Assembly (NCBI RefSeq): GCF_040183065.1
Contig: NC_091132.1
Span: forward strand, 90,778,606 to 90,842,605
Length of the DNA stretch: 64,000 nt
Source of the DNA: Periplaneta americana
Taxonomy: Eukaryota > Arthropoda > Insecta > Blattodea > Blattidae
Direction of reading: 5' to 3'
In this document: positions 1-64,000 of the stretch, in pieces
Numbering within the stretch: position 1 is the first letter of the stretch
How the letters are laid out: every line of letters begins with the position of its first letter
The notes under the pieces: model-generated
The model's input: only the letters and a program-made list of their open reading frames with translations
Told to the model about the DNA's origin: nothing
Database searches by the model: none
Translations under genes and position numbers: made by a program

Positions 1-610
1 CATTACAGGCAAGTTTCATACGACTTTTTATGCTCGACCATATTTCTAACTTGAAATTATTCATAAGTATTCATGTTATTCTTATGTGACTGGGGAGCGA
101 ACTGACCTTGTGCAATCTCGTAAATTGTGAGATGTGCGCAGACGCGAAAGTATTGATTTGTTCCGGGAAAGGAATGTCGACGACCTTGATATAATCTCGA
201 GAGTAAGATAAACGTTAAACTTGATAGCCTATATCCTTGAAATTGAATTCGACACTGAAAAACGAGATGACAAATTGAATTTATTTGAATATTATTTACA
301 ATTAACGCTAATTATTATAGAAACAGAACATAACCTTCTGCGACAGTATTGGATTTCCAGCCTGTGACGTTTTGCTAGTTGTCTTTCGATTATATATCCG
401 AGAATAATTGAAAACTTGAACTTCAATGAATAGGTGTACTTTAATGACATGCATTAAAAGACTGCTACCTGGTGTATAATTACTACATTTCGACATGGTC
501 GAGCATAAAAATAAATTCATTTTAAGAAATGGTCAGATATGAGTATTTTCTTCAGACACAAAATAAAATGAAAATATTATTTATTAAGGAATTTAGTTCG
601 AAGAGCATGG
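1..610. other. AT-rich sequence, nothing recognised
   Basis: Stop-rich in all frames apart from short chance ORFs. I see no transposon termini, tRNA-like boxes or tandem repeats here. Confidence 0.5.
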
Positions 611-616
611 ATTGCC

Positions 617-1300
617 TGTCTATCCTATGTAGAAGTTGAGTTTGTATACGCCTATGTGATTGTATTTGTTTGTTTATGTTGTTTGTGTGTTGAGATGCTT
701 TTGTAGAGTGTTTTTTTTTGTTCTGTATGCTATGTTGTAATTTAATTTATTGAATGCGGTTGCAATTTTGTGTGTGTGTTTTTGTTTTCGCATGATAGTG
801 TGATGTATTTGTGTGTTCCTTTGTTTGTGTTGTATTCCTATGTTTTTTGTAATTCTGTTTTGCCTTTATTATTATTTTGTCTATATGTTAGGGTTGTATC
901 CATAACCATAGCCAGACAGATCGTTTCAAACACGTTACAAAGAACACATCACAGCCATAACAAAAATACAAAACAATTTCACATACGCAGAACATATCAC
1001 AAATGCTAACCTACAGCAACATACTGTAAATACAGACATGGAAATTCTACATATTGAACCAACAAACCAGAAACTAAACACACTAGAACAATATGAAATA
1101 TACAGACACACAAAAACATATCCCTGTGAAATCCTCAACACACAACGCAATAATTTCAGGACACATACTTTTCCACTCCACATTATACTACACAAACACA
1201 CATCCACAGGAAACAAATTCAGAAGACGCGAAAACCAGGACCATCCAGTTCTGAAGATAGCCTACAACAGGCTGAAACTAGTCAACAAAGTAACTTAGTT
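617..1300. mobile_element. Rearranged Penelope-like element relic (GIY-YIG region)
   Basis: This is a decayed piece of the same PLE family as 20480-21060, in two opposite orientations. Bases about 617-800, read on the minus strand, match about 20490-20650. That part holds the sequence coding for the YIGQTG-type motif. Bases about 905-1300 on the plus strand match about 20665-21045, the segment coding for the family's KEH..AIT...N.T.AEHI.NA region. The internal break with inversion is visible directly. The plus-strand frame at 1038-1298 is the surviving C-terminal part. Its end holds a hammerhead-like pattern (CTGAAGA, then stem AGCCT/AGGCT, then GAAACTAGTC) at about 1250-1282. Not functional. 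Confidence 0.7.
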
Positions 1301-2564
1301 TTAACACGTGAAAAAATTAAATTATGCATTCTGAATGTAATATTTTCTTGTTGATGTAGGTTTTCAAGGCATCATTTTAAATTTTAGTTTTCATAAATAT
1401 TTTGTATACAGTTTGTTTATTTTCTTCATAGCTGTGTTTATCATAGATTTGTAATTCTTTCTAGTTCAACTAGGTTCATTTATTTATCTATTACTTTAAA
1501 CTTTATTATTTCTATCCACCCTTTACAATCGTTTGAGTTTATCCCAATCATTGCGATATTTATCATATATTTCTTCTATAGTGGCTTGGTTCTTCTGAAA
1601 ACAAAATTAGAACATTATTACATTTGCTGTGTGGAAATACTATTAGATTTTATGTGAATTAACATGAATTCCGTTGTGAAATATTTTCCACAAATTACCG
1701 AGGAAGACTTCATAATATAAAATGTTTTCATAAATATTTGACATCAGTTAGGATATGTAATAATTATATTAATATTTTTTTAAATCTCACTCATTTCTGT
1801 TTAAGAAGGAATACTTCTCTACAGACCTATAAAATTTCAAAATTTCTGAAGCTTCAATTACGACTCTTTTACATTATTGGATTCTCCACTTCTTTAGTGG
1901 TTGCTCCATATTTTCATCGTCCACGCTTATTTTTCCAACCAGTTTCCATCCCCCAAATTAGCATCCCTCATCATCTCCATTATATCTGTCCTCCCAGAGT
2001 GCTTTAGATTGTCCTCTCTTCCTCCTTCCTAGTGATAATCACTCCAAGATTCTCTGTCACCATCTGTCTTCATCCATTCACCTCACATACCTATACCTTT
2101 GCATTGTTCATTCTTCAGTCTTCTGTATTAAAATTTCTTCCGCCTTTATTCGCTTATGCATTTCTTCATATCTTAATCTCTGAAACTGGAGATCCTAGCA
2201 ATATGTCTCAACCATCTATCTGTCCGTGTGATCTTACATCCAGTAATCTATTGTTAATAAAGAGAGGGAATTTTCTTTCCATTATTGACCTATGTGCCTT
2301 CAAAGCTACAATGTGACTGCTGTTTTGTACATTTTTAAATGTTCTCTGAAGTTCTTACTTTGCCCACTAGATGTCAATATTTGTTTTCAAACCATGTCAT
2401 GGTCGACCAATGTTGCCTGGAAGTCACAACCATGTCATATAAAATAAAAATTAATATAAAAAAGTAAAATTTACTATAGTTTGATATTTAGATCACTATC
2501 AACTAATATAGAGCCTTGAAAACATTTTCTGACTTCAGAAAATAACTTCGGCTATAGAAGGAAG
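1301..2564. other. AT-rich spacer, possible minus-strand LINE relic
   Basis: No confident gene. From about 1870 to 2310 the sequence is pyrimidine-rich and codon-like on the minus strand, similar in style to decayed LINE 3' coding ends, but I cannot align it firmly to any element in the window. Confidence 0.3.
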
Positions 2565-2683
2565 TCTAATTAGGAATATTAAATCCAAAGGTTTGAGATG
2601 AGCAGGGCATGTAGCACGTATGGGCGAATCCAGAAACGCATATAGAGTGTTAGTTGAGAGGCCAGAGAGACGTAACATCAGAC
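2565..2683 (+). mobile_element. RTE LINE fragment (3' coding end)
   Basis: Closely matches the 3' coding end of the RTE element at about 58910-59020. It covers the stretch coding for [22 protein letters not shown] in the full copy. Both ends are truncated, and it is cut at the downstream side by the hAT insertion whose target duplication starts at 2684. Confidence 0.75.
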
Positions 2684-2804
2684 CATCAGACTAGGGCTGA
2701 GGACGGAGCGGTTCGGTTCGGAGCAGTTACTATGACGTCATTACTCGGTTGAACGAGTACAGTATCGAGTACAAATTTGTAGCGGCAGATTTAAAATTTA
2801 TATA

Positions 2805-2910
2805 GACTGACACCCGGTTTCACCAATCTTCGTTATATTTTTAACGAGTCATTAATTTACTTAACGATACGATTACCATTTTTCGCGTTTCACCAAGTAT
2901 CGTTAGGAAA
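2805..2910 (+). repeat. Harbinger left TIR and subterminal repeat
   Basis: The outer TIR motif GTTTCACCAA followed by TCGTTA recurs at about 2886-2907. The duplicated motif is a candidate binding site for the Myb-like partner or the transposase; binding is inferred. Confidence 0.75.
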
Positions 2911-2994
2911 ATGACGTCGTTATATCCGTCGTTAATTTATTAGGCAGTCTTTCGTACCATTAAAGTTATAACGACACGTTTATCTGTTGTCAAG

Positions 2995-4074
2995 ATGGCT
3001 GCCGCTTTTGATGCCGAACTTCTTTATTTAGAATATCTTGAAGATGGTGAACTTGTAATAGAAAATTATAGACCAAGAAACAGTGATTTTGAGGAACTAG
3101 ACGAAATTAAATTTCACGAAAGATACCGGCTAAAGAAGCATGTGGTAGAATTGTTATTGGAACAAATTGAAGATAGGTTAGAATATAATACGGACAGAAA
3201 TAATCCACTCACGCCCATTCAACAGTTACTGTTAGCACTACGTTTTTATGCGACTGGCAGTTATCAACTTGTTATAGGTGATGTAAACGGTGTTTCAAAA
3301 TCTACAGTCTCCAGGTATGTACGGAAAATATCTTACCTACTTGCTTCATTACGACCACAATACATCAAATTTCCGACAGGTGATGAAATTCCGAGTGTAA
3401 TTCAAGATTTCTATAATATTGCACAATTCCCTGGTGTCATTGGGACAATAGATTGTACACACATTCCTATTTTATCACCTGGTGGTAATATGGCAGAAAT
3501 TTACAGAAACAGGAAGTCCTACTTTTCTTTAAATGTTCAAACCATTTCTGACTCTCAGCTGTTCATAAGGGATATAGTTGCCAGATGGCCAGGCTCTGTC
3601 CATGACAGTACTATTTTTCAAAGGTGTGGGAGGAGAATGCTATTTGAGACAGGACGTATAGGACGTGGTTTATTATTGGGTGATAGTGGTTACCCATTAA
3701 AGCCCTATTTAATGACTCCACTCTTGAATCCAAGAACTCAAGCTGAACAGAATTACAATAATTCGCATATTGCTACCAGAAATACAGTGGAAAGGCAATA
3801 CGGGATTTGGAAGAGAAGGTTTCCAGCCTTAAATTTCGGCTTGAGAACAAATATCAACACAGCTATGGATGTAATAGTTGCAACAGCAGTATTACACAAT
3901 ATTGCTTTACAAACCAATCATGAAGACCCTCCAGATGATGTCACTCTTGAGCAGTTTATGTTCAACAGGGAGAGATGGCAGTTCGAAGATGTTCCAGTCC
4001 CTGAAATTGTTAATGGAGGAGAGGGAGGTGCTATTGCAGTCAGAACAGCAATAATAAACAATCATTTTGCATAG
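2995..4074 (+). CDS. Harbinger DDE transposase (HARBI1-like), intact
   Basis: 359-aa open frame without stops or frameshifts. The N-terminal third has a helix-turn-helix-like stretch (GDVNGVSKSTVSRYV, about residues 98-112). The DDE_Tnp_4 nuclease core follows: D153 in GTIDCTHIP, D204 in WPGSVHDST, D230 in GDSGYP and E266 in NTVERQYGIWKRRFP. This matches the motif order of HARBI1 and PIF transposases, which nick at TIR ends and act with a Myb-like protein. The length fits the family (about 350-450 aa). The start was chosen because ATG at 2995 lies 190 bp inside the TIR and the frame has no homology upstream. The gene converges on the Myb gene. Intactness suggests recent mobility. The satellite array begins about 290 bp after the stop. 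Confidence 0.93.
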   Translation: MAAAFDAELLYLEYLEDGELVIENYRPRNSDFEELDEIKFHERYRLKKHVVELLLEQIEDRLEYNTDRNNPLTPIQQLLLALRFYATGSYQLVIGDVNGVSKSTVSRYVRKISYLLASLRPQYIKFPTGDEIPSVIQDFYNIAQFPGVIGTIDCTHIPILSPGGNMAEIYRNRKSYFSLNVQTISDSQLFIRDIVARWPGSVHDSTIFQRCGRRMLFETGRIGRGLLLGDSGYPLKPYLMTPLLNPRTQAEQNYNNSHIATRNTVERQYGIWKRRFPALNFGLRTNINTAMDVIVATAVLHNIALQTNHEDPPDDVTLEQFMFNRERWQFEDVPVPEIVNGGEGGAIAVRTAIINNHFA

Positions 4075-4359
4075 TAAGTTCGGCAAAAATAACATGTACT
4101 TTATTTATTTACTTATTTATAGTGGAAAACTATCATACATTTATAAGAAGTTTCAATTCAATTTGGCCTACTTCTCCTAAAACCAGTAGAAAAATCATCC
4201 AACTTTGAAACAATTTCAAAAGCAATAACAGAATTGAATACATAGTCGCATGAAAATAACAAGGAAATCAATGGCGAAACAGTATATCAATATTTTTCTA
4301 TAAGACAGCAGTAAAATAAATCTACACTACAATTAAACACTTAACCAGCAGAAAATAAT

Positions 4360-7358
4360 AATAGTACAAATTACATTGGCGTAACACTCGACACTAAACG
4401 TAATTCGAACAACCAAATAGATAAAGCACAGGAAGAATCTGCCATTGAAGACCTATCTAACAATATAACTAACTTATTTTCAATTACTTTCTGTGATATT
4501 ATGGCAGAAGCTGATAGGAAAGAGTAATAACACAAATTACATTGGTATAACACTCGACAGTAAACTTAATTGAAACAACCAAATAAATAAAACACAGGAA
4601 GAATTTGCCATTGGAAACTAACTACCCACCCATCTAACAATATAACTAACTTATTTCCAATTACTTTCTGTGGTGTTGTGGCAGAAACTGATAGAAAAGA
4701 GTAATAACATAAATTACATTGGTATAACACTCGACAGTAAACTTAATTGAAAACAACCAAATAAATAAAACACAGGAAGAATTTGCCATTGGAAACTAAC
4801 TACCCACCCATCTAACAATATAACTAACTTATTTCCAATTACTTTCTGTGGTATTGTGGCAGAAACTGATAGAAAAGAGTAATAACATAAATTACATTGG
4901 TATAACACTCGACAGTAAACTTAATTGAAAACAACCAAATAAATAAAACACAGGAAGAATTTGCCATTGGAAACTAACTACCCACCCATCTAACAATATA
5001 ACTAACTTATTTCCAATTACTTTCTGTGGTGTTGTGGCAGAAACTGATAGAAAAGAGTAATAACATAAATTACATTGGTATAACACTCGACAGTAAACTT
5101 AATTGAAAACAACCAAATAAATAAAACACAGGAAGAATTTGCCATTGGAAACTAACTACCCACCCATCTAACAATATAACTAACTTATTTCCAATTACTT
5201 TCTGTGGTGTTGTGGCAGAAACTGATAGAAAAGAGTAATAACATAAATTACATTGGTATAACACTCGACAGTAAACTTAATTGAAAACAACCAAATAAAT
5301 AAAACACAGGAAGAATTTGCCATTGGAAACTAACTACCCACCCATCTAACAATATAACTAACTTATTTCCAATTACTTTCTGTGGTGTTGTGGCAGAAAC
5401 TGATAGAAAAGAGTAATAACATAAATTACATTGGTATAACACTCGACAGTAAACTTAATTGAAAACAACCAAATAAATAAAACACAGGAAGAATTTGCCA
5501 TTGGAAACTAACTACCCACCCATCTAACAATATAACTAACTTATTTCCAATTACTTTCTGTGGTGTTGTGGCAGAAACTGATAGAAAAGAGTAATAACAT
5601 AAATTACATTGGTATAACACTCGACAGTAAACTTAATTGAAAACAACCAAATAAATAAAACACAGGAAGAATTTGCCATTGGAAACTAACTACCCACCCA
5701 TCTAACAATATAACTAACTTATTTCCAATTACTTTCTGTGGTGTTGTGGCAGAAACTGATAGAAAAGAGTAATAACATAAATTACATTGGTATAACACTC
5801 GACAGTAAACTTAATTGAAAACAACCAAATAAATAAAACACAGGAAGAATTTGCCATTGGAAACTAACTACCCACCCATCTAACAATATAACTAACTTAT
5901 TTCCAATTACTTTCTGTGGTGTTGTGGCAGAAACTGATAGAAAAGAGTAATAACATAAATTACATTGGTATAACACTCGACAGTAAACTTAATTGAAAAC
6001 AACCAAATAAATAAAACACAGGAAGAATTTGCCATTGGAAACTAACTACCCACCCATCTAACAATATAACTAACTTATTTCCAATTACTTTCTGTGGTGT
6101 TGTGGCAGAAACTGATAGAAAAGAGTAATAACATAAATTACATTGGTATAACACTCGACAGTAAACTTAATTGAAAACAACCAAATAAATAAAACACAGG
6201 AAGAATTTGCCATTGGAAACTAACTACCCACCCATCTAACAATATAACTAACTTATTTCCAATTACTTTCTGTGGTGTTGTGGCAGAAACTGATAGAAAA
6301 GAGTAATAACATAAATTACATTGGTATAACACTCGACAGTAAACTTAATTGAAAACAACCAAATAAATAAAACACAGGAAGAATTTGCCATTGGAAACTA
6401 ACTACCCACCCATCTAACAATATAACTAACTTATTTCCAATTACTTTCTGTGGTGTTGTGGCAGAAACTGATAGAAAAGAGTAATAACATAAATTACATT
6501 GGTATAACACTCGACAGTAAACTTAATTGAAAACAACCAAATAAATAAAACACAGGAAGAATTTGCCATTGGAAACTAACTACCCACCCATCTAACAATA
6601 TAACTAACTTATTTCCAATTACTTTCTGTGGTGTTGTGGCAGAAACTGATAGAAAAGAGTAATAACATAAATTACATTGGTATAACACTCGACAGTAAAC
6701 TTAATTGAAAACAACCAAATAAATAAAACACAGGAAGAATTTGCCATTGGAAACTAACTACCCACCCATCTAACAATATAACTAACTTATTTCCAATTAC
6801 TTTCTGTGGTGTTGTGGCAGAAACTGATAGAAAAGAGTAATAACATAAATTACATTGGTATAACACTCGACAGTAAACTTAATTGAAAACAACCAAATAA
6901 ATAAAACACAGGAAGAATTTGCCATTGGAAACTAACTACCCACCCATCTAACAATATAACTAACTTATTTCCAATTACTTTCTGTGGTGTTGTGGCAGAA
7001 ACTGATAGAAAAGAGTAATAACATAAATTACATTGGTATAACACTCGACAGTAAACTTAATTGAAAACAACCAAATAAATAAAACACAGGAAGAATTTGC
7101 CATTGGAATCTAATTACCCACCCATCTAACAATATAACTAACTTATTTCCAATTACTTTCTGTGGTGTTGTGGCAGAAACTGATAGAAAAGAGTAATAAC
7201 ATAAATTACATTGGTATAACACTCGACAGTAAACTTAATTGAAAACAACCAAATAAATAAAACACAGGAAGAATTTGCCATTGGAAACTAACTACCCACC
7301 CATCTAACAATATAACTAACTTATTTTCAATTACTTTCTGTGGTGTTATGGCAGAAGG
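4360..7358. repeat. 178-bp tandem satellite, about 17 units
   Basis: Unit starts recur near 4364, 4531, 4709 and then every 178 bp to 7201. Interior units are almost identical, while the first (about 167 bp) and the last are more diverged, the pattern of recent unequal amplification from the centre. Each unit contains a 64-codon minus-strand frame, but it has no similarity to a protein I know and is explained by repetition. The array sits entirely inside the Harbinger, downstream of its transposase. Confidence 0.95.
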
Positions 7359-7604
7359 TGATATGTATAATTCTGGCAAACATATTTTATTGCCTTGTTA
7401 GGCTATGTTAAAAATGTTGGTTTTAACGTTGTGGGAAAACCTGATGTCTACTCCCATTAGCAACTAATACTAATAGAAAACATATTTCCTCTAATGTAGC
7501 CCTGATTTTTCCTGAAAGAATAAGCTTTAAACAGCTCTCCAGTAAAATTAGGAAAATGAACATATCAGATTATGCCATAACATTATAGTTAAGCTATCTT
7601 GAAC

Positions 7605-10600
7605 TTAAGTAATTGTGGCAAGTTTCCTTTCATAATATAATCTCTTGGCTTCATAGGCTTTGTATTTTTCTTCTTGAACCTTAAATTTTAGAGCCCTTAA
7701 TTCATCGTCCTTTTTCTTTGTATCATTTAGTACCTCACATTCAAGCTCAATTACTTTTTTCCGTTCTTCTGCCAAAGAAGCTATATTTTTTCTACACATC
7801 ACAGTTTGACTTTCTTTACGTTTAAGGTTGGGCCTATTCCTTGAAAGAAAAAGACGTGGAGTATCTGTTTGCGACTGGGTTGGTTGCTGTATGTTGCTAG
7901 TTGAAGGCACAGGTTCACTGGCTGCTTCTGGCTCTAATGTTGGCGATGTTGGTCTGGTGATCAGCTGGCATTCGAGAACAGATTCTGGCATCTCACATAG
8001 AATTTCAGTTGATAGTGGAAGCAGAATCTTTGGATCGTCTTCTGATACTATGCAGTTTGTAATGTTGTGATCTACTGAACAAACAAATATGTGATTGTAT
8101 GTTAGCAATGAGTGACTATGTACTAATTTATTATCATGATGGAATAAATTATTCACTTAAAATTGAACGATAGAATGTAATACGAAACATGCCTATTTTT
8201 TAATTCATTATAAAATGGAATACTTCTGTATTACAACACTTTTTTGTACCGGTAGTTAAAATAACATATACGAGTATAACTGAATGAATGCCAAAGTAAT
8301 CCTCCTGTATAAGGTCAGTTTTATTCCAAAAGATAAGAATATGTATATTATTGTTTGTTGACTTGGTTAAATATATTAAATCATTGCTTTCAAATTTAAA
8401 AAAAAAAAGTATCATGAAGTATCTTGAAGGTAATTTACAAAATAAAGCTTGAATCCCTGCATGCTTAAATTTGGAAACAGTGTTGTATAATAAAAGAAAT
8501 TTGTACACCCTCGTGTATTTGTCACATGATTATACCCTTAAGGCCAAATAGCGTATTTACTATATCAATACCGTTAATATCACTATTTCTCCACTTCTCC
8601 CTGTGTTACTTCCATTCAGCTATGCTTTAGACTACTCCCTCACTCTCCGGAAGTTAGGTTATGTAAGTTACTTATACAATAAATAATTAAACAACGCCAT
8701 GTCAGAGACAATACACTATGTGAATGATGCAACACTTGCACGTCAAGAACTATAGTATTGATAAAGTAAATATTAACCACAAATAGATTTAAATGTATTA
8801 TGACAATAATTTATATTATTAGCCTATAGCACAAACATTAAAGCAAAATATAGGATACAAGGTAATTAGGCTAAGTAGTAAGCATTGATCAGGCCATCTT
8901 CCTGCAATAGAGGTCCAGGGCACATAGGTCTATATTACCAAATAGAGGCATTTCTCCAGAAAAGCTACACCAAACAAGGCAGACTACATTTTATTTTGCT
9001 TCTGTGAGGAGTGTATAGTGATCAACACGTGGCTTTAGTTTGCAGGCACAAATATCATTACAATCATTTGTTACTTATTTGTGTTGCTTGCAGCATTGTA
9101 GGATCCCCTACTTCTTACAATAATATTCGAGAGGTCCAGGACGCAATAGGCTACTAGGGAAACAGACCATTTCACTAGCAATTTTTCCTGGACCACTTCC
9201 ATGTTATGTTGGTAATTAGTAACAAGTGAAGAGGTAAACAACAGTTCATTAGAATATTATACAGGTATTAAACGATTTTGTTTGTAAGTACTTCTGGTTT
9301 CAAACTAAAACCACCTGTTTGTCACCATATACACTTCGCAGAAGCCAGTGAAGCAAAATAAAATTGTGTCTTCATTTGTGTAGCTTTTATGGGAGATATG
9401 TATTTTAATTAAATTTCAACGTTTTTTTATTGATATATTGAAAGCCTATTTATATTCGGTAATTTCATAGAAGACGGGCACTTGGTTGAATATAGTAAGT
9501 ATTACCAACTTCTTTATTTCAGAGTTAAATGTTAGTGATCTTTTAGTGACTTTTACATGTTAGTTCTAGGTTTTTGTACTAGGTGTCGCCGTGATTTTCT
9601 TTTAATTTTATTGGTTATAGTTGTCATTTGTTCTAGAATTTTCGTTAATTTTGAATGGATAATGACGTTATCAGTTGTTCTTGGTTGTTTGACGTGAGTG
9701 GTGTTATGTTGTGTCCGATGGCTAAAGCTATTGAAGGTTTCTCATTTTCTGATTTTTGTGATTTTCTTTCGATTTGATTAGTTATAGTTATCATTTATTC
9801 TAGAATTTTCATTAATTTTTCATGGATAATGACGTTGTCCTGTTGTTCTCTGTTGTTTGACGTGAGTGGTGTTACATTGTAGATTTGTCTGCATTTGTCG
9901 AATGGGCATCATCATGCTTACGAAAAGCCACTTTTCAGTGCCAATAATTTATTTTATGTGCACAAGGTTGGAATTTTGAAGTAAGAGGGAAAGGAAGGAA
10001 ACCGTGTTATGAAATTTATCTATTAAATTTTGTGTCGATTTTGGTTTAGTTCTTTCGCTGGTGAAGAAGGATTGTGTTGAATGGTGAGAAGAAAACTGTT
10101 TTTCTGTGTGTATGATTTGAGGCTTTCTCGGCGTTGGTTCGCTAATATGTTTTCGCGGGATATCAGCCGAGTTAAGATTTTGGAATGCTCCAAGCTTTCG
10201 ACTGCTATCTCTGCAGCCATCTTCAGGGAAGTGATGTCCGAACAGAAAGTCGAAAGGTTATATAGATGTTAGGCTGTCTCAGGTGAAACGGGATTGGTTG
10301 GCGGATCGGCCAATCCGGGGCCGGGAATTGTCATCGCTCGTAAGCTCCGCCCCTCCCGGGATTCCTGCGTGAAGTTTGGCGGGCGGCGAGCCCTGTTCCG
10401 CCGGTTGGAATCGGTTGCCGTCCTCGGTCCGTGATCTTCATGACCTTGATTATAAGAGGGCCTGAGTTGGTCTAAGGCCGGTGTCCATGCCTGACTGAGC
10501 TGGAGTCCACTGTCTCTGTTAAAGTTGTTTTTCTCCAGCTTGATCTCTATGGCCTCCTTGATTGTACGATCCCAGTAGTGGCTTGATTTGTTAATGACCT

Positions 10601-12943
10601 TGGTGTGGTCAAACAGTATTTTATGCTCCTTTTCTATGCTGTGTTGCGCCACTGCAGATTTTTCCGGGTAATACAGCCTCAGGTTCCTCTTATGCTCTTT
10701 GATTCTGTCTTCTATTGTGCGGCCAGTCTGCCCTATGTATACTTCGCCACACTCGCATGGAATCTTGTAAATCCCTGGAGTCCTTAAGCCCTGACTGTCT
10801 TTAACCTGGCGTAGATGACTCCGGATTTTGCTCTGTGGTTTATGGATGGTTTTGATATTAACCTTCTGGAGGATTCTGCTTATTTTGTGTGACACGATCC
10901 CGCAGAATGGAATGAAAGCTTTCTTTGTCGGTTCTTCCTTGCTGTCTAAGTCTATTGTGTTACATCTCGTGGTAACTTGTTTGAGGGCTTTGTTGATGTC
11001 TCTCCGGCTGTAGTTGTTTTGTCTCAAACAAGTTACCACGAGATGTAACACAATAGACTTAGACAGGAAGGAAGAACCGACAAAGAAAGCTTTCATTCCA
11101 TTCTGCGGGAGCGTGTCACACAAAATAAGCAGAATCCTCCAGAAGGTTAATATCAAAACCATCCATAAACCACAGAGCAAAATCCGGAGTCATCTACGCC
11201 AGGTTAAAGACAGTCAGGGCTTAAGGACTCCAGGGATTTACAAGATTCCATGCGAGTGTGGCGAAGTATACATAGGGCAGACTGGCCGCACAATAGAAGA
11301 CAGAATCAAAGAGCATAAGAGGAACCTGAGGCTGTATTACCCGGAAAAATCTGCAGTGGCGCAACACAGCATAGAAAAGGAGCATAAAATACTGTTTGAC
11401 CACACCAAGGTCATTAACAAATCAAGCCACTACTGGGATCGTACAATCAAGGAGGCCATAGAGATCAAGCTGGAGAAAAACAACTTTAACAGAGACAGTG
11501 GACTCCAGCTCAGCCAGGCATGGACACCGGCCTTAGACCAACTCAGGCCCTCTTACAATCAAGGTCATGAAGATCACGGACCGAGGACGGCAACCGATTC
11601 CAACCGGCGGAACAGGGCTCGCCGCCCGCCAAACTTCACGCAGGAATCCCGGGAGGGGCGGAGCTTACGAGCGATGACAATTCCCGGCCCCGGATTGGCC
11701 GATCCGCCAACCAATCCCGTTTCACCTGAGACAGCCTAACATCTATATAACCTTTCGACTTTCTGTTCGGACATCACTTCCCTGAAGATGGCTGCAGAGA
11801 TAGCAGTCGAAAGCTTGGAGCATTCCAAAATCTTAACTCGGCTGATATCCCGCGAAAACATATTAGTGTTTTTCTGTGGTTTAAAGGAATTATTTACTGA
11901 ATTTTCTGTAGAAGTTAAGATGTAATAAGTGTTCGAAGAGAATTTCATTTAGTGTAAACACGTGGTATATTTATGCAAAGTTGACTGTACGACAAAGTGT
12001 TGGTTTAGTTCTTTGTTGCCTGCATGGTTTAAGTTTAGATTGCCTTAAAGCTGGTGTCATTTATACTGGAAGTGAAGAGGTTGTCGTTGAAGACGTCGAT
12101 GAGAATTGAATTTTATTTGATAAGATGATAAATTATTATGTTTTGTTTTATGTTTTAGTGATTTGTGGGAGTAAAGTGCGGACGAAAACTGCCAGAAAAG
12201 TACTACCAACTATGAAGTTCGAATCCCACCAAACACCATAAAAATCAAAGATGAAAAATTAAACATATTTTCATTTTTTGAAGGGCTTGTTCTTCTTTAA
12301 AAATATGAATATATGTTTGATTTTCCATCTTTGATTTTGTGATGTCTGGTGACATTTGAACTTCATAGTTGGCAGAACGTTTTGGTAGTTTTCGTCAGCC
12401 ATGTTGGATTTTGCCCGTCTTCTAGGAAATTACCTTATATTCTAACGGGAAGTAGGCCCACGTGTCCTGGACTTCTATTGCGAGAAGATGGCTCCTGGCC
12501 GATGATTACTACATAATTACCGGATGAAACTTACCTTCTTGATAAAAAGCATCAGAATCTTTCGTGTTGTGAAGGGGGTTGATCTGGTCCTTCAATAAAG
12601 AAAGAAGTTTCATGCTGCTCTCATCCATTACATTGCTTGTATTTATAGGGCCACCTCCAGTCTTCATACGTTCCACCTTCTCGTCTGCCAAGCTCTTCTT
12701 ACATTTTCTTTTAAAATTGTCATAAAATGACTTCAGTTGTTTCACATTTCGCTTTGCGACATTGGGATATGAATTGAAATCACTACAAAGTTTTTCCCAA
12801 GTAGCTTCTTTCTGTCTTAGCGTAGTCCCGTCTGTCTTCTTATTTTCAATTATACATACATACTTTTGTAGAATTTCTATAAAGATTGATTTCTCTGTTG
12901 CTGCAAAATTACTCCCTCGCTGTCTTTTCTGTGGATGTTCCAT
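7605..12943 (-). CDS. Harbinger Myb/SANT-like protein, two exons
   Basis: Exon 1 is 12943-12535 and exon 2 is 8074-7605, with a 4.46-kb intron. The donor reads GAAG|GTAAGT and the acceptor TTTGTTTGTTCAG|TAG. The join is in frame and gives 292 aa with no stop. Residues about 10-82 form a Myb/SANT-like domain of the Myb_DNA-bind_5 type (E-K-x7-L-x2-Y, IENKKTD, TWEKLCSDFN, VKQLKSFYDNFKRKCKK). The middle is Pro/Thr/Ser-rich. The C-terminal 70 residues are Lys/Glu-rich and probably coiled coil (EERKKVIELECEVLND region). In known Harbingers the Myb-like protein imports the transposase into the nucleus and binds the TIRs. Splice sites are inferred, but reading-frame continuity strongly supports them. 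The intron carries a PLE palindrome. Confidence 0.85.
8157..8890. other. Intron sequence of the Harbinger Myb gene
   Basis: AT-rich with no coding signal on either strand that I can identify. It lies between Myb exon 2 and the TIR-flanked insertion that starts near 8891. Confidence 0.5.
9591..9875 (+). repeat. Two-copy direct repeat
   Basis: About 9591-9705 and 9762-9875 are diverged copies of one sequence (motifs TTCTAGAATTTTC, TGGATAATGACGTT and GACGTGAGTGGTGTTA occur in both). The role is unknown; it may be untranslated sequence of an inserted element. Confidence 0.75.
10269..11013 (-). pseudogene. PLE GIY-YIG endonuclease, left arm
   Basis: The PLE-like sequence reads from about 11013 down to the stop at 10269, about 245 residues. 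The open frame continues upstream to 11180, but there it crosses the palindrome centre and reads the other arm antisense. It contains the cysteine-bearing CECGEVYIGQTGR motif (GIY-YIG core), then IEDRIKEHKRNLRL, a conserved KSAVAQHSIEKEHKI segment with the catalytic-region His and Glu, and a Gly/Arg/Pro-rich tail. This is the C-terminal nuclease part of a PLE; the reverse transcriptase part is missing, so it is a 5'-truncated copy. PLE endonucleases nick target DNA to prime reverse transcription. Confidence 0.85.
11014..11739 (+). pseudogene. PLE GIY-YIG endonuclease, right arm
   Basis: Mirror copy of the left-arm frame, differing at only a few residues (for example FCGS versus FCGI before VSHKISRIL). 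Open from about 11014 to the stop at 11739. It has the same GIY-YIG motif and the same C-terminal tail. It lacks the reverse transcriptase domain and any identifiable promoter. Confidence 0.85.
11781..11815 (+). ncRNA. Hammerhead-ribozyme-like motif in PLE terminus
   Basis: CTGAAGA, one unpaired T, stem II GGCTGC/GCAGTC (one G.U) with a 7-nt loop, then GAAA, a one-pair stem III with GC loop, and CTT as the NUH site. Flanking CTTCC and GGAG can form stem I. The left arm holds the mirror copy at about 10207-10241 on the minus strand. Hammerhead motifs are known in PLEs; activity here is inferred. Confidence 0.6.
12178..12400. repeat. Foldback (MITE-like) hairpin
   Basis: About 90-bp arms with roughly 85% match: GACGAAAACTGCC..., ACTATGAAGTTC and ATCAAAGATG on the left, mirrored on the right. 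No clear target duplication. It lies at the right edge of the intron insertion. Confidence 0.75.
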
Positions 12944-13013
12944 GATTTAAATTACGCACTCACGAAGTCACGATAATTCAGGCAAAGACAACTTTACAAC
13001 GATACAAATTCAG

Positions 13014-13060
13014 GAGGCCGTGATCCTATGCAACCAAGAGGCCGTGATCCTATGCAACCA
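13014..13060 (+). repeat. 24-bp tandem duplication upstream of the Myb gene
   Basis: GAGGCCGTGATCCTATGCAA occurs twice, 24 bp apart, 70-115 bp upstream of the Myb start codon on the minus strand. It could affect the promoter; this is inference. Confidence 0.7.
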
Positions 13061-13159
13061 ATCACATTCGCAATTCCAAAGTGATGGTTGTATGAAAAAT
13101 ATGATATGCAAGATACAAATAAGAAATCTCTAAGTTAACAAACGCACGTTAATTTAAAG

Positions 13160-13276
13160 GAAACGGGCTTCGGTGAAATGGCCGTCTTTTAACGATGACT
13201 TTAAAATTAAAAGAACCGTTTGTTAGCATATCGTTTTGGCTCATTTAAAGAAGCTTGGTGAAACTGGGCATGAGTC
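13160..13276 (-). repeat. Harbinger right TIR and subterminal repeat
   Basis: Inverted counterpart of the left end: outer GGTGAAACTGGGC and an inner copy around 13169-13200 (GGTGAAATGGCC...TAACGATGAC). Confidence 0.75.
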
Positions 13277-13941
13277 TATTTTAGAACGTACTTTGAAAGT
13301 GAAACCAAGCGTTTTTTAAAAGGGTTGTAGTAAAGCACTTTCGCTTTGTCAATTGACGAGAAAAAAGTGCTTCTCTTCATTGCAAAATGGTAGTTGCAAA
13401 ATTCATTTGCGTGATTACAACTATTTGCGAAATTATTTTGTATGAAAGGACTATTTAACTTTCAGTGTTGTTATATATGACAGACGAAATAAAATTTATA
13501 AAATAATTTATAATACAAACAACTAATAAATTAACATGTGAGGTAAACGTTAAACGCTGCAGCTAATTAAAAAAGAAGATAGAAAGAAACGAGCTCCATG
13601 AAGCGCTGCCTGAAACACTTAAAAATAACACACAGAATTATTTACTATTACGGAAAGTGGATAAAATAATCAAGAAAACGTGGAATCTTAAACTGAAGAA
13701 CATAGTGTTACTTATTTTATAACATTACTAGCCTTCAATACCACCATGTTCTCTTTGGTGAAGAGTAATGTTATTGATAAATTAAAGTAATTAGGTAACA
13801 TAATTCATAGAAATAAATACAAATAAAATGATGACTGCTGAGGTAACACAAATCCAATAAACACAAATAGGAGAAAAATAAAACGCACTTCCTTTTTAAC
13901 ATATTTTAATATTAATCAAACACTCTAATATGATGATTATG

Positions 13942-13995
<54 letters not shown>

Positions 13996-14005
13996 GTATT
14001 AGTAG

Positions 14006-14077
<72 letters not shown>
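13942..14077. repeat. Mirrored trinucleotide microsatellite
   Basis: (AAT)n at about 13942-13995 is followed after a 12-bp spacer by (ATT)n at about 14008-14077, so the two halves form one long hairpin-capable inverted repeat. Chance poly-Ile and poly-Leu frames across it are not genes. Confidence 0.95.
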
Positions 14078-14099
14078 GTATGTATAGTAATATGTTCAG

Positions 14100-14215
14100 A
14101 CTGTCAGTGTTCATTAGGTCCACTTGACAGGTCATATAATAGGATGAACTCCTCTTCAATACTAGATGCCTTTCAGCCCGATAATTTGTCCCGCAGCAGA
14201 AAATATTTAAATACA
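14100..14215 (-). pseudogene. hAT transposase C-terminal relic
   Basis: In one minus-strand frame the sequence reads IFSAAGQIIG, resembling the hAT C-terminal signature in which an (I/V)FSxAG motif precedes the final helices. A frame change then gives an acidic stretch (SSIEEEFILLY) like the usual end of hAT proteins. Too short and broken to be functional. It supports the hAT identity of the surrounding element. Confidence 0.5.
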
Positions 14216-14899
14216 CCAGTACCTATGTTGTTCTCTGCTAGAATTAAGTAAAACACGTGAACTCTGTTCGAACGTTTGTACTGACCGGTAACGGCTACGG
14301 TTAACCGAGTAACTTCGCTGCTCCGCTGCCAAGCACAAAAACCGATAGAACCGAGTACTGTTATTGCAAGTTATCTTGAACCTTACATCGCCTAAGTCTG
14401 TCTTTCGAACTGCTCGGTACGGCATGTACTCATCAACGTAACGGCACGGCATTGCAAGAATGCCCTTCCCTCGGGTAACGTGACTCTTTTCAGAAAACGT
14501 TGGTTCTTAAACTTTACGGCTCTCTACTATAAAAGAACTTGGTTCATGACATACATCATTATCTCACGACACTCGGGTTTTGAGAGGAGAACATGATTTC
14601 GTAGCAGGTTTTAAATAACCTGTAATGAGTAAGTATTTAAATATAATAGTGTGTACACTCCTCCCTCATCCGGGCTGAGGACCGGCAATGGCGGAGATAC
14701 CACAGCTATTTCTATACATTATAACTTATAGGTCTACATAACTTACACCTAGAGCTGATATGTATATATTCTTATAACAATATTTTACAGGCTTATTATT
14801 TGAATTTACATTAATTTACAATTATATACAATCCATATCCCTATCATTGCTGCCATCATCGTCATCGTCTTCATCGCTTGGTCCAAAATTAGTTATTAT

Positions 14900-15360
14900 T
14901 TCGTCAATGGCATCATCCATTCGGAATTATTTTCTTAATTGTAGGTACTACTTTCTGAACAAGATAGAATTCTTCGATTGTATCCCGAATGACATGTTGA
15001 TCGAAATCGTCCATTTCAACTTTACACAAGTCCTGGAATGAAGTAATATGTTTTGCAGAACTATAACAAAATAATAACTTACAACAGTCATTCATTATGT
15101 CGCTCACAGTACACACACTATTGTACATAACTATTATAGCAATAATTTCTAAACATTACATACCTATTCTTTCTCGGAGTAGTGTGAGGTTGATTTGGTT
15201 GTAATGCAATATTCGTCTTAATTCTCTTTACGGAACTAATACTTTTGCCAGAGTATTTAGCCGCTCTCTCATATTCCTTATCAAGAGGTGCCATCAAACA
15301 TTTGTTTAATTTTTCTTCCTCTCAACATTTAATTATATTTGCGATAACTTCTCTTTCTCC
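14900..15360 (-). pseudogene. Decayed transposase N-terminus, family uncertain
   Basis: About 15360-15165 reads a helix-turn-helix-like segment (YERAAKYSGKSISSVKRIKTN) ending TPRKNR just before a GT donor-like site. About 15128-14905 reads a helical segment (VEMDDFDQHVIRDTIEEFY then VPTIKKI). The order of HTH, basic linker and DDFD..V.R.T...FY resembles N-termini of IS630/pogo-type insect transposases. No catalytic domain follows. It may be nested in the hAT or captured by it. Confidence 0.4.
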
Positions 15361-15650
15361 GATGTGGATAACTGCGTTGCTTTTTCTCCGCGGTGGTGTG
15401 ATTTCACCATAATTACTACCCTGTGGTTGTGCTCCATGTAAACATTACTGGTACGCAGTGAAGGAAATAGTACTATGTTTCTTGACAAGAGATTATGATG
15501 CGGAGCATGCGCAAACAACTCAGTTGGCTCCACCCACGTTACGCGCTTCCTTCCCTCCGCCCTTCTGTCACCGCTCAGAAAGTTCAAGATAACTTGCAAT
15601 AACAGTAACTCAACAGTTCTACTCGCTCAGTCCCCAGCTCTACATCAGAC

Positions 15651-16145
15651 GGTGTAAAACCATTTGATAGTTTATATGCGTTTTATACTTTCCCGATGAA
15701 TGTGATCAGGACTAAACTTTTGAGTATTCCAACACGTTCTCGAATTTTACATTTCCAACGTTTCGGAAATAGGTACATGTTCCACCATCAGGGCAGAAAG
15801 GTGTGACCAGAGGGATTGCCTACTTTAGGTATATTTATCTCTCCCGAAAGTGGAACTTGTAGGTACGTACTGTAGTTTCGAAACGTATGAAATGTTGCAT
15901 TTCAGTATAAGGTGGAATACCCAAATGTCCGTTTATCATCTGCTAGTTTCTTTCTTAATTCTACTGATGTCTCACACTCTGTATACAATATCTGAATTAA
16001 AATACCAAAGGTACTTCTATTCTGATTGAGTTAAGAGCATTTCACAATTTACAGATTGGCAAGGATCCGTAAGCTTTTCCTAAACGCACAAGTATTATCT
16101 ATGCAAGATCATTAGCTGTAAAATCCTCCAGTATCCTACCTTCTG
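15651..16145. other. Intergenic, nothing recognised
   Basis: AT-rich, no termini or coding signal seen. Confidence 0.5.
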
Positions 16146-16149
16146 TCTA

Positions 16150-16560
16150 GCGCCGTAGTGTCGTGATCTAATTCATTTTGTATAGGACTCTGGTTAACGA
16201 ATGCACGCTGGTTCGAGTCCTCATGGGGGAAGAAATTTTCTCATGAAATTTCGGCCAGTGTTTGGGATCCAGTGACCACCCAGCATCGTGATGCACTTGG
16301 GGAGCTACGATAGGTAGCAAAATCCGGTTTCGAAAGGAAGGTATAACGGCATGGGGAATCATCGTGCAAAACATACGATGCCTTTATTTCTGGTTCGAGG
16401 ATCGTCCACCTCTACTTCGGCATGTTGACATGAGTCCAGCAGGTGGCTGATCGGTCTGGGTCCTTCAATGGCTGTAACGCCATGGATGATGATTATTATT
16501 ATTATTACTATTGTTGTTGTTATTATTATTATTGTTACTATTATTATCCTATCTTCTAAT
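16150..16560 (+). mobile_element. tRNA-derived SINE with (ATT)n tail
   Basis: About 345 bp beginning GTAGTGTCGTGATC. It has a pol III B box (GGTTCGAGTCC, about 16211-16221), a conserved body (CCACCCAGCATCGTGATGCA, then GGGGAGCTACGATAGGTAGC) and a GATGATGATTATTATT tail grading into a microsatellite to about 16550. It has the layout of an insect tRNA-SINE. The A box is diverged, so the copy is probably inactive. Confidence 0.8.
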
Positions 16561-17114
16561 ACTTTTTAAGTATGATCTTCATAATACCATTTAATTGAAG
16601 CCTCATACTAATTTCCCTATAATTCCCAGGATTTTTCCTCTTTTCTTTCGTATGAATGGCAAAAATATAAAAAAAAAAAATGATTTTAAATATGGGATCT
16701 AGGAGGAGTAAGAGCTTAAAGTAACTTTGTGTTTTCTATTGCATAACCCAAAATTGTAAACGGTATGATAACATTATATCTGAGAAGTCTCGTACTTTTT
16801 GTCATATTGTACAGCGTTGCTTGTTGTCTTTCTCCTACAGTTACAAAGTCGGGTTGAAATTCGGCATTTTTCATTCGATATCCATTTTTTTTCGATTAGA
16901 AATTAATATCGAATAACATAAAACAACTAAATGGAATTATCTGTTAATTATGACTTACACTTTCTTGTGTGTTATCGTTTCATTAGATTCTTTCCATTGT
17001 ATATATCCGAGAAAATGGTACTCTTATTATTATAAATTTCTTTCCGATTTTTTCAAGTACTGATTCCAACCTAATTCGTACTTAAACTACGGTTGTACTA
17101 TTTTCGTTAAATTC
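16561..17114. other. Intergenic, nothing recognised
   Basis: AT-rich without coding signal. Includes a short poly-A run at about 16670. Confidence 0.5.
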
Positions 17115-17440
17115 TGTTGTTATGAAATCTCCTGATTCGCTCTTGTGTTTAAAATTTCATATTTCTAATTGTTCTTTGAATAAATTTTGTAACTGTCCTA
17201 TTCTAAACGAATCTCCTCAAGTTAACTATCTCGAAATAATAATCGATCAGCATTTACGTTGCGATAAAAATGTTCTTTTTCCTTGCATTGGATTAAGAAG
17301 AATTATTCACTATTTTCTTATCCTACGAAATTACTTGACTATCCATACGTTAGGCCTACGACTGATTTACCTCGCATTAGTACAAGTAATATTACGATAT
17401 GGTATTATATGATGGGGTAGTGGTTTTAGTACCTCCCTCA
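17115..17440 (+). pseudogene. LINE reverse transcriptase relic
   Basis: Degenerate copy of the segment at about 28270-28620 of the LINE in this window. Shared motifs are VNYLEIIIDQHLR (KYLGVVIDQYLR in the better copy), then LR.IIH.F..LR and L.YLALVQVILRYGII (VYLALFQSVIQYGII). It lies after the YADD box in the thumb region. Flanks show no termini. Confidence 0.75.
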
Positions 17441-17735
17441 TGCCAATGACACTAATTAAAGCCCGGTCCAAGGCTCTATAACAAGATAACAACTAAATTG
17501 CCAAATATTCAATTTGCTAATGGTTCTTAATTTAAAATATCAATTGAACATTATTGTTTAAGGAGGCAATATAAAGATTCAGTTAATGTAATATGTGTTC
17601 TTCTCTTTATCTTTATAATTTTTATTTGTTGTCAGTTAATTAAATTCTTGCTTTAAAATTTTGTGGAATGCCCTGAGACGACTATGTACTACTCTTTCTG
17701 GAGGTGCTACAGTTATTTTATTATATAAAACAATA

Positions 17736-18614
17736 CGAGGTGTGATCATTAAATTCCGAAACCTGTCCCATAAATGGAAATACAATTACCCGATTTAAAT
17801 TTGGCTGCCATCCCCTTCAAAAGTAGTTCCCTTAGGCAGCTATACACTGACCCCGCGTGACGGCCACTTTTGGAATGCCTCCTGGAATTCGCGTTCTTGA
17901 GGCCTGTCAACTACCTTCTGCCATTCGCGTTAGATCTCCTCCACAGTGTCAAAACAGCGATCCTTAAGCTTGAATTTCATCTTCGGAAAAAAAAAAGTTG
18001 CGGGGAGCCAAATGTGATGAATACGGGTGGTGAGGAACGACGACCACCTTGTGACGGGTGCAAAACTGTCGCGTTGCGAGAGCTCTGTGAGCTGGCACAT
18101 TGTCGTCATGGATGTGGACGTGAGGATCATTAGAACCTCTTCAAATGACGCGTTTAAAATGTCAGCAATTTCTGTGATGGTGATGCTTCGATCATCCTGC
18201 ACAATCATCGTGCATATCTTCGGCAGTGTTGCACGTGTGTGGTCAACCTGGCCTCTCGTCGACCTCCAGCGATGTTCTGCCATTCCTAAAACGCGAATGC
18301 CACTCAAAACACCTCGCCCGACTCTCTGCTTCATTCCCGTAGGCTTGCTTCAACATTCCACGGGTTTCAGTTGCCGATTTCCCAAAGAATCTGATGTTGG
18401 CTCTCTGCTCCAGTTTCCAGTTTATCCTGATTTCGCAAATGCGCTGATGCACGTGCTAATATAACCTTGTATAACACAGGTCTCAATGAAGATAGTGCTT
18501 TGAAACTTTGTGTCGCGTCTCTTCAGGGTCATCTAACGTCACTGTTGCTCGAGCGTGTTAATCACATGATCCCTTCGCCAACAGTCAGTCTCAAAATTTA
18601 ATGATCACATCTCG
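17736..18614 (-). mobile_element. Internally deleted mariner
   Basis: The inverted repeats CGAGGTGTGATCATTAAATT (left) and CGAGATGTGATCATTAAATT (right, reverse complement) are flanked by TA on both sides (17734-17735, 18615-18616). At 879 bp it is shorter than the usual 1.3 kb. The minus strand keeps the N-terminal mariner region, with KLEQRANIRFFGKSATET..MLKQAYGNE followed by ECFEWHSRF-like sequence at about 18452-18243. The following part continues in another frame (SITITEIADILN). The catalytic half with the second and third Asp is missing, so it is non-autonomous. Confidence 0.88.
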
Positions 18615-18639
18615 TATGTTCATTATTCTAGCAATAAAA

Positions 18640-18640
18640 A

Positions 18641-18705
<65 letters not shown>

Positions 18706-18729
18706 GTTGTGTAACTTATGAATCGGCAA

Positions 18730-18797
<68 letters not shown>
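18640..18797. repeat. Mirrored trinucleotide microsatellite
   Basis: (ATT)n at about 18640-18704, a 28-bp spacer, then (AAT)n at about 18732-18797: a second hairpin-capable microsatellite pair like that at 13942-14077. A SINE begins immediately after it. Confidence 0.95.
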
Positions 18798-18800
<3 letters not shown>

Positions 18801-18802
18801 CC

Positions 18803-19045
18803 ACCGGCGTTGCTCAGTCGGTTAAGGCGCTTGCCTGCCGGTCTGAAATTGCGTTCGGGCGCGGGTTCGATCCCCCCTTGGGCTGATTACCTGGTTGGGT
18901 TTTTTCCGAGGTTTTCCCCAACCATAATGTGAATGCAAGGTAATCTATGGCGAATCCTCGGCCTCATCTCACCAAACATCATCTCGCTATCACCAATCTC
19001 ATCGACGCTAAATAACCTAGTAGTTGATACAGCGTCGTTAAATAA
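18803..19045 (+). mobile_element. tRNA-derived SINE
   Basis: A tRNA-like head carries an A-box region (GTTGCTCAGTCGGTTAAGGC) and a B box (GGGTTCGATCC). The body is CCGAGGTTTTCCCCAACC..., and the 3' end is GACGCTAAATAACC...CGTCGTTAAATAACC followed by an (AAT)-rich tail. This is a different family from the SINE at 19312, although the 3' GCGTC..AAATAACC motif is shared. Confidence 0.88.
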
Positions 19046-19311
19046 CCAACTAAAAATAATAATAAGAATAATAACGATAATATTAACAATAATAATTTAA
19101 AAATAAAATATTCATAGTAATAATAATAATTTATAGACTTGCATTCTTAAGTTTAACGTAAGAGTCTTAAAATGTTGATTTCTATGTAAGTTTCTGTATT
19201 TGTATAGGCCTAATATATTTTTACATAGTTTTCAATTTTACTTTTATCTATAAATCCAATTGAATCAAAGTTCTCTTGTATATTCAGCTCTTAATTTTTT
19301 ATTATTTTAGT

Positions 19312-19556
19312 AGGTTATTTTACGACGCTTTATCAACAGCTTTACTTATTTAGCGTCTGAATGAGATGAAGGTGATAATGCCGGTGAAATGAGTCCGGGA
19401 TCCACCACCGAAAGTTACCCAGCATTTGCTCATATTGGGTTGAGGGAAAACCCCAGAAAAAACCTCAACCAGGTAACTTGTACCCACCGGGAATCGAACC
19501 CGGGCCGCCTGGTTTCGCGGCTAGACGTGCTAACCGTTACTCCACAGGCGTGGACT
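19312..19556 (-). mobile_element. tRNA-derived SINE (family with copies at 31963 and 43355)
   Basis: Read on the minus strand it starts with CACGCCTGTGGAGTAACGG and a tRNA-like head with B box GGGTTCGATTCC. It continues TTACCTGGTTGAGG, CCCTCAACCCAATATGAGCAA and CACCTTCATCTCATTCAGAC, ending GCGTCGTAAAATAACC. The A and B boxes are well preserved, so pol III promoter function is possible. Confidence 0.9.
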
Positions 19557-20479
19557 TCAGCTCTTAAAATTGCATATTAGTTTGAATATATGAGAATCTG
19601 TTTCTATTCTTTTATTTTATTTATTATCATAGCTATTGCTTTATTTCTATATTTTGCAATCTCTTTAAAGACGCATCCAGTCATTTCAGGGATTAGGGTG
19701 AAAAGACTGAGATAAATCGGCAAACAAATGTGGAATTACAGCTCTCGGGAATTAAATTATTCGAAATTAGAAATGGGACACATATTTACTGCTCACTTGC
19801 GAACATACTGTAGAAGAGATCTCTTGCAGTTTTTTATTCAATTAATTGCATTTCGATTCCCGTAGTCTTCTATTTTGAATGGGCGCAAAGCGGAATTTCA
19901 CTGATGTTTACTTCAGTAGCAGACTATTTGATATGCATGAAGTGAGATCGGAATGTATAATGGATTTTTCTATTCTCGGTAAAAATGATCGCAGTTCTCG
20001 CTCTTCATCAATATTTTGTTCATATCACTGCATTACGCTTATTTTAAATAACTGACATTTGCGATATCTAGCTGATCGAATTCTACAAACAGTTTATGTC
20101 AATGTTTCTGAATTAATCTCACTTAGAGGCTTAGGTAAATTATGGGTCCATATTTTGTCATCTGTTCTGTAGTTGCGATTTTTCCATGTGAGTTAGCGAT
20201 ATCTGTTTCCCAATGCATATTTCATGACTTACGGTTCTTTTTATTACATACTCCGTATAATACAAATGTTCGATTAGGCTATGTGCTATGTGTAATCGGA
20301 ATAACAATTCACCGACACCCGACAAGCTAGAATGCTGAATTTCTGTTCCCGGGACATGTTCGAAATCTTGAGTTCTACATGGAATTTGTCAAGGAAAAGA
20401 TTGTATTTGACATTGTGCTATCATAAATGACATACGATTAGTTTACACATTCGGAATAAAAAAAATAATCACAAAAAAA
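19557..20479. other. Intergenic, nothing recognised
   Basis: No coding signal or repeat structure that I can support. Confidence 0.5.
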
Positions 20480-21060
20480 AACATACGAAAACAAAAAAAA
20501 CACACAAGATTGCAACCTCATTCAATAAATTAAATTATAATATGGCATACAGAACAAATAATACTCTACAAAACATCTCAACAGACGAACAACACAAACA
20601 TATACAACCACACAGGCGTATACAAACTTAAATGCAAAACCTGCAACAACTTCTGCATAGGACAAACAGGGTGATCATTTCAAACACGTTACAAAGAAAA
20701 CATCACAGCCATAACAAAATTACAAAACACTTCTACATATGCAGAACACATTACAAATGCTAACCACACCTACAGAGACATGAACACAGACATGGAAATG
20801 CTACAGATTCAACCAAAAAGCCCAGAAAGTAAACACAGTAGAACAATACGAAATATACAGACACACAAAAACACATCCAAATTAAATTCTCAATACAACT
20901 CAATTTCAGAACGCACACTCTTTGGCTCCACATTACACTACACAAACACCCCCCCCCCCAAAAGGAAACAAAACAAAAGGTGCCAAGACAAGCAACAACC
21001 ACTTCTGAAGATGGCCGATAGCAGGTTGAAACATGTAAACGTGGTAAAATAAAATGTAAC
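20480..21060 (+). pseudogene. Penelope-like GIY-YIG endonuclease relic
   Basis: From about 20605 the plus strand reads VYKLKCKTCNNFCIGQTG (GIY-YIG core with paired cysteines), a stop, then SFQTRYKE.ITAITKL, TSTYAEHITNANHTY and a tail rich in THKNTS. This is the C-terminal nuclease of a PLE. At least one in-frame stop and the absence of reverse transcriptase make it non-functional. The matching, inverted-and-broken copy is at 617-1300. A homopolymer run of C (about 20951-20959) lies in the tail. Confidence 0.85.
20995..21044 (+). ncRNA. Hammerhead-ribozyme-like motif in PLE terminus
   Basis: CCACTT (stem I), CTGAAGA core, one unpaired T, stem II GGCC/GGTT, GAAA, a two-pair stem III with AT loop, GTA as the NUH site, then AACGTGG closing stem I with one bulge. 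This fits the type I hammerhead with minimal stem III known from PLEs. Self-cleavage is untested. Confidence 0.6.
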
Positions 21061-22160
21061 ACAATAAAGAAAATAATACGTTTTCCGAAGTGATATAGTG
21101 TTAAAAGTTGAGTAATAAAGATGTATAAAAATAAATTACGAATTTAATCATTATAAAATATATTTATTTAAATTTTCAAACTCATGACTTATTATTCTTA
21201 TTACAAGTTAACATTTGCTAAAACATGCTAATAGAAAGATGTATATGAACGTTTTCCTATGTACAACATCATCAGATACATGATTTTTTATGATATCTAA
21301 CATAAGTTTGCTACGGTCAATGCGTGTGTGTTGGTCCACGTGGGCGCCAATCACGATGGTTGCTCTCTCCTTCCTCTGCCGCGTCGCCGACAAAGTCCGG
21401 ATCGGTTAGCTCAGCTGGGACGCCAATACACGATGCTGTCCCACGGTGGAGATGATCTCTTTTCAAGGACACTGCGGTTTTGTGGGTGATGGATTTTATT
21501 ATGATTTTTGCCGATCACACGAACACAATAAAAAAAAAACCATGGAGTAAAGTTCAACTAATCTGGTTTATTATGATCACGTCCCTACGTGAGTATGAAC
21601 GACGGAATACTGGCTGTTATCTTCTCCGTAATCTCGGCAACGTTTTTCTTCTATCGAACGCCTGTTTAAATCACCAATACTTTTTCCCGAATAAGTCACG
21701 AACTCGAAAACAGACCATTCGGGGTCGGCACTTTACCACCACGATCGGCTCAATGGCCGGGAATTGTATGAGAGCGCGTCTTGGTTCGCCACACGTTTAA
21801 ATACCTGTCGTGATGTCGCGCTCTCATGACGCTGCTTTCGTTGGCTAGCTTAAGACATCGCGCGCGTTCCTCGACAATGAAAACCCACGCTTCTGCGCTA
21901 GAGTTCAGTAATCTTGCGCGCTTCTTCGGGTTGAGTGCCCACACACTTAGGTTTAAGGTACTTGCCGCCTGCAAGACTATGAGGACAAAAGCACCTATTA
22001 TACGCTTCGCCACCCTCAACCGTTTGGGATCGAACACCTCAAGAAACGGAGAAATATCTGAGATGAAGCTATACCGTATTTGATATAAAAGAAATATCTC
22101 TTCCTATTACTAGACCAGCCGACTACAGCTTCAAGTTACAATGTGGAATGTACTCACTTT

Positions 22161-22164
<4 letters not shown>

Positions 22165-22212
<48 letters not shown>

Positions 22213-22228
22213 TATGTATGTATGTGTA

Positions 22229-22268
<40 letters not shown>
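22165..22268. repeat. Compound microsatellite (AAT)n, (TATG)n, (TA)n
   Basis: About 22165-22211 AAT repeats, then TATG repeats, then TA repeats to 22268. Confidence 0.95.
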
Positions 22269-22273
<5 letters not shown>

Positions 22274-22309
22274 GTAAGAAGTTAAGTTATGAGTTTTATG
22301 TAATAAGTG

Positions 22310-23245
22310 CTTAATTTAATTTAAAGGAATATGTTAATTTCGATTTATTAATTTGCATTTGAAATACTAATTTTCCAAATTGATATGTGACATGGTATGT
22401 TTGTACATAAAACTCACATTACATATTAGTATGTTACAAAATATTTATTAATAATGGGTGTTCATTTCAAAGTGAGTCATGACGTCACTGTAGATGAGTC
22501 AGCGATTTGAATCGAGTTTCAGTTTTTGTGTCAGAGAAGTTGCCTTTTAATCAAGACGTTCAATCTGAACTTGAGAACGTGTACGGTGTAACTTGAACGT
22601 CGTAGCAACAGATGGCGGTCTACCATAACCTCTTTCGAACTGTGTTTTGCGCGGGCAAGTCGTAAGCAGGGTATTTGTTATCATCGGTTGCGTACGGCAA
22701 CATTCCACAATACAAATCAAATGTTCCGTATCCATGTTGACCGTCGAAGTTAATGTCAACAAATACGTAAGTAATCGTCTTAACCCCCTCCCCATGTCCC
22801 GACAGTAAGAAAAAACTCATCGCAGTACGTGTTTCGAAACAGTTCACATTCCTGCCACTACCGGCGTTACCGTACGTATCGGTACGTACGCTTCTGAATG
22901 AACGCCGTACTTGCTAGGCAACTTCTCTGGCACATAAGTAATACACCTCTGCGGAAGTGTAGGAAGATTGAATTCTCTAGGCTCATCGACTAGCCACATG
23001 ACGGCATACAGCGAGCCATGTCACACTTTGAACTGAACACCCAGTACTGTTAAAAGTTAAAATTGAAGAAAAACATCGTCATAATTATATAAGTTAATAT
23101 TTTATATTGGATTCAAAATTCACGTAAACTTTGTTAACGTTATAATTAATTGTACATAAATATTTTGTGATGTTATAGAAATTAGTATTTCAAATGCAAA
23201 TTATTAAATTGAAATTAACGTAATCTTAATCCGTTAAAATTTAAC
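22310..23245. repeat. Inverted repeat flanking a TIR element
   Basis: About 22310-22440 and 23090-23245 are inverted copies (shared TTTGCATTTGAAATACTAATTT). They surround the element at 22456-23042. Confidence 0.75.
22456..23042. mobile_element. Non-autonomous DNA transposon, 587 bp
   Basis: The terminal inverted repeat GGGTGTTCA(T/G)TTCAAAGTG is followed by a longer imperfect match. No transposase and no clear target duplication, so the superfamily is open. The interior is GC-richer than the surroundings, with a palindromic ACGTAC-rich patch near 22870-22890. Confidence 0.65.
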
Positions 23246-23332
23246 TGAAGAATACTGTTGGAGAATCTTTGAAGTGTATTGTAAAAATATCCATATATTT
23301 TAAATATTATGTATGTCATTATTGTATTAATT

Positions 23333-23479
23333 AAGGCTCGTTGAGTGGAACAGAAAGCCTAAGGGCCTTAACTCTGCCATCGAAAATAAGACATTATATT
23401 CTATTCTATTCTATTCTATTCTATTCTATTCTATTCTATTCTATTCTATTCTATTCTATTCTATTCTATTCTATTCTAT
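23333..23479 (+). mobile_element. LINE 3' tail seeding a (TTCTA)n microsatellite
   Basis: The motif GTTGAGTGGAACAGAAAGCC...GGCCTTAACTCTGCCA matches 49500-49548 and the minus-strand end of the LINE at 53060-53945. It is followed at 23397-23479 by about 16 TTCTA units. Interpreted as a severely 5'-truncated LINE insertion. Confidence 0.75.
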
Positions 23480-23530
23480 TATTCCTTTCAATTACATTAA
23501 GCACTTGTTACAAAACATTCATGACTTAAC

Positions 23531-23536
<6 letters not shown>

Positions 23537-23593
<57 letters not shown>
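23537..23593. repeat. (AT)n microsatellite
   Basis: Uninterrupted AT repeat, about 57 bp. Confidence 0.95.
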
Positions 23594-23595
<2 letters not shown>

Positions 23596-23878
23596 GTAAA
23601 AACAACCATGTATTTGATGATGCCGTACAGGCGAAAACGTTAATACATTTCTTACTATTAACATGTTTTAGCAAATGTTAATTTGTAATAAGAATGATAA
23701 GTCATATGGTTGAAAATTTAAATAAATATATTCTATAATCTTTGTAACTGACTTAACGGGAAACCAAAATGAATTGTAGAAGTTAATCATGCCAACATAT
23801 AAACAGAGTGTAATTTTTCGAGCAACAGTGAAGGCCAGACGTGTGTTTGTATCGCTCCCAGAGTGTCATAAAAGTGAA

Positions 23879-24638
23879 AATGGTTAGGAAGCAAACAGGG
23901 AACAACAAAAGTGACGCATCGACATCCGAGGAAAAAAAAAGTGGCATAGAATCATAGTGTTGTCATCAATACTATGAAGAAAATGTTTGAGGAGGTTAAA
24001 TCTTTCATTAACGCGGAAGTGAGTGACCTCAAGAAATCTGTAGAATTTATTTCGAATAAATTTGATGTCTTTAGCGAGGAGCTGAAGTCAGCAAAAGAAG
24101 AAATCAAGAATCTAACGAAGGAGAACGAATTGTTGAAGCTGGAGATAGGTGAAATAAAACAGTACTCACGTAGGGACAATGTCGTTGTTTTTGGAGTGCC
24201 GGAAGCTCCAAATGAAAACGTATGTGAAGTGATAGACAATGTGTCAGTAGCCATTGGAGGCAGTCAATACGTCCCGGATATCAGTGTAGCGCATCGACTC
24301 CCATCCAAGCCAGGTGAACCCCGACCATTGTCATCCGTTTCATGAGGAGAAGGAGCAAGGATGAATGGTTGCAGTGCTACAAGAACGAGGCGCGAAAGGA
24401 CAACAACGGATCCGGCATCCCACTTCAGAAGTTGGACGAGAACCTACCTACCGGAAGGTTCTCGGCAGGGGACCATTTAACAGCCGCGACTAGAAGTCTG
24501 CTGAATAGCACAAGAGATGCCGCCAGGAACAAAAACTACCAATTCGTCTGGACAAGGGATGGAAAAGTACTGGTTCGCAGAGATGAAAGAAGTCTGGTTA
24601 TTAAGATAAGTAGTACATATGACATAAATAACCTGTAA
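23879..24638 (+). pseudogene. LINE ORF1 (coiled coil, nucleic-acid binding)
   Basis: Starts at ATG 23879 (MVRKQTGNNKSD). A frame change occurs near the run of A at about 23930, and another near 24320 between PGEPRP and IVIRFMRRR. Between them is a heptad-like coiled coil (roughly 24000-24160). Next come the SRRDNVVVFGVPE strand motif and the AHRLPS segment found in ORF1-type RNA-binding domains, then KDEWLQCYKNEAR and a C-terminal DGKVLVRRDERS segment. ORF1 proteins coat LINE RNA and act as chaperones. Two frameshifts inactivate it. Confidence 0.75.
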
Positions 24639-24696
24639 AGTCTTGCACATTATTCCAAACGTTTACTTTCTAGTATTTTCTTAATGTTAACTAACA

Positions 24697-26080
24697 ATGG
24701 AACACAATAATATTATAAATAAACTTAACCAGTACTACCACGAAAACAACAACGCCACAGAAAATTTCGAAGACCTCTCTCTCTGCAACAGTTATATTAG
24801 CACTAGTCTATCACATTTAAAAATTCTTCATCTAAATATTCGTACTATAAATAAAACTTATGATGAATTTTGTGTATTACTAGAAAATTTTACTTTCATT
24901 TTCGATATAATAGTTCTTACTGAAGCCTGGATCGATCATGATAACGGTTTTGACTTACATGGCTATAAAAAATACGTTAAAATAAATAAATATAATAAAT
25001 GTGGTGGAATAGTGGTATATTTTAAAGATTATATTAACGTCTGCTCTAAGGATGTAGAATTTAATCACTGTAACTCTATTCATTTTGACTTTTCTATAGG
25101 CGATATTCCATTTTCTCTAACAGCAATTTACAGATATCCAAATAACTGCAAAATTGATTTCCTGGATAGCTTTGAACAATCTTTGTATGAACTAAAAGAC
25201 GTTAAAAATCATATTATTTTAGGTGACATTAGTATTCAAATTTTAGAACACAATTTAGATAACTCTGGCAACAGATATTTGAATATTATGCATGAATATT
25301 TTTTTTTAAATACTTAAATGCTCCTACTCGATATAATGCATGCCTTGATCATATATTCTTCAAAACATCTATTAACTTAGATTTCAAATCTGGAGTATAT
25401 AATAGTGCAATTACGGACCATTATATGGTATTTGGACTAGTCACTATCACCACTAAAGATATTATTACGGATCCCATCATAAATTCACATAATAATTGCA
25501 AGCAACATATTAATTACAAAGACATAGTCTCAAATATTAGCTCAGAGACCTGGGAAACGGTTTTTGGTTGCCAAAACGCTGAAGTTAGTTTTCAAAATTT
25601 TTACAAAATACTCCGCAATCTAATAACTAAGTATACCTTTCATACTTGTAATAATGTACCCAGTAAATATAAAAAAATAAAACCCTGGATCACTTCGGGT
25701 ATTGTTAAATCAATACGCACAAGAGACAGACTAACCAAAAAAGTAAAACGTGAACCTTTGAATGAAGATTTATGAAAAAAATATAAAACGTACAGAAATA
25801 TCTTAACTTGCGTTATAAGAAATATGAAAGTTAGTTACTACTCAGAGAAATTTGTCAACAATAGGAATGAGCCCAAAAGATTTTGGCAGACTATTAACGG
25901 TGCTACCAACGTTTCAACAAATAAAAGCTGCAGTATTATGGAAATAGTAAATAAAGCTGGCTTAATTATTAAGAATCATTATGATACTGCAAACGAATTT
26001 AATGCTCATTTTACAAACATAGGACACAATATAGCATCAAAAATAAACAAAAACACAAGACTCTCTTCTTCCTTTTCTTA

Positions 26081-26114
<34 letters not shown>

Positions 26115-28997
26115 CCATCACCATCATCAATGTTCATGTTTCCCGTAAGTGATAAAGAAATTATAACTATTGCTAAAACTTTAAAAAATAATGTGGCTCC
26201 GGGTGTTGATGGTATCACTACTAGAACACTCAAAATGATTATTGAACCTATATCGAAACCACTAACCCATGTCTTTAATTTGTGAATATCACAAAGTGTA
26301 TTTCCAACTGATCTTGAATGTGATGTAGTAATACCTATATACTAATCTGGTGACAGAAACAATCTCAGTAACTACAGACCCATCTCACTCTTACCAAGTC
26401 TGTCTAAACTATTAGAAAAATGTATTAAAAGCAGGCTAATTAATTTCTTAGAAAAAAAACAGTCTATTAAGTCAAAAGCAGTTTGGTTTCCGTACTAACA
26501 TGAGCACGGACGACGCTATTATGAACGTAACATTAAGGATTAGCAAAGAATTAGACTCGGGTAAAAAATGTTTAGGAGTTTGTCTAGATATTCAAAAAGC
26601 CTTCGATACTGTAGACCAGGCTCTGCCAAGTCGAGTCAAGATCGCGAGAGGGCGTACAGGCCTACTTATGTCTTCCACTGCGGGCAGTACACTTGTAAAC
26701 TGCAGTCTATCAGTGGTGGAACCTATCGAGGTCGCTTGGGGCACCGGTGCACTGCATTTTGCACCAGGAATATTTATGTGCTAAAAACATGAACCTTAGC
26801 AATGTAATGGATGTTGTTATGCGAACAATTAATTTCATAAGGTCTAAAGGACTCAATCACAGGGACTTCAGGGCACTGCTTGATGTTATTAACAGTGTGG
26901 GGATTTACTCTACCATACCGAGGTAAGGTGGTTAAGTCGAAAAATTCTGGAACGTTTTCTCGCACTTAGAAATGAAACTGCCTTATTTATGGATGTACAT
27001 GGGAAACCTGTTAGAAGCCTTGGACATGGAAGAATATATAAGAATAATGCAACAATTGTGCGAAGTTTCGAACGTAGATTTGAGGATACTAGAGAACTTG
27101 AACAACAATTTAAGATATTTGCAATATCTTTTTCAGTGAGTGTCCTGGATATTCCTGCTGAAGTACAATTAGAAATACTTGATTTACAAATCGATATTGA
27201 GCTAAAGGATAAGTATCAAAACAGAAAAAGTATTAGCCATTTCTATACTTGTTTTCCACGAGAAAGGTTTCCTAAACAGTACAATCTTGCTGCAAGAAGT
27301 TGTGAATGTTCGGGACATCCTACGTATGCGAAACACTGTTTTGTTTAATGAAGTTTACAAAGTCACGTCACAGAAACAACTAAGTGATGAACACTTGAAA
27401 GCATGTTTGCGATTGGCTGGTACTAAAACAATAGCTCCGAGAATTAAATAGCTGCTTACTAACAGAAAACTGAAAAAATCGCCGCGGATCTCTGATGTTT
27501 AAGAAAAAGTACTATTATTAGAGAATTGTATTTGAATAATAATGTTTGTACTGTTGTTTTATTTTGTTAATTGAATTGTATAGCAATGAGAAGAAGACAA
27601 ACAGTATATTAATCTGTATAAAAGTGTATATTTTGTTTTGTTTCATTATTGTGCAAACATGCAAAAATTTGTTTCGTATATAGTTAACTGTACAAAATTG
27701 TATAGAGTACTGTTTTGCAGTATAGTGGAATTAACAGTGAAAGCGTGCTTCAATTAAAAGCTGAAATTAATTTACATTCTTATTACAAATTTGGTTCACA
27801 TACAAGTTGTCAGCTCCGCCACTGTGGAAGCAGCTCCCTTGCCCGCAGCCGTACGTCAGGGCTTGAGGGTTTGTACTTACGCACGAGAGTGTAGTCACTT
27901 GACGGTCCCTGCTGTAGACCATAGTGTACTCACTTCTAAACTTCATGCCTACGGTATTAAAGGAATCGCTTTAAATTTATTTAAGTCATACTTAAGCAAC
28001 AGATCCCAATTAACGAAATTTAACGACCAACACAGTGAAATTCGTAATATAAATATAGGTGTGCCACAAGGTACAGTTTTAGGCCCACTACTATTTTTAA
28101 TATACATCAATGACTTGCTAAATATTGATATAGGAAACACATCTGGAGATATATTTGCATATGCCGATGATATAGCCGTAATTTTTAGTGGATCGAATTG
28201 GAATGATGCCTACCTAAATAGAGGTATAAATATAATTAAGAAAAGGTTAGATGAAAATTTGCTCTCATTGAACATTCCAAAAACAACTGCAGTTCCTTTT
28301 ACATTAATGGCTTCTAGACTGAGAAAAATCAAACTCGATAAGGATACAAATTTAAAAATACACAATTGCGGTAACATAAACTTGATTGATTGTAATGGCT
28401 CTAACTTGACAGAATCCAAGCAAGTAAAATACTTAGGTGTTGTCATTGATCAATATTTAAGATGGAATAAACATGTAACATATTTATGTAATAGGTTACG
28501 GAAAACAATTCACAACTTTGTAACCCTTCGTGCATATATGCCTATCTATGTTCTCCGTGTTGTTTATCTAGCCTTATTTCAATCAGTCATTCAATACGGA
28601 ATAATAGGACGGGGTGGAATGACAAAGACTATCTTAACTCCATTAATATTAACTACAAAAACGTATCATCAAAATTTTTCTGCATAAACCACTTGATCAT
28701 CCGACACAATTTATTTATTCTGAATTCCAAGTACTAAGAATTGAGCAAATATATAAACATACATTACTAACTTATTTTCACAAAAATCGAATGAATTTTA
28801 TAACTGAAAAACATATAAAAAACACCAGTAGAAATGTCCCTACTCTTTTGGCAGAACCTAAATGCCACACTACAGCTGGATTAAGACACAGTAGGAATTA
28901 TGGACCAAGACTATACAATTCAGTATTGAAAAATAATCCAGACCTAAGCAATTTACACATTCTTAAGTTTAAAAATAAAGTAAAAAAGTTTGTATGA
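24697..28997 (+). pseudogene. LINE ORF2 (endonuclease and reverse transcriptase)
   Basis: The endonuclease begins at 24697 with the LHLNIRTINK motif and LTEAWI (catalytic Glu). The expected GDFN motif is altered to GDIS. A frameshift near 25310 precedes LDHIF and the ITDHYMV histidine motif. The reverse transcriptase begins after a polyserine tract at about 26085-26126 and continues VAPGVDGI, NYRPISLLPSLSKLLEK and DIQKAFDTVD. The hAT interrupts at 26617. It resumes at about 27912 with HSVLTSKLHAYGI, GVPQGTVLGPLLFLIYINDL and the YADD box (about 28158-28170). The C-terminal part continues to the stop at 28997 after another frameshift near 28620. Stops at about 25774 and 26283 also break the frame. 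Confidence 0.85.
26617..27911 (+). mobile_element. Deleted hAT transposon inside LINE ORF2
   Basis: The insert starts CAGGCTCTGCCAAGT and ends with the inverse of CAGGGACCGTCAAGT. It is bounded by the perfect 8-bp duplication CTGTAGAC (26609-26616, 27912-27919). Deleting it and one duplication restores the LINE frame DTVD-HSVLTSK. It retains C-terminal hAT transposase pieces: about 26790-26960 reads NVMDVVMRTINFIRSKGLNHRDF. About 26980-27340 reads a long decayed segment with LYMDVHGKPVRSLG-like and EVQLEILDLQ motifs. About 27345-27450 reads SDEHLKACLRLAGT in fragments. These resemble the GTF2IRD2/ZBED-like hAT group. 1295 bp, non-autonomous. Confidence 0.9.
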
Positions 28998-29164
28998 TAT
29001 TTGATAAATTTTATTATTATTTTTTTTAAGTGTTACTAAAATTATATGGTACTAATGTTTATTGTATTTATCTGATGCATGTAACTTATAAGATAAAACA
29101 TTGTAATAAATATAAATTAGATCATTTTTTTAATTAATAACAGTGTATATCTTCAATAAAGGAT

Positions 29165-29609
29165 TCCTTAGCATCGCCACAGATTCACTTGATTGTACTT
29201 GTCTCTATATCTTGTCACTAGAAAGTTTTTGAAATTTATATTTTCCCCGCCATTCATAAAATATTTTGATATGATACCTCTTGCACAAAAGGAGAGATCT
29301 ATAACTGAAACTTGATTAATATATTTCAGTATTATTTGTAGTTATCCTGGTAATAATGAACAGTTTGACTCGTAGACATTTTGTTCTTGCAGCATTAACT
29401 TCCCATGTTTGTGTGAGAAGATTCGTAGAGAACGGCAGTTACGTAGACTTTCAGCTCCCCCCTACTACCATTAATGCACAACACAATGTCAATACGGCGG
29501 TTGCTGTGGTCTGCGATAAAACGAACGTTTCTGTTGATTTTCGAGTTCGTCATTTTTTCCGGTTATTATATGCTTATTTAAGTTGTGTTAACTCTTGCTA
29601 GTGGTTTTA
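29165..29609. other. Spacer between LINE ends
   Basis: No supported gene; a chance frame at 29356-29601 shows no recognisable motif. Confidence 0.5.
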
Positions 29610-29686
29610 TATTTTATTTTACCGTCTTAGTGTTTGTTTTATTATTGTAAATATTTTTGTTTTTTCACTGTTATTATTATTATTAA

Positions 29687-29732
<46 letters not shown>

Positions 29733-29900
29733 GTTAGTATTATTTATATCATCAGCATTATTATTTGAACCCTGTAAAATTTATGTAGACTACTCGACTG
29801 TACCCGAGCACGAGCATATGCTCATTTCGGGTATCTATTCATATGTATTCAATTCAAATGTAAATTGTAAATAAATTTGAATTTGAATTTGAATTTGAAG
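29610..29900 (+). mobile_element. LINE 3' end with (TTTGAA)n tail
   Basis: An (ATT)n tract (about 29671-29732) is followed by a conserved-looking 3' end. This contains a small hairpin, CCCGAGCACGAGCAT/ATGCTCATTTCGGG, and ends in four TTTGAA repeats. Short-repeat tails with a terminal hairpin are typical of non-LTR elements. The 5' side is truncated. Confidence 0.65.
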
Positions 29901-29904
29901 TATG

Positions 29905-30104
29905 AATTAAGGTTTATTTAACGAATCTCGCAACTGCCAAGGTTATATCAGCGACGCAGATGTGCCGGAATTTTGTCCCGCAGGAGTTCTTTTACATGCC
30001 AGTAAATCTATTGACAAAAACCTGTCGCATTTAAGCCGAGATCGAACCCACAACCTCGAGCATAGAAGGCCAGCGCTATACCGACTACGCTACCCAGGCC
30101 AATC
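29905..30104 (-). mobile_element. tRNA-derived SINE
   Basis: The minus strand starts GGCCTGGGTAGCGTAGTCGG (A box) with GTGGGTTCGATCTC (B box). It is followed by a body with CTGGCATGTAAAAGAACTCC and CGCTGATATAACCTTGGCAG, ending TTAAATAAACC. A family distinct from the other SINEs here. Confidence 0.85.
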
Positions 30105-30185
30105 TGTGTATTATTAAATATTGTCGAAAGCATATCAAAGCTGTAATAGAAATTATGAAAACAATATAGTTTTATTACATTCGAT

Positions 30186-30244
30186 AAAATGCCCATGAAG
30201 CTGATTTTTCACGCAGGGTGAAAAATCAGCTTCATGGGCATTTT
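30186..30244. repeat. Perfect 27-bp inverted repeat with 5-nt loop
   Basis: The left arm 30186-30212 (AAAATGCCCATGAAGCTG...) and right arm 30218-30244 are exact reverse complements with loop GCAGG. No MITE termini or target duplication are visible around it. Confidence 0.97.
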
Positions 30245-30664
30245 CTCCTTCAGAACAGGAACAACGTAGTAACATCTGTCGCCTTCAGTAAAGTGTTCCA
30301 TATCTATTTCTATTAAATGTGGAAGTAGGCTATATCAGAAGTTCACTACAATAATTTTGGGAGATTTTAACAAATTTAATAAATAATGACATAATTTCGT
30401 ACTTTCCTAATTTTATAAATTTACAATTTTGTATTTTGATTACCTCTAAACTAGAATTTTATGTTCTTAATTCCTAGGTTTTAATTTTAAAATGATTTTT
30501 AATGTAAGACATATAGGCCTAATAAGTTTTCTTCGAGATTATAAATGCTTTAACATCTATGTCAATATATAGCGTATAATATTATGTAGATTCATTTTGT
30601 ATATCAGTTAGCTGTGGACTATTTTTGTGAACTTATTTGTTTTGTCATAGTATTATATTATACA
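30245..30664. other. Spacer, nothing recognised
   Basis: AT-rich sequence without a gene or repeat signal. Confidence 0.5.
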
Positions 30665-31448
30665 GAATGATTCAGGAGGATTTACCGCCACTTACAGAGC
30701 TAATATCCGAAGACATTCTCAGAGAAAAAGTCATATAAACATGTGTCCTAATCGCAATATGTTCAAAATTACACTAATTTGAAGTTGTTTGTAAAATACT
30801 ATTATTCTTTAGTTTTATGGGTAAAAGAATATTACAGATAAAGAATGAACTATTCAGGAGTACGCCTATAATTTCTTTAATTAGCTAGTATTGTGAAGCT
30901 AAAAATGTGTTGTGATTTCCATAGTTTTTTTCTACAGAATTTTTTTTATTTGTAACTACAAAATTATATTTTTTTTACGCATTTATCACCAGAACTGTTA
31001 CAAATCACCCCACTCTTATAAATTCCTTAAGACTGTACATTAGGATGCTTAATTACGCATTATGCGAAATTATACAGTTCAATTATAATTGACCTGTACA
31101 GAATGAAGTTCTTAAACTCATGTGATTTGTAACAATTTTTCTGATAAGTGCATAAGAATGATGCAATTTTTAGTTAAAAATTCAAAAATAAAATCTGTAC
31201 AAAACAATTAACAACACATTTTAGCTTCAGAACACTAGCCAATTAAATAAATGATACCTCTAAATAGTTCGTTCTCTAGCTGTAATATTATTTTACCCTT
31301 AAAAATAAAGACAAATTTATTTTACTAACAATTTCAAATTAGTGTGACTCTGAAAATATTGAGATTAGGACATACCTTTATATGAGATTTTTGCTCAGAA
31401 TGTCTTCGGAAGTAAGCTCCGTAAGTGGCGATAAATCCTCGTGAATTA
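30665..31448. mobile_element. Foldback transposon, about 310-340-bp arms
   Basis: The left arm (about 30665-31010, GATTCAGGAGGATTTACCGC...) and right arm (about 31130-31448) match inverted over nearly their whole length at roughly 80-85%. Markers are CCGAAGACATTCT, CACTAATTTGAA and GTTACAAATCAC. There is a central stretch of about 120 bp. No coding capacity. Confidence 0.85.
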
Positions 31449-31509
31449 CTACATATATAATGTATTGTGTTGTATTATATATTATATTGTATTGTATTGT
31501 ATTTCATTG

Positions 31510-31634
31510 TATTATATTATATTATACTGTACTATACTATACTATACTATATTATATTATATTATATTATATTATATTATATTATATTATATTATATTAT
31601 ATTATATTATATTATATTATATTATATTATATTG
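31510..31634. repeat. (TATAT)n minisatellite
   Basis: Pentanucleotide ATTAT repeat, nearly perfect from about 31540. A related tract continues on the other side of the MITE at 31884-31930. Confidence 0.95.
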
Positions 31635-31887
31635 TATGAAGAGTCCACTGCAAGAATGATGGATGTCATTTGGAATACATTTTGCAGGAGAAGCAATTGA
31701 AAGTTTGAAATGCTTAGCGCTCAAAGCTTAACTGTGATTTTCCGATCATTACTGGACAATGACTATCAGTGTTAATGCCATATAACTCTCTATGTACATT
31801 CTATATGTCTTAACCAATGCATTGACAGTCTTGGTTCTTTTTCGACAAGAAAGTTACATCCATCATTCTTGCAGTGGACTCTTCATA
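31635..31887. mobile_element. 253-bp MITE with perfect 32-bp TIRs in a microsatellite
   Basis: Arms 31635-31666 and 31856-31887 are exact reverse complements (TATGAAGAGTCCACTGCAAG...). Both sides are embedded in ATATT repeats, so the target duplication cannot be read. No ORF. Superfamily unknown. Confidence 0.9.
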
Positions 31888-31962
31888 TTATATTATATTA
31901 TATTATATTATATTATATTATATTATATTACGGTATATTGTATTATATTATATTATCCACAC

Positions 31963-32215
31963 CTGTGGAGTAAGGTTAGCGCGTCTGGCCGCGAAACCAG
32001 GTGGCGCGGGTTCGATTCCCGTTTGGGACAAGTTACGTGTTGAGATTTTTTCCGGGGTTTTCCCTCAACTCAATATGAGCAAATTCTGGGTAACTATCGG
32101 TGCTAGACCTCGTATTCATTTTACCTGTATCACCTTCACCTCATTCAGACGCTAAATAACCTACGATGTTGATAAAGAGTCGTAAAATAACCGATTAAAA
32201 TAAATAAATATAGGC
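31963..32215 (+). mobile_element. tRNA-derived SINE (same family as 19312 and 43355)
   Basis: Begins CCACACCTGTGGAGTAAGG with B box GGGTTCGATTCC, the CCCTCAACTCAATATGAGCA body, and the AGACGCTAAATAACC and GAGTCGTAAAATAACC end with an AAATAAATA tail. Confidence 0.9.
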
Positions 32216-32299
32216 CTACTATACTCTACCTACCGTAGTGTAGTATATCATATGGCTTGAATTCATTTTAACTGATTTGTTATTTTTTATGATTATAAT

Positions 32300-32478
32300 A
32301 AATTATATTACGACGCTAATGAGTTACGGTACGGAAATTTCCAAACCTGGATATGAATTTTTGACTGAAGGAAACCATGAAAATCTTCAGGGATATTGAC
32401 CGGCCACGGAGTTTGAACCCACGATCTCCTGAGTACGTGTCTAGTGTGTTACCACTGGGCCACTAGCTGGGAACAATC
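32300..32478 (-). mobile_element. tRNA-derived SINE
   Basis: The minus strand starts CCCAGCTAGTGGCCCAGTGG (A box region) with GATCGTGGGTTCAAACTCC (B box). A short body includes GATTTTCATGGTTTCCTTCA and GGAAATTTCCGTACC. Confidence 0.8.
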
Positions 32479-32548
32479 ATCTTATAAGCTCAATAATTCA
32501 ACTGATTTTATGTGGAATAGTAATGATGATTTGATGATAATGATTGTA

Positions 32549-33639
32549 CAGGGACATCATTTAATTTTACTTCCATTTTTATTGTACCTGAGTTTTTGAA
32601 TGTACTTCACTCCCACCCCTTCTACTAATGAAGTTCAACCGTCCTCCACACAGATCCAAGACCGCATAAACTGTGCAGTTATATGCGGTCTTCGTAAACA
32701 GTACGTTCCAGAAATATGTTCGCGTTTTCCAGTGACGAAAGAGCTTTCAATATTGAATCATTTTCCCACAGGTATTGTTGACCATTTGCCTACGTCGTAT
32801 CCTGGTTTCTCCCACCAGATTTTATTCGCCAGCTAGTGGCTGGGGTGTCTTAGCTCTTTTCTGAGAACATTAATTTCTGTTAGTAATTGGACGTCTACGT
32901 AATATTATACAAATGTTTAAAATAATTTAAATAAAAGGACCTCGTTAAGTAATTAACTGTGACGTGACTTCCTTCCTTTCTACGACATAACCACTTGGAC
33001 TGACAGTAGATAGTATGTCTGAGTGATTTTATCTTTTCGGATCGGGCAGAAGTGAAGACTGAATTTACAGTACGTAAGGTACTCTTTTATAGAGAAGATA
33101 CAGAATTATTTCAATATGAGTTACTAGTACGAAGGACTAAACTGGTAATTGGGATTAGGTACAATAGTCTATAGTGCGATAATATGCACATTAGAACTGA
33201 AGCCTGTGTCGAAATGAACGGCCAGGATTAAAAAAAAAAAAGTGTTTAAATATCCATATTACGATTATTTTTCAATTTAACTTCATTCTCTATATTGTAC
33301 GCTAATTTGCTGTAGACAGTGTAATATACAGTGCATAATGAATACGTCCACATGGACAGCTCAGTTTGTGAGTAAAAACACTCATTGTTAATACTGTACT
33401 GATATTTGATTAAATAAAACCTAATGAAAATGATGAAACTCTAAAGCGCAATATTTCCTAGTTTACGTAAATGGATGAACTTCTTTTCTTCCCTCCTATA
33501 CCTAGTAAAGTGATTTGTTTGTATATTACGCCAGTATCATCGAACTCCAATCGTGGGAGGGGGTAACAAACGGCGTTAATCCAGAGGTATAGGCAAATTA
33601 ATATTAAAAAATGTTAGTAAAAATAAAATGATGTCCCTG
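32549..33639. mobile_element. Non-autonomous TA-flanked DNA transposon, 1091 bp
   Basis: The TIR CAGGGACATCATTT is present at both ends in inverted orientation and is flanked by TA at 32547-32548 and 33640-33641. This is the Tc1/mariner/pogo style; the CAGGGACATC start resembles pogo/Tigger-type ends, but that placement is tentative. No transposase frame seen. Confidence 0.75.
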
Positions 33640-33641
33640 TA

Positions 33642-34229
33642 CTAATGATAATGATAATTATAATAATGATAATGATGATGATGATGCTGAAAAATGTTAT
33701 ATTAATGCTGGGGGACTTTTGAAATTGAAGGGGATTTCCTAATAAGCAGTTTCATTGATTAGTCTGCGTCGTCATGTTCCCCAGTTCAAATGGACGCGAC
33801 TGCTGCGCTGTGACTGGGACACGCCAGTCTGGGATTTCCGTCCACAATTGCAGACAGCTGAGTACCTCTGTCTCACTCTAATTACATGAAATTCCTCCGC
33901 AAATCTGGTGTAGTTGCGTATTTGTTCAACCCAATTGCGCTAGAGATGGGTTTCTAATTCATTACTAATTGTGTAGTATAAATCACTTTCTCTATATTTA
34001 CATATCCTTTTACTACAAATCTAGTTGTAGGCACTAGTTGATTAGTTTTCACTGGCTCCTCATCGTAGAGATTATTCCTCAGTATGTGGGAAATGGTTTA
34101 GGAATAAATTAACGATCCAATTAGATAAACAATTTCATATAAAAGTAGTATTATTTCATTTTATTTCCAAGTTACGAGTTACCAACATTTCGTTTTCCAG
34201 CAATACTGACATGTCTTTACTCTTAAATA
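33642..34229. other. Intergenic, nothing recognised
   Basis: A short ATG/ATA-rich simple tract at about 33645-33690, otherwise unremarkable. Confidence 0.5.
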
Positions 34230-34422
34230 CAAGGCGTGCTGAAAAGTAATGCCTTCTAATTTTGTTTGTGAAAAGTTGTATCGTTATTTGAGTGAAAAAG
34301 AACTGGTAGTTCATACTACTGTACTGTTCATACCTCTAGATTTATTTTTCCACATGATTGCCCTGGCGATGAATACACTTCTTCCAACGGGTGACCAGTT
34401 TCTTGATACCGTCACTGCAGAA

Positions 34423-35426
34423 CAGTGATCGCCAAAAGCTGTGTCGCGACACATGCCTCTGCCTCGACTCAAGCGTAACCATGGCATCATACCCCCACCC
34501 TCTGTTTACAGCCATCTCTTCGATATAAGTAAAGACATTTATCAGCAGCGGACGTACACATGTAATGTTACAAGTGTGTAGGATAATATGTTTCGGTGTC
34601 TTTTCGAAAACAGATAAGTAAAAACTTAATTTTAAAGAGCATGGGAGGAAAAGTATTTATTTTGTGCAGATGGCAAAAATGTGAGATACTTAATTTGTTG
34701 TAAAATTTTAAATGAAATATAAAAGAGCAATCACGTTATCATTATTCTTCTTGTTATAAAGACTACCACGCCCTTACCTGTAAGTTGAATATTTCATTGA
34801 TAAACAAACAATAAAAAGTATTGGCTTCTATGTCTTAATCGGGGTAAAACACTTCCACGTTTTCTTCGACGTATGTAGTGTAATTTGAATATTTCATTAA
34901 TAAATAAATAATAAAAAGTATTGGCTTCTATGTCTTAATCGGTGTAAAATACTTCCACGTTTTCTTCGACGTATGTAGTGTAATTTGAATATTTCATTAA
35001 TAAATAAATAATAAAAAGTATCGATCGGCTTCTATGTCTTAATCGGAGTAAAATACTTCGACTTTTTTTAAGTACGTAGTTTAATTTATAACTTCGTGAC
35101 CAGCCTGGTACGTTTTTCTAATTTCAAATATCTGCTGATGTGAAGTACACGTTCTTTCTATGGTAAATAAGAAAATATATTTATTTTATTTTATTAATAA
35201 TACAAATATAATGGATAGGAGGATAAAAAATTAACATGGAACAAAGTCTGTATAGTTAATAAGTAGAAGAATATTATATTGCTTTCGTTTTTTGGTCACA
35301 GTCCGTCTCTGCACTGTTATTCACCGCATTACCTGAGGAGATCCCACTCCACCCCTCTTCTTGCGATAGTGGTGTGAGGGTTGCATTTCTATTACGTCAC
35401 AATTTCGTGGTGTTTGGCATCCACTG
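34423..35426. mobile_element. Non-autonomous hAT in mariner 3' end
   Basis: The ends CAGTGATCGCCAAA and (reverse complement) CAGTGGATGCCAAA are flanked by the 8-bp duplication CTGCAGAA / CTGTAGAA (34415-34422, 35427-35434; one mismatch). 1004 bp with no transposase. It carries a threefold 100-bp tandem repeat. Confidence 0.88.
34781..35085 (+). repeat. Three-unit 100-bp tandem repeat
   Basis: Units begin at 34781, 34881 and 34981 (TTGAATATTTCATT..., TTCTATGTCTTAATCGG..., TTCGACGTATGTAG). They lie inside the hAT. Confidence 0.95.
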
Positions 35427-36182
35427 CTGTAGAATGTTTCACACTGATGACGAAACCAGTCTCACTTCTGTCTGCACTGCAACGTCATAATTAAAGAGAT
35501 GTCCTCTCAGGTGTTCTTTAACTTTTGGGAACAGGTGAAAATCTGATGGCGCCAGGTTGGGACTATATGGAGGATGATCAACAACAGCGAAACCAAAACA
35601 GTGAATGTGTTCTGCTGTCATTTCACTGGTGTGCGGACTAACGTTATCATGCTATAGGAGAGGCTGTTCCATATATAAAAGAACACTTCGAATTCGAGCT
35701 TTACATTTTTTTTAGGGTTTCATAATACCCTACAGAATTAATGGTACTGACTTTAGGCATGAATATGCACCACACATTGAATACCCCGAAAGACTGTAAG
35801 CATTAGTTTGCCTGTTGATGTCACAGCCTTGAACTTTTTGGATGCATGTGATCCTTTGTGGCGGAACTGCATTGATGTCCTCGTGTTTTGGGGATCTTTC
35901 GTCACCTGTGACAATGTTCTTTAAGGATACACTGATGTGAAATTTTGTCATTTTTGGTCAAAAATATTGATTTTTTGTTTTTATCTTTAAAAAATTGTTC
36001 ATGGTGTAGAGATGTCCTCTCCCAATTTTCATGGCCATACGATCGGTCTATCAGCTGTTTAGGGCCACATTTCGAAAAGGTTGCGCGCTCTGACTGGTAA
36101 TGTAAATTCCCCGTCCACGCCCTCAACTCTGAATTCTGCGACGATTGTGGAAATTACGTTCTATTTAATATATTATTTATTA

Positions 36183-37605
36183 CACTACTGTTTGTAAAAA
36201 GACAACACCCAGAAAGAATGGCCCGAACGACTCCAATCTCGGGAGATGTGTAGAACAGTTTACCATCAATAATTGATTACATTTCCATAGAAATGGCGTA
36301 CACATAGGCCAAACAGTGACGTCTCTTGTTTCACCAGCAAGGTCAATGTTATGCCTTGCTCAGTCAGTGCAGAGCTTCCAAAGGAAGTGGAAACATGAAT
36401 CTAGTGTAGGTATGCCTCGTCGACGAGGAAGGCCGCAATATCAGTACGTGAATGAGTTCGGGGGAAATGATTGTTCTCCAGTAAGCAGATTTGTCATACC
36501 GTGACATTTCGGCTCGTACAGGGCATGCTGCTATGACAGTGATGCATGTGTGGAACCAGTGGATAGAAGAGGGTCGTACACGGAGACGAGCGGATACTGG
36601 ACCACGTAATGTGACCACAGCACGGGATGACCGCCATCTTATCCTCTTGGCCGTGTCGGACCGTACAGCTTCATCCACAATGTTGAATCGACGTTGGAGT
36701 ACTGCATGGTGTGTTGATCTATCTGCCGTCGTTCGTCGCCGTCTTTTGAGGGATGGACTAGTGGCTCGCAAGCCGTTGCGTCGGCTTCCACTGTCCAGAA
36801 ACCACCAACGTCTCAGACTATAATGAGCACGTGAACATCGTCACTGGCGTGCTGAGTAGCAAAATGTAGTGTTTTCGGACAAGTCATGCTAGTCCTACTT
36901 GTCCTACAATGATGGTTGCATACATGTTAGACCCTACCGTGGTGAACACAATATGAGAGCCTGCATTGTTGAGCAGCATAGCGGAGAAACGCTAGTGTGA
37001 TAGTTTGGGGCGCCAATGGATACAATATGCGATCTCGCCTTCTACGTATTCAGGACAATCTGAACAGCAATCGCTACATTAGGGAGGTTTTATAGCCCGA
37101 AGTACTGCCCCTCCTTCAGGCAAACACATGCCATATTTCAGCAGGACAATGACCAGCAACATGTGGCGAGGATTGTGCAAGCCTTCTTTGAAGAACGACG
37201 GGTATCCTCTTCCCTGGCCTGCACGTTCGCCAGACATGTCGCTCATTGAACATGTCTGGGAAATAGTTGGTTGGCAATTTGTTCGTCATGGTCCTCCAGC
37301 ACCGACCCTTGACTCTTTGTGGATTCGCATACAAACTGCATGAAGGGAGATTCCCCAGGAACATATCCAGTCTCTCTTTGATTCCATGCCACGACACTTA
37401 GAAGCTCTGATTGCAGCGCATGGAAGCTTCACACCATACAGAAATCTCACGGTCACAGATCAGGTACAATTCTGTAATTCTAATCATTTGTATATTGTTA
37501 TGTACCTAATCTGAGGTATCAATTTCATTTCAGTCACATGTATCTTTCTTGGTATTGCAATTTCCACAAACATTTCTGTACATTAGATTTCTAATTCAGA
37601 CAGTG
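36183..37605 (+). mobile_element. Tc1-like transposon nested in the TTAA element
   Basis: Imperfect ends CACTACTGTTTGTAA and (reverse complement) CACTGTCTGAATTAG are flanked by TA (36181-36182, 37606-37607). The 1423-bp length is normal for the family. Confidence 0.8.
36316..37390 (+). pseudogene. Tc1-like DD34E transposase, frameshifted
   Basis: The helix-turn-helix part (SYRDISARTGHAAMTVMHVWNQW) is at about 36485-36565. It is followed by DRHLILLAVSDRTASSTML.RRW and a second HTH (VRRRLLRDGLVARKPLRRLPLS) to about 36820. The first Asp region is damaged (FSDKSC, about 36878). Later frames read IFQQDNDQQHVARIVQAFFEER (second Asp, about 37133-37200) and SPDMSLIEHVWEIVG (Glu, about 37210-37270). 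The remainder (WIRIQTA) ends near 37340. Several frameshifts make it inactive. Confidence 0.85.
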
Positions 37606-38267
37606 TAGCATCTCGACTTCTCGAAATATTCCTTCATAGGATCCAACAGATGTCACTTCAAAGGATGCTTTCCTTTGAAAAATATTCAGTTACCAAGGAG
37701 ATCACAACTCTTATCTAAAGAAAAATTCCATTTGTTGCTAGTAGCCATAACAACGTGTTTTCCATGCTTGGTTTTTGTTTTGTTATACAAGAAATATTTG
37801 CAAGTTTCTAACAGTTTTATTGTTAATGTTATAATAGTGTCTACAGTCTATAGTGATTTGTTTTCATAAGTTTACATGTTTTTTTTTTTTTTCAGTATTC
37901 ATCTTTATTTACTAGTGCAGTTAGGTGTCACTGCATGGTAGTGTATATAAAAGTTCTGCGTATAATAAGCAAGGCCTATATATCTCAAAATGCCTAGAAA
38001 ATCAAAAAGATTGAGTTCTTATTTATTATCATCCCAAACTTTGAAGTCAATTTTCTCCACTTTCAGTTTTTGTACATTTTGCATTGCTAAACATGCTACT
38101 CTTCCTACAAATTTTGTACTACATGCATGATTTTTTTTTTTTGGTTTCTGAATGTGTTGTTAACAAAACTTACTATCAGAATTATACCTAACATTCATAT
38201 TTCATTTAATATTAATTTTTCTTTATGCTCGAGTTGATTTTTTTTTTTCGTTTTTACACTTTAGTGC

Positions 38268-38313
<46 letters not shown>

Positions 38314-39082
38314 ATTTTTAGTAGAATAAAAGGAAAAATTGTATAGTAAGTTTTATTTCCGAGGGTCTGACAAGTATGTAGACAAAATTTCAGGCGAAAA
38401 TATTTGAACTTGTGGGAGGAGTAGTAATTTTTGAAAAGCTAAATTTACACAATTTAAAATTACAAAATTATTAATAATTCATATATTTCTGCATCAAATG
38501 AGATGAAATTTTGTACACAGACTATTTGTATACAGTACCACAACTGTACAAAATTTCAGAGATCTACATAGAATAGTTTAGAAATTTCAAATTTCACATC
38601 AGTATACCCTTAAGAATTCATCGCCTTCCCGTTCGTAGCGCAAAACCAATTGTTGGCAAATGTCCAATCTCTTCTGTTTCATGCCAGGAAGGAGCATTTG
38701 GGGCACCCATCCTGCGCAAATTTTCCGGAATCTCACTTCTGTAATTATCGCCTGCACACGTTATCTTGATATGCCACATTGGATTGACAGATATTCTTGC
38801 GTTATGCGACGATTCGCTGTAATAAGTTCATTGATACGATTCCGATGAGGGTCATCTGTTGCAGTACGTGATCTTCCACTTGCGTCCTTTGTCACACAAG
38901 TTGAGAGTTGCACAAGGTTCATTACGAGCAGAGCAGACCAACGTCTCACAATACTGATTTCGACATATTGATCACTATAAACAGCCTCCAATCTCCGATG
39001 AATGTCTGTCGGAGGCACATTTTCTGCTGTTAAAAACTCGATCACAACACGCTGCTTCAGACGGTGCGACATAGTTCTGCTA

Positions 39083-39515
39083 CACTGATATTCAAAGGGA
39101 TCTGATCTACGATTTTATGATCGTGTAAGCGAAATTTCCAACCACGAGATAAGTCAGAACCAAAGATATAAAAATTGACGAACTTTGAAATAGTTCCGCT
39201 AGTTCTCAATAGGTGGCACCATGATTGGGACAGTTAAAAGTGTCAGAGAAAATGATTATGTTGATTAAGCATTAATATTGTTATCACAATTGACAATATC
39301 AGCGGTTTCCAGGTAAACCCAGTGTTGTTTTACAATCAGTTGAGTGGGATGAAAAATTTAATTCTATAATGCGGGAATATTTATCGACAATTGGCAACAG
39401 TGACTATTATCTTCCACATCTATTTATAGAAGCAATAACTAAACAATTCACATTTACTCCAACAAATTATCGATCACTATCGATGAGTTGGATCAGATAT
39501 CTTTGAATGTCAGTG
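39083..39515. mobile_element. 433-bp TA-flanked MITE in mariner 5' region
   Basis: Inverted ends CACTGATATTCAAAGGGATC and CACTGACATTCAAAGATATC (reverse complement) are flanked by TA (39081-39082, 39516-39517). No ORF. A Tc1/mariner-type non-autonomous element. Confidence 0.85.
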
Positions 39516-39668
39516 TACACGTCGCCATGTTTCACGCTACAACTCAGAGTTCTCTACTGATAGAGATACGAAACTTGAGTGACTGAAAGCAGAAAGTTCA
39601 CAGATATTTTTAACTATATTCACAGCGGCAAAAAAGTAGGAGGAATTAGTTTTCAGCATACCCTCGTA

Positions 39669-41285
39669 TATTTCACAAAGTTCTAACTAATATTACCGAA
39701 TCAAAAATAGTAGGACTACTTTATTTTTGGTCAGCATGATGCAAGGTTACCGTTTAAGGCAGCATATTAGACATAACGAATCTATTTTAAATGGATGTAG
39801 CTCCCCCTCTGCTACTGCGTATACTACTACAGTGATATAGGTCTAACGAGCGGATTTCGTGTTCAGAGACCGCCAGAACTGATTATCTTGTTTATTTTTT
39901 TCGCAGGTTTACTCTAACTTTAAGGCAAATATTTGGTAATCACACTACGAATTCTTTAACTCACGCAGCCCAAATACTGCCTTGTTACCATCAATTCCAC
40001 GGTATTGCATAACTGAACAGTTCATACAGTGCCATTAAACATCAGATTAAAGAAAGATGCTTTGGATTTGTAGTTCTGCTTTCTGTCATTTTCATGACAG
40101 CCAAATTTTATAATCATTAATGGTACATATTGTGACATCATTAGCTTCTATCACGTGACCACAAGCAATGTTTGCAAAATGGTCAAGGACGATAGTTCGC
40201 TTCGACAGCTTGCTTACTTGTTAAAGAATTACTTTTGTCCGAGATCGTGCGTATTTGCTTGTTTTCCGCACAAAACCAATCCACGGAAAGTCTAAAATTA
40301 AACATTCAGTATTTCCAACCTAACACACGTAACAATTTCCCTCTTCTTACCGCTTAAGTGACATATTGATTTTACTGCTTTAGGCTTTTAACATATTATT
40401 TTTAGAGACGTTCAATATAGTAATAATTATTATTGGAAATTTACCACTGCAATTTCACCTAAATTGCACTGTTAATTATTGTTTTTAAATATTTCCAAAA
40501 ATTAAGTAAACTCTACAACTCCACTAAAGTTACTGCATTCGTGATGCAAGTAACATTAAGGAAGCCGTGGAAAAATTAACAAGATTCCAGACTCTGCTGC
40601 TATCTATAGTGCTAATGCTTCAACTTCGACGGAAACTGGGAAATCAATATTCATGCAAAAAAGTTTCACAATAGAAAAAACTGGTGGTGGTGTTCCAGTG
40701 ACTCTGAATAACTGCACAAATGTAACAATTAATTTCAATGTGCAGAATTAGATGTCAAAGATATTTTCCATTTCTAAACATCTCCTTGACCGGCAAAATT
40801 AAACTTGCCGATGTTATTACTGCAATATGTTATATAAATAATATTGTTAAAATATTAAAATGAAAAATAAATGATTACATAACCTTACCGTTTGTTTTAA
40901 GTTCGCATTTATAGACTGGGGGAAGAAAAAAGACAGACGTATATCACGGCCTACTGGAGTATAGTAAACAAAGAAAACATTTTAAAGCAACAATGTTGAA
41001 GATAGATATTTTTGTTTTGCAAATTTGCCGTCTTTGAACAGAAACCAAGATGGAGATTTCATTGCAACTAATTACAAATTCCTCTTTCAGGTATGTAATA
41101 AACGATCTTTGCACAAAATAATGTACGATACACGAGCGGTATGTTTTCTTTCAATTCTCGGAAATTAAAAAAGCTCAACTATGTTTCGCTTTTTCAAACT
41201 TTTCCTCGAACATGAAAACTTCAACATACCGCTCTTGTAACGCATATTACTATTTCAAGAGAAAAAATCTTCTTCGGAAATTCAC
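39669..41285. other. Intergenic, nothing recognised
   Basis: AT-rich unique-looking sequence, no coding or repeat signal that I can support. Confidence 0.5.
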
Positions 41286-41289
41286 CTCA

Positions 41290-41830
41290 GACTACGGAAA
41301 TGCGTAATTGGGTGCCAGCAGTGTTAGGAGATGAGTGAAACATATCAAAGACGTCAACAAGAGCATCCAAGATGAGCCTCCTAGCTATCGCCCTCCACAG
41401 AACGCAACAAGGAAAAAGGTGATGAATTCTGGGATGCATTCTGGTTGAATTAGCTGAACCTGGGGAGACCATAAATGCTGTCCGCTATATCTAGACACTT
41501 TTGAAGTTCTGTCGTGCATTTCGCGAGAAACGACTGGAAAGATAATCATCTTGCAACACGATAACACCTGGTCTTACATTGCTCGGACATTTGGGCAAGA
41601 AACTCTTCCGCAACCTCCCAACAGTCCCGACTTGGCACCCTCCGACTACCAACTTTTCGGGTCTGTAAAGGAACAGCTGCAAGTCCAAGAACTTTAGATT
41701 GATCAGTGAGAGATATATACACAAATGATGTTGCAGATGGAGTCCGCCGTCTCCCAAGAATTTGGCAAATTTGTTGACATGCCAGGAGACTATATTTGAA
41801 GTATGTCATGTCAAATGTAACCTAAATAAA
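41290..41830 (+). pseudogene. Mariner transposase C-terminal relic
   Basis: In shifting plus-strand frames it reads ELAEPGETINAVRYI, then FREKRLERIIILQHDNTWSYIA (second Asp motif LQHDNARPH decayed), then ETLPQPPNSPDLAPSDYQLFGSVKEQLQ (third Asp motif SPDLAPSDYHLF) and a tail. It keeps two catalytic-region motifs but has stops and no N-terminal half. A different mariner family from the copies at 17.7 and 34.2 kb. No TIRs identified. Confidence 0.85.
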
Positions 41831-42393
41831 TTTAATGTGAAACAGTAACAATGTTGCCATTATTTTTCAATACTCTAGTAGAGGATTGGAGAACTGGGCG
41901 AAAATTGTGGCGTTGCGTCACTCATCGGATACGTCACTCACCCCTTCCTTCCATCCTCGCGTCATTGACTTGGTAAGGGACGGGATTTGTATTCAGTGTC
42001 TGTCTTATGTGATTGCGTACGGGCCATAGATACGTCATTCAACGCCGGTGGAGAGGTAGACGGGGAACCAACGATTTCCCCATGCTTTCCACTCCTGTCT
42101 CGCCAGTCCTGCATCTTTCCTCTAGTATTTTAGGCACCGTACTGAACCAAGTATCATACTTTGATTAAGGAAAATGTTTCTGTTTAAAATAATATATTTT
42201 ATATACATAAAATTATATAAGAAAAATTATTTTTAAAATGTTACATAATATGTAACGAGCATTATAAGGAGCAATGGTCATACTCCACTTGAAAACATGT
42301 TATGCAGTATAATATAGTGTTAGTGTTACAATATCCACTGTTTAAACACTCTGAACGTTCTGTCTGTCTTAAATCTCGTATATGAATTCTGTA
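41831..42393. other. Intergenic, nothing recognised
   Basis: No gene or termini seen. Confidence 0.5.
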
Positions 42394-42615
42394 GTGCTTG
42401 GGAAAAGTGACACAAGTCAGTTTCCACAAACCTTTTTTGATAATTTATTGACAACTTACGGAACATCTGTTCGCTTGGAAAAAAATACATAGGTATTCCT
42501 CCCATTACAATATTCCTACAGAAAAAATCAAATCGACATAAACCAGCGCAAGTTGTCAATAAATTATCAAATAAGTTTTGTGAAAACTGACTGATGTCAC
42601 TTTTCCCAAGCACTG
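42394..42615. mobile_element. 222-bp palindromic MITE
   Basis: The arms (about 70 bp, GTGCTTGGGAAAAGTGAC...) match inverted at both ends. TA lies at 42392-42393 and 42616-42617, with a two-base loss (CA) at the left end. Tc1/mariner-type. Confidence 0.85.
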
Positions 42616-42652
42616 TAGAATTATTTCCTCGGAAGATTTTAGTGATTAATAC

Positions 42653-42952
42653 TTGTGTTCCCCATTAAATCTACTAGAAGAATATACGCAATCTTTTGAA
42701 CTAAGCCTTGGTGTCCCAACCGCTCACGGAAATACCCGATTCGAACTTAGTCTCTCAGACGCCGGCCACTTTCATTTTGACCAAGTGTACAATCTTAAAT
42801 TTGTAATGAAAGACGGAACACAATTGAATCCACAGACACACCGTTTACAAGATTGTTTTACTGTTAAGTTACGAAAAATAAAAATGGCTGATTTGCAGAA
42901 ATTACCTGGTGCTACAGTGGCTGTTCTTACAATGAAAATTAAACAAAAGTAA
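42653..42952 (+). CDS. Unidentified open frame, possible exon
   Basis: An open frame that I do not recognise. Composition is unlike a random AT-rich ORF: FELSLSDAGHFHFDQVYNLKF, then QDCFTVKLRKIKMADLQKLPGATVAVL. It ends KIKQK directly at a good donor-like AAA|GTAAGT (about 42949). No ATG with context is evident in the body; the first codon used is arbitrary. It lies between a MITE and a decayed Harbinger. It could be an exon of a host or element gene, or a chance frame. Confidence 0.25.
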   Translation: MCSPLNLLEEYTQSFELSLGVPTAHGNTRFELSLSDAGHFHFDQVYNLKFVMKDGTQLNPQTHRLQDCFTVKLRKIKMADLQKLPGATVAVLTMKIKQK

Positions 42953-42962
42953 GTAGAAAGAA

Positions 42963-43312
42963 ATGATCAAAACAGTGGTTTTTAATAGAATAGAGTCTAT
43001 TCACATTACTCTGCTAAACGGACTGAAGCTCAAACTTGAAGATTTGTTTAATTATCTACTCATTAACGAAGAGATCTACTACGAGTTACTGACAATGGTA
43101 ACTCAACATAATGAAAGTCAAGAGACTAGAATGAGAAATGCAGTAAAATCTCATGAACGTCTTAGTATTACATTGCGATTTTAGCAATGGGAATTGGTTA
43201 CTAAGCTTGGAATTACTAATGTGTTTTATCTTCCCAAAGTCGGGGGAAACTGTAGCAGACACTTGTGCTGATATTTATGAGGGATTAAGAAGGCATTGCC
43301 TTGAAGTAAGTA
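42963..43312 (+). pseudogene. PIF/Harbinger transposase N-terminal relic
   Basis: Reads EIYYELLTMVTQHNESQETRMRNAVKSHERLSITLRF, the usual N-terminal block of one PIF/Harbinger transposase group (F..LL..I.P.I...DT.MR.AI...ERL..TLRFLATG). After a stop, other frames read LAMGIGY and then GETVADTCADIYEGLRRHCLE, ending at a GTAAGTA donor-like site (about 43309). It is not related closely to the intact copy at 2995. No catalytic core remains. Confidence 0.7.
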
Positions 43313-43354
43313 CTTTTATTATGTGCTTTTGATAAAAACGTCAATTGTTTTTTT

Positions 43355-43600
43355 ATCTTATTGGCCTACTTTACGACATTGTTTCTCAGGTTATTTAGCG
43401 TCTGAATGAAATGAAGGTGATAATGCCGGTGAAATGAGTCCGGGGTCCAGCACCGAAAGTTACCCAGCATTTGTTCGTATTGAGGGAAAACCCCGGAAGA
43501 AACCTCAACCAGGTAACTTGCCCCGACCGGGATTCGAACCCGGGCCATCTAGTTTCGCGGCCAGACGCACTGACCGTTACTCCACAATTGTGGACACGTC
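43355..43600 (-). mobile_element. tRNA-derived SINE (same family as 19312 and 31963)
   Basis: The minus strand starts CCACAATTGTGGAGTAACGG with B box GGGTTCGAATCC and the CCCTCAATACGAACAAATGC body, ending near ACCTGAGAAACAATGTCG. Confidence 0.9.
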
Positions 43601-43604
43601 GATT

Positions 43605-46130
43605 AATGATCAATAACAAAATTATACAAGAATCAGATTGCTAATTCTGATCATTTTAGAGAGGTGTTTTTGAACACTAATTAATAGGCAATTAATAAGT
43701 ATTATTCTCTCCCTGAATATTTTGAGTTCCATAATTAGATCTAAACAAATGAATAAATTCAACGAGAAATTCGCGTGAAAGTATTCTGATATCTGTCATT
43801 TTCTACTGAAAAGACGCAATGCTAGTGGAAAGTACACCCACACTCTTTCTTGATGACAAGCTGGAACACGTACAGAAAAGTCAACTGGACTCTGATTGCG
43901 CTCAAGCCAAACAATTGAGGGAAGGCAATAACTAAGTCGACCGACTTGACCCATCCACCCACCCAGCCACACATCCAAACACAAACACCCAGACACACAC
44001 AATCACCGTCTTGCATTACAATTTAAGACTGTGCAAAATGATCGATAAGAATGAGTGTGTATATCAAATTTAATTGTTATTAAGTTAATGCAGATAATCA
44101 ATTTTGTATGACATGATTATAGATGTTTTGCTATCAGAGAACAAAACTTGTAACTACTTATGTAAGAATGGTACATTTTTAAACATATACTAGTACATTT
44201 TCAGAGGACAACACTAATTGAATCGCTCCTTTCCAAAAGGGCATCAGTCCATTGTTTTTTTTTATCAAAACGAGTTTTCCGTTGAAATTGGTAGTTTAAG
44301 GGACGACGCATCATTTTTACGGCAAAAGCGCGTCAGTCTAGTTGATACTTATGTGTGAACTGTAATTGTAGGAATGTTATTCGTTTACAAATGGACGTCA
44401 GTTGTGAACTGTGGTCCGTTTGGAAAAAAAAAAACTATTGCCAACCATGCTTTATGTATGAGATTGGATTGATAAAATCGAAATATATCTCATTCATTCA
44501 TTCATAGTGTTCATTCCAAGGGCAGGTCTTTCACTGCAAACCCAGCAGTGCCTTCCTTTTTATTTCCGCACATGATTAATGTATCTTAATGTCGTGAAAT
44601 ATATCTAATGATTTGTATTGTAATGTTCTGTTGGTATTACTTTGTTTTATAGTTGTTGAAGACATTCCTGGTTCATTTTATGAGTAAAAATTGATCAGTA
44701 TAATACCTCAAGAAAGAGGAGAGTGAATACTGTAAATTACAAGAAGAACAGGACCTTTAGCAGGATTGAGAGAGTTAAAAAAAAAGGATGATCCAAACAT
44801 ATGTAAATGTTCGCTTTGCAAAGGAATTTTACAATGTTACATTTTTCGGGTCAAATTTATACATATTTAAAGGATAAAACTAAAATTCTTTCAACAATTT
44901 GTTATCATAATACATTGCTCTCTTAAATTGACTGAGTATATTTGGAATTAAATCAATGGATTTTCCAAAACACGCAATGAAATATTTCATACAAAACAAT
45001 TTTTATCTAGAAAAAGAACGAAAAACGAGCAAAATTGTATTAAAAGTTTCTGTTTGAAATATCTCAAAGAATAATCCCCTGAAATTATTAACATCATCTA
45101 TGGTCCACCCTATGTATATGTGTGTATGTGTGTGTGTCTATTTTAAGATTTTATTGTGGTTATGTATCGAGTTGCCGTATCCATATTCAGAAAACAAATT
45201 ACACCTTTTTTTCCAAATGGGTTTAAGTCCAGGATTTTGGGAACTTATAAGCAGAGAGTAATTTTTGATTGTCATTTGGATCTTATATGGATACATTATT
45301 ATCACATCTATGGCATCACAATGCCAGTAAAGTCATTTATTGATTAAGAGAAACACGGAACAGTTTTTCAGGTTTTCTGAAATTTATCATTTTTCGAGTT
45401 TAGCCCTTCTGAAAAGGTGCGATTCAATTCTTTTAACAAATTTGGGAACAGTTAAAAAAACGTAAGAATTTCAAGCATGTTTGTTGAAAATTATACGTCG
45501 TCAACAGGATAGCTTTCAGAGTTCTTACTTTTACGCGTGATCATTCTGATGTTCAAACTGTGTTAATTTGGAATAAGACTCTTTCTATTGATTATTTTGT
45601 AACAGAAAGAGGAAAATTAATCTTATGATGGTTAAAAATGTGCTTACACTGATTGAGATCTCTGCAGTTAACAACCACTATGTCCAATGTTTGTCTGGAA
45701 GACCTTCTCATCTGTTTTCCACATTTTACTTCGTCTCTTGCTATTTGCTTCGTTAGGTAGGAAAACTGTTAAGAATTTTATGTCAGAATTTATATAAAAT
45801 AACCCTTGCTTTGAAACATTTTCACCAAAATTGTTCATTTGTGGTCAACAGAGAAACATATTTCAATGAAGCTCACTGGAAAATATAAATGACCACATGT
45901 TTAAATATTTGAAGGGTGCACGAAAAGAACATGCTAAGTCAGTTTTTGTTGATTTTTACTTTTTGGTCCCATCTGCTAGCTCATAAAGTAAACTACCTTC
46001 CTGGGAAATCAGAACGGTAAAAAACCTGCATTGTAACATGGTAAATTGAACTAAATGAGATGTAAATGCATAATGTCTTATGAGAGTATTAAAGTTAAGC
46101 AATGCTTACCTCAAAAATTTGAGAAAAGTG
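43605..46130. other. Long AT-rich stretch, nothing recognised
   Basis: No coding region, tRNA-like box or terminal repeat that I can support. Short poly-A/T runs only. The longest stretch without an annotation in the window. Confidence 0.5.
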
Positions 46131-46135
46131 ACATT

Positions 46136-46360
46136 TCATGTTCTTTCAACAGTTTCTTTCTCACTTTGTTTCTTGGACAAGCCTCTTCCTTTTAGTGAAG
46201 TTAGAAGCGCTTTTACGCTGCTAACAAAAAAGCAGTGTGATTTTTCGTCATAAATTTTTCTCTTGAACTCACTTATCGCATCCTTCACATCAACTGCAGA
46301 TGTTGTGTCACCCTTAAACTTCAACACAACTTTATGGAAGGTGGAAACTTGTGTGTAAAC
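46136..46360 (-). pseudogene. Unidentified frame, possible transposase relic
   Basis: The minus-strand frame reads VVLKFKGDTTSAVDVKDAIS, then KRKIYDEKSHCFFVSSVKALLTSLKG. It resembles the mid-region of hAT-like proteins only weakly. Stops follow on both sides. Confidence 0.3.
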
Positions 46361-46989
46361 AAAGTTCGTCCACAGTTCTCAATAATAGGATCTTCGCAAA
46401 TGGTTCTCAGCAACGGACAGATTTTTGACTGAAAAAATGAGTTCTTAGGCTAGGCACATATCCAACATTCTGTTAACCGCTAGTATGAGTGACAACCAAA
46501 GAGTGCTGATGTACCCAAGAATTTGGTTATATTCCACTTTTACAAAAATGAAAAATTCCTTCATTTCTCCTATATTAACCGTATAAATGTATGAGCAGAT
46601 ATTCAAAATCACACACTCTACATAAATGGGCAAGTGATTACTGAACAACAAGAATTTTGCTCCGACTTGAAACAATGTGCCCCTTATGGTTTGAAGTGCG
46701 CTGAATCCGAAAATGCATCTCTTTTCTTCCTATCACGTAAGGGGCTTAAGATATACTATGATTTCACTTTTCGATAAGCGCTCCCACAAGAAACATCTGG
46801 CGCGGGTTGGGGGTTGTAAACCAAAACAAAAGCTAATACATTTTATGAATTTATGACTTATTTCCGGTTTCTTAAGGTTGTTGGTTTGTTCTTTCGCACT
46901 TCTAATAAATAAATATATATTCGTCCCTTCTATTCAATAAATTTCATAACCGTTCAAAGTTAGGTCTACGCAATGAACAAACAAGGGTG

Positions 46990-47417
46990 TGGTTTTCAGT
47001 ATTTATAAGAAAAGTTTACCAGTTTGAGTGAAGACAAATTAAAAATGGCCATTTTCATCGGTCCACAAATTCGCGAAGTTATGGCTGACTCTTTGTTTGA
47101 GGAAAACTTTCCGTTAAAGAAAAAATGGCATGGCGCTCTTTCAAAGAAGTTTGCTCAAATTTACTTGGAAATTCTAGGCCAGACAACTACATAGAACTTG
47201 TTTTGGATATCATGTTAAGTGCATATAAGAAATGGGTTGTAATATGTCTCTCAAAATACACATTTTACATTCTCATTTTGATTTCTTTCCTCCTAAACTT
47301 GGAGCGGTAAGCGACGAGTATGGGGAAGGATTTCATCAAGAAAAATCTGAAATGGAAAGGCGATATAAAGGAAGATATCATCCAGCATGCTTGCAGACTA
47401 TTGTTTGTTCGTTATAA
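46990..47417 (+). pseudogene. GERFHQ-type conserved arthropod protein, left copy
   Basis: In mixed frames it reads MAIFIGPQIREVMADSLFEE, MAWRSFKEVCSNLLGNSRPDNYIELVLDIM and MGCNMSLKIHILHSHFDFFP, ending VSDEYGEGFHQEKSEMERRYKGRYHPACLQ. I recall a recurrent, uncharacterised arthropod protein with the motif CNMSLKxHFLxSHLDFFPxNLGxVSDEHGERFHQ. It is probably transposon-borne, but its function is unknown to me. Frameshifted. Confidence 0.6.
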
Positions 47418-48979
47418 AAACCAGCCACGGGTCTAGTTATAAACAGAAGTCATCCAGAAAATTCTTTTAATTGGTAAATTCAAATTCCGAGATTTTTCTC
47501 ATTATACGTATGAAATATTTTATTGTTGTTGTGTTTTAAACTATGTATAATCATTTTTAAATGTATTATGAGGCATTTTGAATCCCTAGTCTGTTACAAT
47601 TTTACTAGTAGCAATGAAAAATAAAAAAAGGGTTTTCATAAAAAAAATTCAATTCATTTTCCCCAGAAAATGGTACGTGATGGGTCTATTTAGATTTTAA
47701 ACTCAGATTTAAGATGCACATATTAGGCTAGTAATATTCACCTATTTTTATTTCGGAACAAGACGAAAAGTAAACATTTGTTGTTCAGTGAATCAGCCGA
47801 AGGGGAAGTTGCAAAAATATTGGAAATGGACTGGGAAGAAGTATTGGCGGTCGAATGCGTATCTGATGCTGATGTAGAGTTTAAGGGCATGGCACTCCGG
47901 GCCTTGGCCTTGGCCTTTATCAGGTAGTTGTCTGAAGATGAGGCCTGGGTCTGTCAGGAGTGAGGCAGGATGATCCACCGGTCAGCATCGGATTCAAGAG
48001 TGCCACTAAGACTATCCGTCGAACTTGGAAAATCATCGCATATATAGGACGCACAATGGACTTATAAGTACCTAGGTGCATAAATCTGTTCCCTCTTCAG
48101 TTCTCTAAAAACAAAGTCATGCTTATATTTAGAAGTTCTATTCAAAATTCTGGTTAATTTTCTTTGTATGTCGTGTCGAGTCCTTTCCTTACGTCATCGC
48201 CAAATTACGTTTGTATTATCTCCAGAGGAAGCAAAAATAACTTTATCTATGAGGCGATTTGCAACAACACTTAATAAAAGTACTAGGCCAGAAGATCTAA
48301 TTATTCATCTCACTGCGATTACACACGTAGGTCCAGCAGCTTGACTTTAACCCACACTATGCAAAGTAGTATATTTAGGCATCCGGACAGAGGGCCTAGT
48401 ATCCCCAGAGCAGGACGTCTTGTTATTTTAATTTTATTGTAATGATTGTATTTTAATGAGTACCGCTATTTCGGAAATTTCACATTAGTCCTGCCTGAAA
48501 CACAACATACTTTTTCACTTGTGAATAATTACAGTATTTAGGAAATGATTATAAAATATATTGTGTAATATATCGCGTTTTGCATTCTGTGCTCTCCTAC
48601 TTTGAGCGAATTCAGAAAGGGCCAAATTACACTGAACAACAAGTTTCACTTTTTGTCTTATAGGTGAATATTACTAACATGTGTGCTCTAAACCTGAATT
48701 TAAAGTCCAGATTCCCGCATCACGTACCATTTTACGAAGAAATTGAATTTTTTTATGAAAAAACTTTTTTTTTTATTTTTCATTGCTACTGGTAAAATTA
48801 CAACATACTAGGGATTCAAAATGCCTCATAATACTTGAAAAATGATGTTACATAGTTTAAAACACAACAACAATAAAAATATTTCAAGCGTATAATGAGA
48901 AATAATCTCGGAATTTGAAATTACTTTTAATAGAATTTTCTGGATGACTTCTGTTTATAACTAGACCCGGGAGTGTCTT

Positions 48980-49380
48980 TTACAAGGAGCCAACACTAGC
49001 CTGCAAGCGTGCTGGATGATGATCTTCCTTTATATCTCCTTTCATTTCAGTTATTTCTTGATGGAATCTTTCCCCATGATAGTCACTTACCATTCCAAGG
49101 TTAGAAGAAAAGAAATCCAAATGAGAATATAACAAGGGTATTCTGAGAGACATATTACACCCTATTTTCTCATATGCACTTGACATTGTTTCCATAACAA
49201 GTTCTGTGTAGTTGTCTGTCCTAGAATTTCCAAGGAAATTTGGGCAAATATCATTGAAAACGTGCCAGGGATTTTTTTCTGTAACGGAAAGTTTCTTCTG
49301 AAACAAAGAGTCAGCCATAACTTTGTGAATTTGTGGACCGATGAGAATGCCCTCTTTTAATTTATCTTCACTCAAAATGG
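48980..49380 (-). pseudogene. GERFHQ-type conserved arthropod protein, right copy
   Basis: The better-preserved copy: one open 131-codon frame reading ILIGPQIHKVMADSLFQKKL, NPWHVFNDICPNFLGNSRTDNY, GCNMSLRIPLLYSHLDFFSSNLGMVSDYHGERFHQEITEM. The frame opens just inside the 3' breakpoint of the LINE-tail insertion, so the upstream part of the gene would lie at 51824-52185. Function unknown. Confidence 0.65.
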
Positions 49381-49399
49381 TAAACTTTTCTTTTAAATT

Positions 49400-49561
49400 A
49401 TGTATTATATTGTCTTTTATTGTAGTATTGTATTGCTTTGAATTGTATTGTATTGTATTGTATTAATTATGTTATATTCATAGCATTGTAGTAATTTTCT
49501 ATCATACTGGTTGAGTGGAAGAGAAGGTCGAATGGCCTTAACTCTGCCAGTTAAAATAAAC

Positions 49562-49612
<51 letters not shown>
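49400..49612 (+). mobile_element. 5'-truncated LINE tail with (ATT)n
   Basis: Inserted in the right arm of the inverted duplication. It has ATTGT repeats, then GTTGAGTGGAAGAGAAGG...GGCCTTAACTCTGCCAG, then a (ATT)n tract from 49563. Same 3' motif as at 23333 and 53060. Confidence 0.75.
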
Positions 49613-51808
<2,196 letters not shown>

Positions 51809-52284
51809 ATTATTATTATTATTAAAACCACAACCTTGTTTGTTCATTGCATAGACCTCACATTGAACTGTTATGAAATTTACTGAATAGAAGGGGAAAA
51901 TATCTGTTTATTTATTATAAGTGAAAAGAACATGCCAACAACCTCAAGAAACTGGAAATAAGTAATAAACTCATAAAATGCATTAGCTTTTGTCTTGGTT
52001 TACAACTCCCTAACCGCGCCAGATGTTACCTGCTGAGCGCTTTTCGAAAATAGAAATATTATATCCCAAAACCTTACGTGATACGAAGAAAAGAGATTCA
52101 TTTTCGGATTCAGCACACACGAAACCATAAGGTACACAAATTGTTTTAAATCGGAGCAAAATTCTTGTTTTTCAGAGTTATTAAACCCTAAAAGATTCTC
52201 ATTATAACAGCTTTATACCTATATACAATAAATTTGGCAAGTTACAACGTGGATTAAATTTTTGAATCTATTTTTTATAAGTTC

Positions 52285-53268
52285 CAATAAGTCAAGTATC
52301 AACAAATAAAAATAGATAATATTCAGTTATATGACTGTTTTAATGTAAAATACTATAATAGTTACTTCACATTATATTATTAACATTGCATTGTGAACGG
52401 TTTCGCAAAATCATGGCATCTTCAGACAAAAAATATTCGATACCGTATGAAAACATGGAATTCATATTAAAATGTGTGAAAAGATGCAAAAAAGTAATAC
52501 AGCTAAAAATTTAAAAACATAAAAGAAGATAAAACAACAGATTAATGATGCATGTGCTATCACTAAAGGTTACATAATTATGCATATTTGACTAGAAAAA
52601 ATGTGCAACTATATGTGTGAATAAGTGCTGTAAAGCTGATAATGTGTTTCAAAACATTATGGCAAAAGGATGTAGTAGAATATGAAGATATTATAGGGTG
52701 ATGACTTGTTAAATATGCATATATTACAGAATGAATTTAAATATTTAATCTTATGGAAAATATGCAAAATACGAAATGGACTCGTGTATAATAAGAGCTC
52801 ATTTCATTTTTACTTGTTATCTATTCACATTTGCCTTTTTCATATTTTGCATGTTTGCCATAAGATTATATATTTAAATTCATTCTGTAAAATATGCATA
52901 TTTTACAAGTCGTCACCTTATAATAATTCATATTTTACTATATCCTTTTGCCATAATATTGTTTCAAACAAATTATGAGTATTACAGCATTTATTCCAAA
53001 TATAGTTACACATTTTTTCTAGCTAATTATGCATAATTATATAACATTTAATAATAATTTAATAATAATTTATTTATTTAATCTGGCAGAGCTAAGGTCA
53101 GTAGACCTTCTCTTCCGCCCAGCTAGACTCTAATAAAATTCTAATTGAATATAATTGGTTACATAGTTGTTTCATTAATATCTAGACTATAAAACAACAT
53201 GAATGTGAATAATGAAAGTTGAGTAAGTGATGTTAGTGTGACAATAATAAACATTGGTAAGAAATAGT

Positions 53269-53311
<43 letters not shown>

Positions 53312-53313
53312 GT

Positions 53314-53355
<42 letters not shown>

Positions 53356-54245
53356 ATAATTTAAATATTTATTCTGTCATATATATAACCATTAAAGATT
53401 GAGAAATCTGAAAGAGCTATTATTGTTAAAAAGAATTGTTAGAAAAATATTTCGTTAGTCTATTCTTAAATTGGTTTGAGTCTGACAGTCCCTGACATTA
53501 CTCGGTAGGGAATTCCAAAGCCGAGGAACAGCCACTGTGAACGAAGATGAATATGATGGTGTTCGGTGGGAGGGAATGGATAATATTGAGGAGTGTTGTG
53601 ATCGTGTGTCTAGGTTATGATGAGTGGACAAACGAGACGCAAGATAGACAAGAGTGGAGAAATGCAATAAGTGAAAGAGAAGGGAAAGACAATGGACTTT
53701 CCTACGATCTTCTAGACGGAGCTAGGACAACATTTCGAGGGATGGTGTTACGTGATCAGCCCGGCGAATATTGCAGACGAAACGGACGCACATACATTAT
53801 TATGAACACGTTTTAGTCTCTGGGCCGAAGTAACACTTAGGTCAGTAAACAGAATATCACAGTAATCGAAGTGGGGCATCACGAGTGTCTGCACTAACAT
53901 TTTTTTCATGGAAAAGGGTAGAAAATTCTTCAATCGCCTAAACGAGTGGATTAATGAGAATACTTTTTTGCAGGTTTAGTGATATCACATGTATCATTAA
54001 TTTGTTGTTTCATCTTTTTTTATCTTTTTAGCTTTTTAACTGTATTATTCTTTTGCATCTTTTCACACATTTTAATATGTATTGCATGTTTTCATAAGAT
54101 ATCGAATATTTATGTCTGAAGATGTTATGATTTGGCGAAAACGTTCACAATACAATGTTAATACTATAATGTAAAGTAACTATTGCAGTATTTTACATTA
54201 AAAAATAAGTCATATGACTGAATAATATCTATTTTTATTTGTGGA
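52285..54245. mobile_element. Foldback PLE-like element with LINE inside
   Basis: The left arm about 52285-52780 and right arm about 52845-53045 plus 53975-54245 are inverted copies (markers TCACACATTTTAATATG, TTTGCCATAAGATTA, TTTTTCTAG). They are separated by about 60 bp and split by the LINE. Each arm has a hammerhead-like CTGAAGA...GAAA motif (about 52405-52435 minus, 54115-54147 plus), suggesting PLE origin. No coding sequence. Confidence 0.7.
53060..53945 (-). mobile_element. LINE 3' fragment, minus strand
   Basis: The minus strand reads LVMPHFDYCDILFTDLS...AQRLKRVHNN at about 53900-53800. Then, in other frames, it reads LASRLSTHHNLDTRSQHSSI, PSHRTPSYSSSFTVAVPRLWNSLP and NVRDCQT at about 53630-53470. 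These are the usual C-terminal motifs of Jockey/CR1-type ORF2 proteins. The 3' UTR includes (AAT)n tracts at 53276-53352 and the GGCAGAGCTAAGGTCAG...CTTCTCTTCC motif shared by three tails here. Its 5' part is missing. Confidence 0.85.
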
Positions 54246-54249
54246 TTAA

Positions 54250-55025
54250 ATACGTTCAACAGACTGAAATTTAATTTTAGCCTACTCTAGGTTTATGATT
54301 GACGATCTATAATAATAAAGAGTTAAAGAGGAGGTAACATTATATTTAGATCTAACTTAAAGGTAATGAAACAATAATAAAATGCATTACTTATATCAAG
54401 GTTAAGGTGATCATCCTATATAGAACAGGACTCATTTGGAAAATTATACAAATATTATAATTCATAAAAGAAAAATTAGTCCTCTGCGTTGTGGTATATG
54501 CTTCTGAAACTCAACAAGTCACTAGCAACTTAAGGAAAATAGAGAAAATTGTAGAAAAGGTACTGACAAACATTAAAAATAATAATAGAACATTTAAGGA
54601 ATAGAACAAGGGATAAAGGACATAAAATACAACAAAGAACAAATATGAACAAAATGTCGGTATGAAGTGTAACTTATGTGTGGTAATTATTGATAGTAGA
54701 ATTAAAAACATTATAAAAGGTGCATATGAACTTACAGTACATCTTTTATTCAATAGTTTCAGAGTTACAGACCTTCCAAAGATCTGCTGGAGTTGTTAAT
54801 AAGATTACTTGATACACTTCTATTTGTGTAGCTGCAGACCTCCCTCTGTGCCAGCGGTGATCGCCACTCTAAATGAAGTGCCCGAAATGTTCAACTTGTG
54901 CCTGAATGCACATCTGCACATGCCACATGATTCATTGCCTGGCATGTTCAGATGCTTCAGTCGTTCCACTCATCTGCTGACAACTTTGTTTCACACATTG
55001 GAGACTTGATTCGAGCCTTAAACTA
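54250..55025. other. Intergenic, nothing recognised
   Basis: AT-rich. A short frame at 54809-55009 has no recognisable motif. Confidence 0.5.
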
Positions 55026-55026
55026 T

Positions 55027-55431
55027 TTACTTACTTTCTTACTTATGGCTTTTAGAGAACCCGGATGTTGATTGTCGCCCTCACATAAGTCCGCCATCGG
55101 TCCCTATACTGAGGGAGGTTAATCTAGTCTTTACCATCATATTCCACACACCTCAAATCTAATTTAATATTGTCCTCCCATTTATGTTTCGGCCTCTCAA
55201 AAGACATTTTTCCCCCCGGGCTCCTAACTAACACTCTATATCCATTTCGGGATATACCCATATGTACTGCATACCCTGTGCATCTCAAACGTCTAGATTT
55301 GATGTTCCTAATTATGTCAGGTGAAGAATACAATGCATACAGTTCTGCTTTGTGTAACTTTCTCCATTCTCCTGTAAATTCATTCCTCTTATCCCCAGAT
55401 ATTTTCCTAAGCACCTTATTTATGATAAATG
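55027..55431 (-). mobile_element. RTE LINE 3' fragment, minus strand
   Basis: The minus strand reads [41 protein letters not shown], the same C-terminal sequence as the full RTE copy. The 3' end is marked by TTACTTACTTTC. 5'-truncated. Confidence 0.88.
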
Positions 55432-55618
55432 AAATGAAGGGAAGACGGAGTGTTGGTGGAATGAAATTGCGTCACGGTAGTATCTCGATAAAATTCTCTG
55501 GAGCGTTTTCTTTGTCCAGGCGAGCCGCCTGGAAGGGAGATCAGCGCCCTAGAAATGAGTCACAGATGCTACCCCATAACATGTGCATAATTACATGTGT
55601 ATCTACTATCAACAAGTA
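55432..55618. other. Short spacer, possible SINE fragment
   Basis: GC-richer patch (GCCTGGAAGGGAGATCAGCG) without clear pol III boxes. Confidence 0.3.
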
Positions 55619-55858
55619 GGGTAAAGGTTGGTAAAACTGTGATTCGAGTAATATTGTGATAGTTCTTTTTAAGAATTTATTATAATTTTACTGAGCGAGA
55701 GGAAGATCGATTTTTTTTTGCATCAACGTATTAAGGACATGTTCGTGGACAAGTTGCTGCACAAAACCGGTCCTTCTCGCGTTCAGTAAAATTATAATAA
55801 ATTCTCGAAAAGAAATATCACAATATTGCTCATGTCACAATATTACCAACCTTTACCG
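55619..55858. mobile_element. 240-bp palindromic MITE
   Basis: The arms (about 90 bp, GGTAAAGGTTGGTAA..., AATTTATTATAATTTTACTG) mirror each other at about 85%. Flanked by TA at 55617-55618 and 55859-55860. Tc1/mariner-type. Confidence 0.9.
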
Positions 55859-55860
55859 TA

Positions 55861-56007
55861 TGCCTCTAACTTGGGAACTATCAAACTTACTGTAAATAAG
55901 TATATACAGTATAATCTTATTAGAGGAATTCGCCTTCCTCCACCGAATATTGTGTAATCAATGACTTAATGTAATCATCACGTAATTACTTACTAATGGA
56001 GAAAAAT
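55861..56007. other. RTE insertion target sequence
   Basis: Unremarkable sequence ending with the first copy of the duplication TAATGGAGAAAAAT (55994-56007). Confidence 0.6.
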
Positions 56008-59000
56008 ATCACCACGGCATGGCGCGTCCTCAGGTTGCGGATCGAGGAGACGGCCTCCAGATATGGAGGGTAGCTGTGAATATATTGAATAAGCAGTCGC
56101 GGACAGCCGATGAGGGGTGGTCCTCCAGCTTGGGGGATGGGCGAAGGGCTAACAACCCATCACCGTAAAAAAACAGCTTGTTACGAATCCTTCAAATAAG
56201 CCTCGGAATGGGACTGATTCTCTGGTACGACCACAGCAAAGGAATAAGGTTTTGAGATTTGGTACTTGGAATGTTACAAGTCTATATAGAACAGGAGGGG
56301 TAACATTAGTAGCGAAAGAACTAGCTAGATATAGAATAGACTTTGTGGGAGTACAAGACGTTAGGTTAGATGGGAACGGCATAACGCAAATAGAAGATTA
56401 TTTGTTGTATTATAGGGAAGGAAATTATAATCACCAATTAGGAACAGGATTCTTTATTCATAAAAGAATAAAATCAGCAGTAAAAAGATCGAATTTATCA
56501 GTGATAGGTTATCGTATTTAGTACTTACGGGTAGATGGTGCGATATCGTAGTTATAAATGCTCATGCCCCTACGGAAGAGAAAGACGACCATATAAAGGA
56601 TAGCTTCTATGAGGAATTGGAACAGACTTTTGATCAGTTACCTAGATATCACATGAAAATTTTATTCGGGGATTTCAATGCTAAAGTAGGACGGGAGGAT
56701 ATCTTTAAACCGACTATTGGAAAAGAGAGCCTACACATAATTAGTAATGACAATGGAGTTAGGTTAGTCAACTTTGCCACATCAAAAAATTTAATTGTCA
56801 AAAGTACAACATTCCCCCATAAGGATATACATAAACATAATTGGACTTCTCCAGATGGATTGGCACATAACCAGATAGATCACATCTTGATAGATAAACG
56901 AAGACATACTAGTATAGTAGACATTCGTACCTTCAGGGGGGCAGACTGTAATTCTGACCATTATTTGGTAATTGGTGAACTAAGAGAAAAACTATCAGTA
57001 GCCAAGCGAGTAGAGCAACAAGTTAATATTAGAAGATTCAATATTCCGAAATTAAAGGACGAGGAAACTAAGCAAAATTATCAGGTCGAAATGTCAAATA
57101 GGTTTGACGTATTAGCAAGTTCCGACGAAGTTGAGGAAAAGTTAGATGTTAATAGCATGTGGGAAAATATTCGAGATAATATCAAAATTGCAGCTGAACA
57201 GAGCATAGGTTATTATGAAACTAAGAAAAAGAAACCGTGGTTTGATGAAGATTGTTGCATGGTAGTAGAAAAAAGGAAACAGGCTACATTAAAATTCTTA
57301 CAGGATCCAGTTGATGCGAATAGAGATAATTATTTCAATAAACGACGGGAAGCAAATCGTACGCTTAGGAATAAAAAGAGAGATTACTTGAAGGAAAAAC
57401 TGAAGGAGATACAAACAAATAGTAAAAATAAAAAAATTAGAGATTTATATAAGGGCATAAAAGAATTCAAGAATGGATATCAGGCAAGGGTAAACGTGAT
57501 CAAGGATGAGAATGGTGACTTGCTTGCAGACGCTCATTCAATCCTTAACAGATGGAAAAAATATTTTGGAGAACTCCTAAATATACATAGGCCAAATAGA
57601 AATGATCGGGACGAAATTGAAATACAAACTGCTGAGCCATTTATACCCCAACCCACACTTTGTGAAGTCGAAATTGCGATAGAAAATCGGAAAAATTATA
57701 AGTCTTCAGGTATCGATCAAATTCCAGCAGAATTAATACAAGAGGGTGGAAGCGCATTATCTAACGAAATTTATAAGCTTGTACTTGCTATTTGGGAAAA
57801 GGAGATTGTACCAGAACAATGGAAGGAGTCCATAATCGTACCTATTTTTAAGAAGGGGACAAGACTAACTGTAATAACTTTCGAGGAATATCACTTTTGT
57901 TAACGTCGTACAAAATTTTGTCCAATATTCTTTTAAGAAGATTAACTCCATATGTAGATGAAATTATTGGGGATCATCAGTGTGGTTTTAGGCGTAATAG
58001 ATTAACTATTGACCAGATATTTTGTATTCGACAGATAATGGAGAAAAAATGGGAGTATAAGGGTACAGTGCATCAGTTATTCATAGATTTCAAACAGGCA
58101 TATGACTCGGTTAAGAGAGAAGTTTTATATGATATTCTCTTTGAATTTGGTATTCCCAAGAAACTAGTTCGATTAATTAAAACGTGTCTCAGTGAAACTT
58201 ACAGCAGAGTTCGTATAGGTCAGTTTCTGTCAGATGCGTTTCCAATTCACTGCGGGCTAAAGCAAGGAGATGCACTATCACCTTTACTTTTTAACTTTGC
58301 TCTAGAATATGCCATTAGGAAAGTCCAGGATAACAGAGAGGGCTTGGTATTGAACGAGTTACATCAGCTTCTTGTCTATGCGGATGACGTGAATATGTTA
58401 GGAGAAAATCCACAAACAATTAGGGAAAACACGGGAATTTTACTGGAAGCAAGTACAGAGATAGGTTTGGAAGTAAATTCCGAAAAGACAAAGTATATGA
58501 TTATGTCTCGTGACCAGAATATTGTAGGAAATGGAAATATAAAAATTGGAAATTTATCTTTTGAAGAGGTGGAGAAGTTCAAATATCTTGGAGCAACAGT
58601 AACAAATATAAATGATATTCGGGAGGAAATTAAACACAGAATAAATATGGAAAATTCCTGTTATTATTCGGTTGAGAAGCTTTTATCATCCAGTCTGCTG
58701 TCAAAAAATCTGAAAGTTAGAATTTATAAAACAGTTATATTACCAGTTGTTCTTTATGGTTGTGAAACTTGGACTCTCACTCTGAGAGAGGAACAGAGAT
58801 TAAGGGTGTTTGAGAATAAGGTGCTTAGGAAAATATTTGGGGCTAAGAGGGATGAAGTTACAGGAGAATGGAGAAAGTTACACAACACAGAACTGCACGC
58901 ATTGTATTCTTCACCTGACATAATTAGGAACATTAAATCCAGACGTTTGAGATGGGCAGGACATGTAGCACTTATGGGCGAATCCAGAAATGCATATAGA

Positions 59001-59187
59001 GCGTTAGTTGGAAGAACGGAGGGAAAAAGACCTTTGGGAAGGCCGAGACGTAGATGGGAGGATAGTATTAAAATGGATTTGAGGAGGTGGGATATGATGA
59101 TAGAGACTGGATTAATCTTGCTCAGGATAGGGACCAATGGCGGGCTTATGTGAGGGCGGCAATGAACCTCCGGGTTCCTTAAAAGCC

Positions 59188-59245
<58 letters not shown>
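56008..59245 (+). mobile_element. Full-length RTE LINE with 14-bp target duplication
   Basis: About 3.24 kb, bounded by TAATGGAGAAAAAT at 55994-56007 and 59246-59259. It has a GC-richer 5' UTR and coding region. The short 3' UTR ends in (GTAA)n (59192-59245), the short-repeat tail typical of RTE elements. The coding frame is broken (see the pseudogene entry). Confidence 0.93.
56252..59150 (+). pseudogene. RTE endonuclease-reverse transcriptase
   Basis: The AP endonuclease starts at about 56252 with MRFGTWNVTSLYRTGG, then GVQDVRLDGNG. A small deletion at about 56520 shifts the frame, which continues TGRWCDIVVINAHAPTEE, FGDFNAKVGRED and SDHYLVIGEL. The reverse transcriptase reads KSSGIDQIPAELIQEGG. 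A second shift near 57895 (in the region IVPIFKKG then [15 protein letters not shown]) leads into [44 protein letters not shown] and the [10 protein letters not shown] box (about 58377-58406). The C-terminal part has [12 protein letters not shown] and [25 protein letters not shown] third shift falls near 59100. Catalytic motifs are all present; only frameshifts disable it. Confidence 0.92.
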
Positions 59246-59248
<3 letters not shown>

Positions 59249-59445
59249 TGGAGAAAAATTCATTCTGGCACCGAGAATCGAAGCCAGAACCTTCAACTTG
59301 GCGCGCTGAGTGCTCTCTTCCTTTGAAAGTTCGGCCGGCGCTATGAATTGCGTCTCGGGAAGCTCAGATGGAAAGAGCACTCAGTGAGCCAAGCTGAGGG
59401 TCCTGGGTTTGTTTTCCGGTGCCGGAACGACTTTTTCTCATTTAA
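59249..59445. repeat. Palindromic pair of tRNA-like sequences
   Basis: About 59249-59325 (minus) and 59355-59445 (plus) mirror each other. Each has an A-box-like AGCTCAGATGGAAAGAGCA or its diverged equivalent and a B-box-like GGTTCTGGCTTCGATTC / GGTCCTGGGTTTGTTTTC, ending GTGCCGGAACGA. They look like two tRNA-derived SINE heads, head to head around a 30-bp centre. The RTE inserted at the left edge. Confidence 0.7.
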
Positions 59446-60960
59446 TAAGTAAAAATTAAATACGTTTGTTTATATAAAGATTACTTATGTTGCTTTGAGG
59501 TCTACTATCCACATTCTAGTCACTTTCCACGTAAATCCATTCGATTACAAGAAACTAATGACATGAAAAGAAAACAAATCTGACTCTCATATAGAAGATA
59601 CGGAATATCGTCGCTGTTCCTGCAATAACCCCTATGTGCAAAATATAAAATCTTTCAGGAGGAAGGAAAACACATTAATTCATCCTATGGCAGCCGTACA
59701 TAGGAGAGTGTGAATTTTTACATTTTCGAAACAAAGATATATAATTACAAATAGGAGATTTTATTATTTGCTATATCACTATTTAAGTTATTTAATAGAG
59801 CAAAAATCTGAAAATCGATAAATATGTCACATAGGAGTTATTGCAGGAACAACAACGATATTGAGTTTAAGAGGTTTGTGCCTGACTGTAAAGAAGCGAA
59901 GTAGAAGGAACTAAGTTCAAGATTGATCCTTCTGTTATTGGAACTCTGTTCCGTACTATGAACTGACGATGCTCCTAGTAGTCGACTAATAATGAAACTG
60001 GTTAGCAATAAATTTCAATATTCATTACACTCATTAACATTTTGAATATCTTACGAATTTAGTTGTAATAACAACTTTCTAGTATTCAATTTTAAACTAA
60101 GTGATAAATTATCTTAGTTTTGTAGTTCGACTGCGCTCTTAGTCATCTTCAAAACTAGTGAGGTCCTTGCTTCTTCCGGTTTCTTCAGTTGCTTTGCTGG
60201 GGAGTGCGTTTACCTTTGATAGTTAGAAGTCAAATAAGATGTGTGTTCCAAAATTTAGTTGTGTATTGAGGATGTGTTGTGGATGTGTTTTGTGTGTCTG
60301 TATATTTCGTACTTACTGTTTTCCATTAATATGTACGATATAATCTCTTATTTGTGGTTGGTGTTTTTTATGTATTCTGTACAGACTGCAGTTATTATAA
60401 TTAAATTCTCGAGTTGAAAATTCTGTTTGGGTAGTCATTTCATATTTAAAGTTACTTTTATTTCCTGCGAAAATGTTCGTAGTTCAACAACAAAAACCGT
60501 CAGTGCAATATTGCAAGCTGTAAAGTAGTCAATGACCATTTAGGAATGGCATGGATAAGCTCCTAGAATACCTTGTTTTACCTCATAGGAGGTATTTCGT
60601 GGTTCGATGAATTAATCATTGAACTGTTGCTGATTCCCATACCTCTCCCGCCGACGCTTGTTATAACAGCGGTAAAACGAACACTTGTTGCTTCTGCGTT
60701 TTGTTTTATTCCTCCGGGTAAAACGGCGGTTATAAATTTACCACCGTAGAACCTACACTCCAGTTTTATACAATATTAATTAGCAGACATGTTTCATACC
60801 AAATAATGAGGACGGATATGTTACCGCGTATAGAAATTTATATTGATATAGTTCGACTATATAATGATACCGTAACAAAAATAAAAAAGCTAACCCAGTT
60901 CCACAGATAAATGATATTTCGAGTAATTACGAAAGTGTTAAATTAATCAAATTACATATA
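59446..60960. other. Mostly unrecognised; one decayed PLE hammerhead-like motif
   Basis: About 60110-60160 on the minus strand reads TTGAAGA, T, stem GACT/AGTC and GAAC, a mutated version of the PLE hammerhead-like pattern. A patch at about 60655-60750 has a repeated GCGG(T/G)TAAAACG-like motif. No genes. Confidence 0.4.
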
Positions 60961-60964
60961 CATT

Positions 60965-62440
60965 GAATGCAGAAAGTGTCCGTACTTTTAGAAAATATGA
61001 GTAAAAACAGTTTCTGAAGACAAATGAGATGTCTGAAAATTTTACGAATAACAAAATTTTTTTTCTGTAAACTTTATATATTTTGTAGAGTGTAACACAA
61101 ATGTAAAAAGAAAAAATAATAATCTCTGTAATATATTTAACAAAATTAAATCACTTCTATTTTCACACACAATAAGTTATCGTACACCTGCTATCAAGAA
61201 GTCTTTATGAACCTATACTGCACTTCAGTACCTTGTAGGATTGCCGTTTGCCGTGATTATTACCTGCAATCTTTGTGGAATTGATTCCACTAATTTTTCT
61301 GTAATTGTGGAGTCAATAAAGTCCCATTCTTTTTGAAGAGGTTGTTTAAGACTTTCTTTATTTGAGAAATGGAGCTTTCTTATATTTTTCTCTAGAATAG
61401 CCCAAAGATGCTCCATGACGTTAGTGTCAGGTGACTGACAGGGTGTGTGAAGTTGTTTTGTAGCATTGCAGAGCAGGTACAATTGAATGTTTTCCGTGGC
61501 ATGTTCGGTGTCATTATCTTGCTGGAAAACGAAAGTGTTTTCAAGACCCAACTTTGCAGCACTAGCATGGAGATTCTGCTTTAAAATGTTCACATACTTT
61601 TTGTGGTCCATCATACTCTCGATAAAATGCAGTCTACCCACGCCCGAGGCACTCATACACCCTCAAACTTGCACTGACTCGCCTCCATGTTTTACTTTGC
61701 ATTATTTTGTCGCCACACCATACGTCTCCCAGCCGAACCAAAAAAACATTAAATTTGCTTTCATCCGAAAAAATTACTTTTTTCCAATAGTCCATTCCTT
61801 TATCTCGGTATTATTTCGTGAAATTTAATCGTTTTATGCGATTTTTCTTACCCACCCAAAAATTTTCCGGACTACGTGACCATGATATCCTTTTCCTCTA
61901 CAGGTATTGCGTACTGCGCTGGCAGAAACTTTCGCACCTCGACTTTCCAGATCAACGGCAATCCTTACTGCAGTAATCTTTGGATCTCTTTTAATTTTCA
62001 TAATGATCACGCGCTGAAAATGTTCGGTTGGAACTTTAGGTCGTCCAGTTCTTGGCTTATTTTTCACGGTCTTGATACGCAGAACTTAACAATAATTGAC
62101 TGAATGATGGACCGAGGTCTCCCAACAATTTCTGATATTTTACGTAAAGATTTGCACAAGTTATGCAGTTTAATAATAACTTTTCTTGTCTCCTCACTTG
62201 TTTCTTTACTGTTGCTGCCATTTTGACGTTCCAGGTCTTCATTCACTGATGACGGAGTTCTCTTCCTGTCACTGCTGCAAACACAGAGGCACACAAACGA
62301 GTTACTTATCTCAATTATCTCATTTCATTGTGTATGAAGTTTCCGATAAGCAAATTATAATCTTAAGTATATTGAATAAATTAAACAGTCTGTGCTTATC
62401 TAGTATTACATTTATAGCATTAACGTTTTCAGTACGTGTG
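60965..62440 (-). mobile_element. Tc1-like transposon, decayed
   Basis: A 1.4-1.5-kb copy whose left end holds GTGTCCGTACTTTTAGAAAA. The right end has only a weak inverted match (GTACGTGTGTACC, about 62433-62445), so the borders are approximate. Confidence 0.7.
61225..62242 (-). pseudogene. Tc1-like DD34E transposase, broken
   Basis: Three frame segments on the minus strand. The N-terminal HTH (LCKSLRKISEIVGRPRS in one frame) is at about 62180-62110. NKPRTGRPKVPTEHFQRVIIMKIKRDPKITAVRIA then SASAVRNTCRGKGYHG is at about 62060-61860. FFSDESKFNVF.FG..VWR-type sequence with the first Asp is at about 61790-61700. The last frame (61656-61225) has FVFQQDNDTEHAT (second Asp) and SPDTNVMEHLWAILEKNIR (Glu). 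Catalytic residues survive; frameshifts and stops break it. The C-terminal VIITANGNPTRY ends at 61225. Confidence 0.88.
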
Positions 62441-62491
62441 TACCATTTTCAAATGCGAATGCCTGTTACATTTAAATAGGTCTGCATAACT

Positions 62492-63006
62492 GTGGAATTA
62501 GACTTAAATGTCAGTAGCAAACCTCCAAAAATAGATCTCGACATATACAGAAAACCAACCGCTACCACACATTCCATTGACAACAATTCCACCCACCCCA
62601 AAACGCATAAAATCAGCAAATTCATATATTTAATAGACCGACTAATCATGACACCATTAAGTAAAGAGAATTATAAAAAAGAATTAAATTATATCCAAAA
62701 CCTAGCCACAGAAAACGGTTATGACAAACACTTAATTCACAAATTATTGAAAAACAGGAAAGCCAAATTATGCAAGAATTAACAAACCACACTGGAACCA
62801 GAAAGAGAAAAACCAAACATAAAATGGAATACCATGACTTACTATGGAAAAATCTCCAACCAAATTAATATTTTTTTTTTTTCAAAAAACAAAACATCAA
62901 CATTGCCTTCAAAACTAATAATAAATTACACAACATAAGCCCTAACAAAACAAACAATAATGAACCATATTTAAACAACTACAATGCAATAACTGTCCTA
63001 AAATAT
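62492..63006 (+). pseudogene. PLE reverse transcriptase C-terminus and linker
   Basis: Open to 62782 with FIYLIDRLIMTPLSKENYKKELNYIQ and NGYDKHLIHKLLKNR, motifs typical of the region after the PLE catalytic core. Stops and frame changes follow at 62783-62880 (a poly-T run near 62872). The linker up to 63006 then leads to the GIY-YIG start (CNNCPKI). Confidence 0.8.
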
Positions 63007-63310
63007 TGTGACAGCTGCACCGGGGTTCGAACACGTGTCCGACAGGGCGCGCGGCAGACGAAACGCTGGTACGGGGAGCATCTGCATGCTGAGAGGGCAG
63101 AGGGGGTGTATTACGGCAACGCGGCGAGGGGAGGTTGCGCGCGCATCTGCTACCTGCCGAGTGAGGATGGAAGCAAACTGCTACGTGCGGAGTGAAGGGA
63201 GGACGGACCCTCCCGAATCGTCCAGAAGTCCGTCAAAGTGGAGATATCCAGATAATTCGAGAGAGCTATCTCTGTACACCCGTAGAAATTTCTCGTAACT
63301 ATGGTTTAGT

Positions 63311-63317
63311 TATAAAA
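63311..63317 (+). promoter_or_regulatory. TATA box of the solo LTR
   Basis: TATAAAA in the middle of the LTR, the expected U3/R position. Predicted only from sequence and context. Confidence 0.6.
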
Positions 63318-63769
63318 GAAGAAACGCGAGTGAACTTGAGCAGTTAATTCAGCCAGTCAGTAAGCCAGCGTTGTTACAGTCAGTGAACAGAGCAAGCCAG
63401 CCAGTCTTGTGTACCGGAGTTCGACTTGAGTGTGCGTCCGCAACTGTGTGAGCATCCGAAGACCTGAGTTCGAGTGCAGTGGACCGCAGTTGGAGGGACC
63501 TGAGTTCGAGTACAGTGAACTGTCTCTGAAGGTCTGGGGTTCGAGGTTCTGTGAACGCGAGTGACTGAGCTAGAAGAACTAGCCAAGACAGACGAGCTGT
63601 GAACTGAGAACTGACAGGTCTGTGTTGTAAATAGTGCTTTGTGAGTATTAGTTAAGATTAACAGTTCATTGTTGTTCGTAATAGTCCAAGTAAAATTGTC
63701 ATTGTCGTCTGTGGAGTGCACTAACGGATACTGTGTTACTGTGTGGAGAGCAAATCCTATTGTTGAGAT

Positions 63770-63775
63770 AATAAA
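63770..63775 (+). promoter_or_regulatory. Polyadenylation signal of the solo LTR
   Basis: AATAAA near the LTR 3' end, about 450 bp after the TATA box, as expected for the R/U5 part. Confidence 0.6.
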
Positions 63776-64000
63776 ATTACATTGCTGTTGAGTTGAAGTA
63801 AATTTACAATATACATTGGTTAAACTCGCCGCAATTTCAAATTAAGATACAAGGAACATGCCACAGACTTCAAATACAACAGGAACAAATCAAAATTTGC
63901 TTATCATCTCATTGAGGAAGGTCATGAGTTACATAATACCGTAGCGTGCAAATTAATCCAAACACGAAATATTTTTACATTTTCTGTCATTCTTGGCCTC

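Follow-up and report, generated by a model that had tools for sequence, protein, structure and literature searches.

A two-gene PIF/Harbinger element nested in a hAT-like copy of the American cockroach genome: evidence for recent mobility

The window analysed here, a stretch of 64,000 nucleotides from Periplaneta americana, very probably holds a recently mobile, low-copy, two-gene PIF/Harbinger element that lies in an older hAT-like copy and was later lengthened by a minisatellite and a nested transposon. The element (2811..13270; 10,460 bp, as delimited by comparison with its sister copies) brings together a DDE_Tnp_4 transposase, a Myb/SANT gene, terminal inverted repeats (TIRs) and a 3-bp target site duplication (TSD), which bears out the identification as a Harbinger made in an earlier, sequence-only reading. 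It is a young and complete member of a well-known class and of a kind already known, and the understanding of PIF/Harbinger elements is left unchanged by it. Going by its sequence, it keeps its full coding capacity, and its family probably had autonomous members in the recent past.

Its organisation is like that of two-gene PIF/Harbinger elements such as zebrafish Harbinger3_DR, for which portions of two papers describe a DDE transposase accompanied by a Myb/SANT protein, TIRs, a 3-bp TSD and repeated motifs inside the ends (PMC9710019; PMC2836001). By analogy with zebrafish and rice, as treated in these same portions, the Myb/SANT protein would bind the subterminal motifs near each TIR and guide the DDE transposase both into the nucleus and to the ends of the element (PMC9710019; PMC2836001). 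Movement would be by cut and paste, and insertion would duplicate 3 bp (TNA) in a partly palindromic target.

Two genes and three close copies

The transposase gene (2995..4074, plus strand) was recognised from its ORF, its Pfam domain and its catalytic residues. As had been claimed, it encodes an uninterrupted DDE transposase of 359 aa with D153, D204, D230 and E266 in place, and the DDE_Tnp_4 match is strong (Pfam, E=4.9e-30). A helix-turn-helix match at residues 71–118 is weak (E=0.0023) and falls under the family cut-off. A sequence search of the PDB gave just two weak matches, to an RNA helicase (E 0.18 and 0.19), and comparison with viral contigs found no relative of the transposase. The gene with the Myb/SANT (MADF-like) domain lies on the minus strand, with exon 1 at 12535..12943 (PF13873; domain match and exon joining) and exon 2, including the stop, at 7605..8074 (exon joining and sister copies). 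The two exons join in frame across GTAAGT...CAG, just as the sequence-only reading had it, to give a protein of 292 aa with a Myb_DNA-bind_5 match of E=5.6e-17. The intron (8075..12534, minus strand) measures 4,460 bp, against ~1.47 kb in the sisters, and its predicted splice signals are identical in all three copies.

The search for further copies that had been proposed, carried out on the 3.23-Gb assembly from which the window comes, turned up two more full-length sisters, 4,975 and 5,485 bp long, at unlinked sites referred to here as C6 and C2, so the worry that there might be no other copies falls away. Both sisters are 99% identical to the window copy over the left 1,640 bp, and the near-identity that had been looked for holds outside the array and the insert described below, where divergence is 0.6–0.8% (28/4553, 37/4535 and 30/4528 sites in the three pairs, three segments summed). 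Close copies number only three, the best 40 candidates having been scored per search. This close family is not a crowd of older copies lacking the structure, another outcome that had been considered, although older, broken relatives do exist. The frames of both genes are open in 3/3 copies, the C2 transposase being one residue longer through loss of its stop. Coding differences among the copies amount to 11 nonsynonymous and 8 synonymous codons, which is too few for purifying selection to be demonstrable. The flanks of the three copies have no mutual match at E<=1e-5; together with the two sisters, their low divergence, the open genes and the kept splice sites, such non-homologous flanks argue for recent mobility of the family.

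Ends, target sites and the enclosing hAT-like copy

The ends were first placed at 2805 and 13276, which is wrong: 6 nt of target DNA had been included on each side, and the true ends are 2811 and 13270. The outer GACTGA/TGAGTC was excluded as a part of the TIRs and taken as target DNA, because the sister copies are flanked differently and the target DNA read in the empty sites is GACTGAGTC-like. The TSD of the window copy is TGA at 2808..2810 on the left (from sister copies and empty sites) and at 13271..13273 on the right (from sister copies and the window sequence). C6 likewise has TGA/TGA and C2 has TAA/TCA, with one mismatch, whereas mPing has TAA/TTA. According to part of PMC2836001, the target preference of PIF/Harbinger elements reaches 3 bp past the TSD on both sides; among the three sites available here, the targets GAC-TGA-GTC and CAC-TGA-CTG are similar, and the C2 site is a poor fit.

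The matching TIRs of the sequence-only reading are real, if short and imperfect, with 20 of the first 25 positions identical in the end alignment (CACCCGGTTTCACCAATCTTCGTTA at 2811..2835, plus strand; TGCCCAGTTTCACCAAGCTTCTTTA, as reverse complement, at 13246..13270, minus strand). The outer 40 nt align with a score of 36, where the best of 1000 base-shuffled pairs scored 30, and the outer 200 nt with a score of 42, which was reached by 2/1000 shuffles. Another alignment scored 52, the best of 300 shuffles reaching 44, but it starts in the flanking target DNA and overstates the TIRs. Duplication of the subterminal motif TTTCACC was also read correctly: it stands at 2818 and 2888 on the plus strand and at 13172 and 13257 on the minus strand, and its only remaining matches inside the Harbinger, at 10282 and 11720, are both within a nested insertion. 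The second left copy belongs to a subterminal repeat (2887..2905, plus strand; motif search) that is exact in three of six aligned older relatives and one base off in two more; the second right copy, found by the same kind of search, occupies 13172..13178 (minus strand). With at most two mismatches, GTTTCACCAANCTTC occurs four times in the 64 kb, against 0.66 expected.

Around the Harbinger lies a hAT-like copy (2692..15642; 12,951 bp with all nested DNA), recognised from its TSD, its ends and family copies. It is bounded by exactly matching 8-bp TSDs (CATCAGAC at 2684..2691 and 15643..15650), and its ends, TAGGGCTGAGGACGGAGCG and TAGAGCTGGGGACTGAGCG, match when compared by eye. The best 40 of 1213 hAT-family candidates all match across the joined flanks of the Harbinger, and the insertion site is uninterrupted at base level in 5/5 relatives fetched. 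Since the hAT-like element encloses the Harbinger and its empty relatives are 93–94% identical to the joined flanks, it predates the Harbinger, in agreement with the idea of an older hAT host. No paralogous empty site was found for C6, where 2/2 candidates were its own flanks; for C2, a single place spans the joined flanks, with only 77% identity (best 40 of 1053 candidates).

Growth of the window copy

The core of ~5 kb resembles that of several Medicago elements, as given in part of PMC2213677. The swelling to 10.5 kb, in spite of which it was first suggested that the window copy might be autonomous, has an explanation, being secondary and specific to this copy. The copy is twice the normal length because an internal short repeat multiplied and other mobile elements landed inside it. 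Unlike elements of the Harbinger3_DR type, it holds an internal minisatellite of 178-bp units (4451..7363; repeat analysis and sister comparison), located between the two convergent genes. This array has 16.4 units, against 2.4 and 5.4 in the sisters, and its units 2–16 show 0–2 differences per 178 sites from the reference unit.

The Myb intron harbours an insert of 2,977 bp (9458..12434), a DNA transposon whose family is repeated, with TIR GGTAATTTC(A/C)TAGAAGACGGGCA and an 8-bp TSD, TTATATTC, at 9450–9457 and 12435–12442. The insert is missing from both sisters, in which the empty site was read at base level, and no other copy carries it among those compared (best 40 candidates per search), so that within this set the swollen form has no known descendant. 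Inside the insert sits a palindromic, putatively Penelope-like (GIY-YIG) insertion (10109..11866; domain match and TSD), flanked by a 12-bp TSD, TGTTTTTCTGTG, at 10097–10108 and 11867–11878. The palindrome is ~1.7 kb long, its two arms score 22.2 and 22.9 bits with GIY-YIG PF01541, for which the cut-off is 22.6, and the two ORFs scanned gave no reverse transcriptase match.

The window copy very probably entered the older hAT-like copy as a ~5-kb element and was afterwards lengthened by expansion of the minisatellite and by the nested DNA transposon, itself with its palindromic Penelope-like insertion, all of the gain falling outside the coding exons. Nesting runs to four layers (hAT-like, Harbinger, DNA transposon and Penelope-like), each with its own TSD, and the copy illustrates how an element may double in length without loss of coding capacity.

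Tandem repeats inside the element and in variable number are likewise described for Medicago MtPH-A6-4 in part of PMC2213677, with 2–35 units of 60 bp and members of 431–25,288 bp; the same part reports nested insertions. MtPH-A6-4 is a plant element with subterminal 60-bp repeats, in contrast to the 178-bp units found here between two convergent genes. It is conceivable, although rather unlikely, that this very low-copy insect two-gene Harbinger is mobile at present and that its array lengths (2.4, 5.4 and 16.4 units) record rounds of gap repair after excision. Were this so, it would parallel the Medicago case in an animal and provide a natural setting in which to test Harbinger self-copying. 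As an intact two-gene element with an empty site and sisters, it is in any event a candidate for work on how Harbingers transpose in animals.

Present activity and rival readings

Is the window copy now a dead passenger, rendered inactive by private amino-acid changes and by disturbed splicing over the enlarged intron? The chances of this are not far below even, and it is compatible with the preferred account of a recently mobile family, the two probabilities not being exclusive; the frames would still be open only because the copy is young. Set against both sisters, it has residues of its own at positions 20, 114 and 280 of the transposase and at position 229 of the Myb protein. Among aligned, partly redundant loci, L20 and Y114 each occur in one only, the window's own; of the 33 loci having a residue at position 114, 30 carry D or E, and N280 is found in 4/26 loci. 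Y114 lies near the end of the weak helix-turn-helix match, the intron has grown from ~1.47 to 4.46 kb through an insert holding the 1.7-kb palindrome, and no other insert-bearing copy is among those compared. Against this, the copy keeps its catalytic residues and splice signals as well as its TIRs and subterminal motifs, and multi-kb introns are ordinary in large genomes. In view of the private changes and the lack of another insert-bearing copy in that comparison, the window copy can be called no more than possibly autonomous at present.

Two further explanations bear on the nature of the copies rather than on their vigour. Domesticated, host-serving genes come to mind since part of PMC9710019 describes the domestication of PIF transposases in cockroaches, and the vertebrate pair HARBI1 and NAIF1, likened here from its description in that source, shows the same two-protein partnership but consists of host genes. 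The two cockroach domesticated genes reported there are, however, without surrounding TIRs or TSDs (PMC9710019), whereas the window element has TIRs and a TSD, along with empty sites and dispersed copies nearly identical to it, hallmarks that contradict domestication and make it most improbable. Segmental duplication instead of transposition would suit a set of only three close copies, but is hardly to be believed and was dropped in view of their unrelated flanks, the TSD that each has of its own and the empty sites for the window insertion. The recently mobile Harbinger family thus remains the preferred explanation.

A search with the Harbinger terminal pattern gave 190 sites, those read being the copies named here. 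A 230-bp right-end family was at one time taken for a MITE family. That idea was dropped, because the three members fetched, which have GGCCGG at their termini and fall outside this pattern, align with one another over at least 1.35 kb (94–98% alike) and hold stretches 67–70% identical to the transposase region, which makes them a related Harbinger family.

Coding capacity and ends

The PIF/Harbinger copy in the window is complete in both its ends and its coding capacity. Its transposase gene (2995-4074) is an open ORF of 359 aa which, as the sequence-only reading had claimed, is intact and carries the acidic residues D153, D204, D230 and E266; in a profile search it matches Pfam DDE_Tnp_4 across the full model (E=4.9e-30). 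The Myb/SANT gene lies on the minus strand, and the claim that its two exons (12943-12535 and 8074-7605) join in frame to encode 292 aa is borne out; the splice signals are AAG/GTAAGT at the donor and TTCAG/TAG at the acceptor, with exon 1 matching Myb_DNA-bind_5 (E=5.6e-17). The genes run toward each other, each with its start close to one TIR. Such two-gene elements are the standard PIF/Harbinger form (PMC9710019, PMC9179366), and Medicago truncatula Harbingers with internal tandem repeats of variable number and with nested insertions have already been published (PMC2213677). No description of this particular family turned up among the papers listed in the literature searches.

Because its sister copies and target site duplications (TSDs) show where the element stops, it is bounded here at 2811-13270 (10,460 bp). 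The window copy and its two full-length sisters, C6 and C2, have in common CACCCGGTTTCACC...GGTGAAACTGGGCA and differ in the flanks outside, the TSDs being TGA on both sides for the window copy and for C6, and TAA and TCA for C2. The ends first proposed, 2805 and 13276, reach 6 nt too far into target DNA on each side, a near-palindrome GACTGAGTC. The TIRs agree at 20 of the 25 outermost positions. Aligning the outer 40 nt of both ends gives a score of 36, against a maximum of 30 in 1000 base shuffles, and the outer 200 nt give 42, a score reached by 2 of 1000 shuffles; an earlier test, whose score of 52 exceeded all 300 shuffles (44 at most), relied on an alignment that began in the flanking target DNA. 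For PIF and mPing, target preference extends 3 bp past the TSD on each side, according to PMC2836001; the cockroach sites, three in number and one of them a poor fit, are only suggestive of such an extension.

The duplicated subterminal motifs noticed earlier are TTTCACC, which occurs twice at each end. Across six aligned older relatives the inner left occurrence is exact in three, one base off in two and lost in one. The Myb protein may recognize TTTCACC as its binding site; by analogy with the zebrafish and rice elements, as described in PMC9710019 and PMC2836001, Myb binding and two-protein cut-and-paste would be expected. Near the right end, a perfect 24-bp tandem duplication (13014-13061) is present in the window copy and C6, and C2 has a 24-nt gap there.

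Sister copies and empty sites

The sequence-only reading had proposed looking for further copies with the TIRs, near-identity among them and empty sites as a check on its view that the element may be, or recently was, autonomous, and all three are found. The left 1,640 bp, used as a query, gives at least 51 matches, and among the best 40 of 864 candidates scored, two besides the window copy match along the whole query at 99%: C6 (4,975 bp) and C2 (5,485 bp). No flank homology among the three was detected at E<=1e-5. Summed over three segments, with the tandem array and the intron insert left out, the window copy differs from C6 at 28 of 4553 sites and from C2 at 37 of 4535, and C6 from C2 at 30 of 4528; 17 differences are private to the window copy, 10 to C6 and 19 to C2. 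Both reading frames are open in all three copies and the splice sites are identical, the sole change in frame length being one additional residue in the C2 transposase through stop loss. Leaving that stop out, 19 codons differ, 11 changing the residue and 8 silent, too few for selection to be judged. These comparisons indicate that the family has been mobile recently.

Joining the two window flanks over one TGA gave a 366-nt query for a search of the assembly from which the window comes. This query is matched across the junction, at 93-94% identity, in all of the best 40 of 1213 candidates, and all five places fetched and aligned are continuous without a Harbinger; one (L057) has the same ACTGA/GTC context as the window, and another (L055) differs by one base in the TGA stretch. 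Since the joined flanks match in so many places, the host, called an old hAT in the first reading, belongs to a repeated hAT-like family and keeps an intact 8-bp TSD. A search for a paralogous empty site of C6 gave none, the two candidates being its own flanks. C2 is located in a different repeat, and among the best 40 of 1053 candidates one place matches across its whole joined-flank query, at 77%. The hAT-like host also holds a weak twister-P1 ribozyme match (14652-14701, minus strand; 29.5 bits against a gathering score of 67.2, E=0.0059). Genome-wide, the best 62 of 107660 candidates include at least 35 matches at E<=0.001, one of them over the cut-off and none at the window site; motifs of the twister type may be scattered through the genome.

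Growth of the window copy

Why does this copy reach 10.5 kb? Its 178-bp minisatellite, lying between the genes, grew to 16.4 units (2.4 in C6, 5.4 in C2), and a 2,977-bp DNA transposon arrived in the Myb intron. Compared with a reference unit, units 2-16 show 0-2 differences over 178 places, and this near-identity points to a very recent expansion of the array; the 16.4 units may instead be an effect of assembly. Unit 1, compared without gaps, is off at 89 of 178 places, probably through an indel shift.

The DNA transposon (9458-12434) has an 8-bp TSD, TTATATTC, and short TIRs, GGTAATTTC, and is missing from both sisters, as read at base level. Its left 651 bp recur in 39 other places at 98-99% (best 40 of 1857 candidates, the window included), probably reflecting a recent burst of its family. 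All these matches stop at window position 10108, just before a palindromic, putatively GIY-YIG (Penelope-like) insertion (10109-11866, 12-bp TSD), whose two candidate GIY-YIG-coding arms stand head to head, 97.6% identical over 10142-11866. The order of insertion is hAT-like element, Harbinger, DNA transposon, Penelope-like element.

Autonomy and wider relatives

In favor of autonomy stand the complete coding capacity and ends of the window copy and the recent movement of its family. Against present activity count its private residues, its larger Myb intron and the fact that, among the copies compared, none bearing its insert was seen; neither side is decisive. The residues unlike both sisters are transposase 20, 114 and 280 and Myb 229. 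Among 41 aligned loci, partly redundant and including the window's own, position 114 has D (17 loci), E (13), F (2) or Y (1), with a gap in 2 loci and nothing in the other 6; position 280 has S (13), K (9) or N (4), with a gap in 2 and nothing in the other 13; and L occurs at position 20 in one. The lone Y114 and L20 therefore come from the window's own locus.

Older, broken copies are also present, for example from C16:163563309 onward. At C7:120170421, Myb exon 1 and the right end are preserved at 93% DNA identity; a left end was looked for in the 6.5 kb fetched there, and none was found. Exact matches to a 19-nt terminal pattern number 190 in the genome, against 0 for the reversed control; these are pattern matches, only the named copies having been read. 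A separate related family has 230 bp of the right end in common at about 78% (best 40 of 768 candidates), its three fetched members being 94-98% alike. DDE_Tnp_4 with open frames is seen at many other genome places, with several sets of identical score (best 150 of 2642 candidates), which suggests that other Harbinger families have been recently active in this genome.

Elsewhere in the window, two plus-strand regions carry long ORFs. An open 494-aa ORF at 50087-51571 has a DUF659 domain (E=1.2e-12) and presumably resembles a hAT-type transposase. At 56617-59153, two adjoining ORFs of 428 and 418 aa, of which the latter has a reverse transcriptase domain (E=5.4e-34), probably make up a LINE-like element interrupted by a frame break.
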